Below, piece after piece: positions 1 to 64,000 of a stretch of 64,000 nucleotides of DNA. The stretch comes from Ruegeria arenilitoris (GTDB taxonomy: Bacteria > Pseudomonadota > Alphaproteobacteria > Rhodobacterales > Rhodobacteraceae), in the NCBI RefSeq assembly GCF_013032445.1, contig NZ_WQCA01000010.1, forward strand, positions 62,001 to 126,000, given 5' to 3'. Below the pieces are notes generated by a model. The model was not told the origin of the DNA, did no database searches, and was given only the letters and a program-made list of their open reading frames with translations. Within the stretch, counting starts at the first letter, position 1; the number at the start of each line of letters is the position of its first letter. Made by a program: the position numbers and the translations under genes.

Positions 1-676
1 CGCGGATGCAGAAGTTGTTGGTGCAGCGGAACGTGATGCTTTCAGCGGGAACAGTCACACGCAACCACCGGGAAAACGGAGCACGGCTGTTTTCGTCGTC
101 GGTGCTGACGAAGTGGTGGTTAACAAAGTCCTCTACGCCTGTAGGCTTACCATGGCGTTTCACATAGTCCTTGCTGGCAAACAGGCCGACCTCTTGCGTG
201 ATAAAGGGCTGTACCACGTTGTCCGGCTGATCCGGTGCCGACCCTGCGCGAATAGCGACGTGTGCTTCTCCGTATTCAAGGCGGAACAGGCGGTCTCCGG
301 TCAGGTAGCGCACGATCAGGCCTGGATGCAGGCGCTGAAACTCGCTGAGCACGGGCACCACCAGTGGCGCCAGTGAGGACAGAGACGTCACGACAAGCTC
401 ACCCGAGACGTCATCGCCGCGCCCCTTCATCCGCCCGACCAGTTGGTTGAACTGATCCTCGGTCGCTTGTGCCACGCGCAACAGGTCATCTCCGGCCTCG
501 GTAGGGGTGTAGCCGCGCGCGTGGCGCTGGAACAGTTTGGTCCCCAACCGGGCCTCAATTGCATCGATGTGGCGGATCACCGTCGCATGGTGAACGCCCA
601 GCACCTCGGCCGCACCGCTGACGGTGCCCATGCGGGCCACTTGATAGGCAGTTCTCACTTCGTCCCAATTGTCCAC
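1..676 (-). CDS. LysR-family transcriptional regulator (3' end outside window)
   Basis: Reading the minus strand from a GTG at 676 gives an open frame of 225 codons that runs off the left edge. The first 65 residues form a LysR winged helix-turn-helix (VSGAAEVLG...ATVIRHIDAIEARLG, then LFQRHARGYTPTEAG). A periplasmic-binding-like effector domain follows (SLSSLAPLVVPVLSEF). About 70 C-terminal residues are missing because the window ends. It is divergent from the azoreductase gene with a 119-bp gap, so it probably regulates that gene and itself. The ligand cannot be told from sequence. No ATG lies near the conserved N-terminus, which is why GTG is chosen. Confidence 0.85.
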   Translation of the reverse strand, partial: MDNWDEVRTAYQVARMGTVSGAAEVLGVHHATVIRHIDAIEARLGTKLFQRHARGYTPTEAGDDLLRVAQATEDQFNQLVGRMKGRGDDVSGELVVTSLSSLAPLVVPVLSEFQRLHPGLIVRYLTGDRLFRLEYGEAHVAIRAGSAPDQPDNVVQPFITQEVGLFASKDYVKRHGKPTGVEDFVNHHFVSTDDENSRAPFSRWLRVTVPAESITFRCTNNFCIR

Positions 677-702
677 GGCGCCACCTTACTGTGCAAATTC
701 CA

Positions 703-719
703 ACATCAACTGTTGATGT
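703..719. promoter_or_regulatory. Inverted repeat, candidate LysR operator
   Basis: ACATCAAC and GTTGATGT form perfect 8-bp arms around one central base, in the gap between the divergent lysR and azoR starts. LysR proteins usually bind such dyads in shared divergent promoters. Binding is inferred. Confidence 0.5.
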
Positions 720-795
720 ATCCGAGTTTTGTTCACGTACGCAACATCCATATTGGGGCCAGACGAGAAATCCCTATCCACAAGGACCCGGTGAA

Positions 796-1377
796 ATGAC
801 CAAAACCATCCTGCATATCGACGCCTCGGCCCGCCGCGAAGGCTCTGCCACCCGTGATTTGTCCGACCGCATCGTCAAGCATCTGGGCGCCGGGCGCATC
901 ATCCGCCGCGATCTGGCCAGCCCCCTGCCCCTGCTGACCGAAGACTGGATCACTGCTAACTTCACCCCCGCCGATCAGCGTGACGAGACCCAGCGCGATC
1001 AGCTGGCGCTGTCGGATACGCTGGTGAACGAACTGCAAGAGGCCGACACCATCATCGTTGGTCTGCCTATCTACAACTTCTCGGTGCCTGCAGCGTTCAA
1101 AGCCTGGATCGATCTGGTGGCCCGCGCCGGCCTGACCTTTAGCTACACCGAAAACGGCCCAAAGGGCCTGTTGGAAGGCAAACGCGCGGTTCTGGCCATT
1201 GCGTCGGGTGGTGTCCCCGTCGGGTCCGAGGTCGATTTCGCCACCAACTATGCCAAACATGTGCTGGGCTTTATCGGCATTCACGATGTGGACGTTGTTG
1301 CCGCCGACCAGATGGCTCTGGACGCAGAAACCACGCTGGCCAAGGCGCAGAAAGCCGTTCTGAAACTGGCGGCCTGA
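796..1377 (+). CDS. azoR: FMN-dependent NADH-azoreductase (AzoR type)
   Basis: This is a 193-aa flavodoxin-fold oxidoreductase that reduces azo compounds and quinones with NAD(P)H using FMN. The N-terminal HIDASAR segment (residues 7-13) contacts the FMN phosphate in this family. The PIYNFSVPAAFKAWID block (from residue 91) is the AzoR flavin-binding signature. The ATG at 796 is chosen over an upstream in-frame start because the family sequence begins at MTKTILHIDAS; the region before it is the divergent promoter. Full family length. The neighbouring divergent LysR gene suggests induction by an electrophile or quinone, which is an inference. Confidence 0.85.
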   Translation: MTKTILHIDASARREGSATRDLSDRIVKHLGAGRIIRRDLASPLPLLTEDWITANFTPADQRDETQRDQLALSDTLVNELQEADTIIVGLPIYNFSVPAAFKAWIDLVARAGLTFSYTENGPKGLLEGKRAVLAIASGGVPVGSEVDFATNYAKHVLGFIGIHDVDVVAADQMALDAETTLAKAQKAVLKLAA

Positions 1378-1453
1378 TCGCCCGTACCTTTAGAAGCCTG
1401 CGCGCCCAGCCTGCTTTTGCAACGGTTGGGCGCACTTATTCTACGGCCTTGAA

Positions 1454-1984
1454 TCAGGGCAGCCATTTCACCTCACACCCGACCCGGTCGAAGAACGCCA
1501 TCAGATCAGCGCGCGTCATCGCAACGGTGCGGTCATTGACCAGCGGGTGCATGTAGATGACATCGGCCTGCTGCGCCGCACCATCCATAAAGAACCGCAC
1601 ATCGTTCTGCACCCCGTTGATCATCGCCAGCGGGCTGACCGCTCCGGGCCGGATACCGAGGTTCTGCAGCAACCGGTCCGCCGAACCGAAGGACAGGTTG
1701 CCCACGCCCAACTCCGCCCCCAGCGCCTTGAGGTCGATCTCGCGGCTTTGCTCTAGCGTCACCAGATAGTTTCGCTTTTTCTTGTCGCGCAGATACAGGT
1801 TCTTCAGGCGCAGAGCATTCTCACCCGGCACCATGAACTGATCCTCGACCGACTTTGAATCCTCAACCGTGCGCAGCGGCACATGGGTGTGCAGACGATA
1901 TGTCAGACCCCAATCATCCAGCTGCGCCAAGAGCGCGTCCGAGCTAAGCGGTAGTGAGTCCTGAAAAGCGGATGATGCGTCCAT
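1454..1984 (-). CDS. Prolyl-tRNA editing-domain protein (ProX/YbaK-like)
   Basis: This 176-aa stand-alone editing domain probably hydrolyses mischarged aminoacyl-tRNAs such as Ala-tRNA(Pro). Family marks are KNLYLRDKKKRNYLVTLE (residues 61-78), the GIRPGAVSPLA block (about 111-121) and HPLVNDRT near 146. The start is the ATG at 1984 because it has an AGGAGG ribosome site 5 bases upstream; an upstream in-frame start lacks one. It is a single gene convergent with azoR. Family membership is fairly sure; the tRNA substrate is not shown by the sequence. Confidence 0.8.
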   Translation of the reverse strand: MDASSAFQDSLPLSSDALLAQLDDWGLTYRLHTHVPLRTVEDSKSVEDQFMVPGENALRLKNLYLRDKKKRNYLVTLEQSREIDLKALGAELGVGNLSFGSADRLLQNLGIRPGAVSPLAMINGVQNDVRFFMDGAAQQADVIYMHPLVNDRTVAMTRADLMAFFDRVGCEVKWLP

Positions 1985-2072
1985 GAGAACCTCCTGTTTG
2001 GCGCGCTCATCGCGCAACACGCGGACGAATTCAAGCCACGACAGTGCCAGAAATCAGTGTTAGCGTGCCGCC

Positions 2073-2591
2073 ATGAAAGTAACGCGAAACACCCCAGATC
2101 AATTGATCCTTTCCAACACGCCATGGTTCATCGGCATCACGCTGGTGCTCTTTATCCTCTGTTTTGTTGGGGCTGGTTTGTTCATGGCCAGCGAGGGTGG
2201 TGAGGGCATATTGTTCGGCATCTTCTTTGCGGTCTTCGGCGGGGGGATGGGCTTTGGCGCATTCTGCGTCTTTGTGCGCCGCGTTCAGGTCATATTGGAC
2301 CGCAACAGCAATAGCATCTTGATCCGTCGCCAATCCATCTTTGGATATGACACTGTAGAACATGAGCTGTCGAACCTGTCCCATGCCGAGGTGGAAACCA
2401 CCACCTCAAGCCGCGACAGGACCACGTCCAAAATGCATCGTCCCGTTTTGATTCTGGAGAAGGGAATGAGCGCTGGGCGTCACCCGATTGTCGAAGCCTA
2501 TGTCAGCGGGCACGGGGCGCAGCGGCTGGTGGATGCTGTCAATGACTGGCTTCCGGCGCTCAAGGTTGACTCTGACAGTCAATCCGCCTAA
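2073..2591 (+). CDS. Hypothetical protein with two membrane helices
   Basis: The 172-aa product has two hydrophobic helices (about residues 17-38 and 45-68). A soluble domain of about 100 residues follows, rich in beta-forming stretches (VQVILDRNSNSILIRRQSIFG). The layout resembles small bacterial membrane proteins with a PH-like domain, but no family is recognised. It is divergent from the editing-domain gene and is followed by a hairpin at 2608, so it looks like a single-gene unit. Confidence 0.65.
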   Translation: MKVTRNTPDQLILSNTPWFIGITLVLFILCFVGAGLFMASEGGEGILFGIFFAVFGGGMGFGAFCVFVRRVQVILDRNSNSILIRRQSIFGYDTVEHELSNLSHAEVETTTSSRDRTTSKMHRPVLILEKGMSAGRHPIVEAYVSGHGAQRLVDAVNDWLPALKVDSDSQSA

Positions 2592-2607
2592 AGCCCCATC
2601 CAAACAT

Positions 2608-2629
2608 CCGGAAGAGACGATCCTTCCGG
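2608..2629 (+). terminator. Hairpin after the membrane protein gene
   Basis: CCGGAAG and CTTCCGG form 7-bp arms around an 8-base loop, 17 bases after the stop codon. No T-run follows, so it is only a possible terminator. Confidence 0.35.
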
Positions 2630-2753
2630 TCCCTTGAGTCGTTCAGGGATCGCCCCCCACCAGCGAGTTTCGCCCGTGGGGGCAATTGTGTATTTAACCG
2701 GTGTTTCCTACCTAGGAAGTGCCATCAGATAACCGGCTAAGGAGGCCGAAGGC

Positions 2754-4259
2754 ATGTTTGAAAATCTATCCGAACGCCTTTCTGGCGTCTTTGACCGGCT
2801 GACCAAACAAGGTGCTCTGTCCGAAGAAGACGTCAAAACCGCCCTTCGTGAGGTCCGGGTTGCGCTGCTTGAGGCCGACGTCTCGCTGCCGGTTGCCCGT
2901 GAATTCGTCAAGAAGGTACAGGAACAAGCAACTGGTCAGGCCGTCACCAAGTCGATCACCCCGGGTCAGCAGGTCGTCAAGATCGTGCATGACGCGCTGG
3001 TCGATACCCTGCGCGGCGAGGAAGACCCCGGCAAGTTGAAGATCGACAACCCGCCCGCCCCGATCCTGATGGTCGGCCTGCAGGGTTCGGGTAAGACCAC
3101 CACCACCGGTAAACTCGCCAAACGCCTGAAAGAGAAAGAGGGTAAAAAGGTCCTTATGGCCTCGCTGGACGTTTATCGCCCGGCGGCGATGGATCAGTTG
3201 GCCGTTTTGGGTACTCAGGTTGGTGTGGATACCCTGCCGATCGTTCCCGGCCAGAAACCCGTCGATATCGCCAAGCGCGCCAAGCAGCAGGCAACGCTGG
3301 GTGGCTACGACGTCTACATGCTGGATACCGCGGGCCGCCTGCATATCGACGAAGTCCTGATGGATGAGGTCGAGCAGGTTCGCAACGCAGTCGATCCGCG
3401 TGAAACCCTGCTGGTAGTCGACGGCCTGACCGGTCAGGTCGCCGTTGAGGTCGCCGAGGAGTTTGACGCCAAGGTCGGTATCTCGGGCGTGGTTCTGACC
3501 CGGATGGACGGGGACGGGCGCGGCGGTGCGGCGCTGTCGATGCGCGCGGTCACCGGCAAGCCGATCCGCTTTGTGGGTCTGGGCGAGAAGATGGACGCGC
3601 TTGAAACCTTCGAGCCGGACCGGATCGCCGGTCGTATTCTGGGCATGGGCGACATCGTTGCTCTGGTCGAAAAGGCCCAGGAAACGATGGAGATGGAACA
3701 GACCGAGCGCATGATGAAGCGCATGGTCAAAGGTCAGTTCAACATGAACGACCTGAAAATGCAGCTGGAGCAGATGATCCAGATGGGCGGCATGCAGGGC
3801 ATGATGGGCATGATGCCCGGCATGAACAAAATGGCCAAGCAGATGGATCAGGCCGGTCTGGACGACAAGATACTGCGCCAGCAGATCGCCATGATCCAAT
3901 CCATGACCAAACGCGAACGCGCCAACCCGCAATTGCTGCAGGCCAGCCGCAAGAAACGGATTGCAGCCGGTTCCGGGATGGAGGTCAGCGACCTCAACAA
4001 GCTTCTCAAGATGCACCGGCAGATGTCGGACATGATGAAAAAGATGGGCAAGATGGGCAAAGGCAAGATGCTGAAGCAGGCCATGAAAGGCATGTTTGGC
4101 AAAGGCGGCCCATCGCCCGAAGAAATGGCTGCAGGCATGGACCCCAAGGCGCTGGAGCAGGCGGCCAAGGCGATGGGTGGCAAGATGCCCGGTATGCCCG
4201 GCATGGGCGGTGGCATGGCTCTGCCTCCGGGCCTTAGCGGGTTTGGCAAGAAGAAGTAA
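2754..4259 (+). CDS. ffh: Signal recognition particle protein Ffh
   Basis: Ffh (501 aa) binds 4.5S RNA and signal sequences and delivers ribosomes to FtsY at the inner membrane. An N domain (1-90) precedes the GTPase G domain. The G domain shows GLQGSGKTTT (108-117), DTAGR (191-195) and TRMDGDGRGG (249-258). The C-terminal M domain (about 300-450) is very rich in methionine and ends in a Gly/Met/Lys tail. An AAGGAGG ribosome site precedes the ATG. The stop TAA directly abuts the next ATG, so ffh appears to lead an operon with the GNAT and chorismate mutase genes and perhaps rpsP. Confidence 0.98.
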   Translation: MFENLSERLSGVFDRLTKQGALSEEDVKTALREVRVALLEADVSLPVAREFVKKVQEQATGQAVTKSITPGQQVVKIVHDALVDTLRGEEDPGKLKIDNPPAPILMVGLQGSGKTTTTGKLAKRLKEKEGKKVLMASLDVYRPAAMDQLAVLGTQVGVDTLPIVPGQKPVDIAKRAKQQATLGGYDVYMLDTAGRLHIDEVLMDEVEQVRNAVDPRETLLVVDGLTGQVAVEVAEEFDAKVGISGVVLTRMDGDGRGGAALSMRAVTGKPIRFVGLGEKMDALETFEPDRIAGRILGMGDIVALVEKAQETMEMEQTERMMKRMVKGQFNMNDLKMQLEQMIQMGGMQGMMGMMPGMNKMAKQMDQAGLDDKILRQQIAMIQSMTKRERANPQLLQASRKKRIAAGSGMEVSDLNKLLKMHRQMSDMMKKMGKMGKGKMLKQAMKGMFGKGGPSPEEMAAGMDPKALEQAAKAMGGKMPGMPGMGGGMALPPGLSGFGKKK

Positions 4260-4814
4260 ATGAACGCCATCGCCCAACATATCCCCCGGCTTGAGACCGA
4301 GCGCCTGATCCTGCGCGCGCCATCCGAGGCCGATCTGGACGCGGACAGCGCCTTCTTCGCAAGCGATGCTGCGAAATATGTCGGCGGGCCTCTGCGTAGG
4401 GATGAAGTGTGGCGGGTGATTGCCCTGCATTTTGGTCATTGGGCTCTGCGTGGCTATGGATATTGGAGTGTCGATGAAAAAGACACCGGCGCCTATGTCG
4501 GTCGGATCGGCCTGTGGTTCCCCGAAGGTTGGCCGGAGCCTGAAGTGGGTTGGACTTTGATGACACATGCCACCGGCAAGGGATACGCGACCGAGGCCGC
4601 TTTGGCCGCGCGCGCCCATGCCTATGACGTGCTGGGCTGGGAAACGGCCATTTCGCTGATCGACCCGGAAAACCACGCCAGCAAGGCCGTGGCCAAACGG
4701 TTGGGCGCCGCATTTGATTACCACTACGAACACCCGAAATTCGGCACCACCGAGATCTGGAGGCATCCGGCTCCAGCTGATCTGGTGAATGGCGGCATGG
4801 AGGCCTACGCATGA
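4260..4814 (+). CDS. GNAT N-acetyltransferase (RimJ/RimL-like)
   Basis: This 184-aa GNAT enzyme should transfer acetyl from acetyl-CoA to an amine or protein N-terminus. The ETERLILRAP opening is typical of the RimJ/RimL branch. The VGWTLMTHATGKGYATEAALA block holds the acetyl-CoA-binding motif A, and NHASKAVAKRLGA is motif B. The ATG follows the ffh stop with no spacer, and the gene overlaps the next by four bases (ATGA), so translation is probably coupled. The substrate is unknown. Confidence 0.85.
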   Translation: MNAIAQHIPRLETERLILRAPSEADLDADSAFFASDAAKYVGGPLRRDEVWRVIALHFGHWALRGYGYWSVDEKDTGAYVGRIGLWFPEGWPEPEVGWTLMTHATGKGYATEAALAARAHAYDVLGWETAISLIDPENHASKAVAKRLGAAFDYHYEHPKFGTTEIWRHPAPADLVNGGMEAYA

Positions 4815-5107
4815 CCAACCCCGTGACGCGGGCTGCCGCGCTGTTGAAAGAACATCGCGAAAGCATCGACCGGCTGGACGCGATCCTTGTCTATACGCTG
4901 GGCGAGCGATTCAAGCACACGCAGGCCGTTGGCAAGCTCAAGGCTGAACACGAACTTCCCCCGTCCGATCCCTCGCGCGAGGCTGCGCAGATCGCTCGGC
5001 TAGAAGACCTGGCGAAACAGGCCGATCTGGACCCCGACTTCGCCAAGGCTTTTCTGAATTTCATCATTCAGGAAGTCATCCGACACCACCGGAAACATCA
5101 GGAATAA
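4811..5107 (+). CDS. Chorismate mutase (AroQ class)
   Basis: The 98-aa all-helical protein matches AroQ chorismate mutases, which convert chorismate to prephenate for Phe and Tyr synthesis. The [18 protein letters not shown] helix carries the first active-site arginine and D/E pattern. [18 protein letters not shown] supplies the central Lys and Arg, and the last helix is [15 protein letters not shown]. It overlaps the GNAT gene by four bases and lies 70 bp before rpsP. It is a monofunctional enzyme with no fused prephenate dehydratase. Confidence 0.88.
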
Positions 5108-5135
5108 TCATCCGTTTCCACGAATACCAAGAATA

Positions 5136-5152
5136 ACCGGGCACTTCCCGGT
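5136..5152 (+). promoter_or_regulatory. Hairpin in the rpsP leader
   Basis: ACCGGG and CCCGGT pair around a 5-base loop, 25 bases before the rpsP start. It has no T-run, so it looks like a leader structure rather than a terminator. Its role is unknown. Confidence 0.3.
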
Positions 5153-5177
5153 CACGCCATCCAAAGGAGATACCACC

Positions 5178-5567
5178 ATGGCAATGAAAATTCGTCTCGC
5201 CCGCGGCGGCTCGAAAAAACGTCCCTTCTACCGCATTGTGGCTGCTGACAGCCGTATGCCCCGCGACGGCCGTTTCATCGAGAAACTGGGCACCTACAAC
5301 CCGCTGCTGCCGAAAGACAGCGAAGAGCGCGTGAAAATGAACATGGAGCGCGTTCAGTACTGGCTGGATCAGGGCGCACAGCCCACCGACCGTATCGCAC
5401 GTATGCTGGAAGCTGCTGGCGCGAAGGACAAAGCCGAGCGTAACAACCCCAACAAGGGTACTCCGGGCAAGAAAGCTCAAGAGCGCGCGGAAGAAAAAGC
5501 TGCAAAGGCCGCTGAAGCTGCCGAAGCTGCTGCTGCACCGGCTGAAGAAGCGGCTGCAGAAGAATAA
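5178..5567 (+). CDS. rpsP: 30S ribosomal protein S16
   Basis: S16 is a small-subunit assembly protein. Residues 1-85 hold the full S16 fold ([19 protein letters not shown] near the start, [14 protein letters not shown]). A Lys/Ala/Glu-rich tail of about 40 residues follows, ending in an alanine-rich stretch, as is common in alphaproteobacteria. AAAGGAG precedes the ATG. The 12-base gap to bluB suggests co-transcription. Confidence 0.97.
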
Positions 5568-5579
5568 GCAGGCGGGCGC

Positions 5580-6215
5580 GTGCAGGATCAGACTTTCACC
5601 GACGATTTTCGCACGCAGTTCGACCTGTTGATGCGGCTCCGGCGCGACGTGCGCCGGTTCCGCACCAACGCGATAGACGAGGCAGTGCTGACACGCTGCC
5701 TCGACGCGTTTCGGCTGGCTCCCTCGGTGGGGCTAAGCGAACCCTGGCGCGTGATCCGCGTCGAGAGCAAGGCCGCACGGGCGGCGGCGCTGAAGAATTT
5801 CCAAACCGCAAATGCCAAAGCCCTGGCTGGATATTCCGGTGAGAAGGCGCAGCTTTACAGCGGTCTTAAACTGTCGGGCATGCAAGAGGCTCCGGTGCAA
5901 CTGGCAGTGTTCTGCGACGATGCCACCGACAAGGGCCAAGGTCTGGGCGCGGGCACGATGCCCGAGATGCGGCGTTATTCCGTGGTTTCGGCCATCACGT
6001 TGTTCTGGCTGGCTTTGCGCGCGCAGGGGCTGGGTTTGGGCTGGGTATCCATTCTTGACCCAGACCAGATGGCCCGCGATCTGGACGTGTCCGAGAACTG
6101 GCGCCTCATCGGCTATTTTTGCGTTGGCTGGCCCGAGGAACTGTCGGATACACCCGAACTGGAACGCGTCGGATGGGAATGCCGCGACGACACTCTGCCG
6201 GTTGAGGTGCGATAG
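5580..6215 (+). CDS. bluB: 5,6-dimethylbenzimidazole synthase
   Basis: BluB (211 aa) is a nitroreductase-fold enzyme that uses reduced FMN and oxygen to make 5,6-dimethylbenzimidazole, the lower ligand of vitamin B12. Signature parts are RRDVRRFRT (21-29), LAPSVGLSEPWR with the conserved SVG-x-S-x-PW pattern, and the C-terminal GLGLGWVSI and GYFCVGWPEE blocks. The start is a GTG at 5580, only 12 bases after the rpsP stop. Its place inside a ribosomal operon, with no other cobalamin genes in the window, is unusual. Confidence 0.9.
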   Translation: MQDQTFTDDFRTQFDLLMRLRRDVRRFRTNAIDEAVLTRCLDAFRLAPSVGLSEPWRVIRVESKAARAAALKNFQTANAKALAGYSGEKAQLYSGLKLSGMQEAPVQLAVFCDDATDKGQGLGAGTMPEMRRYSVVSAITLFWLALRAQGLGLGWVSILDPDQMARDLDVSENWRLIGYFCVGWPEELSDTPELERVGWECRDDTLPVEVR

Positions 6216-6219
6216 ACAA

Positions 6220-6366
6220 ATGTTCGCGCTGATACGACTTCCCATCCTGTTGATGATCGCCTTTATTGTGGGGGTGTTCTTTGAACGCTCGAACCAACGA
6301 GAGGCCTGTGCCGCGCATGGCGACTGGCAGGACGGGCTATGTGTGACGGATGGGCCAAATGAGTGA
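6220..6366 (+). CDS. Small single-span membrane protein (48 aa)
   Basis: A short frame starts at ATG 6220, four bases after the bluB stop. It encodes one hydrophobic helix ([17 protein letters not shown]) followed by a polar tail with two cysteines ([19 protein letters not shown]). It overlaps the start of rimM by eight bases, so it is probably translated in the same operon. No family is recognised, and the paired cysteines may be exported. It is real coding sequence by position and composition, but not proven. Confidence 0.55.
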
Positions 6367-6862
6367 TCTGATCTGCGTCGGCAGCATTGCGGGATCGTAT
6401 GGCGTACGCGGTGAGGTGCGGCTGAAAAGCTATTGCGCCATTCCTGAGGATATCGAAACCTACTCCCCTCTGACCGATGAGGCGGGCAAAGAACGGTATC
6501 CGCTGCTCCTGACACGGTCCATAAAGAACGGTTTTGCGGCGCGACTGGGCGGCGTTGAAACCAAAGAGGACGCCGATGCATTGAAGGGCCTGCGCCTGTT
6601 CGCGCGTCGCGATCAGTTGCCATCACTGCCCGATGACGAGTTTTATCATACCGACCTGATCGGGCTTGAAGTCTATGACACCGGCGGAACCCTGCTGGGA
6701 CGAGTCAAATCGGTACAGAACCATGGCGCAGCCGACCTGCTTGAACTGCACGGACCGGGCTTGAAAGCCACGGTTTTGCTGCCCTTCACTCTGGAAGTAG
6801 TACCGACGGTGGATCTGGACAAAGGCCGTATTGTCGCCGACCCACCTGAAGGGCTGATCTGA
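6359..6862 (+). CDS. rimM: Ribosome maturation factor RimM
   Basis: RimM (167 aa) helps assemble the 30S head around S19. The N-terminal domain opens with [24 protein letters not shown]-barrel domain follows ([12 protein letters not shown]...LGRVKSV, then GADLLEL and [15 protein letters not shown]). The ATG at 6359 is chosen because the family begins MSDLICVG. An in-frame ATG nine bases earlier is also possible. The stop codon shares its final A with the start of the next gene (TGATG), showing tight coupling. Confidence 0.95.
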
Positions 6863-7677
6863 TGCGCCGCGTCTTGCTGCATCTGGGTCTGCACAAGACG
6901 GGCACTACCGCGGCGCAATCGTTTTTGTATGAGAACAGAGAACTGATCTGGCCACACTTCGCGTTGGTTCTGCCCTATCGCACCCGCAAGTCAGGCCTGT
7001 CACGCGCGGCCACCAACCATTCCGTCTATGGGACCGTAGGAACCCTGTCCGAATTCGGTACGCAAGTGTCAGACTTTCTGGACACGCTCGAATTCGGCGA
7101 CAAACGCGGCCTGATCGTCAGCGAAGAAAACTTTGCAGGCCTACGACCCAGTCGAAACATCGAACAGGGTTATGCAGCGACCCCTGAACTTGCCGCCTGT
7201 CTGGTGGATGCGGTCCGCCATCGTTTTTCCGGGCAAGAGGTCGAGATTACGGTCTACCTGTCCCTTCGGCAACGTGGCGGCTGGCTGCGCAGTCTCTGGG
7301 CGCATGATCTGGAGCGCATGCGTCAAGTCTATGATTTAGAGACCTTCCAAGACCACCTGGAACAGGTCGCGCCCCTGCAGGATACGGTGGAGCAAATCGA
7401 GAACAGGCTGCCTTCGGTCACGGTCACGACAGAGTGGCTTGAGGAATTGCAGCTGCGCCGCTATGGACCCGGCACCCCGTTTGCCGAGTATCTGAAATTG
7501 CCGCGCGACAAAGCCAAGCTTCTGGTGCCGCCGTCAAAGGTTAACAACCGCCTGCCCGAGGATGTCTTGGCCGAGTTGCTGGAACTGAACCGTTCGCGGC
7601 TGGACGAAGGTGCTCTGATTGAACAGAAGAAGGCAGTAATCGACCGCGCGAAAGGCGCGCTGATTGGCACGACATGA
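6862..7677 (+). CDS. Sulfotransferase-like P-loop protein
   Basis: The 271-aa product begins RRVLLHLGLHKTGTTAAQSFL, which matches the 5'-phosphosulfate-binding loop of sulfotransferases (HxGxxKTGTT). The rest is divergent: residues around TVYLSLRQRGGWLRSLWAHDL could form the 3'-phosphate-binding part, but I cannot place a clear 3'-PB motif. It sits between rimM and trmD, sharing a base with rimM and overlapping trmD by four bases. The acceptor is unknown, and a non-enzymatic relative is possible. Confidence 0.6.
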   Translation: MRRVLLHLGLHKTGTTAAQSFLYENRELIWPHFALVLPYRTRKSGLSRAATNHSVYGTVGTLSEFGTQVSDFLDTLEFGDKRGLIVSEENFAGLRPSRNIEQGYAATPELAACLVDAVRHRFSGQEVEITVYLSLRQRGGWLRSLWAHDLERMRQVYDLETFQDHLEQVAPLQDTVEQIENRLPSVTVTTEWLEELQLRRYGPGTPFAEYLKLPRDKAKLLVPPSKVNNRLPEDVLAELLELNRSRLDEGALIEQKKAVIDRAKGALIGTT

Positions 7678-8471
7678 CAGACAAGCCCAGTAAATCTCAT
7701 GGTCGCAAGGCGATCCGCCCAACATTGAAGCCGCGCGAGCTGCTGACCCCCACACCCGACCTGCATGGCGTGTGGAAAGCCAAGATCATCACCCTGTTCC
7801 CGTCCGCCTTTCCGGGCGTTTTGGGAGAAAGCCTGACCGGCAAGGCGCTGCAAGAGGGTCTCTGGCAGCTGGAAACCGTCGATCTGCGCCAGTTCGGCAT
7901 CGGCAAGCACCGCAACGTGGATGACACGCCTGCTGGCGGTGGCGCAGGTATGGTACTGCGCGCCGACGTGTTGGGCGAGGCGATTGAACAGACCATGGCC
8001 GGTGTGCAGGGCAACTGGCCGCTGATCTATCTCAGCCCCCGTGGCCGCCGGATGGACCAACGCATGATGCAGAACCTGGCACGTTGCGACGGCATGACCC
8101 TGCTGTGCGGCCGTTTCGAGGGCGTCGATGAACGGGTGCTGGAGCATTTCGGCGTGCAGGAGGTCTCCTTAGGTGATTTCGTCATGACCGGCGGAGAAAT
8201 CGCTGCGCAGGCGCTGATCGATGCGACCGTGCGGCTGATCCCCGGCGTGCTGGGCAATCAGGCCTCGGCCGAGGAAGAGAGCTTTTCTTCTGGCCTGCTG
8301 GAGCATCCACAGTATACCCGCCCCGCCGAATGGAAGGGCCGCCCGATACCCGACATCCTTATGTCCGGGCACCACGGGCGCATTGCCAACTGGCGACACG
8401 AGATGTCGGAACAGATCACCCGCGAACGGCGACCCGATCTGTGGGAAAACTATCGGAAGGACGGGGACTAA
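7674..8471 (+). CDS. trmD: tRNA (guanine-37-N1)-methyltransferase TrmD
   Basis: TrmD (265 aa) methylates G37 of tRNAs reading CNN codons, which prevents frameshifting. The SPOUT knot is visible: YLSPRGRRMDQ, LLCGRFEGVDERVLEHF and EVSLGDFVMTGGEIAA. DDTPAGGGAGMVLR is the substrate loop. A polar N-terminal extension of about 33 residues precedes the family core (KIITLFPSAFPGVLG). ATG overlaps the previous stop (ATGA). Its end overlaps the convergent GH25 gene by four bases. Confidence 0.97.
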   Translation: MTDKPSKSHGRKAIRPTLKPRELLTPTPDLHGVWKAKIITLFPSAFPGVLGESLTGKALQEGLWQLETVDLRQFGIGKHRNVDDTPAGGGAGMVLRADVLGEAIEQTMAGVQGNWPLIYLSPRGRRMDQRMMQNLARCDGMTLLCGRFEGVDERVLEHFGVQEVSLGDFVMTGGEIAAQALIDATVRLIPGVLGNQASAEEESFSSGLLEHPQYTRPAEWKGRPIPDILMSGHHGRIANWRHEMSEQITRERRPDLWENYRKDGD

Positions 8472-9268
8472 CCCCCCGCCTTCCAACGCGCCCAGGTCTC
8501 GGGGTGGCCGTTGAACGTGTTGATATCCACCTTGCCCTGTACGCCCGGCACCAGCCCAGTGCCGGTGTACTGCCAGAATCGCCAGGGGGATTTCGGATAG
8601 ACTTTGTGCGGATGGCCCGCGACCGAGCGTAACCAGAACTCGGTTCCTCGCAGGCGGGCAATATCGGTGTCGTCATGAAAATCCACGGTCGTATAGACAA
8701 TGGGTCGCCGCCCATAGTGACGCTCTAAAATATCCAGGAATCGTTTGGCCTCGGCACGAACTTTGGCACCATCGGGGCGCAATCGACAGGTTTTGGAATG
8801 AGGCGTCCACTCCATATCCAGCACATGCGGCAAGTCGGCCCCTTTTGGCACGTTCTGAATGAACCATCGCGCCTGTTCATGCGCCGGGCGGCAGAAGTAA
8901 TAATAGTGATACGCACCCCACGGCACCCCTGCCGCCTGCGCGCCACGTCGGTGGTCATCAAACATGGGATCGAATACATCACCGCCCTCGGTGGCTTTGA
9001 TGAACACGAAACTGACACCCGACGCCTTAGCCCGGCGCCAGTCAATCGGCCCCTGCCAGCGTGACACGTCCAGCCCGTGCACCGGGTAATGACCGGGATG
9101 CCGCCCGTCCCAGTCATGCGGGTCGGCATCTCCAAAGGCCGGATAGATGACCGAAGGGGACGTCGTACTCAGAAACGCTTTGGTCTCGACCTGTTGGGGC
9201 GGAGGGGTACTGCGACCGCAGGACAGGGTCGCAAGGGCCATGGCGGCCAGCATCAACGCAGTGCGCAT
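8468..9268 (-). CDS. GH25 lysozyme-like lipoprotein
   Basis: The 266-aa product is a family 25 glycoside hydrolase (1,4-beta-N-acetylmuramidase) that should cut peptidoglycan glycan chains. It begins with a signal peptide ending in a lipobox (TLSC, Cys17), so it is probably a lipoprotein. The catalytic domain shows HGLDVSRWQG (64-73) and the paired acidic residues in LDMEW (150-154), then FWQYTGTG and VDINTFNG near the end. The start ATG at 9268 is chosen for its signal peptide and an AGGAAC-like ribosome site. It is convergent with trmD. Confidence 0.88.
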   Translation of the reverse strand: MRTALMLAAMALATLSCGRSTPPPQQVETKAFLSTTSPSVIYPAFGDADPHDWDGRHPGHYPVHGLDVSRWQGPIDWRRAKASGVSFVFIKATEGGDVFDPMFDDHRRGAQAAGVPWGAYHYYYFCRPAHEQARWFIQNVPKGADLPHVLDMEWTPHSKTCRLRPDGAKVRAEAKRFLDILERHYGRRPIVYTTVDFHDDTDIARLRGTEFWLRSVAGHPHKVYPKSPWRFWQYTGTGLVPGVQGKVDINTFNGHPETWARWKAGG

Positions 9269-9647
9269 GATCTGTTCCTGTTTTAAATTTCTGCTCGTAT
9301 AATTGGAACCAGAATGCCTGATCAGCCACATAAGGCAACGGCGTATTTTGCGGATGGCGAAAACCCACCGTCCAGCTTTGAAAATATGGCGTTTTTGTCT
9401 TGATCCCTGTCCGAAAACTCCTTAAAGCAGCGCCATCCGGTGCCGCAACTTCGCGACTCCGGTGTTTTGGTTTGCAAAATGGCGCAACGCTCGGCTTTCT
9501 TCAGCCACGGCGTGTCAAGGCAGACCAGGCACAAGGAACATTCGATCTGACCTCTGGCGGGCTGTACGCAGGACCCGGTGAAGACCAAGAGCTCTCAGGC
9601 CGTGCTTAACTTCGTGGGCCAACCACGAGCAGATAGGAGAAACTGCG
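9269..9647. other. Long gene-free region with rplS promoter and leader
   Basis: This 379-bp gap separates the divergent GH25 and rplS genes and must hold both promoters. I see no convincing ORF, tRNA or clear sigma-70 boxes. The final 50 bases form an rplS leader with a hairpin just before the ribosome site. Confidence 0.5.
9612..9628 (+). promoter_or_regulatory. Hairpin next to the rplS ribosome site
   Basis: TCGTGG and CCACGA form 6-bp arms with a 5-base loop, seven bases before the AGGAGA ribosome site of rplS. The placement would suit translational feedback by a ribosomal protein. That role is inferred. Confidence 0.35.
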
Positions 9648-10031
9648 ATGGACCTGATCGCACAGCTTGAGGCGGAACAGATTGCCGCCCTGGGGAAAGA
9701 CATCCCCGATTTCAAAGCCGGTGACACCATCCGTGTCGGCTTTAAAGTGACCGAAGGCTCGCGCACCCGTGTGCAGAACTACGAAGGCGTCTGCATCGCG
9801 CGCAAAGGTGGCAGCGGCATTGCCGGTTCGTTCACCGTCCGCAAAATTTCGTTTGGCGAAGGCGTGGAGCGTGTGTTCCCGCTGCACTCGACCAACATCG
9901 ACAGCATCACTGTTGTCCGCCGCGGCCGCGTCCGTCGCGCCAAACTGTACTATCTGCGCACCCGTCGCGGTAAATCCGCACGTATCGCAGAAGTTACCAA
10001 CTACAAACCCAAGGCTGGCGCCGAGGCGTAA
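9648..10031 (+). CDS. rplS: 50S ribosomal protein L19
   Basis: L19 (127 aa) sits at the 30S-50S interface. The core matches: [47 protein letters not shown] and [20 protein letters not shown] short C-terminal tail follows. AGGAGA lies seven bases before the ATG. It is 11 bases ahead of rpmE and shares its terminator. Confidence 0.98.
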
Positions 10032-10042
10032 GGAGCGGAAAG

Positions 10043-10264
10043 ATGAAAAAAGACATCCATCCCGATTACCACTTCATCGACGTCAAAATGACCGACGGCT
10101 CGATCGTGAAAATGAAATCCACCTGGGGCTCCGAAGGCGACCAGCTGGCTCTGGAAATCGACCCCTCCTCGCACCCCGCGTGGACCGGTGGTTCGTCGCG
10201 CCTGATGGACGCCGGCGGCCGCGTGTCGAAGTTCAAGAAGAAATACGAAGGTCTGGGCTTCTAA
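10043..10264 (+). CDS. rpmE: 50S ribosomal protein L31
   Basis: L31 (73 aa) joins the subunits at the central protuberance. It starts [16 protein letters not shown] and has the SHPAWTGG segment of the family. The CxxC zinc cysteines of one L31 type are absent, so this is the zinc-independent form. AGGAGCGG precedes the ATG. A strong terminator follows 22 bases after the stop. Confidence 0.96.
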
Positions 10265-10285
10265 GCTTGATCTGCATGAAATGCG

Positions 10286-10317
10286 AAAGGCCGTCCTTCG
10301 GGGCGGCCTTTTTCTTT
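10286..10317 (+). terminator. Rho-independent terminator of rplS-rpmE
   Basis: AAAGGCCG pairs with CGGCCTTT around a CC-TTCG-GG apical loop and is followed by a T-rich tract. This is a classic terminator. Confidence 0.92.
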
Positions 10318-10453
10318 TACCGTGTTCAGAGGCTACACGTCATTACAAAGAAAGCCGAGGTAGATTGCGGATCGCTTATACCGATCACGTCAAGGGCTGG
10401 CGGATTCTGTTTTAGCCGGTAACATATACCCAGCCACGACGGAGACCCTGAAA

Positions 10454-10681
10454 ATGCCCCAGTACAATGACATGATCGAGCTTTCGGTAGAGGATATGGA
10501 CCTGATCGAAACGGCGTTGCGCGGCTCGGTCGCCTCGTTGTCGCAGGCCGCGATGGATGAGGGTGAGGACGGCAACACGGACCGCGAAGACACATTGCGG
10601 CGCATTCACGATCTTCTGGGCAAGCTGCACGATCAGAAGGTTTTTTATCGCCCTAAAGAAGGGGTGTATCTGGGGGGCTAA
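10454..10681 (+). CDS. Small conserved hypothetical protein (75 aa)
   Basis: An acidic, mostly helical protein (MIELSVEDMDLIETALRGSV near the start) with no membrane segment or cysteine. GGAGA lies upstream of the ATG, and codon use fits neighbouring genes. I do not recognise the family. It lies alone between the rpmE terminator and the convergent MFS gene. Confidence 0.6.
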   Translation: MPQYNDMIELSVEDMDLIETALRGSVASLSQAAMDEGEDGNTDREDTLRRIHDLLGKLHDQKVFYRPKEGVYLGG

Positions 10682-10703
10682 GCCTGACAAAACCACAGCG
10701 CGC

Positions 10704-12299
10704 TTATCGAGGCTCGCGCGTCAGGTCTGCAGCGCTATGCAGCGGCGGCACTGGTCCGCGCAGCAACATCAGCGCCAAGGCCATGCCGACCAGCGCGGCA
10801 ATCGCAGCCACCAGCATGGCGCTGTCAAAGGCGTTATCCTGTAAATCCCGAAGCGCTTTGGCTAGGGCGGTTCCGGACGTCGGGTCCAGCCCCGCGATTA
10901 GCTGCTGAATCTGGCTGGGTGTACCGTGGGTCAGCGCATGAGCCAGATCCTCGCGCTGGGTCGATCCGGCAGGCAGCGCGTTGATGACCTCCGACAGGCC
11001 ACGGCGTTTAGTTATGGACTCTGCAAGACCTCCAACCACAGCACCCAGTGTAGCGCCGAAATAAAGGCAGGCGTTGATCACGCCTGAGCCCTGCCCCACA
11101 TGCTCTTCCGGCAACAGGCGTAGGCCAAGGCGCGGAAGCAGCGAGAAACAGATGCCCATCCCGATGCCGACAATCAGCAGTTTCCACCATATCTCGGCAT
11201 ACTGCGTGGTGTTCGTGGTTGTCATCAGCAAAAGGAACCCGCAGGCCATCGCTCCAAGACCAATCGCAACTGGCCATTGAAAGCTGTAGGGCGCCAAAAA
11301 CCTTGGTGCGGTGACCGAGATGACAAACATGCTGAGGCTGAGCGGCATGATCGCCAATCCTGCGCCGATTGAGGAATACCCAAAGGCATCCGGCGACTGA
11401 ACGAATGTGTTGAAATAGACAAAAAAGCAGAACAGCGTGAAGCCAGTAAAGAACATCCCCGCTGCAGCCATGAAATAACGCGGGTGGCGGAAATAGCGCA
11501 GTTCGATCAGCGGGTCATCGGCACGACGTGAAACGATGACCAGAACAACCGTCGCCAACGCAGCAATCGCAAGTGGAACCAGCGTGAGCGGCGTGGCCCA
11601 GCCTCCGCTTTCGCCATTACTGAGCGCAAAGGACAGTGGCCCAAGGAACAAGAGGATGGCAACAGCCCCCGGGTAATCAAACTCTGCCCCGGCAAGCCGC
11701 GTGTCAGGCACGTATTTCCGCTTGCTGACATGCAGCCCTATGGCAAAGGCCACAGCAAGTAACACCAAATCAGCCGCAAAAACCGCCCTCCAACTGACAT
11801 AATGCCCAAAGGCTCCGCCGACGATTGGCCCGATACCAATGGCCAGACCAACAATCGCGCCCCACGCCCCGGTAACGCTGGCGCGTTGTTCTTCAGGCGT
11901 GGCGGCGGTCAGCAGCGACAGAGATGTTCCGAACAGCGCGGCGGCGCCTGCCCCCTGAGCACCGCGTCCAAACAACAACATGGCCCCATCCTGCGCAAAC
12001 AGGACCGAGGCCGATCCGATGGCAAAAACGATCATGCCAAGGAAGAACACACCCATCTTGCCGGTGATATCCCCCATTCGACTAACGATAGTGACAAGCG
12101 AGGCGCTGGCTACCGTATAGGTCGCCATTACCCACTGCAGCCCGGACGGGGTCAGATCGAACTCGGCCTTGAGGTTGGGCAGGATGGTGGCGACAGCGGT
12201 GGTGTTGAACCCCACGACCATCATGCAGATCGCCGTCATCGCCAGCACCACACGGGCGCGGGCTTGCGGGGTCACGTCTTCCAAGGCCTTTTCACGCAT
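10704..12299 (-). CDS. MFS transporter, DHA2 (EmrB/QacA-like) family
   Basis: The 531-aa protein is a 14-helix major facilitator of the drug:proton antiporter 2 type, which exports drugs or metabolites using the proton gradient. It shows GFNTTAVATILPNLKAEF in helix 1, LQWVMATYTVASASLVTIVSRMGDITGKMG (helix 2 and the motif-A loop) and a motif C-like GAIVGLAIGIGPIVGGAFG in helix 5. The ATG at 12299 is preferred over a TTG one codon upstream; GAGGGC lies before it. Substrate unknown. It is monocistronic by position. Confidence 0.85.
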   Translation of the reverse strand: MREKALEDVTPQARARVVLAMTAICMMVVGFNTTAVATILPNLKAEFDLTPSGLQWVMATYTVASASLVTIVSRMGDITGKMGVFFLGMIVFAIGSASVLFAQDGAMLLFGRGAQGAGAAALFGTSLSLLTAATPEEQRASVTGAWGAIVGLAIGIGPIVGGAFGHYVSWRAVFAADLVLLAVAFAIGLHVSKRKYVPDTRLAGAEFDYPGAVAILLFLGPLSFALSNGESGGWATPLTLVPLAIAALATVVLVIVSRRADDPLIELRYFRHPRYFMAAAGMFFTGFTLFCFFVYFNTFVQSPDAFGYSSIGAGLAIMPLSLSMFVISVTAPRFLAPYSFQWPVAIGLGAMACGFLLLMTTTNTTQYAEIWWKLLIVGIGMGICFSLLPRLGLRLLPEEHVGQGSGVINACLYFGATLGAVVGGLAESITKRRGLSEVINALPAGSTQREDLAHALTHGTPSQIQQLIAGLDPTSGTALAKALRDLQDNAFDSAMLVAAIAALVGMALALMLLRGPVPPLHSAADLTREPR

Positions 12300-12379
12300 C
12301 AAATTGCCCTCAAACTACAAGTGTTTAACGCAATTATTCAGCAGTTTAGCGATTTTTGCCTCTGCGCATAGTGTCTGCG

Positions 12380-13267
12380 TCAGATCCAGTAGGACAGCGC
12401 AACCGGCAACACCACAATCGTGCTGAGAGTCGAGACCAGAATGAACCCGGCGACATCCGGGCCGTATTCCGGTACGTGTTGGTCGATGAACAGGTAAGTC
12501 GCCACCGATGACGGCATCAGACAGCACAGGATGACAGCGCCGCGTTCAGCCCCGGTAAAACCGAACGTCCAAACCAAGGCGCTGGCGATCACAACAGCCA
12601 TCGCCAGATGCAGGAGGGTTAAAACCACCGCCCGACCAAGGCTTTTGATCTGCAACGTCGCCAGAGTATGGCCTAACGTCAGCAGCATGAGCGGGATCGA
12701 GAGCCCACCGAGAATGTCAAAGGATTTAGCCACGGGCTGCGGCAGGCTGTACCCGGTGGCCATAAGGATCAAAGAGATCACCACCGCATAAATGATCGGC
12801 GATGTGGCAAGTTTCTTGGGCGAGAACTCTCCAGCCGGAATCCACATTCCGACGGTGAAGATACTGATCAGGACGACGACTACGAAGCCCATCGTATAGG
12901 CCATTCCTGCGTCGCCTAGCGCCAACAGAGTGATCGGCAGGCCAATGTTTCCGACATTGCCATGCATCAGCGGCGTAAGAAACGCCCGAACCGGTAGGCG
13001 CATCGCCTTCAGCGCAATGAACCCCAAAACCCCAAACCCGGCAATGGCCAGCGCGGCGGCCGCCATCACATCCAGAAACGTATCGACGGCGATATGGGTT
13101 GTAGACAGATGTGAGATGATCAGCGTCGGATACCCCACGCGCGAGACGATCCCGCCTATCACCTTGTTGTCGAACGGAGCTTTGATGAGGGCTAAACAGT
13201 AACCGATTCCGGCGCAAATCAACACGGGCAGGACCACGTTTAGAACGTTCAGAAACAGATGGTCCAA
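12380..13267 (-). CDS. AEC-family transporter (auxin efflux carrier fold)
   Basis: The 295-aa protein has about ten hydrophobic helices and the AEC/MleP family layout: VLPVLICAGIGYCLA in helix 1, HGNVGNIGLPITLLALG with the conserved N-x-G-N-x-G crossover, and LMPSSVATYLFIDQ near the end. Such carriers export or exchange organic acids such as malate or malonate. The start is TTG at 13267, because no ATG lies upstream of the first helix and AGGGGC precedes it. The substrate is not evident. Confidence 0.8.
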   Translation of the reverse strand: MDHLFLNVLNVVLPVLICAGIGYCLALIKAPFDNKVIGGIVSRVGYPTLIISHLSTTHIAVDTFLDVMAAAALAIAGFGVLGFIALKAMRLPVRAFLTPLMHGNVGNIGLPITLLALGDAGMAYTMGFVVVVLISIFTVGMWIPAGEFSPKKLATSPIIYAVVISLILMATGYSLPQPVAKSFDILGGLSIPLMLLTLGHTLATLQIKSLGRAVVLTLLHLAMAVVIASALVWTFGFTGAERGAVILCCLMPSSVATYLFIDQHVPEYGPDVAGFILVSTLSTIVVLPVALSYWI

Positions 13268-13474
13268 CGGCTGCCCCTATCGGTTTTTCCTGTCCCGAAC
13301 AGTGAAACAGGCCGCTATGTTTGGCAAGTCGGCAGCCTAACCCGCGTTCCTGCCTTGGTTTTCCAAATTAGAGCCTGATAACACCGATTGAGGTTCTTCC
13401 CTTCCCGCTTTCCACAACATATAGTGGCTCGCAACAACGTGTGGGCAAGCACGGCGGGACATGGGAATACAAGC

Positions 13475-14284
13475 ATGGCACATATCATCGTAGTGGGGAA
13501 CGAGAAGGGCGGCGCAGGCAAATCGACCGTGTCGATGCATGTGGCCACTGCTTTGGCTCGGCTGGGCCACAAGGTCAGCACACTGGATCTTGACCTGCGC
13601 CAACGCAGCCTCGGTCGCTATTTCGAGAACCGCGGCAACTTCATGAACGGCTCAGAAGCGCGGCTGCCCAGCCCGCGCCACCATGACTTGCCCGAGATCG
13701 ATCCAAAAAATCTGAAGCCCGGTGAGAACATCTATGACCACCGCCTGTCGGCCGCCGTGGCCGAGTTGGAAAGCGACAGCGACTTTATTCTGATCGACTG
13801 CCCCGGCTCACACACCCGCCTTAGCCAGGTGGCGCACTCTCTTGCCGACACTCTGATCACGCCCCTGAATGACAGTTTCATCGACTTTGACCTGCTGGCG
13901 CGGATCGATTCAAAGGGTGAGAAAATCCTCGGACCATCGGTTTATTCCGAGATGGTCTGGAACGCGCGGCAGCTGCGGGCTCAGGCTGGGTTGAAACCCA
14001 TTGACTGGGTCGTCGTGCGCAACCGCGTTGGTACGCAGCGCATGGTCAACAAGGAAAAGATGCAGCGCGCGATTGAGATGCTGTCCCAGCGCATCGGTTT
14101 CCGCGTTGCTTCGGGGTTCTCTGAGCGGGTGATCTTCCGCGAACTGTTCCCCCGCGGCCTGACCCTGCTGGACCTCAAGGATATCGGGGTGAAACAGCTG
14201 AACATCTCGAACATCGCCGCGCGGCAGGAACTGCGCGACATGATGAAAGAGCTGAACCTGCCGGGCGTCGAAATCGATTTTTAA
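13475..14284 (+). CDS. mipZ: Division-plane ATPase MipZ (ParA/MinD family)
   Basis: MipZ (269 aa) forms gradients from the ParB-bound poles and keeps FtsZ at midcell in alphaproteobacteria. The deviant Walker A is KGGAGKST (11-18), and the second ATPase motif is FILIDCPGS. The insert around DLDLRQRSLGRYFENR is typical of MipZ rather than ParA. The ATG at 13475 is used because the ATPase fold begins there. It is a single gene, as usual for mipZ, ending in a hairpin shared with the convergent gene. Confidence 0.92.
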   Translation: MAHIIVVGNEKGGAGKSTVSMHVATALARLGHKVSTLDLDLRQRSLGRYFENRGNFMNGSEARLPSPRHHDLPEIDPKNLKPGENIYDHRLSAAVAELESDSDFILIDCPGSHTRLSQVAHSLADTLITPLNDSFIDFDLLARIDSKGEKILGPSVYSEMVWNARQLRAQAGLKPIDWVVVRNRVGTQRMVNKEKMQRAIEMLSQRIGFRVASGFSERVIFRELFPRGLTLLDLKDIGVKQLNISNIAARQELRDMMKELNLPGVEIDF

Positions 14285-14289
14285 GGGGC

Positions 14290-14313
14290 TTGCACGCTGA
14301 TGGCTGCGTGCAA
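14290..14313. terminator. Hairpin between convergent mipZ and secreted-protein gene
   Basis: TTGCACGC and GCGTGCAA form perfect 8-bp arms around an 8-base loop, six bases after mipZ. No T-run is present, so termination is only inferred. Confidence 0.4.
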
Positions 14314-14354
14314 CCGACAAGAATTGGACGCTGCCAGCGCGACGGAGACCAAGT

Positions 14355-14930
14355 TTAATTGGCAGCTAGCGAGTCAAACTCCTGAACAAGGTATGTGACG
14401 TTGACCTTGTGCACTTTCCACCCGTCAACTGTTCTGTGCACGCCAATTTCATAATCCACCCAGCGGTAGCCGCGCAGTGTGCCGCCATCGTCAGCAAAGT
14501 CGCCGGCGGGCGTGTTCTCCAGCACGATGACACCTTTGCTAAAGACGGTCGCAGTGTCCGCATCCTCAAAGAAAACGCGATCATTAGAAGTCACGTGGTG
14601 AATGACCAGTTTCTCTGCGGTTTCATAAAATCCTTTCCAGCGTGTCAGGATTTCTTCTTCTGACTTCACCACTGGTGCGCCATTCACAGGCTCACCGATG
14701 GTGGTTTCGATATCGCCATCCAAAAGATCAGCCGTGACGTCCCATTGCTGAGTGTCAACGCTGAGCGTGAGATTGGTGGCGGTGCGCTGGATTTCGAGAA
14801 CATCGACAATGTTTTCTGCCGAGATCGGGGTTCCGAGCGTTTTGTTGACCAACGCAATTTCTCCTTCTGCTAGTGCCGGTGCGACCGAATGCACAAACGC
14901 TGCGGTGCAAAGAGCTGATTTCAAACCCAT
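14355..14930 (-). CDS. Secreted SnoaL/NTF2-like protein
   Basis: The 191-aa product starts with a signal peptide (MGLKSALCTAAFVHSVAPALA, cut before EGEIA). The mature part has an NTF2-like layout: an early helix, then strands ending RGYRWVDYEIGVHRTVDGWKVHKVNVTY. Many such folds bind small molecules. AAAGGAG precedes the ATG at 14930, which decides the start. It is divergent from a TetR gene with two dyads between them, so it is the likely target of that repressor. Function unknown. Confidence 0.65.
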   Translation of the reverse strand: MGLKSALCTAAFVHSVAPALAEGEIALVNKTLGTPISAENIVDVLEIQRTATNLTLSVDTQQWDVTADLLDGDIETTIGEPVNGAPVVKSEEEILTRWKGFYETAEKLVIHHVTSNDRVFFEDADTATVFSKGVIVLENTPAGDFADDGGTLRGYRWVDYEIGVHRTVDGWKVHKVNVTYLVQEFDSLAAN

Positions 14931-14992
14931 GACGGTTCTCCTTTTATGTGCTGGTGCTGGCGCGTCGTTTTCAGTTGCGCCGATGGACAAAT

Positions 14993-15009
14993 GTAAACAC
15001 AGCGTTTAC
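14993..15009. promoter_or_regulatory. Candidate TetR operator 1
   Basis: GTAAAC and GTTTAC form 6-bp arms with a 5-base spacer in the divergent promoter. The half-site TGTAAAC recurs in the second dyad 35 bp away. Confidence 0.6.
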
Positions 15010-15027
15010 TTATTAGATGGGACCGTT

Positions 15028-15052
15028 AAATGTAAACAGTTTATTTACATTT
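15028..15052. promoter_or_regulatory. Candidate TetR operator 2
   Basis: AAATGTAAA and TTTACATTT are perfect 9-bp arms with a 7-base spacer. The dyad lies just upstream of the chosen tetR start at 15077, which suits autorepression. Confidence 0.65.
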
Positions 15053-15076
15053 TGCGTTGATGACGAAGGAAATGAC

Positions 15077-15670
15077 GTGAAACTAACTGATAAAAAAAGA
15101 AAAAATATTCTTGAAGCAGCAGTGCAAGAGTTTCAGGAACACGGGTTCCGAGGGGCGAAAACGACACGGATCGCCAGCAAGGCGGGTGTTTCGAGTCGCA
15201 CGCTTTACAACCACTTCGACAGCAAGGAGGCTTTGTTTCAGGAAATCTCGGAAGCGATGATCAGGAAAAAGGGTGCCATTGGCCATGTCCCCTTTGATCC
15301 GGATCGTGACCTGAAAACACAGTTCGAAGAGCTGATCACCAAATATGTTGAGAAGCTGACCGAACCGGAAACCATAGCCATTACGCGGATGGTGACCGCA
15401 GAAATGCTGATCGATCCTGAACGTTCCAAAGCCTATGCCGCAGAAGTTGCAAAGTTACAGAATCCAGTAACCGGTTTGATCTCAGAAGCAATGGAGGCTG
15501 GTGCCCTTCGCGCCGCTGATGCTCAGTATGCCTCAAGGCAATTGCACAGCCTCATAAGAGAGTTCTTCTACACGCCCGAATTCATGCTTGGGGCAAAGCA
15601 AGATACAGACGGCATTATGTCGGATTGCTTAGACATGTTCCTGTCTCATTATTCGGCGAGCCACAAATAA
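15077..15670 (+). CDS. TetR-family transcriptional repressor
   Basis: The 197-aa regulator has an N-terminal TetR DNA-binding domain (ILEAAVQEFQEHGFRGAKTTRIASKAGVSSRTLYNHFDSKEALF) and a helical ligand domain with a TetR_C-like end. The GTG at 15077 is chosen because AAGGA lies six bases upstream. A longer frame from 15017 would place the operator inside the gene. The region is AT-rich compared with its neighbours. It probably represses itself and the divergent secreted-protein gene. Confidence 0.85.
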   Translation: MKLTDKKRKNILEAAVQEFQEHGFRGAKTTRIASKAGVSSRTLYNHFDSKEALFQEISEAMIRKKGAIGHVPFDPDRDLKTQFEELITKYVEKLTEPETIAITRMVTAEMLIDPERSKAYAAEVAKLQNPVTGLISEAMEAGALRAADAQYASRQLHSLIREFFYTPEFMLGAKQDTDGIMSDCLDMFLSHYSASHK

Positions 15671-15754
15671 CGGCTAGGTGGTGATTTAACATTCAACAGA
15701 CCGGTCGTTTCTGCAACTTGGAGCGGCGAGCATTTAGGGCTCAAAACTCGCGAT

Positions 15755-17005
15755 CTATACACTTGGTTGCGTGTCCGCTGCCTGATACACCGTGAACAGC
15801 TCTTTTGGTTCAGTCACGCCACGCAACATGTAGCGCCCGACTGAAACCAGATCCTGGCCGCAAGGCTGCGACGCGCGCGCGACGTTGTCCGAGATCAGGA
15901 TCCGCTGCCCAAGTGATCGGTGCATTCCGGCAATCCGGGCAGTCTGGTTCACCGCGGGTCCGATTACGGTAAAGTCTAAACGTGTTTCGGATCCGATATT
16001 TCCATACAGAATCTCGCCCGCGTGCAGGGCAAGGGTGAAGCTGGCCACCGGCAGGCCATCAGCCTTACGCCGGGCATTCAGTGCCTCTATCCTTTCCTGC
16101 AACACAGGGACCGCTTTCAGCGCAGCGCGTGCGTCCTCATCAATTTCACCGACGTCGAACATCGCCATCAGCCCGTCGCCCATGAATTTTAGGATGTTGC
16201 CGCGATTATCGTGCACCACTCCAACGGCCACGGCCAAGTAGTCGTTCAACATGTCGATGATTTCGTTGCCCGGCAACTCTTCGGAAAGGCTGGTAAAACC
16301 CTCAAGGTCAAAGTTCCAGATCACCGCATCAATCTGTTGCAATGAACCGCGCCGGATTTCGCCCGACAACACCCGGCGCCCCGCATCGCGGCCCAGATAT
16401 ACACGCATCAGGTCCTTTGAAATCCGGGCGCTGGACGCAGATTTCAATGCCAGACCCAGATGCGGCAACGCTGTGTTTATCAGCGCCAGGTCGTGGTCCT
16501 GAAAACCCTCGGGCGCATTCGACGTCCATGACATCAGAACTCCATCAACTGCTTCTTTGCTATCCCCTGTTACGCTCTGGGTCGGCACATTAAAGCTGAC
16601 CCCCGTCGCGTAATAATCGGTGGCCCCGATCTGGCGCAGGTCGTTCAGCAAGGGAAACCGGCTGACTTCGTTCTGGTCGATCAGGCGCTCACGGACTTCA
16701 TCCAACTCATTGGTGAAGATGGCGTAAAGGGGGCTTCGCTTCCATTGGTCGCTGGGTTCTTCGGTATACACAAAGGTCTCGGATTCACCACCTTGCCCTT
16801 CGTACCAGCTGAACCCGGTGCCTCCATAAACAGGATGCAACGCAGACTGTGCCGCGTGAAAGCGCATCAGGGGAACACCAAGCTCCAACAGCTTGTTGCA
16901 GTAGCCGTCCAGCAATTCTTCTTTGGGCGCGCCTTCAAGGCCACGAGTCACGATCCATTCAATAAGATCAGTTGATTTCGCCGTAACGGCGTTCGGGGTC
17001 GTCAT
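15755..17005 (-). CDS. Class III adenylate/guanylate cyclase
   Basis: The 416-aa soluble protein carries a C-terminal class III nucleotide cyclase domain. NFDLEGFTSLSEEL holds the first metal aspartate, and NILKFMGDGLMAMF holds the second motif. SFTLALHAGEILYGNIGSETRLDFTVIGPAVNQTARI completes the core. The N-terminal half (about 1-190) looks GAF-like and may sense a ligand. No membrane helix is seen. The ATG at 17005 is preferred to an upstream TTG. Its product is probably cAMP, but base specificity is not settled here. Confidence 0.82.
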   Translation of the reverse strand: MTTPNAVTAKSTDLIEWIVTRGLEGAPKEELLDGYCNKLLELGVPLMRFHAAQSALHPVYGGTGFSWYEGQGGESETFVYTEEPSDQWKRSPLYAIFTNELDEVRERLIDQNEVSRFPLLNDLRQIGATDYYATGVSFNVPTQSVTGDSKEAVDGVLMSWTSNAPEGFQDHDLALINTALPHLGLALKSASSARISKDLMRVYLGRDAGRRVLSGEIRRGSLQQIDAVIWNFDLEGFTSLSEELPGNEIIDMLNDYLAVAVGVVHDNRGNILKFMGDGLMAMFDVGEIDEDARAALKAVPVLQERIEALNARRKADGLPVASFTLALHAGEILYGNIGSETRLDFTVIGPAVNQTARIAGMHRSLGQRILISDNVARASQPCGQDLVSVGRYMLRGVTEPKELFTVYQAADTQPSV

Positions 17006-17070
17006 GTTGTTATTATTCCAGTGTCCGCTCTGGTTGTCATCTGGGGGCCAGAGGCCTGAAATACCAGCCG

Positions 17071-17523
17071 TCAATCCATATGGGCCAATTGGCGGAGCAT
17101 TTTACGCAAAAGCGCGACCTCATCCACGCTGAACTGGGCAACCAGATTTGAATCATACTGCTCGGCTATGCCAATCAGTTCTCGATACACAGACTGTCCG
17201 TAAGACGTCAGCGTCAGGTTTTCCACCCGACCATCAGCCTCACTTCGGCTACGTACCAGAAATCGCCGCGTCTCGAGCCTGTGGACTGCCCGGCTGATCT
17301 TGGTTTTGTGGAGATGCGCGCGCTCACCAATCTCTTTCGCGGTCATTTCGCCGTAATTACCCAAGTGGAACAGGACCCGCCACTCGGTGCGCAACATGCC
17401 GTATCGGTCTTTGTAAACCTGCTGAAACTCTAACGAGCTTTCCTCGGCTGCGCGATTCAGCAGGTAGGGCAGGAAATTCTGCAGATTAAAGTCATCTTTT
17501 TTGGTGGAATCGTCTTGTGTCAT
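17071..17523 (-). CDS. MarR-family regulator of the homogentisate cluster
   Basis: The 150-aa protein has a MarR winged helix: LRTEWRVLFHLGNYGEMTAKEIGERAHLHKTKISRAVHRLETRRFLVRSRSEADGR. It is divergent from hmgA with 57 bp between starts. That gap holds a TAGTT-N8-AACTA dyad. The position suggests it controls homogentisate breakdown, with a pathway acid as ligand. The role is inferred from context. Confidence 0.85.
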   Translation of the reverse strand: MTQDDSTKKDDFNLQNFLPYLLNRAAEESSLEFQQVYKDRYGMLRTEWRVLFHLGNYGEMTAKEIGERAHLHKTKISRAVHRLETRRFLVRSRSEADGRVENLTLTSYGQSVYRELIGIAEQYDSNLVAQFSVDEVALLRKMLRQLAHMD

Positions 17524-17529
17524 GCTTGT

Positions 17530-17547
17530 TAGTTACAAAATCAACTA
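17530..17547. promoter_or_regulatory. Candidate MarR operator before hmgA
   Basis: TAGTT and AACTA form 5-bp arms around 8 bases between marR and hmgA. MarR dimers commonly bind such dyads. Confidence 0.45.
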
Positions 17548-17580
17548 TTATCCCTCAAGCATTAAGCGGAGGAACGCAGG

Positions 17581-18936
17581 ATGAACCATCCGACTGATCC
17601 ACATGAAATGACACAAGCCAGCACGCAGGTCGGCACTCATGCGGGCTATATGCCTGGCTTTGGTAATGACTTTGAAACCGAAGCCCTGCCGGGTGCGCTG
17701 CCGCAGGGGATGAACAGCCCGCAGCGATGCAACTATGGTCTCTATGGTGAGCAGCTCAGCGGCACTGCCTTCACAGCCAACCCGCCCGAGCGGACCTGGT
17801 GCTATCGCATACGGCCATCGGTAAAACACTCGCATCGCTACGAAAAGATCGACCTGCCCTATTGGAAGTCCGCGCCTTTTGTCGACCCGGACGTGATCAG
17901 CTTAGGCCAGTACCGTTGGGATGCGGTGCCGCATTCCGATCAGGGGCTAACCTGGCTGACCGGCATGCGCACGATGACCACGGCAGGGGATGTAAACACG
18001 CAGGTCGGCATGGCCAGCCACATCTATCTGGTCACCGAGTCGATGGTGGATGACTATTTCTACTCGGCCGATTCCGAATTGCTGGTAGTGCCACAAGAGG
18101 GCCGTCTGCGCTTTGCCACCGAGCTGGGGATCATCGACCTTGAGCCAAAGGAAATCGCCATCATACCGCGTGGATTGGTCTACCGGGTCGAGGTGCTAGA
18201 GGGCCCTGCGCGCGGATTCGTCTGTGAGAACTACGGCCAGAAATTCGAACTGCCCGGCCGTGGGCCTATCGGCGCCAACTGCATGGCCAACCCGCGCGAC
18301 TTTAAGGCGCCTGTCGCGGCGTTTGAGGATCGCGAGGTGCCCTCGACCGTCACCGTCAAATGGTGCGGGCAATTCCACACGACCAAGATCAATCAAAGCC
18401 CGCTGGATGTGGTGGCGTGGCACGGCAATTACGCGCCTTACAAATACGATCTGCGCACTTACTGCCCGGTCGGCGCGATCCTGTTCGACCATCCTGATCC
18501 GTCGATTTTTACCGTGCTGACCGCGCCTTCGGGGCAACCGGGCACGGCCAATATCGACTTTGTCCTGTTCCGCGAACGCTGGATGGTGGCCGAAGATACG
18601 TTCCGCCCGCCTTGGTATCACAAGAACATCATGTCCGAGCTGATGGGCAACATATACGGCCAGTACGACGCCAAACCGCAGGGATTTGTTCCCGGTGGTA
18701 TGAGCCTGCACAACATGATGTTGCCGCACGGGCCGGACCGCGAGGCATTCGAAAAAGCGTCGAATGCTAACCTCGGGCCGGACAAGCTGGACAACACCAT
18801 GTCCTTCATGTTCGAAACCCGTTTCCCGCAGCATCTGACGCCATTTGCGGCCAATGAGGCCCCCTTGCAGGACGATTACATTGACTGCTGGACCTCACTT
18901 GAGAAAAAGTTCGACGGAACGCCGGGCAAAAAGTGA
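17581..18936 (+). CDS. hmgA: Homogentisate 1,2-dioxygenase
   Basis: HmgA (451 aa) opens the ring of homogentisate to maleylacetoacetate with non-heme iron and O2. The family opening [21 protein letters not shown] is intact. The C-terminal jelly roll with the metal ligands is present ([37 protein letters not shown]). Length is normal. GCGGAGGAAC lies before the ATG. It leads a run of seven same-strand genes that complete the pathway to fumarate and acetoacetate. Confidence 0.97.
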
Positions 18937-18943
18937 GGCTGTG

Positions 18944-19567
18944 ATGAGCTTTGATATCTGGATCACCTATGTCGCCACTGTTCTGCTGTTGATGAGCACA
19001 CCCGGGCCGAGCCAGTTGCTGATGTTGTCCAACTCGGCAACCAACGGGTTGAAGCGCGGGATCTTCACGGCAACCGGAGATTTGACGGCAAACCTGCTGC
19101 AAATGCTGGCGGCGGGTCTTGGTCTGGCAGCAATCATCGCCGCCTCGGGCGCAGCGCTGGCTGTGATCAAATGGCTGGGCGTGGCCTATCTGTTGTTTCT
19201 TGGGGTGAAGATGATCCTCAAAGCCGACCGGAAAGCGGCACAAGCAACCCCTCGCGCCAGCCGCAAGTCGCTTTGGATGCAGGGATTCATCACCTCTGCC
19301 GCCAATCCCAAGGCGGTGGTGTTCTTTGCCGCTCTGTTCCCGCTGTTCATCGATGGCGCGCTGCCGTTCTGGCCGCAATTCGCCATCCTCTCAGTCACCT
19401 ATCTGACCATCGACGGGTTGTTCCTAACAGCCTATGGCGGCAGCGCCAGTTGGCTGGCGACGCGCCTCAAGGGCTCGGCGCGGCTGTGGCTGGATCGGGC
19501 TGGCGGCGGCTTCATGATATTGGCCGCCCTTCTGTTGGGGCTGAAATCCCTGCGCGACGCGCAATAA
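18944..19567 (+). CDS. LysE/RhtB-family exporter
   Basis: The 207-aa protein has six hydrophobic helices and the LysE signature near the start (LLLMSTPGPSQLLMLSNSATNGLKRG), then GFITSAANPKAVVFFAALFPLF in the centre. Such carriers export amino acids or related acids. The ATG at 18944 is used because the family begins there, eight bases after hmgA. Its place between hmgA and fahA suggests efflux of a pathway metabolite, which is an inference. Confidence 0.8.
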   Translation: MSFDIWITYVATVLLLMSTPGPSQLLMLSNSATNGLKRGIFTATGDLTANLLQMLAAGLGLAAIIAASGAALAVIKWLGVAYLLFLGVKMILKADRKAAQATPRASRKSLWMQGFITSAANPKAVVFFAALFPLFIDGALPFWPQFAILSVTYLTIDGLFLTAYGGSASWLATRLKGSARLWLDRAGGGFMILAALLLGLKSLRDAQ

Positions 19568-19584
19568 ACTGACAAGGATCACAG

Positions 19585-20841
19585 ATGCCATTGATGAAAT
19601 CCTGGGTGACCTCGGCCAATGACGCCAACCACCCGTTTCCGCTGAACAACTTGCCTTATGGTGTCTTTTCGGTCGATGGGTCCGACCCGCATTGCGGTGT
19701 GGCAATCGGCGACATGATTCTGGACGTCACCGCAGCCGAGGCTGAAGGGGTTATCGAACTGGACGACGAACCTTTGTTCGATCTGCCCTTATGGAACCCG
19801 CTGATGGAACAAGGCCCCGCTGTCTGGGCCGCGTTGCGTGAACGTTTGACGTCTCTGCTGGCCGAAGGGTCTGAAGAGCAGGACAAGGTTGAACCCCTGT
19901 TGGTTCCGCAGGACAAAGCCGAGTTGCACATGCCATTCGCTGTCAGCGAATACACCGACTTCTATGCCGGACGTCACCATGCGCAAAACGTAGGTACAAT
20001 GTTTCGCGGACCGGAAAACGCTTTGCCACCAAACTGGCTGCACATTCCGATTGGATATAATGGCCGGGCGTCTTCGGTTGTGGTGTCGGGTACCGATATC
20101 CGCCGCCCTTGGGGCCAATTGAAGTCGCCGGACCAAGAGAAACCCGCATTCCTGCCCAGCCGCCGCTTTGACATCGAGCTTGAGATGGGTGCCATCGTCG
20201 GCACGCCGTCGGACGGGCCGATCACGGTGCAGGAGGCCGACGACCATATTTTCGGTTACGTTCTGCTGAACGACTGGTCCGCGCGCGATATTCAGGCTTG
20301 GGAATACCAGCCGCTCGGCCCGTTTCAGGCCAAGGCCACCGCAACATCCATCAGCCCATGGATCGTGACCAAGGCCGCACTGGAACCGTTTCGCTGCGAC
20401 ACACCTTCGCGCGAGGTCGAATTGCTGGACCATCTCAAGGACTGCGGCCCGATGCTGTACGACATCGACCTGTCCGTGACGATGGCGCCTGAGGGTAAGC
20501 CAGCTTCCACGATTGCCCGGACGAATTACAAGCAAATGTACTATTCTGCCGCGCAGCAACTGGCCCACCATTCCACATCGGGCTGCCCGATGAATACAGG
20601 TGACCTGCTGGGGTCCGGCACAATTTCGGGTCCGACGAAACCGGAACGCGGCTCGCTGCTGGAACTCAGCTGGGGCGGAAAGGAACCGCTGACGCTGGAC
20701 ACCGGCGAGACCCGCAGCTTCATTGAAGACGGCGACACCTTGACCCTAACAGGCGTGGCAAAAGGAAAGGGCTACACAATCGGTTTCGGCGATTGCATCG
20801 GTACCGTATTGCCCGCTCATACGGCACCTTACACGCAGTAA
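19585..20841 (+). CDS. fahA: Fumarylacetoacetase
   Basis: FahA (418 aa) splits fumarylacetoacetate into fumarate and acetoacetate. The FAH motifs are present: EYTDFYAGRHHAQNVGTMFRG, VVSGTDIRRPWGQ, FDIELEMGAIVG and LLNDWSARDIQAWEYQPLGPFQAKAT, which carry the catalytic His and the Mg/Ca-binding acidic residues. Length is normal. AAGGA precedes the ATG. It lies 17 bases after the LysE gene. Confidence 0.97.
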   Translation: MPLMKSWVTSANDANHPFPLNNLPYGVFSVDGSDPHCGVAIGDMILDVTAAEAEGVIELDDEPLFDLPLWNPLMEQGPAVWAALRERLTSLLAEGSEEQDKVEPLLVPQDKAELHMPFAVSEYTDFYAGRHHAQNVGTMFRGPENALPPNWLHIPIGYNGRASSVVVSGTDIRRPWGQLKSPDQEKPAFLPSRRFDIELEMGAIVGTPSDGPITVQEADDHIFGYVLLNDWSARDIQAWEYQPLGPFQAKATATSISPWIVTKAALEPFRCDTPSREVELLDHLKDCGPMLYDIDLSVTMAPEGKPASTIARTNYKQMYYSAAQQLAHHSTSGCPMNTGDLLGSGTISGPTKPERGSLLELSWGGKEPLTLDTGETRSFIEDGDTLTLTGVAKGKGYTIGFGDCIGTVLPAHTAPYTQ

Positions 20842-20996
20842 AGGCAATTCGACGGCTAAGGAATTTCCGTCGCATTTGATCCAGATCGTTTTGCGGCGGA
20901 AATTTAGATGAAACCATTGGCTCAAGTCTTCTGCACCGCAGTGCCGAAGAACGAATTCTTGCGCGAAACCAGCGCCGGACCATCGGGGGAGAGCCC

Positions 20997-22607
20997 ATGA
21001 ACAAGATTTTCGAAGTTCCACTCTATGCCTATGAACGCAGCCCGGATCAGGATGTATCTGTACCTGTTCGACACAAAGTGATCGTGATCGGCGCCGGTCC
21101 GATAGGACTGGCCACCGCCATTGATCTGGCCCAACAAGGGGTCGAGGTTGTGGTGCTGGACGACAATGACAAGGTCAGTTTCGGCAGCCGCGCGATCTGC
21201 TTTTCCCAACGCACGCTCGATATTGCTGACCGTCTGGGCGCCGGGCGTCCGATGGTGGAAAAAGGTGTTCTGTGGAACGCGGGCAAAGTGTATTTCGATG
21301 AACGTCAGGTCTACGAATTCAACCTGCAGCCCGATACAGGCTACGCAAACCCAGCCTTCATTAACCTGCAGCAATACTATTTCGAGAACGCCCTTGTAGA
21401 CCGGGTACGTGAATTGCAGGCCGAGGGGGCGCCACTGGAAATCCGCGGGCGCAATAAGGTCGAGGCCATTGGCACCCACGACACGCATGTCACGCTTGAG
21501 GTGGAAACCCCCGAAGGCCCCTATAACATTGAAGCCGATTGGCTGATCGCTTGTGACGGGGCGCATTCGCCGACGCGGCGGATGCTGGGGCTGGATTTCG
21601 AAGGCCGTGTGTTCGAAGACAACTTCTTGATCGCTGATGTGGTGATGGAGGCCGATTTCCCGACCGAGCGCTGGTTCTGGTTCGACCCCCCCTTCAATCG
21701 CGGGCAATCGGCGCTGTTGCACAAACAGCCCGACAATGTCTGGCGTATCGACCTGCAATTAGGTTGGGACATCGACAAGGAACGCGAACAACAGCCCGAA
21801 AACGTGATTCCAAGGCTCAAAGCGATGCTGGGCGAGGACGTAAAGTTCGATCTGGAATGGGTGTCGATCTACACCTTCCAATGTCGGCGCATGGAACGGT
21901 TCCGTTATGGCCGCGTGTTGTTCGCCGGAGACAGCGCCCATCAAGTCAGTCCGTTTGGGGCGCGCGGCGCAAACTCCGGAATGCAGGACGCGGACAATTT
22001 GTGCTGGAAGCTGAAGCTGGTCATCGACGGCAAAGCGCCTGAGATTCTACTGGACAGCTACAACCGCGAACGGGTTCAGGCAGCCGATGAGAATATCCGC
22101 ATGTCCACACGTTCGACCGATTTCATTACACCGAAATCCGATATGTCGCGGCAGTTCCGGGATGCGGTTCTGGACCTCAGCGAGCATTTTGAGTTCGCCC
22201 GACCGCTGGTGAATTCCGGCCGTTTGAGCACGCCCTGCTCTTACGAGGGGTCCTCGCTCAGTTCGGCTGATGCCTTGAACGGGCCGGACATCACCCGCCC
22301 GGGCGCGGCCTGCCCGGACGCACCTTTGGGCGATGAATTCCTTTTGTCGAAACTGGCGGGTAAATTCACCCTGCTGACCATCGACGCCGACGCCCCCGAC
22401 CGGATCGAGGAAGATGGCATCGAAGCCACCCGGCTGGCTCTGTCGGTCAAGGACGATCTGACGCTGGAACTCAAACGCCGCTATCTGGGCGACGCCACCA
22501 GCGCGGTTTACCTGATCCGCCCGGATCAGCACGTGGCCGCACGACGCGACAGTTTCGAAGAAAACGCATTCCGGCAGGCGATCCGCCGGGCCACCGGTAA
22601 GGAGTAA
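20997..22607 (+). CDS. mhaA: FAD aromatic hydroxylase, candidate 3-hydroxyphenylacetate 6-hydroxylase large subunit
   Basis: The 536-aa flavoprotein is a group A aromatic hydroxylase. GAGPIG at 32-37 binds the FAD ADP part. FAGDSAHQVSPFGARGAN (about 308-325) is the second FAD motif, and CDGAHSPTRR carries the DG motif. It is followed five bases later by a 65-aa DUF2783 gene. Pseudomonas putida MhaAB is a flavoprotein of about 63 kDa with a coupling protein of about 6 kDa that makes homogentisate from 3-hydroxyphenylacetate. Sizes, order and the hmg context match. MhpA-like substrates remain possible. Confidence 0.65.
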   Translation: MNKIFEVPLYAYERSPDQDVSVPVRHKVIVIGAGPIGLATAIDLAQQGVEVVVLDDNDKVSFGSRAICFSQRTLDIADRLGAGRPMVEKGVLWNAGKVYFDERQVYEFNLQPDTGYANPAFINLQQYYFENALVDRVRELQAEGAPLEIRGRNKVEAIGTHDTHVTLEVETPEGPYNIEADWLIACDGAHSPTRRMLGLDFEGRVFEDNFLIADVVMEADFPTERWFWFDPPFNRGQSALLHKQPDNVWRIDLQLGWDIDKEREQQPENVIPRLKAMLGEDVKFDLEWVSIYTFQCRRMERFRYGRVLFAGDSAHQVSPFGARGANSGMQDADNLCWKLKLVIDGKAPEILLDSYNRERVQAADENIRMSTRSTDFITPKSDMSRQFRDAVLDLSEHFEFARPLVNSGRLSTPCSYEGSSLSSADALNGPDITRPGAACPDAPLGDEFLLSKLAGKFTLLTIDADAPDRIEEDGIEATRLALSVKDDLTLELKRRYLGDATSAVYLIRPDQHVAARRDSFEENAFRQAIRRATGKE

Positions 22608-22612
22608 GCAAG

Positions 22613-22810
22613 ATGGCCGATCTGATCCTCACCCCGAACCTAGACAATGGCGATGATTTCTATGCCGGGCTGCTAGCCGCCCATGACGGGTTGGAGAAAT
22701 CCGAAAGTGATGCACTGAATGCGCGGCTTGTTCTGGTGCTGGCCAACCACATCGGAAACGCGGATGTGCTTGCGCAAGCCCTGAAATCCGCGGCGCTGAA
22801 GAACGGCTGA
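22613..22810 (+). CDS. mhaB: DUF2783 small protein, candidate MhaB coupling protein
   Basis: The 65-aa helical acidic protein (LDNGDDFYAGLLAAHDGL, then LNARLVLVLANHIGN) matches the DUF2783 family found next to FAD aromatic hydroxylases. It follows the hydroxylase by five bases and precedes maiA by four, so it is translated in the same operon. In P. putida the 6-kDa MhaB is needed to couple NADH use to hydroxylation. Equivalence here is an inference from size and position. Confidence 0.65.
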   Translation: MADLILTPNLDNGDDFYAGLLAAHDGLEKSESDALNARLVLVLANHIGNADVLAQALKSAALKNG

Positions 22811-22814
22811 TAGT

Positions 22815-23447
22815 ATGGCCGAAGTGATCCTTTATGACTATGCCCAGTCATCGGCCAGCTACCGGGTGCGGATCGCGCTGAACCTGGCCGGGATCACCTA
22901 TCGCACTGTGCCCGTCGATCTCAGGGACAGGGCGCAGAAATCGCAAACCCATCTGTCGCGCAACCCGCAGGGGCTGGTTCCGGTGCTCGAGATTGACGGG
23001 CTACGGCTGACGCAATCATTGGCGATCATCGATTACCTAGATCAGACCCGGGGTCTGGGTTTGCTTCCAGCCGAACCCGCGCACCGTGCCAAAGTGTCGG
23101 CTTTGGCGCAGTCCATTGCCGTGGATATCCATCCGGTTTGCAACCTGTCGGTTGCCCGGCACGCCGCTGCGCTGGGTGGCGGGACCGAAGGGACGCTGGG
23201 CGACTGGATGCACCACTTTATCCGCCCCGGCCTGCTGGCGTTCGAGGCGCTGTTGGCCGAGTTTGAACAGGCCCCCTATTGTGCGGGGTCTCAACCTAGT
23301 CTGGCCGACTTGTGCCTGATCCCGCAATTGTACAACGCGCGGCGCTGGGACGTAGACCTGTCCAACCTGCCGCGCAGTCTGGCAGTCGAGTCCGCCTGCG
23401 GCGAACACCCCGCCTTCATAGCCGCCCAACCCGAGGCCGCGACCTGA
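22815..23447 (+). CDS. maiA: Maleylacetoacetate isomerase (zeta-class GST)
   Basis: MaiA (210 aa) isomerises maleylacetoacetate to fumarylacetoacetate using glutathione. The zeta GST signature SSASYRVRIALNLAGI is at the N-terminus. NPQGLVPVLEIDG, with the cis-proline, and LTQSLAIIDYLDQT complete the thioredoxin domain. The C-terminal domain has GSQPSLADLCLIPQLYNARR. It is the last core enzyme of the homogentisate set. Confidence 0.93.
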   Translation: MAEVILYDYAQSSASYRVRIALNLAGITYRTVPVDLRDRAQKSQTHLSRNPQGLVPVLEIDGLRLTQSLAIIDYLDQTRGLGLLPAEPAHRAKVSALAQSIAVDIHPVCNLSVARHAAALGGGTEGTLGDWMHHFIRPGLLAFEALLAEFEQAPYCAGSQPSLADLCLIPQLYNARRWDVDLSNLPRSLAVESACGEHPAFIAAQPEAAT

Positions 23448-23532
23448 TCTGACGCACAGCGCCTGTGTGCCCGCGTTGGTAGATCGGGCGACCTGCCCCG
23501 TGTATCCTGCGATACAAATGCAGGAGGCCCCA

Positions 23533-23874
23533 ATGCCCGAGATCACCGGCTATCACGCCCATATCTATTTCGACGCCGAAACGCAGGCTGTCGCACAACA
23601 GGTTTGCGAAGAAGCCGCCCGCCGTTTTCCAGTTGAGATGGGCCGGATGCACGCCAAAAACGTTGGCCCGCACCCACGTTGGAGTTGCCAATTGGCTTTT
23701 GCCCCAGACGCGTTCGATCAGGTCATCCCCTGGCTGATGCTGAACCGGCAAGACCTGACCATCTTCACCCACCCGGAAACAGGTGATCATCTGGCCGATC
23801 ACCGAGACCGTGCGGTGTGGATGGGTGAGATGCTGGAGCTTGACCTGTCGATCTTTGACAAGATGGGCGCCTAG
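23533..23874 (+). CDS. DOPA 4,5-dioxygenase family protein
   Basis: The 113-aa protein resembles fungal and bacterial DOPA 4,5-dioxygenases: GYHAHIYFDAE near the start, MGRMHAKNVGPHPRWSCQLAF and TIFTHPETGDHLADHRDRAVW. These contain the conserved histidines of the family. AGGAGG lies six bases before the ATG at 23533. It is 85 bases after maiA on the same strand and may belong to the cluster. Real substrates of bacterial members are mostly untested. Confidence 0.75.
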   Translation: MPEITGYHAHIYFDAETQAVAQQVCEEAARRFPVEMGRMHAKNVGPHPRWSCQLAFAPDAFDQVIPWLMLNRQDLTIFTHPETGDHLADHRDRAVWMGEMLELDLSIFDKMGA

Positions 23875-25499
23875 GTCAGCGCCCGCGCCTGATCCCGCAG
23901 TTTGAACTTCTGGATTTTACCGGTCGAGGTCTTGGGCAACGCCCCGAACACCACTGTCTTGGGCGCTTTGAAATGGGCCATGTTGTCCCGGCAGAAGGCA
24001 ATGATATCCGCCTCGCTGGCCTGCGCATCCGGTTTGAGTTCGACAAAGGCGCAGGGCGTCTCGCCCCATTTCTCATCCGGGCGCGCGACCACGGCGGCCT
24101 CCATCACGGCGGGGTGTTTGTAGAGGATATCTTCGACCTCGACCGATGAGATATTCTCGCCACCCGAAATGATGATGTCCTTGGACCGGTCCTTCAGAGC
24201 GATATAGCCGTCCGGGTGCATCACCCCCAGATCGCCCGAGGCAAACCAGCCGCCGCGAAAGGCCTTGTCCGAGGCCTCGGCGTTTTTCAGATAGCCTTTC
24301 ATGACGACATTGCCCTGCATGAAAATCTCGCCCATCGTCTCGCCATCTGCGGGCACAGGTTCCAGTGTTTCCGGATCTGCCACCATCAACCCCGATAGCG
24401 CCGTGTAGGGAACCCCCTGCCGGACCTTGAGCGCCGCGCGCTCCTCAGCCCCTTTGCTGTTCCACTCGTCCTTCCACGCGCATACGACCGAGGGGCCGTA
24501 GGTTTCGGTTAGGCCGTAGACATGGGTCACTTCGATGCCCATGCTTTCCATGTTCTCAATCACCGCAGCAGGCGGCGGGGCACCTGCGGTCATCACCTTG
24601 ATCTCATGATCGAAGTCCTTGAGGTGATCAGGGGCGTTCGCCAGCATGTTCAGAACAATTGGCGCGCCACAGAAATGGGTGACCTTTTCATCGCGGAAGG
24701 CGGCATAGATCGGCTCATCCCGCACTGCCCGCAGGCAGACCGACACCCCGGCATTGGCCGCCATCGCCCAGGGGAAACACCAGCCATTGCAGTGGAACAT
24801 CGGCAAGGTCCACAGGTAGACTGAATGCTTGGGCATATCCCAGTCCAGCAGGTCCGAATGCGCGTTCAGCGTCGCGCCCCGGTGGTGATACACAACTCCT
24901 TTCGGATTGCCCGTGGTGCCCGAGGTATAGTTCAACGTGATCGCATCCCATTCGTCCTCGGGTAAGGACCACACGAAGTCCGGATCGCCCTCGGCCAGCA
25001 GCGTGTCATAGGTCAGGCTGCCCAGCTTTTCACCGCCGTCAAAGCTGGGGTCTTCGATGTCGATGACCAGAACGTCATGATCGACCTGTGTCAGAGCCTC
25101 TTTCACCACGCCCGAAAACTCAGGGTCAACCAGCAGCACCTTGGTCTCAGCATGGTTCAGGATGAAGGCGATAATCGGTGCGTCCAGTCGCGTGTTGATG
25201 GTGTTCAGCACGCCACCGGTCATGGGCACGCCAAAATGGGCCTCGTACATCTCGGGGATGTTGGCGGCGATGATCGAGACCGTGTCGCCCTTGCACACAC
25301 CGCGCGCCGCCAAAGCACCTGCCAGTCGGCGACAACGGGCATAAGTTTCGGCCCAGCTATAACGGCGGTCGCCGTATACCACCGAAGGATAATCGGGGTA
25401 GATCTTTGCAGTGCGTTCGATGAAACTCAGCGGGGACAAGGGCGTGTAGTTCGCACGGTTCTTGTCCAAATGACGCTCGTAGATATTGGCCGTTGCCAT
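23871..25499 (-). CDS. AMP-dependent acyl-CoA ligase (DmdB/long-chain type)
   Basis: The 542-aa adenylate-forming enzyme makes an acyl-CoA from a carboxylic acid, ATP and CoA. LNYTSGTTGNPKGVVYHH is the P-loop, YGLTETYGP the A5 motif, and GWFASGDLGVMHPDGYIALKDRSKDIIISGGENIS the A7-A8 hinge. The C-terminal lysine is in TSTGKIQKFKLR (A10). Its length and sequence resemble roseobacter 3-methylmercaptopropionyl-CoA ligases (DmdB), but medium-chain substrates are equally possible. GGGAGG upstream fixes the ATG at 25499. It overlaps the convergent dioxygenase gene by four bases. Confidence 0.8.
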   Translation of the reverse strand: MATANIYERHLDKNRANYTPLSPLSFIERTAKIYPDYPSVVYGDRRYSWAETYARCRRLAGALAARGVCKGDTVSIIAANIPEMYEAHFGVPMTGGVLNTINTRLDAPIIAFILNHAETKVLLVDPEFSGVVKEALTQVDHDVLVIDIEDPSFDGGEKLGSLTYDTLLAEGDPDFVWSLPEDEWDAITLNYTSGTTGNPKGVVYHHRGATLNAHSDLLDWDMPKHSVYLWTLPMFHCNGWCFPWAMAANAGVSVCLRAVRDEPIYAAFRDEKVTHFCGAPIVLNMLANAPDHLKDFDHEIKVMTAGAPPPAAVIENMESMGIEVTHVYGLTETYGPSVVCAWKDEWNSKGAEERAALKVRQGVPYTALSGLMVADPETLEPVPADGETMGEIFMQGNVVMKGYLKNAEASDKAFRGGWFASGDLGVMHPDGYIALKDRSKDIIISGGENISSVEVEDILYKHPAVMEAAVVARPDEKWGETPCAFVELKPDAQASEADIIAFCRDNMAHFKAPKTVVFGALPKTSTGKIQKFKLRDQARALT

Positions 25500-25721
25500 C
25501 TGCTGACCCTCCCAGTTCAGTTCTCGCGCGACTTGATCACAAAGTGTCGCGCCTGACAAACCCATAAAAATACGCCGAAGCCATGGACTGGCGATACGGG
25601 ATAATACAATCTGGCCCTATCTACAGATGGCCATTCGCGGTGATCTGGGCCATCTAAATTTCAAGCCGGGGCGGCAGCGTTCCCGCAACTTGCACACCCA
25701 ATACTTCTGAAAGGACATGTC

Positions 25722-27113
25722 ATGGACGGCACGTTCAATGAAAACGATCTTTCCCGCGTGGTCCAGGCAGACCGCGCCCACATCTGGCACCACCTGATCC
25801 AGCATAAGCCCTTTGAAACCAATGATCCCCGCATCATTGTCGAAGGCAAGGGAATGCGCGTCTGGGACCAGAACGGCAAAGAGCATCTGGATGCAGTTTC
25901 GGGCGGTGTGTGGACCGTCAACGTGGGTTATGGCCGCGAATCGATCTGTAAGGCCGTGTACGACCAACTGATGAAGCTGTGCTATTTCGCCAACTCCGCC
26001 GGCTCGATCCCTGGTGCGATCTTCGCCGAAAAGCTGATCGAGAAGATGCCGGGCATGAGCCGCGTTTACTACACCAACTCAGGGAGTGAGGCGAACGAGA
26101 AGGCGTTCAAAATGGTTCGCCAGATCGCCCACAAGAAGTACGGCGGCAAGAAGACCAAAATCCTGTATCGCGACCGCGACTATCACGGCTCGACGCTGGC
26201 GGCGATGTCCGCAGGCGGTCAGGATGAGCGCAACGCGCAATACGGCCCCTTCGCGCCCGACTTCGTGCGCGTGCCGCATTGCATGGAGTACCGCAAGCAC
26301 GAGTTGGACGGCGCACCTGTCGAGAACTTTGGCGAATGGGCCGCAGATCAGATCGAAGAGGTCATCCTGCGTGAAGGTCCCGACACCGTTGGCGCACTGT
26401 GCCTGGAGCCGGTGACCGCGGGTGGCGGCGTGATCGAAGCACCCGAAGGCTACTGGCAGCGCGTGCAGGAGATCTGCAAGAAATACGACATCCTGTTGCA
26501 TATCGACGAGGTCGTCTGCGGCGTTGGCCGTACCGGCTCTTGGTTCGGCTATCAGCAATACGGCATCAAGCCGGATTTCGTGACCATGGCCAAGGGCGTC
26601 GCCTCAGGCTATGCAGCGATTGCCTGCATGGTGACCACTGAGGAAGTCTTTGAGATGTTCAAGGACGATGCGGCTGACCCGCTGAACTATTTCCGCGACA
26701 TCTCGACCTTTGGCGGCTGTACCGCCGGTCCGGCTGCAGCGATCGAGAACATGCGCATCATCGAGGACGAAAACCTGCTGGGCAACTGCTCGGCCATGGG
26801 CGATCGCATGACGGCCAACCTGCAGGCGCTGATGGAAAAGCACAAAGTGATCGGCGACGTGCGCGGCAAGGGCCTGTTCCTGGGTGCCGAACTGGTTGCA
26901 GATCGCGGCAGCAAAGATCCGGTCGAAGAAAAGCTGGCGCAGGCGGTTGTGGCCGACTGCATGGCGCAGGGCGTGATCATCGGCGTCACCAACCGCTCGG
27001 TCCCCGGTCGCAACAACACGTTGTGCTTCTCGCCCGCGCTGATCGCTACGGCGGATGATATCGACCAGATCACCGATGCGGTCGATGGCGCGCTGGGTCG
27101 CGTATTCGGCTAA
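25722..27113 (+). CDS. tpa: Class III aminotransferase, taurine-pyruvate type
   Basis: The 463-aa PLP enzyme matches the taurine:pyruvate aminotransferase branch, which turns taurine into sulfoacetaldehyde and alanine. The opening MDGTFNENDLSRVVQADRAH is typical of roseobacter Tpa. YTNSGSEANEKAFKM binds PLP phosphate, HIDEVVCGVGRTG holds the ring aspartate, and Lys291 in TMAKGVASGY is the Schiff-base lysine. No tauABC transporter or sulfoacetaldehyde gene is in the window, so another omega-amino acid is possible. A strong terminator follows. Confidence 0.7.
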   Translation: MDGTFNENDLSRVVQADRAHIWHHLIQHKPFETNDPRIIVEGKGMRVWDQNGKEHLDAVSGGVWTVNVGYGRESICKAVYDQLMKLCYFANSAGSIPGAIFAEKLIEKMPGMSRVYYTNSGSEANEKAFKMVRQIAHKKYGGKKTKILYRDRDYHGSTLAAMSAGGQDERNAQYGPFAPDFVRVPHCMEYRKHELDGAPVENFGEWAADQIEEVILREGPDTVGALCLEPVTAGGGVIEAPEGYWQRVQEICKKYDILLHIDEVVCGVGRTGSWFGYQQYGIKPDFVTMAKGVASGYAAIACMVTTEEVFEMFKDDAADPLNYFRDISTFGGCTAGPAAAIENMRIIEDENLLGNCSAMGDRMTANLQALMEKHKVIGDVRGKGLFLGAELVADRGSKDPVEEKLAQAVVADCMAQGVIIGVTNRSVPGRNNTLCFSPALIATADDIDQITDAVDGALGRVFG

Positions 27114-27133
27114 AATGCTGCACAATATCTAAG

Positions 27134-27162
27134 AAAACCGGCGCCTAATGCGCCGGTTTTTT
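27134..27162 (+). terminator. Rho-independent terminator after tpa
   Basis: AAAACCGGCGC pairs perfectly with GCGCCGGTTTT around a 5-base loop, followed by more T. Strong terminator 20 bases after the stop codon. Confidence 0.95.
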
Positions 27163-27234
27163 CGTTTTCACGCTGTGTTTGCCAAATTTCTGAACTCGGG
27201 TAGCCTGTGACCATTCTATTCAGGAGATAACATC

Positions 27235-27696
27235 ATGGCATTCAATTTCCTCCGCAGCATGGTGACGGTTCTTGTGCTTTCTATCGCGGCCACTGCCAAC
27301 GCCGAAGAGGGCAGCGGCTTCCCTCAGATCGTGGGAACATGGCACGGCACCTATCTGGTGGGGTTCGCCAAATCGAACCCGAACCACGAGAAAGGTCTGT
27401 TGAAGACCGAAATGGAGCTGGAGATCAGCAAGCTCGACGGCAACCTGATCACCGCTACAAACCGCTGGCGCCGGATCGGAGACACCGATTGGATCGTCGA
27501 AGAGGCGATGGGCACGTTCAGCCTGGACGACCCCACCCGCTTTGTCCTGGCCGAGGCGGGCATTTCAGGGGAAGATGTGTCAGCGGGCATTTTCAACGGC
27601 GTCTATCTGGATGACGTGATCATGGTCACATATGCCGGCCCAGGCACTGGCGTAGCCTTTGCAGCGCAACTTGTAAAAAAGGATGATCAGAAGTAA
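27235..27696 (+). CDS. Secreted hypothetical protein (153 aa)
   Basis: A signal peptide (FLRSMVTVLVLSIAATANA) precedes a mature domain of about 130 residues with alternating beta-strand pattern (IVGTWHGTYLVGFA, MELEISKLDGNLITATNRWRRI). The pattern suggests a small periplasmic barrel such as a lipocalin or avidin-like fold. AGGAGA lies upstream of the ATG. It stands between two other units and has no evident partner. Function unknown. Confidence 0.6.
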   Translation: MAFNFLRSMVTVLVLSIAATANAEEGSGFPQIVGTWHGTYLVGFAKSNPNHEKGLLKTEMELEISKLDGNLITATNRWRRIGDTDWIVEEAMGTFSLDDPTRFVLAEAGISGEDVSAGIFNGVYLDDVIMVTYAGPGTGVAFAAQLVKKDDQK

Positions 27697-27932
27697 GTCC
27701 GTCCATTTTCAGGCTTAAAGCTTCTATAAAAGACCCCTCTGCGACAGAAACGCCTGCGCTTTTGGCTATTTAAGCAGGTGTGGAGGTTTTGACCTGCGCG
27801 CGTGGAATCCCCCGTCGGCTATTCGGAGTTCCGGGCAAAGTGTGTTACATTCAAAACTAAAGATTATCGAATGGGAGTCGATGAAAACAGGTAACGGTTT
27901 TTTCGAAAAGCTGACATTTGGGGGGAGAGAAG
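27697..27932. other. Intergenic region, no gene seen
   Basis: A 236-bp, comparatively AT-rich stretch holding the promoter of the following gene. A weak GCAGGT...ACCTGC inverted repeat lies near 27774-27797. I see no ORF or RNA gene. Confidence 0.4.
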
Positions 27933-29276
27933 ATGAAAAGGCTAGCCACAACCACAGCAGTCGTAACTTTGATTGGGATCGGTGTTGTTGTCGGGAAATG
28001 GATAGAGCAAAGCGATACTTCTTCTGAAACCATTCTCCAAAGCGCAATTGCCTTATTAAGTCCTGGGATGGCGGTGGCGCAGGACGCGGAGCCTGAAATC
28101 TCACCCACCGCAGTTCGCGATCGCCCGCGCGACGCTTACTATCCTAACACTGAAGACCTGGCGCCAGATGAGATGCGTGTTGTTGCATGCGGCACGGGTA
28201 TGCCAACTACACGTGCGGCTCAAGCCGCTGCTTGCTTTCTTGTTGAACTTGGAAATGGAGATAAGTTCTTTTTCGACATCGGATCCGGATCGTCTGAGCG
28301 GATTTCATCTCTGCAAATACCATACAATTATCTGGACAAAGTCTTTGTCGGCCATTTGCACACCGATCATTTCGGCGCCTTGCATGAGTTGTTTATCGGT
28401 GGTGCCTTGATGGGCCGAAACAGACCGTTGCGCGTTTGGGGACCCAGTGGGTCAGTTCCCGAACTTGGTACCAAAGCGGCTACTGATAGTATGAAAGACA
28501 TGTTGTTGTGGGACCTCAGTGCGCGTGTCGGTGCAACTGACCCGCGCGGCTACCAGATGGACGTCACCGAATTCGACTACAAAGGTGAAAACGAGGTCAT
28601 CTATGACGAGAATGGCGTTGTCGTTAGGAGCTTTCCAGCAATCCATGGGATTGATGGAGCAGTCAGCTTCTCGTTGGAATGGAACGGGCTTAAATTTGTT
28701 TACAGCTCTGACACTTATCCGAACAAATGGTTCATTGAATATGCCAAGGACGCTGATATTGCGATCCACGAGTGCTTTATCGCGGTTCCTGATATTGTAG
28801 GAAAACTGGGGTTCACACCGGAATCTGCTCTGCAAGTTGGAACGCAAATACACACAGCGCCTGAAGCGTTCGGTAAAGTGATGTCTGAAATCAAGCCACG
28901 GATTGCGGTCGCTTATCATTTCTTCAACGATTTCGACACCGCCGGAGGTGTTGAGGAGCGCATTCGTACAACCTATGACGGCCCGCTGAGCTTGGCCGAA
29001 GACTTTATGGTCTGGAACGTCACCAAAGACGATATCCGTGTACGCATGGCCGTTACCGAAGAGCATACCTGGTCGCCTCCGCTCTCAGAACCTCCGATCC
29101 CACCAGGCGAGAATGATCGGGAAACCTTCGCCCAAAACCAAGGTATTCCCGTGGAATCAGTGGGATTTTCTGATTTTATTGAGGGCGGAAAATGGGACGT
29201 GGATGATGCTTTGCGCCCAATCTACGAACAGGCCAGTGAAATGCTTGGGCGGGACTTTCCCTATCCGGGCGATTGA
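27933..29276 (+). CDS. Exported metallo-beta-lactamase-fold hydrolase
   Basis: The 447-aa protein begins with a signal or anchor segment (ATTTAVVTLIGIGVVVGKW). It contains a metallo-beta-lactamase domain with the zinc motif HLHTDHFG, a later metal Asp in YSSDTYP and a His in VAYHFFNDF. The VACGTGMPTTRAAQAAACFLVE opening resembles AtsA-type and GntH-annotated enzymes. A C-terminal extension of about 70 residues follows. Codon use is less GC-rich than neighbours, hinting at transfer. GGGGGGAG precedes the ATG at 27933. Substrate unknown. Confidence 0.75.
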   Translation: MKRLATTTAVVTLIGIGVVVGKWIEQSDTSSETILQSAIALLSPGMAVAQDAEPEISPTAVRDRPRDAYYPNTEDLAPDEMRVVACGTGMPTTRAAQAAACFLVELGNGDKFFFDIGSGSSERISSLQIPYNYLDKVFVGHLHTDHFGALHELFIGGALMGRNRPLRVWGPSGSVPELGTKAATDSMKDMLLWDLSARVGATDPRGYQMDVTEFDYKGENEVIYDENGVVVRSFPAIHGIDGAVSFSLEWNGLKFVYSSDTYPNKWFIEYAKDADIAIHECFIAVPDIVGKLGFTPESALQVGTQIHTAPEAFGKVMSEIKPRIAVAYHFFNDFDTAGGVEERIRTTYDGPLSLAEDFMVWNVTKDDIRVRMAVTEEHTWSPPLSEPPIPPGENDRETFAQNQGIPVESVGFSDFIEGGKWDVDDALRPIYEQASEMLGRDFPYPGD

Positions 29277-29310
29277 ACCCGAAATTGATCCGGCTCCATC
29301 TGCCGCAATG

Positions 29311-29338
29311 AAAAAGGCCGCCCCAACGGGACGGCCTC
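29311..29338 (-). terminator. Rho-independent terminator of rpmI-rplT
   Basis: On the minus strand AGGCCGTCCCG...GGGGCGGCCT forms a hairpin followed by TTTTT, 26 bases after the rplT stop. Confidence 0.85.
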
Positions 29339-29363
29339 TCATTCACTGTCTCTTTTCAGAGAA

Positions 29364-29729
29364 TCAGGCAGCCAGAGCGGCCTGAGCTTTGGCGACGATC
29401 GCGCCGAACGCTTCCGGTTCGTGCACGGCCAGGTCGGCCAGAACTTTGCGGTCCACTTCGATACCGGCCAGGTTCAGGCCGTTGATGAAGCGGGAATATG
29501 TCAGAGCCTCGTCATGCGAACGGACTGCAGCGTTGATACGCTGAATCCACAGCGCGCGGAAGTTGCGCTTGCGGTTCTTACGGTCGCGGGTTGCATACTG
29601 GTTGGCCTTGTCGACGGCCTGACGGGCAACCTTGAAGGTGCTCTTACGGCGGCCATAGTAACCTTTGGCGGCCTTGATGACCTTCTTGTGACGGGCGTGA
29701 GTTACGGTTCCACCTTTAACGCGGGACAT
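29364..29729 (-). CDS. rplT: 50S ribosomal protein L20
   Basis: L20 (121 aa) starts large-subunit assembly by binding 23S rRNA. Sequence is canonical: [30 protein letters not shown], then [20 protein letters not shown] and a globular C-terminus. AGGAGA precedes the start. It follows rpmI by 14 bases and ends at a terminator. infC is not adjacent, so this pair has its own promoter. Confidence 0.98.
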
Positions 29730-29743
29730 CTCTTAATCTCCTC

Positions 29744-29944
29744 TTAGCGGTCGTAGGGCATGTAGCCCTTGACGATCTTGGCGTCGGGGGCGGACAGGGT
29801 GGTGTTGCCACGGGCGTCGCGGATGAACTTTTTGGTCCGCTTGATCATGCCGTGCCGTTTGCCGGCCTGGCCAGCAAGGACCTTACCGGTCGCAGTCACC
29901 TTAAAGCGCTTTTTGGCGCTCGACTTGGTCTTCATCTTAGGCAT
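29744..29944 (-). CDS. rpmI: 50S ribosomal protein L35
   Basis: L35 (66 aa) is a small basic large-subunit protein. [17 protein letters not shown] at the start and [16 protein letters not shown] are diagnostic. AAGGAGA lies before the ATG. It is the first gene of an rpmI-rplT unit with a 182-bp upstream gap, which must carry the promoter. Confidence 0.98.
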
Positions 29945-30126
29945 TTCCGTCTCCTTTCAGGGTTCGGTACTAAACGCGACTCGGCATGCCATCTCGGCCG
30001 GTCACGCGATCAGAAGCGCCGTTTACGCAAGAAAGGTCATACTGGCAAGGGGGTTTGGACCAGAATCTGCGCTTTTCGCAGGCTGGTCAGGCACCGGGGC
30101 GACATTGGCCGCCCCGGTAAAAGGAT

Positions 30127-31683
30127 TTAGTGCTCGAATTTGCGAATTTCGCCGCTTTTCAGACGCGCTGAATAGCTGGCTAGCTCTTCCCGCACCACTT
30201 TCATCAGGAAGTAGAGCGCAAAGACGTTCACAACCGCCATCGCAAAGATTGCCGCATCCGAGAAGTCGATGACCGGGCCAAGGTTGGCCGCCGCACCGAT
30301 TACCACAAAGACGCAGAAAATGATCTTGAAGACCAGTTCCTTGGTGTGGCCCTCGCCGAACAGGTAGGTCCAAGCCTTAAGGCCGTAGTAGGACCAGCTG
30401 ATCATGGTCGAGAAGGCAAACAGCACCACAGCGATAGCCAGAACATAGGGGAACCAGCCAAAGGCGCTGGCAAAGGCCGCCGAAGTCAAGCTGACGCCCG
30501 AGTTGCCGTCAACAGTTGCAATGCCACTACCGTCTTCGGTCAGCATGTAGAGACCGGTTTGCGGGTCGATGATCAGCTGCTGGGTGATGATGATCACCAA
30601 TGCCGTCATGGTACAGATCACAACTGTATCGATGAACGGTTCAAGCAGCGACACGAACCCTTCGGTGATCGGCTCACTGGTCCGCACGGCCGAGTGCGCA
30701 ATCGCCGCAGAACCAACGCCCGCTTCGTTCGAGAACGCCGCACGACGGAAACCCTGGATCAGCGCGCCAACCATACCGCCAGCAACGCCAAGACCGGTAA
30801 AGGCACCTGCGAAGATCTGGCCAAAGGCCCAACCAATCTGGTCCGCATGCATGATGATGATGACCAGTGCGGCCAGCACATACATGACGCCCATAAAGGG
30901 CACGACCTTCTCGGTCACGCGTGCGATGGACTTCAGGCCGCCCACGATCACCGCAAACACGATACCCGCGAAGACCAGACCTGTGATCCAGCCGGGATAA
31001 TCTCCGGTGATGCCCGCGATCTGCTGGTGCGCCTGGTTGGCCTGGAACATATTGCCCCCGCCCAGCGCGCCAAGAATACAGAAGATCGAGAACAGAACGG
31101 CCAGAATCTTACCGCCCGGCAATCCCAATTCGCTGAACCCTTTGGACATGTAATACATCGGACCACCGGAAACGGTGCCGTCCTCGTATTCGTTGCGGTA
31201 TTTCACGCCCAGCGTACATTCGGTGAATTTCGAGGCCATGCCCAGCAGACCCGCCATGATCATCCAAAACGTGGCACCCGGCCCGCCGATACCGACGGCC
31301 ACCGCCACACCGGCGATATTTCCCAGACCGACCGTGCCTGAAAGCGCTGTGGCAAGGGCCTGAAAGTGGCTGACCTCACCCGCATCGTTGGGATCGGAAT
31401 AGTCACCTTTGACAAGGCTGACAGCGTGTCCGAAAAAGCGGAACTGTACAAAGGCGAAATACAGCGAAAACACCGTTGCCGCGACTACCAGCCATCCCAC
31501 GATCCACGGAAAGCCTGTGCCCGGAAACGGGGCGAAGATAAAGCTGACAAAAGGTCCGGTGAAATCGGCAAAGGCCTGATTGATTTTGTCGTCCAGACCC
31601 GGTGCGTCTTGCGCGAATGCGGGGTTGGCGAACAGAGCTGCAGTTGCACCAAGGCTCAGTTTTTGAAGCGTATTCATACTCAT
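30127..31683 (-). CDS. AGCS-family sodium:alanine/glycine symporter
   Basis: The 518-aa carrier imports alanine or glycine with sodium. Family marks are ATALSGTVGLGNIAGVAVAVGIGGPGATFWM and FRRAAFSNEAGVGSAAIAHSA. It has about ten helices. The N-terminus is unusual: a signal-like segment ending ANPAFA precedes the first family helix. GAGGAG precedes the ATG at 31683. The universal stress protein gene lies just upstream on the same strand with 8 bases between, so the two are likely one operon. Confidence 0.88.
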   Translation of the reverse strand: MSMNTLQKLSLGATAALFANPAFAQDAPGLDDKINQAFADFTGPFVSFIFAPFPGTGFPWIVGWLVVAATVFSLYFAFVQFRFFGHAVSLVKGDYSDPNDAGEVSHFQALATALSGTVGLGNIAGVAVAVGIGGPGATFWMIMAGLLGMASKFTECTLGVKYRNEYEDGTVSGGPMYYMSKGFSELGLPGGKILAVLFSIFCILGALGGGNMFQANQAHQQIAGITGDYPGWITGLVFAGIVFAVIVGGLKSIARVTEKVVPFMGVMYVLAALVIIIMHADQIGWAFGQIFAGAFTGLGVAGGMVGALIQGFRRAAFSNEAGVGSAAIAHSAVRTSEPITEGFVSLLEPFIDTVVICTMTALVIIITQQLIIDPQTGLYMLTEDGSGIATVDGNSGVSLTSAAFASAFGWFPYVLAIAVVLFAFSTMISWSYYGLKAWTYLFGEGHTKELVFKIIFCVFVVIGAAANLGPVIDFSDAAIFAMAVVNVFALYFLMKVVREELASYSARLKSGEIRKFEH

Positions 31684-31691
31684 CACTCTCC

Positions 31692-32129
31692 TCAGTTCAC
31701 GACGGTGACCGGCACGTCGGCGTGCATGACCAGATTCTGGGTCGAGCTGCCGAACAGGCGTTTCTTGAATCCGTCCGCCGAGGCGCGCCCGACGATGATC
31801 TGGGTGCCGCCGTTTTCAACCGTGATCGCATTCAGCGTTTCGGCCACGTCGCCATGGCGGACAATGCCTTGCGCCGTGAAACCGGCCGCGTTCAACGCGT
31901 CCACAGTTGGGGTGACGACCCGGGTCGTGGCCAGTGCGACCTCTTCCTCGCGCCGTTTGTGCCGCAAAGCGTTTTCTTCAGGTGTCTGGAAAGTGAAAGG
32001 GGACCATTCGATCACGTAAACCACTAGCAATTCACACGATCCGATCCGCCCGGCCAAATCCTTGGCAAAGGCGATCGCACGTTCCCCGGTTTCAGTCCCG
32101 TCCAGTCCAATGACAATTTTCGTTGTCAT
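31692..32129 (-). CDS. Universal stress protein (UspA family)
   Basis: The 145-aa UspA-fold protein has the ATP-binding pattern near the C-terminus (IIVGRASADGFKKRLFGSST) and the opening KIVIGLDGTETGERAI. Such proteins modulate stress responses or partner transporters. It is followed 8 bases later by the alanine symporter gene. Co-expression suggests it tunes that carrier, which is an inference. Confidence 0.85.
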   Translation of the reverse strand: MTTKIVIGLDGTETGERAIAFAKDLAGRIGSCELLVVYVIEWSPFTFQTPEENALRHKRREEEVALATTRVVTPTVDALNAAGFTAQGIVRHGDVAETLNAITVENGGTQIIVGRASADGFKKRLFGSSTQNLVMHADVPVTVVN

Positions 32130-32263
32130 GACGTTCCTCCGTTATTTTTTGATTGTACCGGGGCCCGTGCCCCCGGCTGGGCAGCCGGAACCTGGAACTT
32201 TCTGAGTAGACTGCCCACGCAAACCAGTATCCGGGAAAAACACTGAAAAACAGAGGGGAAATT

Positions 32264-32292
32264 GCCAGACTCAACCCAGAGTCCGGCTTTTT
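32264..32292 (+). terminator. Orphan plus-strand terminator-like hairpin
   Basis: GCC-A-GACTC pairs with GAGTC-C-GGC (one mismatch) around a 6-base loop, followed by five T. No plus-strand gene lies upstream: both flanking genes are on the minus strand. Confidence 0.45.
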
Positions 32293-32330
32293 GTTGATAA
32301 TAAATAACTTTTTATGCCTAAAAAATAGGC

Positions 32331-32361
32331 AAAAACCCCGTGCCGCTTGGTGGCAACGGGC
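32331..32361 (-). terminator. Rho-independent terminator of pyk
   Basis: On the minus strand CCCGTTGCC and GGCACGGGG pair with one bulge and are followed by TTTTT, about 15 bases after pyk. A second small dyad (TGCCTA/TAGGCA) follows at 32315-32331. Confidence 0.75.
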
Positions 32362-32375
32362 TTGAAAGGCAAGTG

Positions 32376-33821
32376 TCAGCCCGGATCGGTGTTGTAGATC
32401 AGACGCTCATCGCAGGGAGCAATACGCAGGATATTTGTGGTTCCGGGCACGTTGAACGGCACACCTGCGGTCACAACGATCTGATCGGATTCCGAGGCAA
32501 ACCCACCGGCCCGGGCCGCACGGGCGGCGTTGACCACGGCGCCCTTGAACCGCTCAAGCTCGGGCGTCATCACACAGTGGCAGCCCCAGCTCAGACACAG
32601 ACGCCGCGCGGTGCCGGTGGCTGGTGTCATCGCGATGATCGGCACTCCGGGGCGTTCTCGCGCCGTCAGCAGGGCCGTGGTGCCGCTTTGGGTGAAGCAG
32701 CAGATGGCCTTGATATCGGTCTTTTCCGCGATCTCACGCGCGGCGGCCACGATCCCATCTGCAATCGTAGTGCCTTTGGCAGTGCGGGAGGCCGAAATAA
32801 TCTGCGTATAGGTCGGATCAGCCTCGACCTCGATGGCGACTTTGTTCATCGTCTGAACAGCCTCGATCGGGTACGAGCCTGCTGCGGATTCCGCACTCAG
32901 CATGATGGCATCGGTGCCTTCATAAATGGCGGTCGCCACGTCCGAGACCTCGGCGCGTGTGGGCATCGGGCTTTCGATCATACTCTCCAGCATCTGAGTC
33001 GCCACGATCACCGGCTTGGCCGCACCCCGGCATTTCCGCACCAGACGTTTCTGGATCGGCGGCACGGCGGACACCGGCAGTTCGACCCCAAGATCACCCC
33101 GCGCCACCATGATCCCGTCCGAGGCATCGAGAATATCGTCAAACGCTTCAACCGCTGCGGGCTTTTCGATCTTGGACAGGATCGAGGCCCGGCCATCGGC
33201 CAGCGCGCGGGCCTCGAACACGTCCTTGGCGCGCTGAACAAAGCTCAGCGCCAGCCAGTCCACACCCAGCTGACAGACAAATTCCAGATCGTCGCGGTCT
33301 TTGGCCGACAGCGCGGCCAGCGGCAGCACGACATCCGGCACGTTCACGCCCTTACGGTTCGAGATGGTGCCGCCGACTTCGACGGTGCAGGCGGCGAAGT
33401 CCTGACCGCAATCCTGAACGATCAGGCGAATCTTGCCATCATTGACCAACAGACGCGCGCCCGGCTCCAGCGCCGCAAAAATCTCAGGATGCGGAAGGCA
33501 AACCCGGCCCGCGTCGCCGGGTGCAGGATCCAGATCCAGCCGGAAAGCCGCGCCCTCTTCCAACTCTTCTGCATCATTCGCAAAGACGCCGACGCGCAAT
33601 TTCGGGCCTTGGAGGTCCGCCAGAATGGCAATCGGACTGTCCAAATCCTTTTCCACCTGCCGGATGATCCGGTGCCGCTCGCGGATCTCGTCATGGCTGC
33701 CGTGACTCATGTTTAGACGGAACACATCTGCACCTGCCTCGTGCAGTGCGCGGATCATGTCGTAGTCATTGGACGCCGGTCCCAGCGTCGCCACGATTTT
33801 TACATTTCTCAGGCGTCGCAT
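32376..33821 (-). CDS. pyk: Pyruvate kinase
   Basis: Pyk (481 aa) makes pyruvate and ATP from phosphoenolpyruvate and ADP. KIVATLGPAS opens the barrel, and FRLNMSHGSH holds the substrate arginine and the K-binding residues. ILSKIEKPAAVEAFDDIL carries the catalytic Lys and metal Glu. MVARGDLGVELP and MLESM complete the site. The ATG at 33821 is used because the family begins MRRLRNVKIV and AGGAG lies upstream. It is a single gene divergent from the formylglutamate hydrolase. Confidence 0.96.
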   Translation of the reverse strand: MRRLRNVKIVATLGPASNDYDMIRALHEAGADVFRLNMSHGSHDEIRERHRIIRQVEKDLDSPIAILADLQGPKLRVGVFANDAEELEEGAAFRLDLDPAPGDAGRVCLPHPEIFAALEPGARLLVNDGKIRLIVQDCGQDFAACTVEVGGTISNRKGVNVPDVVLPLAALSAKDRDDLEFVCQLGVDWLALSFVQRAKDVFEARALADGRASILSKIEKPAAVEAFDDILDASDGIMVARGDLGVELPVSAVPPIQKRLVRKCRGAAKPVIVATQMLESMIESPMPTRAEVSDVATAIYEGTDAIMLSAESAAGSYPIEAVQTMNKVAIEVEADPTYTQIISASRTAKGTTIADGIVAAAREIAEKTDIKAICCFTQSGTTALLTARERPGVPIIAMTPATGTARRLCLSWGCHCVMTPELERFKGAVVNAARAARAGGFASESDQIVVTAGVPFNVPGTTNILRIAPCDERLIYNTDPG

Positions 33822-33954
33822 TGATGGTGCTCTCCTAACGTCATCTCTTGGTTTCGCACAAATGTTACCGCAAACATTGCTCAAGGCCGCTTATTGCGCA
33901 ATTCCCTTTTCAAAGCAACTGCCCTACACCTGCGACAAACTAGATGACAGGCTT

Positions 33955-34692
33955 ATGACGTATTCTCCGTTTTTTATCCACGGCGCTGATCGCCCGTCGC
34001 GCTGGCTGATCACATGCGACCACGCAACCAACACGGTGCCGCCCGAAATCAACGGCGGAGACCTCGGCCTGCCGCGCGAGGATATGGAGCGTCACATCGC
34101 CTATGACGTTGGCGCGTATGAGGTGTCCAAGCATCTGGGCGAAATCCTGAATGCGCCGGTGATCGCCGCCAATTTCTCGCGCCTGGTGATTGATCCGAAC
34201 CGAGGCGAGGACGATCCAACCCTGCTGATGAAGCTTTATGACGGCTCGATCATTCCCGGAAACCGCCATGCCAACGCGTCCGAACGCGAACGGCGTCTGA
34301 ACATGTGTTACCGCCCCTATCACGAGTCACTCGCGCAAATGGCAGCGCTGCCTCATGCGGTGATCGTGTCGATGCATTCCTTTACCCGCCAATTGCGGGG
34401 GCGCGAACCGCGCCCATGGCATGTGGGCGTGCTGCATACACAGGATGAGCGTTTCTCACGCCCGTTGATCAACCGGCTAGAGGCAGAGGGCGACATGTGC
34501 GTTGGGGTAAACGAGCCCTATACCGGCGTTCTTCCCGGGGATGCGATCGATAAACACTGCACCAGTTTCGGACGGCCTAACGCCCTGATCGAACTGCGAA
34601 ATGACCTTATTGCCGATCACGCCGGACAACGTCATTGGGCCGAACGACTAGCTCAAATTCTGCAGGACGCACTGGACGACAGCGGATTGTAA
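33955..34692 (+). CDS. N-formylglutamate amidohydrolase
   Basis: The 245-aa protein belongs to the N-formylglutamate deformylase family, which releases formate and glutamate, classically in histidine breakdown. The motifs are WLITCDHATNTVPPE, with the metal-binding Asp-His, then NFSRLVIDPNRGEDDPT and SMHSFTR. No hut genes are nearby, so the real substrate may be another N-formyl or acyl amino acid. The ATG at 33955 is preferred to an upstream in-frame start that lies in the pyk promoter. Confidence 0.85.
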   Translation: MTYSPFFIHGADRPSRWLITCDHATNTVPPEINGGDLGLPREDMERHIAYDVGAYEVSKHLGEILNAPVIAANFSRLVIDPNRGEDDPTLLMKLYDGSIIPGNRHANASERERRLNMCYRPYHESLAQMAALPHAVIVSMHSFTRQLRGREPRPWHVGVLHTQDERFSRPLINRLEAEGDMCVGVNEPYTGVLPGDAIDKHCTSFGRPNALIELRNDLIADHAGQRHWAERLAQILQDALDDSGL

Positions 34693-34779
34693 CGTAGGGT
34701 CATCTGAGGCCGATTCCGGCCTTCGCGATATTGTGGGCCTTCTCGCGGAACCCCATATATCAGGGGAAAGGAGACGACT

Positions 34780-35019
34780 ATGACTCAGGAATTCCTGACG
34801 ACCGTCTTCGGCTGGATGACGGTTCTGAACATTGCCCTATTGGCGCTTACCACGCTGATGATAGTTGCCCTACAGGACTGGATTGCAGGGGTTCACGGCA
34901 AGATGTTCCAAATGGAACGCACCGAGGTGAAAAGGGCCTATTTCAGGTATCTTGCCAACTACAAGATCCTGACGATCGTGTTCTGCCTGATGCCTTGGTT
35001 GGCACTTAAACTGGCTTAG
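34780..35019 (+). CDS. DUF6868-like small membrane protein
   Basis: The 79-aa protein has two hydrophobic helices (FGWMTVLNIALLALTTLMIVAL and ILTIVFCLMPWLALKLA) around a charged loop. This matches the short DUF6868 family of unknown role. AAGGAGA precedes the ATG. A small hairpin follows at 35039. It is monocistronic by position. Confidence 0.65.
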   Translation: MTQEFLTTVFGWMTVLNIALLALTTLMIVALQDWIAGVHGKMFQMERTEVKRAYFRYLANYKILTIVFCLMPWLALKLA

Positions 35020-35038
35020 CACCTACATCTAAAGCTGC

Positions 35039-35058
35039 GAAGGGTCTTCGGGCCCTTC
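35039..35058 (+). terminator. Small hairpin after the DUF6868 gene
   Basis: GAAGGG and CCCTTC pair around a TTCG-containing loop, 19 bases after the stop. Only a weak T-rich tail follows. Confidence 0.4.
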
Positions 35059-35131
35059 CTGATTGTTGTAACATAGCCACGGGATTGTTAGGTCAGGCTC
35101 AGTACACAAGACATTCATCCGGAGCCAGACC

Positions 35132-35446
35132 ATGGACAAGCAAACCGAAATCGAACTTCAGGCCGCCGCGTTCCGCCGGTTGCAAAAGCACCTGATGGAA
35201 GATCGCACCGACGTTCAGAACATCGACATGATGAATCTGGCCGGGTTCTGCCGCAACTGCCTGTCGCGTTGGTATCAGGAAGCGGCCAACGAAAAGGGCA
35301 TCGAAATGGGCAAGGACGAAGCCCGTGAGATTTTCTATGGCATGACCATGGATGAGTGGAAGGCCAACTACCAGACCGAGGCTAGCCCCGAGAAACAGGC
35401 CGCCTTCAAGGTCGCCTTCGAAGAAAACGTGACGAAAAAGGGCTGA
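35132..35446 (+). CDS. DUF1244 protein
   Basis: The 104-aa protein matches DUF1244: AAFRRLQKHLMEDRTDVQNIDMMNLAGFCRNCLSRWY, followed by the GKDEAREIFYGMTMDEWKANYQ block. It has two conserved cysteines in FCRNCL. The function of the family is unknown. It is a single gene closed by a terminator shared with the convergent transaminase gene. Confidence 0.85.
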   Translation: MDKQTEIELQAAAFRRLQKHLMEDRTDVQNIDMMNLAGFCRNCLSRWYQEAANEKGIEMGKDEAREIFYGMTMDEWKANYQTEASPEKQAAFKVAFEENVTKKG

Positions 35447-35459
35447 CGCCCGGAACGAA

Positions 35460-35486
35460 AAAGGCCCGCCGGTTTGGCGGGCCTTT
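35460..35486. terminator. Bidirectional terminator
   Basis: AAAGGCCCGCC and GGCGGGCCTTT are perfect 11-bp arms around 5 bases, between convergent genes. A-runs and T-runs flank it on both sides, so it should stop transcription in both directions. Confidence 0.9.
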
Positions 35487-35489
35487 GCT

Positions 35490-36350
35490 TTAGATCGCGG
35501 CCTTGCGGCTTTCGTCCAGATAGATCTCACGCAGGCGTTTGGCGATCGGGCCCGGTGTGCCGTCGCCCAGTGTCACCCCGTCAATCTCAACCACCGGCAT
35601 GACAAAGGCGCTGGCCGAGGTGGTGAACGCCTCATCCGCCTCTTTCGCCTCGTCGATGGTGAACAGACGCTCTTCAACTTCCATCTGCGCCTCAGCCGCC
35701 ATACGCAGTACGGCCTTGCGGGTGATACCGTGCAGAATGTCGTTGGACAGCGGGCGGGTGACGATCTTGCCGTTCTTCACGAAATAGGCGTTGTTGCTGG
35801 TGCCCTCGGTGACATAGCCATCCTCGACCAACCACGCATCGTCGCAGCCCGCTTTCTTGGCCATCATCTTACCCATCGACGGGTAAAGCAGCTGCACGGT
35901 TTTGATGTCGCGACGGCCCCAACGGATATCCTCGATCGAGATGACCTTGGCGCCCTTCTTGGCCGCGGGGCTGTCGGCCAGACCCGGCTTGTTCTGGGTG
36001 AACAACACGAGGCTAGGTTTGGTGTCCGCAGACGGGAACACGAAATCCCGGTCGCCGTCTGAGCCACGGCTGACCTGCAGATAAATCAGACCCTCTTCGA
36101 TGCCGTTCAGCTCCACCAGCTTGCGGTGAATCTCCAGCAGCTCTTCTTTGGTGCAGGGCTCATCTATCTCCAATTCGTCCAGCGACCGCTTGAGGCGCAC
36201 CGCGTGGCCTTCGAAATCGATCAGCTTGCCGTCCAGAACGCTGGTGACTTCGTAAACGGCGTCTGCGAACAGGAAACCACGGTCAAAGATGGACACCTTG
36301 GCCTCGGTCTCGGGCAGGTATTCGCCATTTACGTAAACGGTGCGGGTCAT
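35490..36350 (-). CDS. D-amino-acid transaminase (class IV)
   Basis: The 286-aa fold-type IV PLP enzyme interconverts D-amino acids with 2-oxoglutarate or pyruvate. It shows SIFDRGFLFADAVYEV at the start, Lys150 in RDIKTVQLLYPSMGKMMAK as the Schiff base, and DGYVTEGTSNNAYFVK near the phosphate site. It lies 11 bases downstream of dgcA on the same strand, after dgcN, which strengthens a D-amino-acid role over a branched-chain one. Confidence 0.85.
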   Translation of the reverse strand: MTRTVYVNGEYLPETEAKVSIFDRGFLFADAVYEVTSVLDGKLIDFEGHAVRLKRSLDELEIDEPCTKEELLEIHRKLVELNGIEEGLIYLQVSRGSDGDRDFVFPSADTKPSLVLFTQNKPGLADSPAAKKGAKVISIEDIRWGRRDIKTVQLLYPSMGKMMAKKAGCDDAWLVEDGYVTEGTSNNAYFVKNGKIVTRPLSNDILHGITRKAVLRMAAEAQMEVEERLFTIDEAKEADEAFTTSASAFVMPVVEIDGVTLGDGTPGPIAKRLREIYLDESRKAAI

Positions 36351-36361
36351 ATGTTGTCTCC

Positions 36362-37327
36362 TCAGCCCCAGAGGTCCGCCACGGGCGGGTGCACTCCGGC
36401 ATCATCAAAAATCAGCGGGTTGGTGCGGTCTTCGGCCAACAGAAGCGGGCCGTCAAGGTCCGTTACCATCGCGCCCTGCGCCAACAGTGTCGCGGGCGCC
36501 ATGGCCAGAGAACTACCGACCATACACCCAACCATGACTTTGTAGCCTTCGGCCAGCGCAGCTTCACGCAAGGCCAACGCCTCGGTCAGACCACCTGTTT
36601 TATCCAGCTTGATGTTCACAACATCGTACTTGCCCTTCAATCCGGGCAGGCTGGTGCGGTCATGGCAGGATTCGTCGGAACAAACAGGCACCGGGCGCTC
36701 CATCCCGATCAGAGCATTGTCCTCTCCAGCCGGCAGAGGCTGTTCAACCAGTTCAACGCCCAACCGCACCAGATGCGGTGCCAGATCGGCATAAACTTCG
36801 GCCGACCAGCCCTCATTTGCGTCGACAATGATCTTGGAGGCAGGCGCACCTGCGCGAACAGCCTCCAACCGGGGCATGTCGTCGGGCGTACCCAGCTTGA
36901 TCTTCAACAAAGGACGATGCGCATTTGCAGCCGCCTGCGCCTGCATCTTTTCCGGCGTATCCAGTGACAGAGTATACGCAGTTATCTCCGGCCCCGGTAC
37001 TGGCAGTCCGGCCAAGTCCCACGCCCGTTTTCCGGCGCGCTTGCATTCCAGATCCCACAGGGCGCAATCGACGGCGTTCCGGGCAGCACCAGCCGGCAGC
37101 AGGTCCATAAGCGACTGGCGCGTAAATTCTGCGGGCAGACCCGCAATCTCGGCCTCAACCGACTCGAGCGTTTCGTCATAGCGCGCATAAGGAACGCATT
37201 CGCCCCAACCCTGATGGGTTCCGTCTGAAAGCCGAACCGTCAACACCTTTGCCTCGGTCCGCGACCCGCGCGAAATGGTGAACACCTGCGCCAGCCGAAA
37301 CACATCACGAGAGACCTCTACCTGCAC
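36362..37327 (-). CDS. dgcA: N-acetyl-D-glutamate racemase DgcA (enolase superfamily)
   Basis: The 321-aa enzyme has the dipeptide-epimerase layout of the enolase superfamily: catalytic K142 and K144 in LLKIKLG, metal residues D169, E195 and D218, and K240 in VNIKLDKTGG. It was long called L-Ala-D/L-Glu epimerase. Next to dgcN it is expected to racemise N-acetyl-D-glutamate in D-glutamate breakdown. Both residues and context agree. Dipeptide epimerisation cannot be excluded. Confidence 0.85.
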   Translation of the reverse strand: MQVEVSRDVFRLAQVFTISRGSRTEAKVLTVRLSDGTHQGWGECVPYARYDETLESVEAEIAGLPAEFTRQSLMDLLPAGAARNAVDCALWDLECKRAGKRAWDLAGLPVPGPEITAYTLSLDTPEKMQAQAAANAHRPLLKIKLGTPDDMPRLEAVRAGAPASKIIVDANEGWSAEVYADLAPHLVRLGVELVEQPLPAGEDNALIGMERPVPVCSDESCHDRTSLPGLKGKYDVVNIKLDKTGGLTEALALREAALAEGYKVMVGCMVGSSLAMAPATLLAQGAMVTDLDGPLLLAEDRTNPLIFDDAGVHPPVADLWG

Positions 37328-37400
37328 GCAAACGCTCCTTCATCTTTTTCCAAATACTCCCGCCGGAGGCAAAAAGCCCGCCTCCGGCGCGTTGTTCAGA

Positions 37401-38402
37401 TCACATCGCGGCCAGCGCGTCCACCAACTTGCCCGAGCCAAAGCGGAACGGATCGGTCGCGGGCAGGCCCATGTCGGCTTCGATCTTGGCCAGATAGGCA
37501 GATGCGTCCTCCTCGGACATGTGCTGCGTGTTGACCGAAACGCCAACAACCTGGCAATCCGGGTTGCCCACTTTGGCCAGTGCCAGCGCGGTGTCACGCA
37601 GGGTTTCGAGCGTCGGCAGCTGATAAGTCGGCAGGCCACGCATATGCTCGCGCGTCGGTTCGTGACACAGGATCAGCGCGTCAGGCTGGCCACCGTGGAC
37701 CAGAGCCATGGTTACGCCCGAATAAGACACATGGAATAGCGATCCCTGCCCTTCGATCAGGTCCCAGTGGTCGTCGTCATTGTCGGGTGTCAGCCATTCG
37801 ACCGAACCGGCCATGAAGTCGGCAATCACCGCGTCCAGCGGCACGCCGTCACCGGTGATCAGAATGCCGGTCTGACCCGTGGCGCGGAAGGTGGATTTCA
37901 TGCCGCGCTCGCGCATTTCGGCGTCCATCGCCAGCGCCGTGTACATCTTCCCGACCGAGCAATCCGTGCCCACGGCAAGACACCGCTTGCCCTTGCGCTT
38001 GATGCCATTGGCGATCGGGTAATCAACTTCGGGCACGCGCACGTCGTGCAGTTTCTGTCCGGTCGCCTCGGCAACGGCAACCAGATCCGGTTCGTCACGC
38101 AGCAGGTTGTGCAGACCCGAGGCAAGATCAAAGCCTTCCTCCAGCGCCATGACCAGAACCTTTTTCCATTCCTGGCTGATCACACCACCGCGGTTGGCCA
38201 CGCCGATAACCAGTGTTTTGGCTCCGGCTTCTTTCGCTTCGGTCAGAGTCATATCGGTCAGACCCAGATCAGCCTTGCAGCCGTCCATCCGGTATTGGCC
38301 CACGGCGTTTTCGGGACGCCAATCCTTGATGCCAACTGCCACTTTGGCCGCCAATTGGTCGGGCGCATCGCCCAAAAACAGCAGGTACGGTGTCTCGATC
38401 AT
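37401..38402 (-). CDS. dgcN: D-glutamate N-acetyltransferase DgcN (DUF1611)
   Basis: The 333-aa protein is a DUF1611 member with a P-loop-like GTDCSVGK at 145-152 and a conserved ATGQTGILITGDGVPLDAV stretch. In marine proteobacteria DgcN acetylates D-glutamate before DgcA acts. It is the first gene of a three-gene minus-strand operon, 73 bp upstream of dgcA. The substrate is inferred from that known pair. Confidence 0.83.
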   Translation of the reverse strand: MIETPYLLFLGDAPDQLAAKVAVGIKDWRPENAVGQYRMDGCKADLGLTDMTLTEAKEAGAKTLVIGVANRGGVISQEWKKVLVMALEEGFDLASGLHNLLRDEPDLVAVAEATGQKLHDVRVPEVDYPIANGIKRKGKRCLAVGTDCSVGKMYTALAMDAEMRERGMKSTFRATGQTGILITGDGVPLDAVIADFMAGSVEWLTPDNDDDHWDLIEGQGSLFHVSYSGVTMALVHGGQPDALILCHEPTREHMRGLPTYQLPTLETLRDTALALAKVGNPDCQVVGVSVNTQHMSEEDASAYLAKIEADMGLPATDPFRFGSGKLVDALAAM

Positions 38403-38600
38403 TGCGGTAACTCCTTTGATTCTGGCGCAGGCTAAGGGACGTGTCTTACGAGTGTTTCGCGTTTTCCTTCGGGTTCAGTTGCTCCAGAGGGAAATTCTTG
38501 CGCCAAGTGTAAGGAAAGCGCAAAAATCTCCCAAGTTTTCACAGTGATTAATCCTTAATCACCACGCAGCCCCCAACCCACGGCAGATGCTGCACTTGCA

Positions 38601-38641
38601 TTGCGGCAACTGCACAAAGGCGCTTGCGAAGCCTTGCGCAA
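38601..38641. promoter_or_regulatory. TTGC/GCAA dyads upstream of mcl1
   Basis: Two dyads, TTGC-G-GCAA (38601-38609) and TTGCGCAA (38634-38641), lie in the 294-bp gap between divergent dgcN and mcl1, with further TTGC words between them. ScfR/PccR-type regulators of short-chain acyl-CoA genes use TTTGCAAA-like sites. Apart from these dyads and the two promoters I see nothing in the gap. Confidence 0.4.
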
Positions 38642-38696
38642 TTTAATACCTCATACGGCAAGAAAATCGTAATTTCCTTTCTTGCACGAGGTCCAG

Positions 38697-39659
38697 ATGA
38701 GCTTTCGCATTCAACCCGCCGCCCCCGCGCGCCCCAACCGTTGTCAGCTGTTCGGGCCGGGATCGAACACAAAGCTGTTCCCGAAAATGGCCGCGTCGGC
38801 TGCGGATGTGATCAACCTCGACCTCGAAGACTCGGTCGCGCCGTCGGACAAGGACGTCGCGCGCGCCAACGTGATCGAGGCGCTGAACACCGTTGATTGG
38901 GGCAACAAGTACATGTCGGTGCGGATCAACGGGCTGGACACGCCCTATTGGTATCGTGACGTGGTCGACCTGATGGAACAGGCCGGCGACCGTCTGGACC
39001 AGATCATGATCCCCAAGGTCGGCTGCGCGGCGGATGTCTACGCGGTGGACGCTCTGGTCACCGCCATCGAACGCGCCAAGGGCCGCACCAAACCGGTCAG
39101 CTTTGAGGTCATCATCGAATCCGCCGCCGGTATCGCCCATGTCGAAGAGATCGCGGCCTCATCCCCCCGAATGCAGGCGATGAGCCTGGGGGCAGCAGAC
39201 TTTGCAGCCTCAATGGGGATGCAAACCACCGGCATCGGCGGTACGCAGGAAAACTACTACATGCTGCGTGAAGGCGAAAAGCACTGGTCCGATCCGTGGC
39301 ACTGGGCACAGGCCGCCATCGTCGCCGCCTGCCGCACCCATGGCGTACTACCAGTGGACGGTCCCTTCGGCGATTTCTCTGACGACGAGGGCTTTATCGC
39401 GCAGGCCAAACGCTCGGCCACGCTGGGTATGGTCGGCAAATGGGCGATCCACCCGAAACAGATCGCACTCGCCAATCAGGTCTTTACCCCGTCGGACGAG
39501 GCTGTTTCCGAAGCGCGTGAAATCCTCGCCGCGATGGAACAGGCCAAGGCCAATGGCGAAGGTGCTACCGTTTACAAAGGGCGTCTGGTCGATATCGCTT
39601 CGATCAAACAGGCCGAAGTGATCGTGGCTCAGGCTGAACTGATCGCCGCAAACGGTTAA
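38697..39659 (+). CDS. mcl1: L-malyl-CoA/beta-methylmalyl-CoA lyase
   Basis: The 320-aa CitE-like aldolase splits malyl-CoA to glyoxylate and acetyl-CoA, and methylmalyl-CoA to glyoxylate and propionyl-CoA, in the ethylmalonyl-CoA pathway. It begins RIQPAAPARPNRCQLFGPGS, has VINLDLEDSVAP and the metal-binding VSFEVIIESAAGI and GAADFAASMG motifs, and ends with MVGKWAIHPKQI. GAGG precedes the ATG at 38697. Length fits Rhodobacter Mcl1. Confidence 0.93.
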   Translation: MSFRIQPAAPARPNRCQLFGPGSNTKLFPKMAASAADVINLDLEDSVAPSDKDVARANVIEALNTVDWGNKYMSVRINGLDTPYWYRDVVDLMEQAGDRLDQIMIPKVGCAADVYAVDALVTAIERAKGRTKPVSFEVIIESAAGIAHVEEIAASSPRMQAMSLGAADFAASMGMQTTGIGGTQENYYMLREGEKHWSDPWHWAQAAIVAACRTHGVLPVDGPFGDFSDDEGFIAQAKRSATLGMVGKWAIHPKQIALANQVFTPSDEAVSEAREILAAMEQAKANGEGATVYKGRLVDIASIKQAEVIVAQAELIAANG

Positions 39660-39671
39660 CACAAACCGGAT

Positions 39672-39694
39672 CAGGGCACCGCAAGGGTGCCCTG
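39672..39694. terminator. Hairpin between convergent mcl1 and PA14-like gene
   Basis: CAGGGCACC and GGTGCCCTG are perfect 9-bp arms around 5 bases. It lies between two converging genes and should end transcription, though T-runs are weak. Confidence 0.65.
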
Positions 39695-39700
39695 AAATGT

Positions 39701-40267
39701 CTACCGGTGACCAAAAATGTCGTTGGGGACCCATTCAAGGTCCTGACCGTCCTTGCCCCATTTCATCATCAGGCAGGAGGTTCCACCTTTTTGAAAGTAC
39801 AAGGTGGTGAGCTCATACCAGCCCGCTTCCGGTATTTCGACTTTGGTCACGCCATTGCCTTCGCAGCCTTGCACGCCGTCAAAAAACCCGATTGTCTGGC
39901 CGCCCAGTTTTGTTTCAGCACCATCGTTGGAATAGACTTCAAACTGATACGATCCGGGTTCATCGATCCTTATTAAACCCACTAATTCCGCTGCAACGTT
40001 GTAAGGTTGCGACGAAGTCATAACAAGATCGCCATCGTTGGTATCACGAAAGTCAAACGCAGGGACCGGATCTGCCGGTTGGCCAATCGTATCGATCAAT
40101 TCTCTGGCTTGCTCCAAGCTCTTAATCTTCTTAGGAGCTTCAGCATATGTGACTTTCAATCCCGGCTTTACGATCGGTAGCGGAGCAGTCAGTTCGGCAG
40201 CGGCTGCAGAAACCCCAATCGAACTTGCGGTGACCACCATCGCATACGTCAATAAGTGCGTTTTCAA
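39701..40267 (-). CDS. Secreted PA14-like protein
   Basis: The 188-aa protein has a signal peptide (HLLTYAMVVTASSIGVSAAAA). Its C-terminal half reads like a PA14 beta-sandwich: LVGLIRIDEPGSYQFEVYSNDGAETKLGG and GWYELTTLYFQKGG, including the YSNDGA pattern. Such domains bind carbohydrates. The start is TTG at 40267 because AGGGGAGA lies six bases upstream; upstream in-frame codons lack a ribosome site. Two cysteines could form a disulfide. Role unknown. Confidence 0.65.
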   Translation of the reverse strand: MKTHLLTYAMVVTASSIGVSAAAAELTAPLPIVKPGLKVTYAEAPKKIKSLEQARELIDTIGQPADPVPAFDFRDTNDGDLVMTSSQPYNVAAELVGLIRIDEPGSYQFEVYSNDGAETKLGGQTIGFFDGVQGCEGNGVTKVEIPEAGWYELTTLYFQKGGTSCLMMKWGKDGQDLEWVPNDIFGHR

Positions 40268-40374
40268 CGTTAGTCTCCCCTGGTGAGTATGCTGTTTGCG
40301 GAAGCGAACCATGAGCATGTTTTGAAGTCAACTAACATAGCTGGGCATCAAGGTGCTTGATAGAGCACCACACG

Positions 40375-40827
40375 TCAGGTCCGCATGTCCTTCGGCGACC
40401 CCATCACCACGTAAGACGTGATCGAGGTCACATGCGGCAGAGTTCCCAGAACATCGGTATGAAAGGTCTTGTATGCAGATAGATCAGCACATTCCACACG
40501 CAGCAGGTATTCAATCGTGCCTGTGATGTTGTGGCATTCCACCACCTCTGGCGCGCGTTGAAGGGCGCGTTCGAACCCTTCCTGTGCGGCCTTGGTGTGC
40601 TCGCCCAGACCAACACCGATATAGGCAACAAACCCCACGCCCAGCGCCGCCGGGTTCAGAACTGCGCGATAGCCCGAGATCACCCCCGTACGCTCAAGCT
40701 CCTGCACTCGGCGTAGACAGGCTGAGGGCGACAGGCCAACCCGATCCGCCAGTTCAAGATTACTGATGCGGCCATCGTAGGACAGCTCACGCAATATCTG
40801 TTGGCTTATGTGATCAATCTTCGTCAT
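40375..40827 (-). CDS. Lrp/AsnC-family regulator
   Basis: The 150-aa protein has an AsnC helix-turn-helix (ILRELSYDGRISNLELADRVGLSPSACLRRVQELERTGVISGY) and a RAM ligand domain (EVVECHNITGTIEYLLRVECADL). It is divergent from a LysE exporter with 73 bp between starts, the usual amino-acid sensor and exporter pair. The ATG at 40827 has no clear ribosome site. A dyad overlaps the start. Confidence 0.9.
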   Translation of the reverse strand: MTKIDHISQQILRELSYDGRISNLELADRVGLSPSACLRRVQELERTGVISGYRAVLNPAALGVGFVAYIGVGLGEHTKAAQEGFERALQRAPEVVECHNITGTIEYLLRVECADLSAYKTFHTDVLGTLPHVTSITSYVVMGSPKDMRT

Positions 40828-40850
40828 TGATTGCAAAACTATCGCAATCA
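40828..40850. promoter_or_regulatory. Candidate Lrp operator
   Basis: TGATTGC and GCAATCA form perfect 7-bp arms around 9 bases directly upstream of the lrp start, in the shared lrp/lysE promoter. Autoregulation is inferred. Confidence 0.55.
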
Positions 40851-40900
40851 CGCACAAAAACGCAATTTCATTTGGTCGCTACGCAGCAATTATAGCCACC

Positions 40901-41497
40901 ATGACCCACGACATCCTTTTGGCTCTGATCGCCTTTGCCTTTGTCTCGTCCATCACACCGGGGCCGAACAACCTGATGCTGATGGCGTCGGGGGCCAATT
41001 TCGGCTTTCGACGCACCATCCCACATATGCTGGGGATCGGGTTGGGGTTCACACTCATGGTCCTGCTGGTCGGTGCCGGGCTGGTGCAATTGTTCGACAG
41101 CTATCCGGTCAGCTACACGGTACTGAAACTCGTCTCGGTCGCATACCTGCTTTATCTGGCGTGGAAAATCGCACATGCGGCCCCGACCAAGGGCGAAGCC
41201 GCCGAGGGTAAACCCATGACCTTCCTGCAGGCCGCCGCGTTTCAGTGGGTCAACCCAAAAGCCTGGGCCATGGCGCTGACGGCCACCACGGCCTACACGC
41301 CAGATCACACGTTGCAGGCCATCGTGATCGTGGCGCTGATCTTTGGCGCGGTGAACCTGCCCTCGGTCAGCACATGGACAGTGCTGGGACAGCAAATGGC
41401 GCGGGTCCTCACGAACCCGCGCCGGTTGGTGGCGTTCAACTGGACCATGGCGGCGCTGCTGGTTGCATCGCTTTACCCGGTCCTGTGGCCGAACTGA
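40901..41497 (+). CDS. LysE/RhtB-family amino-acid exporter
   Basis: The 198-aa carrier has six helices and the family motif SSITPGPNNLMLMASGANFGFRRT, then AAAFQWVNPKAWAMALTATTAY. It exports an amino acid or derivative. The divergent Lrp gene probably controls it in response to that amino acid. It is a distinct paralogue of the exporter at 18944. Confidence 0.88.
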   Translation: MTHDILLALIAFAFVSSITPGPNNLMLMASGANFGFRRTIPHMLGIGLGFTLMVLLVGAGLVQLFDSYPVSYTVLKLVSVAYLLYLAWKIAHAAPTKGEAAEGKPMTFLQAAAFQWVNPKAWAMALTATTAYTPDHTLQAIVIVALIFGAVNLPSVSTWTVLGQQMARVLTNPRRLVAFNWTMAALLVASLYPVLWPN

Positions 41498-41498
41498 G

Positions 41499-42332
41499 CT
41501 ATTTTAGCGGCAGGCAGATTTCCGTCAGCAACTCTTCGGGTGCGGTGTCGCGGGGATCATTCAGGTAGATTTCGTAACACGGCTGATCCGCGGGTTCCTC
41601 GCCCGAATCCGGCAGCCAATTGCCGAACAGGCTGTGATAGGCGGCCTCAAGCCCCGAATATGGGCCCTTGAAGGTCAGAACGGCTGTCTTTCCGCCGGGG
41701 ATTTGCACGGCCTCCATTCCTTCGGGCGTGCCGTCACCGCGGAATTCACCCCCGGCATAACTGCGCAGATCATCAACGGGTACGGAATCAGGACTGTCGA
41801 GATAGATGCCGATCACCGGCCCGACCTGAGGCCATAGCTGCCGGGATTCGCACAAGGCCCCGAAGGCCTCAAAGCTCTTGCCGATCTCGGCATAGGCACC
41901 TTTGTGCGGCAGGCCGACAACGCGGCGGGCGGGTTCGGTTCGGGTGGTTACAGGATACATGGGATATTCTCCGGTTCTGAAATGTGGATGGGCGGGTAGA
42001 AACTGCCCGGCCTTGCGAAATGCGGCAGGGCTGCTGCCGTAGGCCTCGGAAAAGGCCCGCGCAAAAGAGTTCAGATTGGGATAGCCAACATCCGACGCGA
42101 CCTGCGCCACCGGTTTGTCGGACTGAACCAACGCGATGGCCGCGCGATGCAGACGGATACGACGCACCGCCTGCGCACAGGTTTCACCGGTCAGGGCGCG
42201 AAACACCCTATGCCAGTGAAACCGGGACATTGCTGCTATATCGGCCAGCGCATCCAGCGACAGATCCCCAGCGGGGTGGTCGTGAATATAGCCCAGCACG
42301 CGCAGAATGCGGTTTTCATAGCTGGTTGGCAT
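41499..42332 (-). CDS. AraC-family regulator with GyrI-like domain
   Basis: The 277-aa protein has an N-terminal AraC domain with two helix-turn-helix units (LSLDALADIAAMSRFHWHRVFRALTGET and PVAQVASDVGYPNLNSFARAFSEAYG). A C-terminal GyrI-like effector domain follows (ARRVVGLPHKGAYAEIGKSFEAF, VLTFKGPYSGLEAAYHSLFGNWLPDSG). This is the Rob/SoxS-like order. The ATG at 42332 is used because AGGAAAGGA precedes it. It lies convergent with lysE. Confidence 0.88.
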   Translation of the reverse strand: MPTSYENRILRVLGYIHDHPAGDLSLDALADIAAMSRFHWHRVFRALTGETCAQAVRRIRLHRAAIALVQSDKPVAQVASDVGYPNLNSFARAFSEAYGSSPAAFRKAGQFLPAHPHFRTGEYPMYPVTTRTEPARRVVGLPHKGAYAEIGKSFEAFGALCESRQLWPQVGPVIGIYLDSPDSVPVDDLRSYAGGEFRGDGTPEGMEAVQIPGGKTAVLTFKGPYSGLEAAYHSLFGNWLPDSGEEPADQPCYEIYLNDPRDTAPEELLTEICLPLK

Positions 42333-42454
42333 CGCCGTCCTTTCCTTCTCTTTGCCCATCCGTGGTCGCATATCCTGCATCCACAAATCTTGCTGAGTTG
42401 CATCCCGCGCAACCACAGGTCATATAGCAGGGAACTTCCGCGTTGAGAGGCGTC

Positions 42455-43417
42455 ATGACCCAGTATCTGGATTTCGAAAAACCCCTGGCCGAGATCGAAG
42501 GCAAGGCCGAGGAGCTGCGCGCACTGGCCCGTGCCAACGAAGAGATGGACGTGGCCGAAGAAGCTTCTGCGCTGGACGCCAAGGCCGCCAAGCTGCTGGA
42601 AGAGCTTTATGATGATCTGACCCCCTGGCGCAAATGCCAGGTGGCGCGTCACCCGGAACGTCCCCATTGCAAGGATTACGTCGAGGCGCTGTTTACCGAA
42701 TTCACCCCGCTGGCCGGGGACCGGAACTTTGCCGACGATCTGGCCGTCATTGGCGGCCTGGCCCGATTCGACGACCAGCCGGTGATGGTGATCGGCCACG
42801 AGAAGGGCTCGGACACCAAGTCGCGGATCGAACGCAACTTTGGCATGGCCCGCCCCGAAGGCTACCGCAAAGCTGTGCGCCTGATGGAGATGGCCGGGCG
42901 GTTTGGCCTGCCCGTCATTACGCTGATCGACACGGCAGGCGCCTATCCCGGTAAGGGTGCCGAAGAGCGCGGGCAATCCGAGGCCATCGCGCGCTCAACC
43001 GAGATGTGCCTGAAAATCGGTGTGCCGCTGGTGTCGGTGATCATCGGCGAAGGCGGTTCGGGCGGGGCTGTGGCTTTTGCCACAGCGAACCGTGTGGCGA
43101 TGCTGGAACATTCGGTTTATTCGGTGATTTCGCCCGAGGGCTGTGCCTCGATCCTATGGAAGGATGCAGAGAAGATGCGCGAGGCCGCCGAGGCGCTGCG
43201 CCTGACTGCGCAGGACCTGTACAAGCTGGGCGTCTGCGACCGGATCATCACCGAGCCCAAGGGCGGTGCCCACCGGGATCGCGAAGCCACCGTTGAATCG
43301 GTACGTGCGACGATTGCCGCCATGCTGCAAGAGCTGGACGGCAAGGATGCGGCGGCCCTGATTCAGGACCGCCGTCAGAAATTCCTCGATATCGGCTCGA
43401 AAGGGTTGGCGGCCTAA
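42455..43417 (+). CDS. accA: Acetyl-CoA carboxylase carboxyltransferase alpha subunit
   Basis: AccA (320 aa) with AccD moves the carboxyl group from biotin to acetyl-CoA, the first step of fatty-acid synthesis. The opening [14 protein letters not shown] and the blocks [50 protein letters not shown] and [12 protein letters not shown] are canonical. The ATG at 42455 is preferred to a TTG four codons earlier. It is alone; accD is not in the window. Confidence 0.97.
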
Positions 43418-44541
43418 CCGCCCAACTGCCGCAACAACTCGACCGAGGGTTTGCCGGTGACGGCCAACCCATTGGCACGTTGGTAGCCGCTGATCGCAGA
43501 TTCGGTGTTCTTGCCGATCACCCCGTCCGCGCCCTGCGTGTCATATCCTGCTGAGGTCAGACGACGCTGAAGCTCTTTGCGATCCTCCAGCGTCAAACCC
43601 GTCGCATCTGGCCCGAACGAGGCCTGAAACGGCGCGCCGCCCGCGATACGGTCAGACAGATGGCCGACCCCAATCGCGTAACTGTCCGAGTTATTATAGC
43701 GTTTGATTACCTGAAAATTTCGGAACACGGCAATACGCGGCCCCGGCTTTTGCGGCTGTAGCACCGCGACCGGTGTGCCCGAGACCGTACCGGCCTCGCC
43801 CCCCCAGGGCTGCCCCCGCACCCAACCGGCACGCGCCAGATAAGCGGCGGTTGAGGCTAGCGAATCCGTCGGGTCTTCGGACCAGATATCCCGCCGCCCG
43901 TCACCGGTGAAGTCCACCGCATAGGCCAGATAGGACGTGGGAATGAACTGCGTATGCCCCATCGCCCCGGCCCAGCTACCTGTCATGTTGGCGGGGCTTG
44001 TGTCGCCCTCCTGAATGATCTTCAGGGCCGCGACCAATTGCTTTTCAAAGAACGCGCCGCGCCGCCCGTCATAGGCCAATGTGGACACCGCCGAGATCAC
44101 CGGCACATCCCCGCGCCGCGCACCGTATCGGCTTTCCAAGCCCCAGACGGCCACGACAACCTCTTTATCAACGCCGTATTTCGCCTCGATCTGCGACAGA
44201 GTGCCTGCGTGGCGCACCAGCATCTGCTTGCCGGTTGCAATCCGCTCGTCCGAGGCTGCGATGGCCAGATAATCCTCAAGCGAGCGTTTGAATTCGACCT
44301 GATTGCGGTCGCGTTCAATCACCTCGGGCAGATAGCCTGCCCCCTGAAAGGCAAGATTGAGGGTGGTTTGCGAAATCCCCTGCGCCGCCGCCCGGCCCTT
44401 GAAGCCTGCAACCCATGCGTCCCATCCCGCATTGGGCACCGGGCGCATCCGCGAGGCGGGCGTGTTGGTGGGCGCGCCGGTGGAACAGGCGGTCAGCAGG
44501 GCCGACCCGAGGCCCAGTGAAAATATCCGTCGATTGATCAT
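43414..44541 (-). CDS. Lytic murein transglycosylase (MltB type) with peptidoglycan-binding domain
   Basis: The 375-aa lipoprotein candidate has a signal with lipobox (LLTAC). The transglycosylase domain shows VWGLESRYG, with the catalytic Glu, and [29 protein letters not shown]-terminal PG_binding_1 repeat follows ([36 protein letters not shown]). It cleaves peptidoglycan to anhydromuropeptides. The ATG at 44541 is chosen for the signal peptide. It overlaps the convergent accA end by four bases. Confidence 0.9.
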
Positions 44542-44652
44542 GGCTGAAATCTGCTCTTGTTGTGATTTGGGCCAGAGTAACCCAGACCTGACCTTCAAGC
44601 CACAACGACAAAGCCGATCAGGGACAATTTCAGGCCTTCGGCGACAAGCCGC

Positions 44653-45300
44653 TTAGCTGACCAGCAACCGCAAACCCTGGGTCACATCCGAACGGACCGC
44701 CAGCCGCAATCCGGGCTCGTCCCCGGCCTGCAACGCCGCGATGATCAGCTTGTGGTTATGTGGCGGATCGGTCCGTCGCAAGCGCCCATACAGCGCGCGC
44801 ATAGTGGGACCAAGCTGCAGCCAGACGGTTTCCGCAATCGCCAGCATCGCCGGGGCCTGCGCCCGCAGATAGAGCGTACGGTGGAACTCCAGATTGGTGC
44901 GGATATAGCCAACGGCGTCCCGCTTGGTAACCATCTCGGCCACGTTCATGTTGATGCTCTGCAACCGGTCGATCAGCGCCATATGCGCCCGCGGCAGGGC
45001 GCGGCTGGCCAGCTCAACCTCAAGCAATGCGCGCAGGGCGGCCAATTCCTCAATCCGATCATTGGTCAGCTCGGGCGTGGAAACGCGGCCCGATGAGGAC
45101 AAAAACAACGCCCCTTCGGCCGCCAACCGCCGCACCGCCTCGCGCGCGGGGGTCATCGAGACACCGAATTCCTTGCCGATCCCGCGCAGGGTCAGCGCCT
45201 GCCCCGGTGCCATCTCGCCATGCATGATCCGAGAGCGTAATGCGCGATACACCCGGTCATGTGTCGCGCTGTGAGAGTCTGAGGGTCGTGTGGTCAGCAT
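44653..45300 (-). CDS. GntR-family (FadR subfamily) regulator
   Basis: The 215-aa protein has a GntR winged helix (RVYRALRSRIMHGEMAPGQALTLRGIGKEFGVSMTPAREAVRRLAAEGAL) and an FCD ligand domain with metal-binding pattern residues (NLEFHRTLYLRA, HNHKLIIAAL). FCD members sense small carboxylates. A 14-bp palindrome lies just before its ATG, supporting self-control. Target genes are not evident. Confidence 0.88.
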   Translation of the reverse strand: MLTTRPSDSHSATHDRVYRALRSRIMHGEMAPGQALTLRGIGKEFGVSMTPAREAVRRLAAEGALFLSSSGRVSTPELTNDRIEELAALRALLEVELASRALPRAHMALIDRLQSINMNVAEMVTKRDAVGYIRTNLEFHRTLYLRAQAPAMLAIAETVWLQLGPTMRALYGRLRRTDPPHNHKLIIAALQAGDEPGLRLAVRSDVTQGLRLLVS

Positions 45301-45306
45301 TCCCAA

Positions 45307-45320
45307 TTTGTGATCACAAA
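45307..45320. promoter_or_regulatory. Perfect palindrome, candidate GntR operator
   Basis: TTTGTGATCACAAA is a perfect 14-bp palindrome 6 bases upstream of the gntR ATG. It fits the TNGTNNNACNA-like pattern of FadR-type regulators. Confidence 0.6.
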
Positions 45321-45331
45321 CGGGCGCAGGG

Positions 45332-46027
45332 TCAACTCACTGCGGCATCAAATCTGTATTGGTGCAGCTGCGCCCCGTTGTCGCGCAGCCAACGCCTCTG
45401 ATCGCGGTAATCTCCGAAAACCCGTTCGACCTGCGCCCAGAACGCTGGCGAGTGGTTCATTTCAACAAGATGCGCCACCTCATGCGCGGCGACGTAGTGC
45501 AGGATCTCGGACGGTGCGAGGATCAGCCGCCATGAGAACATCAGCCCGCCGGCCGAGCTGCACGACCCCCAGCGCGACCGCGTATCACGGATGGTCAGGC
45601 TGGAATACGACCGACCCAGCATGGCCGCGTAATCGTCGCAGGCCCCAGTCAGACGATCCCGCGCCAATTCCTTTAGAAATCGAGCCAACCGCCGCGTCTC
45701 GGCGCCTGTCGGCACAGCGATCTCATCACCTTGTAGCAGAACACGGCGCCCCTTTGCCGGTACGATTCGCCGCTCCACACCTTCGATGGGGATGGTCTGG
45801 CCGAACTGAACAACGGCCGGATCGGGGCGGTCCTGCAAATGCTGGCGAATCCACTCTTCCTTTGTGTGGGCAAAACTCAGCGCCTCAGACTCGGGCACGC
45901 CCTGCGGGTAGGTCAACGTAACCCGCCCATCCAACTGGGAAATCCGCAGGCTGATCCGCCGCGCCCGCGCCGATTTGCGCAACGTCAGCGGCACCGGAGG
46001 CCTCCCGGGCAGTGCGTGATCTCCCAT
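45332..46027 (-). CDS. YgjP-type (M48-like) metallopeptidase
   Basis: The 231-aa protein matches the YgjP/WLM family: SLTIRDTRSRWGSCSSAGGLMFSWRLILAP followed by the zinc motif HEVAHLVEMNHSPAFWAQVERVFGDY (HExxH plus a third ligand). E. coli YgjP was reported to act on UTP, and the true substrate of most members is open. An AGGAGATAC element lies upstream of the ATG at 46027; other in-frame starts lie up to 66 bases earlier. Confidence 0.8.
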   Translation of the reverse strand: MGDHALPGRPPVPLTLRKSARARRISLRISQLDGRVTLTYPQGVPESEALSFAHTKEEWIRQHLQDRPDPAVVQFGQTIPIEGVERRIVPAKGRRVLLQGDEIAVPTGAETRRLARFLKELARDRLTGACDDYAAMLGRSYSSLTIRDTRSRWGSCSSAGGLMFSWRLILAPSEILHYVAAHEVAHLVEMNHSPAFWAQVERVFGDYRDQRRWLRDNGAQLHQYRFDAAVS

Positions 46028-46127
46028 ATGCCTGTATCTCCTGCTCAAAGGCTTTGACAGTGCCTGCTGCATGTGGCACGTGACCTGAATCATTATTACG
46101 ACTCACCTGATATCAAGGGGATTTGAC

Positions 46128-46454
46128 ATGCCCAAGGAAGAATGGGGCGTAAAGCGTGTTTGCCCGACAACCGGCAAGCGGTTTTACGACCTGAACAAGG
46201 ACCCGATCATCAGCCCCTACACTGGCGAGATCGTGGAGCTTGAGACCGGTAAAAGCCGGATGATCGCTGCGGATGCGGAAGACGCCGCCTCGGCTAAAGC
46301 GCGCAAAGACGCTTCGGAAGAGGATCTGGTTCTGGATGATGACGACAATGTCGATGTCGATCTGGACGACGATCTGCTGGACGATGATGACGACGACAAT
46401 GATAACGTTTCGCTCGACGATATCACCGACATGTCGTCGGAAGACGAAAACTAA
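46128..46454 (+). CDS. FYDLN-acid protein (TIGR02300 type)
   Basis: The 108-aa protein opens with WGVKRVCPTTGKRFYDLNKDPIISPYTG, the mark of the TIGR02300 family of alphaproteobacteria. A highly acidic tail of aspartates follows (residues about 68-108). Function is unknown; the acidic tail suggests binding to a basic partner or cation. It stands alone between a metallopeptidase and tRNA-Ala. Confidence 0.85.
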   Translation: MPKEEWGVKRVCPTTGKRFYDLNKDPIISPYTGEIVELETGKSRMIAADAEDAASAKARKDASEEDLVLDDDDNVDVDLDDDLLDDDDDDNDNVSLDDITDMSSEDEN

Positions 46455-46595
46455 AACCGGCCAGAGGCGGCCCCACGCCGCCTCATGCCCACCCCGGACG
46501 CGGGACGAAACTTTTTGGCAAATTCCAATTTTTGGACTTGCGCTCAACGCCACCGTCTCATAAACGTCCGTCCACTGCTTCGGCAGTACCTGGAA

Positions 46596-46671
<76 letters not shown>

Positions 46672-46761
46672 AAATTTATCAAGAAAAACCTTGTTTCATT
46701 GGCCTTCGTAGGCCTTTGGGTCCGGTTGTCCCCTGTATTTCCCCTGGATAACTGCGTATAG

Positions 46762-47070
46762 CCGCCCCTTCTTCGGTTTTTTGCGGGAACCTTCAGCCCC
46801 TCTCTCCGCCATAGTCGTTCGACACGGCCATCTCTGACCGACCAACCTGCCTCTCTGAGCAAGGCCGCAATCCGACGATAGCCGTATCGACCATACTGCC
46901 TGGCCAATTCGATCATGACGGCAACCAACCGATCCTCATCGACACGGCCTCTCGGGATGTGCCTCTGTGTGGAACGATGTTGTCCCAGCACGCGACAGGC
47001 CCTGCGCTCCAACACTTTGAACTGGCGACGCACATGTTCGATGCAGGCGCAACGGCGAGCGGGGCTCAGA
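46762..47070 (-). pseudogene. IS3 orfB remnant (N-terminal part of transposase)
   Basis: The frame reads SPARRCACIEHVRRQFKVLERRACRVLG and continues through YGYRRIAALLREAGW to WRREGLKVP, the HTH_21 part of IS3 OrfB. After that a frameshift at the AAAAAA run near 46790 and a truncation remove the whole integrase core. No transposition activity is possible. Confidence 0.7.
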
Positions 47071-47394
47071 AGTTTCCCTTTGCAGCCTCCGTCAAGATCA
47101 GCTTGTCGAGTGTCAGGTCTGACACAGCTCGCCTCAGCCGATCATTTTCCTTCTGAAGCCGCTTCAGTTCCTTCAATTGATCTACATCCCTTCCGCATTC
47201 GCCGTTGGGATCAAACCAATGGCGCCTTCAAAGGCTCATTGCTTGCGCCATCGGTAGCAGGACTGTTCAACAACACCAATCTGTCTGATTGCATCCAGCC
47301 GGGGCATGCCTTGCCCCATCAGCACCTCGACCTGCCGTAACTTCGAGACAATCTCTTCCGGCTTCATCTGCGCAGGCTTGATCTTGTTTGCCAT
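47066..47394 (-). pseudogene. IS3 orfA remnant (transposase helix-turn-helix subunit)
   Basis: From ATG 47394 the frame reads MANKIKPAQMKPEEIVSKL and reaches YRWRKQ, then a TGA at 47236. Skipping about 41 bases between two AATG words restores the usual continuation DQLKELKRLQKENDRLRRAV to a TGA at 47066. The broken protein is therefore a typical IS3 OrfA with a leucine-zipper tail, now inactive. Confidence 0.7.
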
Positions 47395-47437
47395 TCTTGA
47401 TCCTCCCTTTCCTAAACATAGCGGTGGACCAGTTCAG

Positions 47438-47695
47438 ATGGGGAGGCGCAGCGGGATGCAGATGCATCTGGCCGAAAGAAACCTGGAAGTCGCGTTCAAA
47501 CATGGTGAGACGATCAACCCGGTCGAGCGTGGCCATATCGCCTTTCGCACCGACGACATCGAGGCGTTCAAGAAGCTGTTGGACGATAATGGCATTCCCT
47601 ATTCAGACTATGGCACCGCTTTCGCAAAAGAATGGCATCAACTCTTCTTCCACGACTCCGAAGGCAATATCATCGAAGTCCAACAAGCGGTGTGA
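47438..47695 (+). pseudogene. VOC/glyoxalase-family protein, 5' part lost
   Basis: Only the C-terminal part of a vicinal-oxygen-chelate protein remains: AERNLEVAFKHGETINPVERGHIAFRTDDIEAFKKLLDDNGIPYSDYGTA, then QLFFHDSEGNIIEVQQ with the metal-ligand Glu. A normal member has about 125 residues; about 85 are left. The coding sequence begins exactly where the IS3 end stops (47436), so insertion or a later deletion removed the 5' third. An in-frame ATG remains but no ribosome site is evident. Confidence 0.75.
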
Positions 47696-47714
47696 CTAAC
47701 GTCGGAGGCACGCA

Positions 47715-48182
47715 TTGAAACAGGCCGTACTGGTTGTCGATGTCCAGCCCAGCTTTGACCCGCCGGATTGGCTGGTCGAGCGCAGCCAGTTGCTGGCGTC
47801 GCATTTCCCCTCCATCGCTACGGTCGAACGCCATGACGAGGCGAAGGTACCCTTTTTCCGACAGCTTGGCTGGAAGCCCCGCTCGGTCGATGACAGCCTT
47901 GTTCAGGCCGACCGCACCATTCTGAAATACGGCTACGGCCCTCCGACCGAGGTGATCACCCAGTTTCACAACTGGAAGGTCGACCGCGTTTTGGTCTGCG
48001 GCATTCAGGCTGATACCTGCGTTCTGGCCGCTGGTTTCGCTTTATTTGACGCGGGCCTGCAACCGACCATAATTGCAGATACGGTCGTCGGGTCTTCGTT
48101 GGATCGTAGCGGTAAGCTGGGCGTGGACCTATGGCGGCATCATTTTGGCCAGGTGATTGAGAAGCACTCGGATATATTGTGA
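47715..48182 (+). CDS. Isochorismatase-family cysteine hydrolase
   Basis: The 155-aa protein has the catalytic triad pattern of the family: Asp in VLVVDVQPSF, Lys in ILKYGYG, and Cys in VCGIQADTCVLAAGFALFDAG. Members hydrolyse amides such as nicotinamide or ureides. The start is TTG at 47715 with GGAGG upstream and no nearby ATG. It lies 19 bases after the truncated VOC gene. Substrate unknown. Confidence 0.82.
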   Translation: MKQAVLVVDVQPSFDPPDWLVERSQLLASHFPSIATVERHDEAKVPFFRQLGWKPRSVDDSLVQADRTILKYGYGPPTEVITQFHNWKVDRVLVCGIQADTCVLAAGFALFDAGLQPTIIADTVVGSSLDRSGKLGVDLWRHHFGQVIEKHSDIL

Positions 48183-48221
48183 CGGCGCAATCCCTGTCCG
48201 TATTGGAGAGGAGACCCCATT

Positions 48222-48740
48222 GTGACCTCAAAACGTATTTTTGGAAAAGCGGCCATTGTATTTCTGTTGGCTGGATATCTTACACCGGCAAATGCGGATG
48301 GCTTTTCGCTAACCGGTCAGTATGAGGGTATGTATGCCTGCGACAGCACCACGGGTGGTGTACCGTCAAGCTGGGCTGATCCGATGCGTGCCGGAATTGT
48401 TCAGGACGGGGATCGCATTTCCATCGACCTGCTATACACCGACAAACAAGAGCTTGGGGCCGAGTACTCGCTCTACACCGGTTCGATTGCTCTGGCACCT
48501 GATGGCAAACTGGTCAGCGGGTATTTTGAATCCTGTGGCGGCACCTTTCCTTCAAAGGAGCTCGCCCGGTTGTTCCCCGCCGCCACGGATACGGCGTTCA
48601 GCTTTTCGGTCACCAGCGTCTGGGCTTCGGATCAAGTGCCGAACCTTCCCGGACTGACCGTCCAGACCTGCACGTGGAGCCTGAAACGGGTGTCCACGGA
48701 AACCCCCAAAGTGAGGCCGTGCGAGACGGCGGATCGCTAG
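48222..48740 (+). CDS. Secreted hypothetical protein (172 aa)
   Basis: A signal peptide (IFGKAAIVFLLAGYLTPANA) leads a mature domain with beta pattern (LTGQYEGMYACDSTT, SLYTGSIALAPDGKLVSGYFESCGGTF). Cysteines at about 40, 107, 150 and 168 could form disulfides in the periplasm. The start is GTG at 48222 with GGAGAGGAGA upstream. A strong hairpin follows the gene. No family is recognised. Confidence 0.62.
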   Translation: MTSKRIFGKAAIVFLLAGYLTPANADGFSLTGQYEGMYACDSTTGGVPSSWADPMRAGIVQDGDRISIDLLYTDKQELGAEYSLYTGSIALAPDGKLVSGYFESCGGTFPSKELARLFPAATDTAFSFSVTSVWASDQVPNLPGLTVQTCTWSLKRVSTETPKVRPCETADR

Positions 48741-48751
48741 GCTAAATTTCC

Positions 48752-48780
48752 CATCTGGACTTATTTGTTAAGTCCAGATG
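48752..48780 (+). terminator. Strong hairpin after the secreted protein gene
   Basis: CATCTGGACTT and AAGTCCAGATG are perfect 11-bp arms around 7 bases, followed by TTT. It lies 11 bases after the stop codon. Confidence 0.75.
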
Positions 48781-48887
48781 TTTAAATTGGATCCAAAGCT
48801 CCCATATAGCGCCCAATCTCGCAACTTAACCGTGCCTGAGCGGGTAATCAGACCCCGGCAGGCCCCCAGTCAAACAGGATGGTCCCG

Positions 48888-50117
48888 ATGAATTTTATTC
48901 TACGCGGTAGCCTGGTTACTCAAATCATCATCGGCCTTGTGGCCGGTGCCCTTCTTGCCACCCTCTGGCCTGCCGCTGGTTCGGCTGTTGGTCTGTTGGG
49001 TGATTTCTTTGTAGACGCGCTGAAAGCCGTCGCACCCGTGCTGGTGCTGATCCTTGTCTGCGCCGCAATCACCAACCATAAAAAGGACAGCGAAGCCCGT
49101 ATGGGGCCCGTGGTTCTGCTGTATATCCTCGGCACCTTTGCGGCTGCATTGGTTGCGGTGGCGGCCAGCTATATGTTCCCGGTTACGCTGCACTTGACGG
49201 GAACACCGGAACTGATGGACGCCCCGGACGGTCTGGCCGAAGTGGTGAAAAACATCCTGCTGAAGATCGTGGACAACCCGGTGAATGCACTGGCGCAGGC
49301 CAACTATATCGGCATTCTCGCCTGGGCTGTCGGACTTGGGCTGGTCTTCCGCCACGCAAGTGACTCGACCAAAACGCTGATGTCCGATCTGGACGGTGCG
49401 ATCACCAAGATCGTGGCGGCCATCATCCGCGTCGCCCCCATCGGCATCTTTGGCATCGTGGCCTCGACCATTGCGGAAACCGGATTTGAAACGCTCGCAA
49501 GCTATGGTCACCTGTTGCTGGTTCTGATCGGCTGTATGGCATTCATGGCGCTGGTCGTGAACCCGCTGATCGTGTTCCTGCGCATTCGCAAGAACCCCTA
49601 TCCGCTGGTCTTTACCTGCCTGCGGGAATCCGGGATCACCGCGTTCTTCATGCGCAGCTCGGCCGCCAACATTCCGGTCAACATGGAACTGTGCCGCCGC
49701 ATGAACCTGGATGAAGAAACTTACTCAGTCACCATCCCCATCGGCGCCACGATCAACATGGCCGGTGCCGCGATCACCATCACAGTGATGACGCTTGCGA
49801 CCGTGCACACCATGGGCATACAGGTCGACTTCCTTTCGGCGTTGTTCCTAAGCATCATCGCGTCGATTGCCGCCACCGGAGCCTCGGGCGTAGCGGGCGG
49901 GTCACTTTTGCTGATCCCGATGGCGGCCAGCCTGTTCAGCATCGACAACGCAACGGCCATGCAGGTGGTCAGCATCGGCTTTATCATAGGCGTGCTGCAG
50001 GACTCTGCTGAAACCGGGCTGAACTCGTCCACCGACGTGCTATTCACTGCAGCCGGGTCGTATAAGCGTGGCGATCCGTACCCGCGGAAACTGCCGATGG
50101 AAGAGGTCCCCGCCTAG
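48888..50117 (+). CDS. sstT: Serine/threonine:sodium symporter SstT
   Basis: SstT (409 aa) imports serine and threonine with sodium. It is a DAACS family carrier: [23 protein letters not shown] starts the first helix. [20 protein letters not shown] and [24 protein letters not shown] form the re-entrant substrate loops, and [22 protein letters not shown] follows. ATG 48888 is preferred to one nine bases earlier because AGGA lies eight bases upstream. Length is normal. Confidence 0.93.
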
Positions 50118-50134
50118 GCGACCTCAATCACAAT

Positions 50135-50169
50135 ACCCCACAACCGTGTTTATTCGGCGGTTGTGGGGT
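50135..50169. terminator. Hairpin closing sstT and overlapping the convergent gene's end
   Basis: ACCCCACAACCG and CGGTTGTGGGGT form perfect 12-bp arms. The right arm contains the last codons of the minus-strand regulator (stop at 50150). It probably ends sstT transcription. Confidence 0.65.
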
Positions 50170-51472
50170 TTCCGCTGCTCCACCCCGCGGCGCGCATCGC
50201 TGCTGTCAGATCCTGAACCGGCGCCGGGTCGGCGAACACGCGGGTTTTCAAAGCTTCCAATGGAAAATTTGGCCAGGTTTCTTCAAAGACTTCGGCCAGC
50301 CTGCGCGCTTCGGCCTGATCGCCTTTGTTCCAATGCGCGGCAATCAGATACGCTGTGGATATCGGGCCAAAGGGACCGCCGCTTGCAATTGTATCTTCAT
50401 AGGTCCGGATCGTCGCGGCATACTCACCGGTATGAAACTGCGCCGCGCCCAGTGCATTTCCGGCCACTGATCCACCGCTGTCTTTAGCCAAAGTCCGGTA
50501 GCGTTCAGCATGGGAAAGAACACGCTCGAAATCGAGGGTGTAGAGCGAAATCAGGGCGTCAAACTCAGCAATGTGGGGATCGTCAGGTGCCATATCGGTC
50601 GCGCGTTTCGTCAGATTGACCGCCTTGTTGAAGCTGCCAGTCGCGAATTCGAACCACGCGCGCGCTGACAAGGCCCAAGGCGCATCTGGAGCCAGCTCAA
50701 TCGCGTGGGCACTGTTGTCACCCGCCGTTGCAAGCAATTCACCTTCAATGGGGCGCCCGAATTGCAGGATAGCCAGCATTGTTTCAACCTGAGCCGCGCC
50801 CGCATAACCGCAATAATACAAAGGGTCCCGCTCAATCGCCGTTTCAAAGACCAGCAAGGCCGGGCGAAGGCGCGACAGGTCAACAACCGGGAAGATCAGA
50901 TCACGTCCCGAAGTGCACAGGTTCATCGCTTCAACCCGATTTGGAGAAACATCGTAGATCGAGGACTGATCCGTCGCTGGCAAAGTCGGGCTGGCTTCCT
51001 GCTGAAACGTAACCGCCATATAGGCACCAATGCACAGCAGGAGCGCTCCGACCAAAGCACCGACCACGAAGAACTTACGGCGCGTTTTCGGAGTTCCACC
51101 TACACCTGTTTGAAACTCTGGCGCGTAGCTACCCACCGGCAGCGAAATGACCACCGGATCATTTGCGCCCTCGCCCCCATAATATGCCTTGAGCTTGCGT
51201 CTGACCCGCCCCGCATCAACACGCACCACCCCTTCGCGTCTTGCCAGTTCGTCGGCGTCATATCCGTAAACGTCCATGGCTATCGTTTTTGCGCGGATGT
51301 CTTCAGTGCGCCCAGCCAAGGCCTCGTCCACGACATAGGACAGAAAAGACTGCATCCGCGCCGAGCCTTTGAAATCCTTCGAGGCCAGAACCCGATCCAG
51401 CGCTGTCCGGATCTGTTCCCTTGGGAACGACCCGGCATCCTTTTGCGGCACGTCATCGGTCGAGGAGGTCAA
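50150..51472 (-). CDS. Membrane-anchored winged-helix regulator with TPR-like sensor
   Basis: The 440-aa protein has an N-terminal winged-helix-type domain (about 18-100; SARMQSFLSYVVDEALAG...VVRVDAGRVRRKLKAYY), as in regulators with TolB/TPR sensors. One membrane helix (FFVVGALVGALLLCIGAYMAV, 134-154) follows. The rest is helical with TPR-like pairs (APWALSARAWFEFATGSFNKAVNLTKRATDMAPDDPHI). It would bind DNA in the cytoplasm and sense in the periplasm, like CadC. It is divergent from the sulfatase cluster, its likely target. Confidence 0.75.
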   Translation of the reverse strand: MTSSTDDVPQKDAGSFPREQIRTALDRVLASKDFKGSARMQSFLSYVVDEALAGRTEDIRAKTIAMDVYGYDADELARREGVVRVDAGRVRRKLKAYYGGEGANDPVVISLPVGSYAPEFQTGVGGTPKTRRKFFVVGALVGALLLCIGAYMAVTFQQEASPTLPATDQSSIYDVSPNRVEAMNLCTSGRDLIFPVVDLSRLRPALLVFETAIERDPLYYCGYAGAAQVETMLAILQFGRPIEGELLATAGDNSAHAIELAPDAPWALSARAWFEFATGSFNKAVNLTKRATDMAPDDPHIAEFDALISLYTLDFERVLSHAERYRTLAKDSGGSVAGNALGAAQFHTGEYAATIRTYEDTIASGGPFGPISTAYLIAAHWNKGDQAEARRLAEVFEETWPNFPLEALKTRVFADPAPVQDLTAAMRAAGWSSGNPTTAE

Positions 51473-51595
51473 GAACTATCCTTTCATGGCAAGGACTTGG
51501 CGGCATGTTGCTACGGTAGCATGCGGCTTATTACGTTCAAGGCTAATTCTTAGGCGGGCATGCTTGGACTACGAATCCAGCGAGTGCCACCTCCA

Positions 51596-51847
51596 ATGAC
51601 AGAAGACGCGTTCTTTGATGCACAGTTTCCCGGAACAGCCCATCGGCTGCGTGAATTACGGGCGCGGGACAAGGAATTCGACCAGATTTGCGCTGATTAC
51701 CACGAGGTCTTTTCGGAACTGGCCTTGGCCCCGCAAACGGCGGGCAGCACACAAACCCGATATCTCGCTGATCTGGCCGAAAGCGTCTCGGATTTACGCA
51801 ACAGCATCGAAAAGCGGTTGCAGGCCCCTGACCGCAACAATGAGTGA
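51596..51847 (+). CDS. Small hypothetical protein ahead of the sulfatases
   Basis: The 83-aa, charged, helical protein (AHRLRELRARDKEFDQICADYHEVFSEL) has no membrane segment. Its heptad-like pattern faintly resembles YdcH/DUF465 proteins, but I do not claim membership. It precedes the first sulfatase gene by 10 bases and so heads the probable operon. A longer frame from 51560 also exists; the ATG at 51596 is a guess, as no ribosome site is clear. Confidence 0.55.
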   Translation: MTEDAFFDAQFPGTAHRLRELRARDKEFDQICADYHEVFSELALAPQTAGSTQTRYLADLAESVSDLRNSIEKRLQAPDRNNE

Positions 51848-51857
51848 AAGGTTGATC

Positions 51858-53495
51858 ATGAAACTTCGTACCTTACTGCCCCTGTTGATCCTGACTGCCA
51901 GCCCTGCAGTTTCTCAGGACAGTCCAATCATTCACGACGGAGAGTTTGAGTATTTACGCGCACAATTCGGCGAGACCTGGGATGCACAGGACATCGAAAT
52001 CGACGCCAAGCTTGCCGAGATCCGCGCTGCGAACGGAGGCCAGCCCCCCAATTTTCTCTACATCCTGATCGATGACATCAGCTTTGGCCACATGGGTGAC
52101 CGCAAGCTGAACTACGTCACGGGGATCGAAACGCCGAACATCAACCAACTGGCGACCGAAGGCCTGTCGTTGATGCGTATGTATACCGAGCCTTCCTGTA
52201 CCCCCACACGAACAGCAATGCTGACGGGTCGTCATCCAGTGCGTGCAGGCGTCACCGAGGTCAAAGTGGCTTTGGTGGGCGAGGGTCTGGCGGCCAGCGA
52301 GGTCACTTTGCCCGAGGTACTGAAACAAGCGGGTTACTCTACCACTCATGTCGGCAAGTGGCATCAGGGCGATATCGAAGAAGCCTACCCTCACAATCAG
52401 GGATTTGACTGGGCTGCCTTCCCCTTGCATCAACAAGTCCAGCTGAGCCTCATGACCCCCGAGGCGATGCAGGCCAATGCCATGCTCGGCTATGTTCCCG
52501 AGGGCCAGAACAACCAATTCCTACTGGACGAGCGGTTCAAACCCTACGGTCTGGTCACCGGAGTCGAGGCCGAAGCCGGCGGGTTGGCACGCGAAGTCGA
52601 CATGGCTGCAGGCGAGGTCTGGACGCAGGCAAAATACGAAGAAATGAACCTGCGCTATCAACAGCAGGCGCTGGAACAACTCCAGCGCGTTGCGGCTGAG
52701 GACGAGCCGTTCTTCCTGCAATACTGGCCGCTTTATCCGCTGAACTTCGTCTACCCCGATCAGGCAATCTCGCGGAACGGCGGATTCCATGCGGACAAGC
52801 TGCAACTTTTGGACGGTTGGATCGGCGACGTGCTTGAGGCGCTCGACGAAACCGGAAAAGCAGACAATACGATCGTAATCGTCATGGCAGACAACGGCCT
52901 GATGTATCAGTTCGAGGGCACCTCTGGTCTGAACCAACTGATTTACCGCGGCGGCAAAACTCAGCACCTTGAAGGCGGCGTCCGAACAGATGCCTTTATC
53001 CGCTGGCCCAATGTCATCGAGCCCAACAGCGCAGCTGGCGACATCTTTCACGTCTCGGACATCTTCACCACGATGGCCCGGATCGCCGGGGCGACCGACT
53101 ATATCCCGCGCGACCGCGTGATTGACGGCATCGACCAGACCGCTCTGCTGCTGAACGGCGAAGGGCACGGGCGGCGCGACTATGTGTACGTCTATGAAGG
53201 TCCGGTGTTGCGGTCGGTCGTCAAGCAAGAGTTCAAGATGCACCTGCCCACGCCGGGCCAGCCCGGCGCTGCAGCCCCAACCTTCAACATCTATCGTGAC
53301 CCACGTGAGGAACACCCACTGGTCGGGTACTCTCTTTGGGCCGGAGCATCGTTTCAGGACATGATCAAACGCCACCAGAAAATGATTGCGAAATATCCGC
53401 ATTCGGAAATCGGCAAAGGCCAACCCTATGACGGGATTGAAAACCTGCGCCCGGAATCGGAACTGACACGAGACGTGTTCATGAGTTGGCAGTGA
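51858..53495 (+). CDS. Exported arylsulfatase 1 (formylglycine type)
   Basis: The 545-aa enzyme has a signal peptide (LLPLLILTASPAVSQ). Metal-binding D72-D73 lie in LIDDISFGHMG, and C114-T-P-T-R118 is the CxPxR sulfatase signature whose Cys is converted to formylglycine. THVGKWHQGD and VIVMADNGLMYQFEG add the other active-site residues. It should remove sulfate from an organic ester in the periplasm. It shares an N-terminal block (HDGEFEYLRAQFGETW...NGGQPPN) with the next gene. AAGG lies before the ATG at 51858. No maturase gene is in the window. Confidence 0.88.
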   Translation: MKLRTLLPLLILTASPAVSQDSPIIHDGEFEYLRAQFGETWDAQDIEIDAKLAEIRAANGGQPPNFLYILIDDISFGHMGDRKLNYVTGIETPNINQLATEGLSLMRMYTEPSCTPTRTAMLTGRHPVRAGVTEVKVALVGEGLAASEVTLPEVLKQAGYSTTHVGKWHQGDIEEAYPHNQGFDWAAFPLHQQVQLSLMTPEAMQANAMLGYVPEGQNNQFLLDERFKPYGLVTGVEAEAGGLAREVDMAAGEVWTQAKYEEMNLRYQQQALEQLQRVAAEDEPFFLQYWPLYPLNFVYPDQAISRNGGFHADKLQLLDGWIGDVLEALDETGKADNTIVIVMADNGLMYQFEGTSGLNQLIYRGGKTQHLEGGVRTDAFIRWPNVIEPNSAAGDIFHVSDIFTTMARIAGATDYIPRDRVIDGIDQTALLLNGEGHGRRDYVYVYEGPVLRSVVKQEFKMHLPTPGQPGAAAPTFNIYRDPREEHPLVGYSLWAGASFQDMIKRHQKMIAKYPHSEIGKGQPYDGIENLRPESELTRDVFMSWQ

Positions 53496-53600
53496 AGCAG
53501 GTCCGTAGAAATTTCTGCACAAATATCATAATGTTTTAATGTGAGGTCAGTTTTGCGGCATCAGTCGCAAGGCGCGTCTGACACCGGAGGGGGATGCGAA

Positions 53601-55268
53601 ATGAGTTTGAAATGGTTGATTGCGCTTTCGACAGGTCTGGTCGCCGCACCAGCGTTGGCACAGGATAACCCCATTCAACATGATGCCGAGTTCTACATTC
53701 TACAGGCCCAACACGGCGAACAGTGGGCTCAGGATGACACCGCCGTCGATGAAGCCCTGGCTGCGTTTCGGGACAGCAACGGGGGAAAGCCTCCGAACAT
53801 CGTCAGCGTTTTAATCGACGACATGGGGTTTGGAGATATGGGAATACCCGAACTCAACGCCGTGCGAGGGTATGAGACTCCAAACATCAACGATTTCTCG
53901 GATCAAGCCATGCGGATGGTTCGGATGTACACCGAGCCGTCCTGCACGCCGACCCGCGTCGCACAGATGACCGGGCGACTGCCAGTTCGCATGGGCATGG
54001 GCGATACGACCGTCGATATAGCAGGATTTGGTCTGCCCGAGAATGAAGTCACCCTCGCCGAGGTGCTGAAACAAGCAGGCTACGCCACCAGCCATGTGGG
54101 CAAATGGCACATGGGGGACATCGCCGAAAGCTGGGCGATGAACCAGGGGTTTGATTACGCCCAGCACGCGATTCATCAGCAAGGCCAACTGACCATCTTC
54201 AATGACGATGCCATAAAGGAGCAAGTCACGGTCGCCATCCGTGACTATGACGAAAAATACACTCTCGACGATTGGTTCCGACCGGACGCTGCCGCGATGA
54301 TGACGGTCATCGAAGGGGAAACCGGGGGGCCGATCCGCGAAATCCGAATGGAAACCGGTGAGCGCTGGAACGCCGCAAAATACGATGAAATGAACCAGGC
54401 GTTTCAGGACAAGACGCTGGAGGAGCTGGATCGCCTCGCGGGCGGTGAAAATCCATTCTTCCTGCAATACTGGCCGATGATCCCACTGGACAACACGCGC
54501 GCCGGACGGTCAGGACCTGAAAGCGTGAATGGCGGTTTGTACGTGGACAAAATGCAACTACTGGACCAGTGGTTAGGCGACCTGTTCGCTCGCTTGGATG
54601 AGTTGGGCCTGACGGAAAACACAGTCGTTGTTGTCATGGGGGATAACGGCCATTTCACCAAATACGCTCCGCAATCCGGGTTCACGCCGCTGATCTATGC
54701 GGGTGGCAAAGGTGACACGACCGAGGGCGGCGTCCGCGTCGATGCTTTCATTCGCTGGCCCGGTATGATTGAGGCCGACGGTTTGCTGAACAGCATCATT
54801 CACGTCTCGGACCTCTATACCACGCTATCTCGATTTGCTGGAGCCGACCAGCACATTCCGCGGGATCGTTTGGTGGACGGTGTAGACCAATCCGCGGCCC
54901 TGCTGTTCGCCGATGAATCCAAAGCCCGCCGCGACCACGTCATCGTCTATTCGGTGAACAAACCTGAGGCGATAGTGAAAGACCAGCTAAAGCTGAAGCT
55001 GCCGGGACCCGGAGAAAGCGCGATACTGGCAAAGTTCTTCGACCTCTACCGGGACACGCGTGAAGAGTATTCAGTCTCGACCGAGGTCGGTGCCTGGGGA
55101 GGACAGGAATTCGCACGGATTCTGGGCCGCCACATGGCCCGCAAAGAGAAATTCCCCGATACAACGCCCGCCTATGGCGTGCCTTATGAAGGGATTGAGA
55201 ACATCCGCCCTGAAACCCAACAAGCGGTCGAGGCGTTCATGATCAAACGCGCCTCACCTCAGCAATAA
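53601..55268 (+). CDS. Exported arylsulfatase 2 (formylglycine type)
   Basis: The 555-aa paralogue of the previous gene has a signal peptide (WLIALSTGLVAAPALA), D73-D74 in LIDDMGFGDMG, and C115-T-P-T-R119 as the formylglycine site. THVGKWHMGD follows, then VVVMGDNGHFTKYAP. The shared N-terminal block (HDAEFYILQAQHGEQW...NGGKPPN) shows recent common origin. Segments around DWFRPDAAAMM and TREEYSVSTEVG differ and may give another substrate. GGAGGGGG fixes the ATG at 53601. Likely same operon, 105 bp downstream. Confidence 0.88.
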   Translation: MSLKWLIALSTGLVAAPALAQDNPIQHDAEFYILQAQHGEQWAQDDTAVDEALAAFRDSNGGKPPNIVSVLIDDMGFGDMGIPELNAVRGYETPNINDFSDQAMRMVRMYTEPSCTPTRVAQMTGRLPVRMGMGDTTVDIAGFGLPENEVTLAEVLKQAGYATSHVGKWHMGDIAESWAMNQGFDYAQHAIHQQGQLTIFNDDAIKEQVTVAIRDYDEKYTLDDWFRPDAAAMMTVIEGETGGPIREIRMETGERWNAAKYDEMNQAFQDKTLEELDRLAGGENPFFLQYWPMIPLDNTRAGRSGPESVNGGLYVDKMQLLDQWLGDLFARLDELGLTENTVVVVMGDNGHFTKYAPQSGFTPLIYAGGKGDTTEGGVRVDAFIRWPGMIEADGLLNSIIHVSDLYTTLSRFAGADQHIPRDRLVDGVDQSAALLFADESKARRDHVIVYSVNKPEAIVKDQLKLKLPGPGESAILAKFFDLYRDTREEYSVSTEVGAWGGQEFARILGRHMARKEKFPDTTPAYGVPYEGIENIRPETQQAVEAFMIKRASPQQ

Positions 55269-55299
55269 CGCGAAGCCGAACGCAAATCAGGAGGTGCAA

Positions 55300-56544
55300 A
55301 TGGTTGGAAACATTCTTTTCGCTCTCGGCTTGGTTGTCTCATTAGGGATCGGGTTCGTCTATTTCCGGGATCTGGGCGACATCTCGCAGATGCTGTTGAA
55401 GGTAAAACGCGAGAATATGGTGCGGTTTATCCGGAACGAATACCGTTTGATCGCAATTGGCTTAGGTGCCTTTGCCGTTGCAACGCTCGCGCATTTCCTG
55501 ATGGGCGGCGGCCCGTTCTGGGTGTGGATCATCTCTGCGCTGCTAGTGCTTTTTCTTTACGGCTTTCCCTATGTCTGGGTTCATCTGGGCCTGCGCAACC
55601 AGATGAACGATGCAGCCTTCTTTCCCATCAGCGAAGCGCAGAAGTATGTCGGACCGACCGCACCGGTCATCGTGATTGAAAACAACGGCCACGCCCGCGC
55701 GCACCCCGACGCGCAGATCATGCGCCCTCATCTGGCCGGGGATGTGGACGGGTTGGGCGGCGAGGACGTGGTCATGACCTATTGCGCAATGGCTAACCTC
55801 GGGCAGGGATACGCGCCACGGATTGAAGGCAAGCGGCTGGACCTCGAGGTCCTGGCCCAACACGGCAACAACCTGATCCTGCGCGACAATGAAACAGGAG
55901 AGCCGATCCAACACATTTATGGCTTCCGCGAAGCTGACCGCGCCGAGAACGCCGACGGTCCTGCCTGCCCTGTGAAACCCGAGGCCCAGATGAAACCCTG
56001 GCCGACCTACCGCATGACGTTTCGCGGGTTCCAAAAGGCTTTTCCCGACGGAGAGGTATTTCTGAACAAACCTTCCTCAAACCCATTGCTGCGGCTTCTG
56101 GATATGGTCACCGAGATCACCTTTGGCTGGGGGATCAGTCGTCAACATCAAGAAGATGCGCCGGTGATGGACAACATGGATCGCTCGGATGATCGACTGC
56201 CGAACAAGACCTATGTCTGGGGGATCACGATCGACAAGGATGCCACCTGCTGGACCGATGATTTCGTCGTGGACAACGATTGGGTCGTCAACGCTACCGT
56301 TGGCGGGCGTGATGTCGTCGTCAGTCTGGATCCTAAATACGAGAGCCTCGGGGTCTGGTACAATGACAGTGGCCAACAGGTCACGCGCTGCGACTTCTGG
56401 GGAATGTCTGATCAGGGTCAACTAAAACGGGTCGAGACGCTGCGTGCAGGCGTGTTCTGGCACGTCTGGTCCGAGTTTTTCCCGGAGACGGACATCAATC
56501 GCGTGGGCACGCGCGCGGAAACATCTGGTACAGTAGCAGCATAA
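55300..56544 (+). CDS. DUF3179 membrane protein
   Basis: The 414-aa protein has an N-terminal helix, then two further hydrophobic helices (about 43-85). A large soluble domain matches DUF3179: PVIVIENNGHARAHPDAQIM, VVMTYCAMANLGQGY and the closing GVFWHVWSEFFPETD. Function of the family is unknown. AGGAGG lies six bases before the ATG at 55300. It follows the second sulfatase by 31 bases, so it is part of the same unit and may work on the same compound. Confidence 0.75.
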   Translation: MVGNILFALGLVVSLGIGFVYFRDLGDISQMLLKVKRENMVRFIRNEYRLIAIGLGAFAVATLAHFLMGGGPFWVWIISALLVLFLYGFPYVWVHLGLRNQMNDAAFFPISEAQKYVGPTAPVIVIENNGHARAHPDAQIMRPHLAGDVDGLGGEDVVMTYCAMANLGQGYAPRIEGKRLDLEVLAQHGNNLILRDNETGEPIQHIYGFREADRAENADGPACPVKPEAQMKPWPTYRMTFRGFQKAFPDGEVFLNKPSSNPLLRLLDMVTEITFGWGISRQHQEDAPVMDNMDRSDDRLPNKTYVWGITIDKDATCWTDDFVVDNDWVVNATVGGRDVVVSLDPKYESLGVWYNDSGQQVTRCDFWGMSDQGQLKRVETLRAGVFWHVWSEFFPETDINRVGTRAETSGTVAA

Positions 56545-56600
56545 CGCCGCTTCACACGGGCTGCAGGCCGGTCAGGACGGTGACAATAAGGAGGGACAAG

Positions 56601-57353
56601 ATGGCATTGAAACACGGCTTGAAAGGCGGCGCGATCGCTGCGGCCATGCTGGCATCGGCGACAACGACGGCCTCGGCGCAGCAATCCGGGTGGTCATATG
56701 AGGCTACGATTTATCTTTTTATGCCCGAGACCGAGACCAGTTTTGAAACCCCTGCGGGAAAGGTCGACGGAACGCTAAGCTTTTCGGATGCGCTGGAGAA
56801 CCTCGACTTTGCCTTTATGGGCGCGCTAGCTGCTACCAATGGTCAATGGAGTGTGCTGGCGGATTACAACTATACCAACCTTTCCTTCGGAAATACCTTG
56901 GGCGGACCTGCGAATTCAGAACTGGAGACCTCGGTCAAGACGCAGTTTCTGACAGCCTTGCTAGGCTACCGGGTGCGCGATGATCAATCGGTAAAGGTGG
57001 ATCTGGCGGGTGGTTTCAGATGGTACAGCACTGACACGGAATTTACCCTGACACCGGAAAGAGCCCCCTCGCGAACAAATACTGCCGACGACAGCTGGTT
57101 CGACCCGGTGGTCGGTGTCCGCGCCCGGTTTTCCCTGTCGGATTCGTGGACCAGCACCGCCTACGTGGATTACGGAGGCTTTCGCAGCGGCAGTCAGACC
57201 TGGTCGGTTTTGCTGACGGCAGACTACGCCATCAACGAAAGATGGGTACTGCGGGGTGGATACCGCTATATCTCGTTCGATCACGACATTAACGGTAGCG
57301 AATACAAATTCGATCAGTCCGGCCCACTATTCGGGGCGACCTACAGATTCTGA
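56601..57353 (+). CDS. Outer-membrane beta-barrel protein
   Basis: The 250-aa protein has a signal peptide (KGGAIAAAMLASATTTASA) and alternating amphipathic strands ending in the Phe-terminated GATYRF, typical of outer-membrane barrels. An internal WSVLLTADYAINERWVLRGGYRYISFDHD stretch resembles OmpW/OmpA-like barrels. AAGGAGGG fixes the ATG at 56601. It closes the sulfatase group and could be its porin. That role is inferred. Confidence 0.78.
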   Translation: MALKHGLKGGAIAAAMLASATTTASAQQSGWSYEATIYLFMPETETSFETPAGKVDGTLSFSDALENLDFAFMGALAATNGQWSVLADYNYTNLSFGNTLGGPANSELETSVKTQFLTALLGYRVRDDQSVKVDLAGGFRWYSTDTEFTLTPERAPSRTNTADDSWFDPVVGVRARFSLSDSWTSTAYVDYGGFRSGSQTWSVLLTADYAINERWVLRGGYRYISFDHDINGSEYKFDQSGPLFGATYRF

Positions 57354-57474
57354 GTATTACTCGCTAGAGCTATCAAACTAGTGCGACGCAAGCACCGCAC
57401 CTGAGGGACAGAGCATGGTCCACACCAGCTCGCAGGGTTCGGGTCGGGCAAAGTTTGATGCAGTTCGGGTGCTT

Positions 57475-58161
57475 TCAAACACCTATATACTTCTCAGAGA
57501 TCTCAGATGTCAGCGCGGCCATTTCGCCAGCCCAGACGGTGCGGCCACGCTCCAGTACAACGGCCTTATCTGAAACCGCTGCCAGTTCCTTCAGCGATTT
57601 GTCGATCAGCAGGATTGCAACACTCGTTTCCTGCCGCAGAAGCTGAAGGGCGGCCCAGATTTCCTGCCGGACAATCGGTGCAAGGCCCTCGGTGGCCTCG
57701 TCCAGTATCAGCAGGCGCGGATTGGTCATCAGCGCCCGGCCAATCGCCAGCATTTGCTGTTCACCCCCTGACAGCGAGGCGGCACGCTGGCCCTTCCGTT
57801 CTCCCAACCGGGGGAAAAGTTCGGTTACGCGGCGCAAGGTCCAGTCACCGGGACGCGCCGCCGCGATCAGGTTTTCGCGCACGGTGAGATCGGCGAAACA
57901 GCGGCGGCCTTCGGGCACCAGACCCACTCCCTTGCGGGCCACCTTATGGCTGGGCAGCGCGTGCAAATCATGCCCGTCCAGCGTCAGCGCACCTTCCGAC
58001 CGGATCATCCGGCAAATGGCTTTCACTGTAGTGGTCTTGCCCATCCCGTTGCGCCCCATCAGGGCGGTTACCTCACCCTGAGCGATCTGCAGGTCCACAC
58101 CGAACAGCGCCTGACTGTCGCCGTAACTGGCGGTCAGGTTTTCGATCCGCAGCAGGGTCAT
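57475..58161 (-). CDS. livF: Branched-chain amino-acid-type ABC ATPase (LivF)
   Basis: The 228-aa LivF-type ATPase has a Walker A GRNGMGKTT (36-44), signature ASLSGGEQQMLAIGRALM and Walker B LLILDEATEGLAP. It drives import of an amino acid or other carboxylate. It overlaps livG by four bases. It ends the five-gene import operon. Confidence 0.92.
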   Translation of the reverse strand: MTLLRIENLTASYGDSQALFGVDLQIAQGEVTALMGRNGMGKTTTVKAICRMIRSEGALTLDGHDLHALPSHKVARKGVGLVPEGRRCFADLTVRENLIAAARPGDWTLRRVTELFPRLGERKGQRAASLSGGEQQMLAIGRALMTNPRLLILDEATEGLAPIVRQEIWAALQLLRQETSVAILLIDKSLKELAAVSDKAVVLERGRTVWAGEMAALTSEISEKYIGV

Positions 58162-58907
58162 GCCTCATCCCCCAGATAAGCATCGCGCACCTCGCGGCTA
58201 GAGCGGATTTCGTCCGCAGTACCCGTGGCGATAACCTTGCCGTAGACCAGCACACTGATCCGATCAGCCAGAGCAAACACCGCATCCATGTCATGTTCTA
58301 CCAGCAGAATGGGTGCTTTCTGCCGCAATCCATCCAAAAACCCGGTCAACCGTTTCGAGCCTTCGGCGCCAAGCCCCGCCATCGGCTCGTCCATGACGAA
58401 GGCTTTGGGTGACAGGGTCAGGGCCACTGCAACCTCCAACTGCCGCCGTTGGCCGTGGCTGAGATTGGCACAGCGTGTGTCGCGCTCATCGCTAAGACCC
58501 ACGCGGTCCAACGCAGCCTCGGCCCTGCCGCGCAGTTCGGGCCGTTTCAGCGCGGGCCGCCAGAAGCGCCACGCCATGCGTTCCGCACCCATCGCGCCCA
58601 GCACCACGTTTTCCAGCACCGTATCTTCCATACACAGCTGCGAAATCTGGAAGGTTCGCGCCAGCCCGGCCTGCGCCCGCGCCTGCGTGCTAAAGCCTGA
58701 AACATCCTGACCGTTCACAAGTACTCGCCCGGAATCCGGCTGTAAGCCTCCACAAATCTGCTGGATCAGCGTCGATTTGCCTGCGCCATTCGGGCCGATG
58801 ATGGCATGGATTTCTCCGGGCCTCAGGTCGATGGAAACGTCGTCCGTGGCTTTAAGCGCTCCGAAGCTTTTGTTCAGGTTCAGCGTAGCAAGAACGGGAT
58901 CAGACAT
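58158..58907 (-). CDS. livG: Branched-chain amino-acid-type ABC ATPase (LivG)
   Basis: The 249-aa LivG-type ATPase has GPNGAGKST (38-46), the signature NLSHGQRRQLEVAVAL and FVMDEPMAGLGAEG as Walker B. The LivG-specific ARAQAGLARTFQISQLCMEDTVLENV is clear. It pairs with LivF in the importer, and its start overlaps the livM stop by eight bases. Confidence 0.92.
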   Translation of the reverse strand: MSDPVLATLNLNKSFGALKATDDVSIDLRPGEIHAIIGPNGAGKSTLIQQICGGLQPDSGRVLVNGQDVSGFSTQARAQAGLARTFQISQLCMEDTVLENVVLGAMGAERMAWRFWRPALKRPELRGRAEAALDRVGLSDERDTRCANLSHGQRRQLEVAVALTLSPKAFVMDEPMAGLGAEGSKRLTGFLDGLRQKAPILLVEHDMDAVFALADRISVLVYGKVIATGTADEIRSSREVRDAYLGDEA

Positions 58908-59886
58908 GCGCGCCCTCTTTCCCGGTCAGCAGACCGATCAGCCCGCCACGCGCAAACAACACGATACACAGCAGGGCCACACCTAAATAAATGTGCCAGA
59001 AATCGGTGAGTTCACCCAGAAAGTGTTCCAAAGCGACAAAGACGCAAGCCCCGATCACCGGCCCCATCAGGCGCCCAACCCCGCCGATAATGATCAACAC
59101 GATCAGTTCTCCGGACAGCTGCCAACTGAACATCGAGGGCGAGACAAAGCGGTTCAGGTCGGCAAACAGCGCCCCCGCCAGCCCGGTGATCGCGCCCGAG
59201 ATTACGAAGGCCAGCAGTTTCAACCGCATCGGGTTCAGCCCCACGGTCTCGACCCGCGTGGCCGTCTGACGTGTGGCGTTCAGTGCCAGCCCAAAGGGTG
59301 AAGCCTGCAACCTCGCGAAAAGATACAGAACGACGCACAGCAGCGTGAAGCACACAGCGTAGAACTGGATCGGCACCAGCGTATTCAGCCCGGGAAAGCC
59401 ATTGCGGACATAGATCGACAGACCATCCTCTCCGCCGTACTGGGCCCATGAGATCGCGAAGTAGAAGAACATCTGACCAAAGGCGAGCGTAATCATGATG
59501 AAATACACGCCCGAGGTGCGCAGCGACAACAGCCCAATGAAGAACGCCACCAGCGCCGACAAGATCATGGCCACCAGCCAGATCACTGGCATCGATTTGG
59601 TGCCGTCGGTGGTGAACAACCCCAGATCAAGCGCCGTGTAGGTCTGCGCATGATAGGCAAGGATGCCCATCGCATAGCCTCCGATACCGAAGAACACCGC
59701 GTGGCCAAAGCTGACCAAGCCGCCGATCCCGAGGATGATGTTCAGCCCAACCGCCGCCAACGCAAGGATCACCGCCCGCGTCACCAATGTGATCGTGAAC
59801 GGCTGATCCGCCAAGACCGCCCAAAGCGGCAGCGCCAGTAGACCCGCAATCACCAGCGCGTTCAGAAACCTCTCGTTCAGCTTCAT
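58900..59886 (-). CDS. livM: ABC permease LivM
   Basis: The 328-aa LivM-type permease has about nine hydrophobic helices and the family stretch ALAAVGLNIILGIGGLVSFGHAVFFGIGGY plus AINATRQ-like coupling loop (ALNATRQTATRVETVGLNPMRLKLLAFVISGAITGLAGAL). It forms the pore with LivH. Its start overlaps the livH stop by four bases. Confidence 0.92.
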   Translation of the reverse strand: MKLNERFLNALVIAGLLALPLWAVLADQPFTITLVTRAVILALAAVGLNIILGIGGLVSFGHAVFFGIGGYAMGILAYHAQTYTALDLGLFTTDGTKSMPVIWLVAMILSALVAFFIGLLSLRTSGVYFIMITLAFGQMFFYFAISWAQYGGEDGLSIYVRNGFPGLNTLVPIQFYAVCFTLLCVVLYLFARLQASPFGLALNATRQTATRVETVGLNPMRLKLLAFVISGAITGLAGALFADLNRFVSPSMFSWQLSGELIVLIIIGGVGRLMGPVIGACVFVALEHFLGELTDFWHIYLGVALLCIVLFARGGLIGLLTGKEGAHV

Positions 59887-60803
59887 GAGCGGGCTCCGAA
59901 CAGGCCGGTGGGTCGCCAGATCAGCACCAGCCCCATCAACACATAGATGCCCATCGAGGCCAGCGCCGAACCGGTTTTCTGTGCCGCGCCATTTTCCATG
60001 AACAGCTTGAACAGCTCGGGCAGGAACACTCCGCCCAGCGTATCCGTCAACCCGACCAGCAGCGCACCGATAAAGGCCCCGCGAACCGAACCGATACCAC
60101 CGATCACGATGACAACAAAGGCAAGGATCAGCACCGGCTCACCCATCCCCACCTGAACCGACTGAATCGCGCCGACCAAGGCACCCGCTAGACCGGCCAG
60201 CGCCGCGCCCAGCGCAAAGACCAGCGTGTAGAGCTTCGAGATATCGACGCCCAGCGCTGCGATCATCTCGCGGTCGTTCTCTCCGGCGCGGATCTGGATA
60301 CCCAGCCGGGTGCGCTCGATCAGCGCCCAGAGGCCAACGGCCACCGCCAGTCCAATGCCGATCAGGGTCAGGCGGTAGAGCGGGTATTCGATCCCTCCGG
60401 GCAAGGTCACAGGCCCCGACAGCGCATCGGGAATGTCCAGAAATAGCGGAAAGGAACCGAAAACCCAGCGCGTGCCTTCAGAAAAGATCAGGATCAGCGC
60501 AAAGGTGGCCAGCACCTGATCCAGATGCGGCGCATTATACAGGCGTCGGATCACCACCATCTCGACAATCGCCCCGGCCAAGGCCGCAGCGGCGAGCGCG
60601 GCTACCAACGCCAGCAGGAAAGACCCCGTGGCTCCTGCCACGGCAGCGGCCGCAAAGGCCCCGACAATGTAAAGCGAGCCATGGGCTAGATTGATAAGCC
60701 CCATGACGCCGAAAATCAGCGTCAGGCCAGCCGCCATCAGGAACAGCATGACGCCGAACTGCAGCCCGTTGAGGATCTGCTCGATAATCAGGATCGAGGA
60801 CAT
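59883..60803 (-). CDS. livH: ABC permease LivH
   Basis: The 306-aa LivH-type permease has hydrophobic helices and the family opening EQILNGLQFGVMLFLMAAGLTLIFGVMGLINLAHG. The cytoplasmic EAA-like loop is GIQIRAGENDREMIAALGVDISKLYTLVFALGAALAGLAGALVG. It follows the binding-protein gene, with a strong hairpin in the 52-bp gap. Confidence 0.92.
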   Translation of the reverse strand: MSSILIIEQILNGLQFGVMLFLMAAGLTLIFGVMGLINLAHGSLYIVGAFAAAAVAGATGSFLLALVAALAAAALAGAIVEMVVIRRLYNAPHLDQVLATFALILIFSEGTRWVFGSFPLFLDIPDALSGPVTLPGGIEYPLYRLTLIGIGLAVAVGLWALIERTRLGIQIRAGENDREMIAALGVDISKLYTLVFALGAALAGLAGALVGAIQSVQVGMGEPVLILAFVVIVIGGIGSVRGAFIGALLVGLTDTLGGVFLPELFKLFMENGAAQKTGSALASMGIYVLMGLVLIWRPTGLFGARS

Positions 60804-60818
60804 GGAAACTCCGGTGGT

Positions 60819-60847
60819 CTGCCCGCCCCGCTACCGGGGGCGGGCAG
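60819..60847 (-). promoter_or_regulatory. Hairpin between binding-protein and permease genes
   Basis: CTGCCCGCCCC and GGGGCGGGCAG are perfect 11-bp arms with a 7-base loop. Such hairpins often stabilise the binding-protein message and lower downstream expression. Confidence 0.65.
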
Positions 60848-60855
60848 GAGGTCAA

Positions 60856-61986
60856 TTACATTTTGCACTCGGCCGCGTAGGCGTCAGAGTGGTTTTCCAA
60901 CGCAACGCCGAGGATCTTGTTGGTGAAAACGTCACCTTCCTTGATCACTTCGCGGGCATAGATGGTTTGAACAGGGTGGTGGTTCGGGCCAAAGCTGAAC
61001 TCACCGCGGGTGCTGTCAAACTCGGCCGCACGCAGGGCTTCGCGGAACGCGTCCGCATCCGACGGATCAGCCTTGTCCAGCGCAGACAGCAGCAGGTTCG
61101 CTGTGTCGAAGCCCTGGCTGGCATAGAGCGAGGGCAGACGTCCGTATTCCGCCTGGAAGCTTTCAACAAACGCCGAGTTGGTCGGGTTGTCGATGTCTTT
61201 ATTCCACTGCGAGGTGTTCACCACACCTATCGCCGCGTCGCCAACCGCCTGCAGGATACCCTGATCAAAGCTGAAGGCTGGGCCGACCACGGGCTTGTCG
61301 ATGCCGCTGTCGGCATATTGCTTCAGGAATGAAATCCCCATGCCGCCGGGCAGGAAGAAAAACACGCTGTCCGCATCGCTGGCGCGGATCTGCGCGATCT
61401 CGGCGGCATAGTCGGTTTGTCCCAACTCGGTATAGACTTCACCGGCCAGATCACCCTCGAAGAACCGTTTATAACCGGTCAGAGCATCCACGCCCGCCGG
61501 ATAGTTCGGGGCAAGAATAAAGCTGTTCTTGTAGCCCGCACCATTGGCATAGGCCCCGGCGGCCTCGTGCAGGTTGTCATTCTGCCAGGCGACGTTGAAA
61601 TAGTTCTGATGACAGCCTTTTCCGGCCAAAGGCGACGGACCTGCGTTGGGCGACAGGTAGAACACGTTCTGGTTCACAGCAGCTGGCACAACCGCCATCG
61701 CAAGGTTGGACCAGATGATGCCGGTCATGACATCAACCCGCTCAGACTGGATCATCTTGTCGGACAGTTGCACCGCGATGTCCGGCTTGCGCTGGTCATC
61801 CTCGATCACGACCTCGATGTCGTCACGGCCCGATTGCGCTATGGCCAGCATGAACCCGTCGCGCACATCGATGCCCAACCCGGCACCACCACCAGACAGC
61901 GTGGTGATCATACCAACCTTGACCTCGGCCAGCGCGCCTGTGGCGCACAGCGCGGAAACCGCAACGGCTGCTAGAAACTTCTTCAT
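60856..61986 (-). CDS. ABC substrate-binding protein (LivK-like)
   Basis: The 376-aa periplasmic binding protein has a signal peptide (FLAAVAVSALCATGALA) and a type I periplasmic fold: VKVGMITTLSGGGAGLGIDVRDGFMLAI and LAPNYPAGVDALTGYKRFFEGDLAGE. The ligand is unknown; branched-chain amino acids, urea or aromatic acids are all imported by such systems. The second ATG, at 61986, is chosen since AGGGAG lies seven bases upstream. It heads the five-gene operon livKHMGF. Confidence 0.88.
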   Translation of the reverse strand: MKKFLAAVAVSALCATGALAEVKVGMITTLSGGGAGLGIDVRDGFMLAIAQSGRDDIEVVIEDDQRKPDIAVQLSDKMIQSERVDVMTGIIWSNLAMAVVPAAVNQNVFYLSPNAGPSPLAGKGCHQNYFNVAWQNDNLHEAAGAYANGAGYKNSFILAPNYPAGVDALTGYKRFFEGDLAGEVYTELGQTDYAAEIAQIRASDADSVFFFLPGGMGISFLKQYADSGIDKPVVGPAFSFDQGILQAVGDAAIGVVNTSQWNKDIDNPTNSAFVESFQAEYGRLPSLYASQGFDTANLLLSALDKADPSDADAFREALRAAEFDSTRGEFSFGPNHHPVQTIYAREVIKEGDVFTNKILGVALENHSDAYAAECKM

Positions 61987-62170
61987 CTTCATCTCCCTTC
62001 GCTGGTCTTTTCGACGCAACTTATGTCAGCCTTCACGGCGTTTATTCTGCTACACTGACGAAGCGGTCTTTTTCCACTCTGCCAATCGTGCAAACAATCA
62101 CCGATCGCACCCCCGCCGTCGAGGGCGTTTTAAACCTGAACCGCTGAATTTTCCTAAAAAATGCCCCGCG

Positions 62171-62894
62171 TCAGAAGGTCAGAGTGATCATGATGGCGTA
62201 GTTGTCGGCCAGCATCTCTGCATCCGTTCGGTTAAACTTGACCGTCGGCAAGGCCTGTATGCCGACCTGCGCCGTCCCGTCGAAGAACTTTGCCAGATCG
62301 ACGATCAGATGTACCTCATGGTCGCCGTCCGCGAAAACATCCGGCAGCAGCATGAATTCAATCTCGCGGGCGTCTTCCGAGAACCCCACATGATAGACCA
62401 GCGGGGAAACGTCATTCCCTTGTATCAGCGCGCCTTCGACGACCACGAATTCACACCCGACCTTCCAGTTCCACGCCATCTGGCTCTTAGGATCTAAGTT
62501 CCCCCGCGCCGCAATCGAAACAATTGCTGTAGGATCAACCCCGATCAGGAACTGAACGGTATCGACAGATTTAAGAGGCACTTCGGGCAAAGTGATCGAA
62601 TGCGTCTTTTCCACATTGTAGAATGTGCAACAGGAGATAGCTGTCGGTCTCAACATAGGTTTCGTCTGCATGCCCCAAGGAAAGGTTGCTGATGTAGAAA
62701 CTAAAGTCCCGAGCCCTGAATTGCCCTTCCCCACTCGGATTTTCATTGACAATCTGATTGTAGATCAAAGGCGCCTCCCCCATTTGCGCGTGAAAATTCA
62801 GCGTGGCCGATATGGCTATCTGCTGCCCGAACGTCAGAAGGAACCACCCCGCGATCTGGACTATTGCAAACTATAAACCAGGGATCGGTTTCAT
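62171..62894 (-). pseudogene. MbnP-family protein, frameshifted and with an early stop
   Basis: The open start is ATG 62894 with GGAGG upstream, overlapping the previous stop (TGATG). It reads seven codons, then TAG at codon 8, then a signal-like segment and FHAQMGEAPLIYNQ...FSFYISNLSL. Near 62624 the frame shifts by one; deleting one base joins it to VEKTHSITLPEVPLKSVDTVQFLIGVD and MAWNWKVGCEFVVVEG, the conserved MbnP blocks, to the end ITLTF. MbnP proteins are copper-linked periplasmic partners of the di-heme MbnH. Two lesions make it nonfunctional unless the assembly is wrong. Confidence 0.7.
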
Positions 62895-63352
62895 CAGGAA
62901 CCTCCATCAAACGGACCGGAAAATTGCGATTTGGCCGGGAACGCCTCGTCCGTCAGCGTGTGCAGAAAGGCGGTGAAGGTCTGCATTTCATCGGGCTTCA
63001 TGTGCAGGCCGCCAGTATCCTGCCCCATCTCATCCGGGTGCTGGATCGGCAGCAGTGCCTGTTCCTCAAGCGATTTCGCGCGTCCGTCGGTGAAGGCCAG
63101 CGCCTGTACGTGGCAGGTGGCGCAGGACACCTGATTGTTGCCTGGCAGGATCGGGTCATAGAACAGGTGTCGGCCCTCCGCGAAGACCTCTTCCGTCAGT
63201 GGATTGTCGGGTGGCACGGCGAACCGACCGAACACAACGGTGCCGGGAAATCAGAAATCGGCGTTGCCACCGGGGTCGCGCGTGCGATCCCAATTCTCCC
63301 ACCCCGCCGCCGCAAGAGCTGCAGCGACGAGTATCAGAAGCACCTAGCGCAT
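62894..63352 (-). pseudogene. MbnH/MauG-type di-heme protein, internally deleted
   Basis: From ATG 63352 (GGGGGG upstream) the frame meets TAG at codon 3, then a signal-like LLILVAAALAAA segment, TGA at codon 34 (63251), and then GRFAVPPDNPLTEEVFAEGRHLFYDP. The first heme motif is CATCH (in QVSCATCHVQALAFTDGR). After that only LEEQALLPIQHPDEMG and KPDEMQTFTAFLHTLTDEAF survive, so the second heme and most of the roughly 390-residue protein are gone. A GTG after the first stop could still start it. It is translationally overlapped with the MbnP gene. Confidence 0.7.
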
Positions 63353-63368
63353 AAAGCCCCCCGCGCCG

Positions 63369-64000
63369 CTAGTGGTGGTGGACAAAGCCCGAGCCGAACA
63401 GGCCTTCCAGGTTTTCCACCCCTTTGTTGTAACGATCCTTGATGTTGACCGTCGCCAGACGCTTTCCGGTTTCAAGATCATGGACTGAGATCGTACGGCC
63501 GTTCAGACCGGCCATGAAATCCACATCCGTCGGATCGTTGTCCGCGCTGTTACCCAAATTCAGAAGACTGTTTTGAACGGCAACCAAATCACGGCCCGAG
63601 GCCGAGGTGAAAAAAGATCATATGGTGCGCGCCCGGATCGGCCACGATATCCGGCCCGCTGAATACCAGTTCGGGCAAAGCTGCCAACTCGTAACCTTTC
63701 ACTACAATGGGTAGAGCATGTGAGATGTGCAGCTTATCCTCGGCACCATAGAATTCCAGCGGCACTGCGGTTTCGTTGGCAACGCCGCTATAGATCACCT
63801 CGGCCTCACCAAACGTCTTGGAGTCGGCGTCATACGGCACTTTCCACGTCTCTAACACAAACATGGTGCTGGCCAGGATGGCGGGCTCAAAATCCGGATG
63901 CATGTCGGGGCGTGCAAACAAAACCTCAACCGGAGAGGACGGGAAGTTCAGCAGCTTTTCCTTCTCGACTGTGGTGTTTTTTGATGGGCTCCGGCGTGTT
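63369..64000 (-). pseudogene. Beta-propeller (YVTN-type) protein, frameshifted, cut by window edge
   Basis: The minus frame is open from the right edge and reads EKLLNFPSSPVEVLFARPDMH, then ILASTMFVLETWKVPYD and PDIVADPGAHHMIFF. It then hits a TGA at 63589 because of a run of six T (63610-63615). Removing one T restores FTSASGRDLVAVQNSLLNL and the end SVHDLETGKRLATVN...FGSGFVHHH. The pattern is a periplasmic propeller, a known companion of MbnH-like operons. The 5' end lies outside the window. Confidence 0.65.

What the first reader, a model, noticed from the sequence alone, without database searches (positions are those of the whole stretch)
62171..64000. Decaying MbnP/MbnH/beta-propeller operon
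Three consecutive minus-strand genes resemble the propeller, MbnH-type di-heme enzyme and MbnP partner set. All carry lesions: a homopolymer frameshift, two stop codons, large deletions, an early amber stop and a second frameshift. The TGATG overlap between MbnH and MbnP shows they once formed an operon. Neighbouring genes are intact, so the loss seems specific to this system. It may mark a recent loss of copper- or peroxide-linked tryptophan chemistry.
Basis: partly seen in the sequence, partly recalled or inferred. Interest (0 to 1): 0.7.

Follow-up and report, generated by a model that had tools for sequence, protein, structure and literature searches.

The report
Broken copper-protein operon in Ruegeria
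A marine bacterium carries the ruined remains of a three-gene set that in its close relatives probably makes a copper-binding protein, the haem enzyme that modifies it and a propeller-shaped partner protein; the ruin is ordinary gene loss, but the intact set deserves testing.

Summary
Minus-strand remnants of a propeller gene, mbnH and mbnP fill window 62171-64000 and run on to about 64398 on the same contig. Against intact syntenic operons in close relatives they show deletions of 272, 99 and 561 bases, six one-base indels and early stops; the second haem motif is gone. dN/dS is raised in these genes and not in four neighbours. It is a true pseudogene cluster.

Of 54 genomes in the genus, 17 have MbnP: 15 a complete operon, plus the window's genome and G013, whose remnant is broken differently. 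No second MbnP was found in the window's genome.

The live operon is the more interesting part. In 38 of 39 named loci the propeller is followed by mbnH and mbnP. Its best structural match is SBP56, the methanethiol oxidase family, whose genes sit with mauG and a copper chaperone. MbnP folds like Methylosinus MbnP. Its WxW motif is invariant beside mbnH (37 of 37) and WxR in the two loci without mbnH, though the window's remnant keeps WxW. Function remains inferred.

The parts
63369..64000 (-). Propeller pseudogene, 3' part (the 5' part lies outside the window, to about 64398 = L003 10398). Whole gene: three +1 indels, 272-bp deletion, one alignment-dependent stop
   Evidence: tblastn of the intact 432-aa ortholog; alignment with G003/G004
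62894..63352 (-). mbnH pseudogene (di-haem MauG/MbnH family): amber at codon 3, +1 and -1 indels, 99-bp and 561-bp deletions; first CXXCH kept, second CXXCH and PYMHDG-like motif absent
   Evidence: TIGR04039 E 2.4e-18; PF03150 E 2.5e-16
62171..62894 (-). mbnP pseudogene: amber at codon 8, one +1 indel; WxW still present; 6 of 32 invariant residues changed
   Evidence: PF20243 E 3.3e-20
62892..62896 (-). TGATG: overlap of mbnH stop and mbnP start, relic of the operon
60856..62019 (-). Intact downstream flank: ABC transporter substrate-binding protein, in the same place in G003 and G004

Best explanation
The feature is a three-gene operon (propeller, mbnH, mbnP) that has become non-functional in this Ruegeria lineage. 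Shown: it sits where close relatives have the intact operon, all three genes are broken in several ways, selection on them is relaxed, and no second MbnP was found in the genome. Inferred for the intact operon: MbnH, a di-haem enzyme of the MauG/MbnH family, oxidises a tryptophan in its partner MbnP, most likely the second Trp of the WxW motif, to make a copper-binding site; and MbnP supplies copper to, or shares copper chemistry with, the SBP56-like propeller, much as mtoX is thought to depend on a copper chaperone and a MauG homologue. My confidence is about 0.97 for the decay and about 0.4 for this functional model.
For: Intact syntenic operons in G003 and G004. Lesions in all three genes. 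On the G000 branch propeller dN/dS is 0.20-0.24 against 0.04-0.06 on the sister branch, and mbnH 0.27-0.65 against 0.07-0.20, over 8 outgroup/sister combinations; four nearby genes are not relaxed. Invariant residues changed: 13 of 110 in the propeller (worst intact homologue left out in turn 6 of 146) and 6 of 32 in MbnP (worst 2 of 34). No other MbnP in the genome. Function: same order and strand in 38 of 39 named loci whose DNA continues past the propeller; propeller's top PDB match 2ECE, E 9.5e-11; SBP56 Pfam E 5.6e-4; profile-profile E 2.3e-5, with invariant His79-His80 aligned to the SBP56 His-His pair; MbnH best PDB sequence match 6E1C, two CXXCH in 38 of 38; MbnP model matches only 7L6G at E<=0.001; WxW in 37 of 37 MbnPs beside mbnH, WxR in the orphan mbnP of G022 and in the G013 remnant.
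Against: No expression, copper or mass-spectrometry data. The intact proteins score below the curated cut-offs of TIGR04039 (247.6 against 362.85) and TIGR04052 (49.2 against 140), and the propeller below the SBP56 gathering score (19.2 against 34). The confident profile match to SBP56 covers the N-terminal half only (probability 76%), and 566 PDB chains match the propeller model at E<=0.001. Two WxR cases are few, one of them is a pseudogene, and the window's own remnant keeps WxW although its mbnH is broken. mbnP branch dN/dS is noisy (0.22-0.51 against 0.10-1.04). Locus L073 has the propeller without mbnH or mbnP. Species relations rest on rpoB alone. The window's genome is a draft of 82 contigs and its reads were not seen.
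Confidence: 0.75

Rival explanations
1. Sequencing or assembly error: the operon is really intact in this strain.
For: Some one-base indels lie in or near short homopolymers; the assembly is a draft of 82 contigs.
Against: Deletions of 272, 99 and 561 bp, two clear ambers and changes at invariant residues; four nearby genes in the same contig have no internal stops; raised dN/dS cannot come from a few miscalls.
Confidence: 0.02
2. Partial survival: the 193-aa residual mbnP frame (62171-62752) is still made and useful.
For: It keeps the WxW motif and much of the MbnP domain (PF20243 E 3.3e-20, residues 48-161).
Against: The amber and the indel cut off the N-terminal part, which includes the predicted N-terminal helix of the intact protein; 6 of 32 invariant MbnP residues are changed, two of them close behind WxW; the modifying enzyme lost its second haem region.
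Confidence: 0.06
4. The remnant is the trace of a recent, failed gain of a mobile operon rather than the loss of an established one.
For: Patchy distribution: 17 of 54 in the genus; Alpha- and Gammaproteobacteria and one Gemmatimonadales MAG.
Against: Same position in G003 and G004, which group with G000 in the rpoB tree; dS between remnant and G003 is 0.37-0.55, against 0.43-0.85 for four nearby genes; no propeller match in 72,556 plasmid records.
Confidence: 0.1

Closest known systems
MbnP/MbnH pair (TIGR04052/TIGR04039, PF20243) of Methylosinus trichosporium; PDB 7L6G (MbnP) and 6E1C (di-haem enzyme, recalled as MbnH)
   Same: Di-haem MauG-like enzyme next to a small WxW partner; MbnP fold; best sequence match 6E1C
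   Different: Order here is propeller-mbnH-mbnP; the 12 MbnP loci fetched from other genera of the family have mbnH beside mbnP in 12 of 12 and no propeller within about 1.5 kb; scores lie below the NCBIfam cut-offs. Methanobactin genes were not looked for.
mtoX-SCO1/senC-mauG operon (SBP56 methanethiol oxidase), Hyphomicrobium sp. VS and Ruegeria pomeroyi (PMC5739008, passages read)
   Same: Propeller encoded with a MauG-like di-haem enzyme and a copper-related partner; His-His pair aligned
   Different: The propeller is only a distant SBP56 relative, below gathering score; MbnP in place of SCO1; this genome has a separate true SBP56 gene
CorA/CorB and MopE/SACCP of methanotrophs (PMC3912023 and PMC3621798, passages read)
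   Same: Copper-binding partner with a kynurenine made from tryptophan, encoded beside a di-haem peroxidase homologue
   Different: PMC3621798 calls MbnP not markedly similar in sequence to MopE or CorA; no such modification has been shown here

Membership tests
MbnP (PF20243 / TIGR04052) | Pfam gathering score | tested here: met
   Intact ortholog 149.6 bits, larger remnant piece 73.2 bits; cut-off 27
MbnP (PF20243 / TIGR04052) | NCBIfam TIGR04052 curated score | tested here: not met
   49.2 bits against 140; so an MbnP-domain protein, not a member of that equivalog
MbnP (PF20243 / TIGR04052) | MbnP fold | tested here: met
   The only PDB matches at E<=0.001 are the six chains of 7L6G
MbnP (PF20243 / TIGR04052) | WxW motif | tested here: met
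   37 of 37 MbnPs in named operons; kept in the remnant
MbnP (PF20243 / TIGR04052) | Copper binding through a modified tryptophan | not testable with these tools
   Needs purified protein
MbnH (TIGR04039) | NCBIfam curated score | tested here: not met
   247.6 bits against 362.85; still the best-scoring NCBIfam family, MauG being next at 167
MbnH (TIGR04039) | Two CXXCH haem motifs in the intact enzyme | tested here: met
   38 of 38 named loci; the window remnant keeps one
SBP56 / methanethiol oxidase (PF05694) | Pfam gathering score | tested here: not met
   19.2 bits against 34; not filed as a member
SBP56 / methanethiol oxidase (PF05694) | Overall fold | tested here: met
   Best PDB match 2ECE, E 9.5e-11, TM 0.63/0.60; many other propellers match less well
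SBP56 / methanethiol oxidase (PF05694) | Four conserved histidines proposed as copper ligands | tested here: inconclusive
   One His-His pair aligns; the other two were not placed with confidence
SBP56 / methanethiol oxidase (PF05694) | Methanethiol oxidation | not testable with these tools
   Needs an enzyme assay

The most novel reading that the evidence does not exclude
The intact propeller-mbnH-mbnP operon is an undescribed copper oxidase system: a distant relative of methanethiol oxidase whose copper, and possibly a cofactor made from the invariant Trp134 and Trp275, are installed by an MbnH/MbnP pair in place of MauG and a SCO1 chaperone. The window shows it being discarded.
Probability: 0.3. 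Interest if true: 0.7.

Novelty: new variant of a known kind. Interest (0 to 1): 0.45.

Why it matters
As far as the passages read here go, the role of MbnP/MbnH pairs is largely open. A stable three-gene operon that adds an SBP56-like propeller offers a candidate client for the pair, and the orphan MbnP with WxR points to the second Trp as the residue on which MbnH may act. Intact and broken operons in closely related Ruegeria make the function testable by comparing strains. The broken copy itself is ordinary gene loss.

Tried and rejected
Error as the sole cause was rejected. A second MbnP in the genome was sought and not found; the other TIGR04039 matches, on four other contigs, are below cut-off and were not identified further. 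Remnants beside the flanking ABC gene were sought in stretches of 15-16 kb from G002, G006, G016, G026 and G027: none of the three proteins was found; G027 gave one 57-base DNA match that lies downstream of mbnP. A plasmid copy was sought: no propeller match; 82 plasmid records matched window 61000-64000, and the 15 listed rows matched only the ABC gene part. Profile comparison of the propeller with SBP56 used 28 SBP56 sequences; one setting failed because of my wrong flag, local mode gave the N-terminal half, and a looser setting gave a full-length alignment with low confidence.

Rows dropped: propeller alignment A2 holds 34 of 42 loci (8 left out by me as near-duplicates or cut by contig ends); the MbnP motif count used 37 of 38 (L077 is cut by its contig end); alignment A3 holds 35 of these 37. 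L073 counts against a strict three-gene rule.

Papers: passages only in PMC3621798, PMC5739008, PMC3912023, PMC9426467 and PMC9601215; all others as search listings. That this operon is undescribed rests on the searches in an open-access library without most subscription journals; one search listed 30 of 60 papers.

Full report
What is there. The window is positions 62001-126000 of contig C2 (258,634 bases) of a 5.24-Mb genome in 82 contigs. On the minus strand, from 62171 to the window end and on to about 64398, lie the remains of three genes: propeller, mbnH and mbnP.

How it is broken. The closest intact counterparts, G003 and G004, have the same flanks on both sides and three open genes of 432, 372 and 240 codons between them. 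Aligned with G003, the propeller remnant has three one-base insertions and a 272-bp deletion, plus a stop beside an insertion that depends on the alignment; the mbnH remnant has an amber at codon 3, a one-base insertion, a one-base deletion, and deletions of 99 and 561 bp, the second of which removes the second haem motif; the mbnP remnant has an amber at codon 8 and a one-base insertion. The TGATG overlap survives.

How old. On the branch leading to G000, propeller dN/dS is 0.20-0.24 against 0.04-0.06 on the sister branch; mbnH 0.27-0.65 against 0.07-0.20; mbnP 0.22-0.51 against 0.10-1.04, which is noisy (eight outgroup and sister combinations each). Four nearby genes have pairwise dN/dS of 0.04-0.11 between G000 and G003 or G004. 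If drift without selection gives 1, the propeller values mean freedom from selection for roughly a sixth of the branch; this is my own rough arithmetic. Of residues invariant in the intact homologues, 13 of 110 still present in the propeller remnant and 6 of 32 in MbnP are changed; the worst intact homologue, left out in turn, has 6 of 146 and 2 of 34. One change is at propeller His80.

How common. MbnP was found in 17 of 54 genomes of the genus, and not in 37. Fifteen have all three genes complete (in G022 one alignment runs over the gene's own stop). The other two are G000 and G013. G022 has, besides its complete but divergent operon, an orphan mbnP. In G013, at the place where others have the operon, the first 260 bases of the propeller run straight into the end of mbnP: a different break, hence a separate loss. 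In an rpoB tree G000 groups with G003 and close to G004, and G013 with G011, apart from G000 (one gene, support values not shown). In a sample of 394 genomes of the family 12 had MbnP, G000 included.

What the live operon is. With an alignment of 15 intact propellers, 42 named loci were found, 16 of them Ruegeria; the others include Leisingera, marine Gammaproteobacteria such as Colwellia, Alteromonas, Thalassotalea and Vibrio sagamiensis, and one Gemmatimonadales MAG. In three loci the contig ends in the propeller. In 38 of the other 39, mbnH and mbnP follow on the same strand; L073 is the exception, and in L077 the mbnP match is cut by the contig end. The 12 MbnP loci from other genera of the family have mbnH beside mbnP in 12 of 12, and no propeller in the fetched flanks of about 1.5 kb. 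So there appear to be two arrangements.

The propeller. It has no NCBIfam match at E<=0.001 and one sub-threshold Pfam match, SBP56. Its predicted structure (mean pLDDT 83.3) matches 2ECE, an SBP56 protein, best among solved structures, with many other propellers behind it. Profile comparison aligns the N-terminal half (E 2.3e-5, probability 76%) and sets invariant His79-His80 on a His-His pair of SBP56; PMC5739008 proposes His89, His90, His140 and His412 of methanethiol oxidase as copper ligands (passages read), and I take the pair to be the first two. Trp134 and Trp275 are the only invariant tryptophans in 34 propellers. The window remnant lost Trp134 with the 272-bp deletion.

MbnH and MbnP. 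The intact MbnH best matches the solved di-haem enzyme 6E1C, which I recall as MbnH of Methylosinus trichosporium. In 38 of 38 named loci it has two CXXCH motifs and a PYMHDG-like motif. The MbnP model matches only MbnP of Methylosinus trichosporium, 7L6G, at E<=0.001. WxW is present in 37 of 37 MbnPs beside mbnH. In the orphan mbnP of G022 and in the G013 remnant, both without mbnH at the locus, the second Trp is Arg; the G000 remnant still has WxW. Two cases are few, but they fit a role of this Trp that depends on MbnH.

Mechanism. I think it most likely that MbnH oxidises the second Trp of WxW in MbnP to build a copper site, and that the propeller is a copper protein served by this pair, as is proposed for mtoX with SCO1 and a MauG homologue. 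Gene identities, order, conservation and decay are shown; modification, copper and client are inferred. In the window's genome no other MbnP was found, while a true SBP56 gene remains.

Verdict. Loss of such an operon is ordinary and has happened at least twice in the genus. The subtype itself, with its propeller, is the part that deserves attention.

Noticed in passing
window 51615-57353: Two sulfatases, a DUF3179 protein and an outer-membrane barrel protein. Sulfatase and DUF3179 genes lie near the mbn genes in 8 of 18 regions in the part shown; G003 and G004 have them further out.
   Followed up: partly
L003 15253-19390 (beyond the window): Sulfopyruvate decarboxylase alpha subunit, a histidinol-dehydrogenase-family protein and an arylmalonate-decarboxylase-like protein; they suggest organosulfonate catabolism next door (pathway recalled, not tested).
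   Followed up: partly
L059 (G013:C12:693500-713000): Second, independent remnant of the same operon: propeller start fused to mbnP end.
   Followed up: yes
L056 (G022:C36): Orphan 244-codon mbnP without mbnH or propeller in the fetched stretch, with WxR in place of WxW; the same genome has a complete divergent operon in L058.
   Followed up: partly
L073: Propeller gene with no mbnH or mbnP match in the fetched locus, about 6 kb on each side (Paracoccaceae MAG); it is also the propeller with most changes at otherwise invariant positions (6 of 146).
   Followed up: partly
G016:C7:103982-105139 and G002:C1:277435-278574: G016 and G002 orthologs of the flanking ABC substrate-binding protein are listed with one stop inside each.
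   Followed up: no
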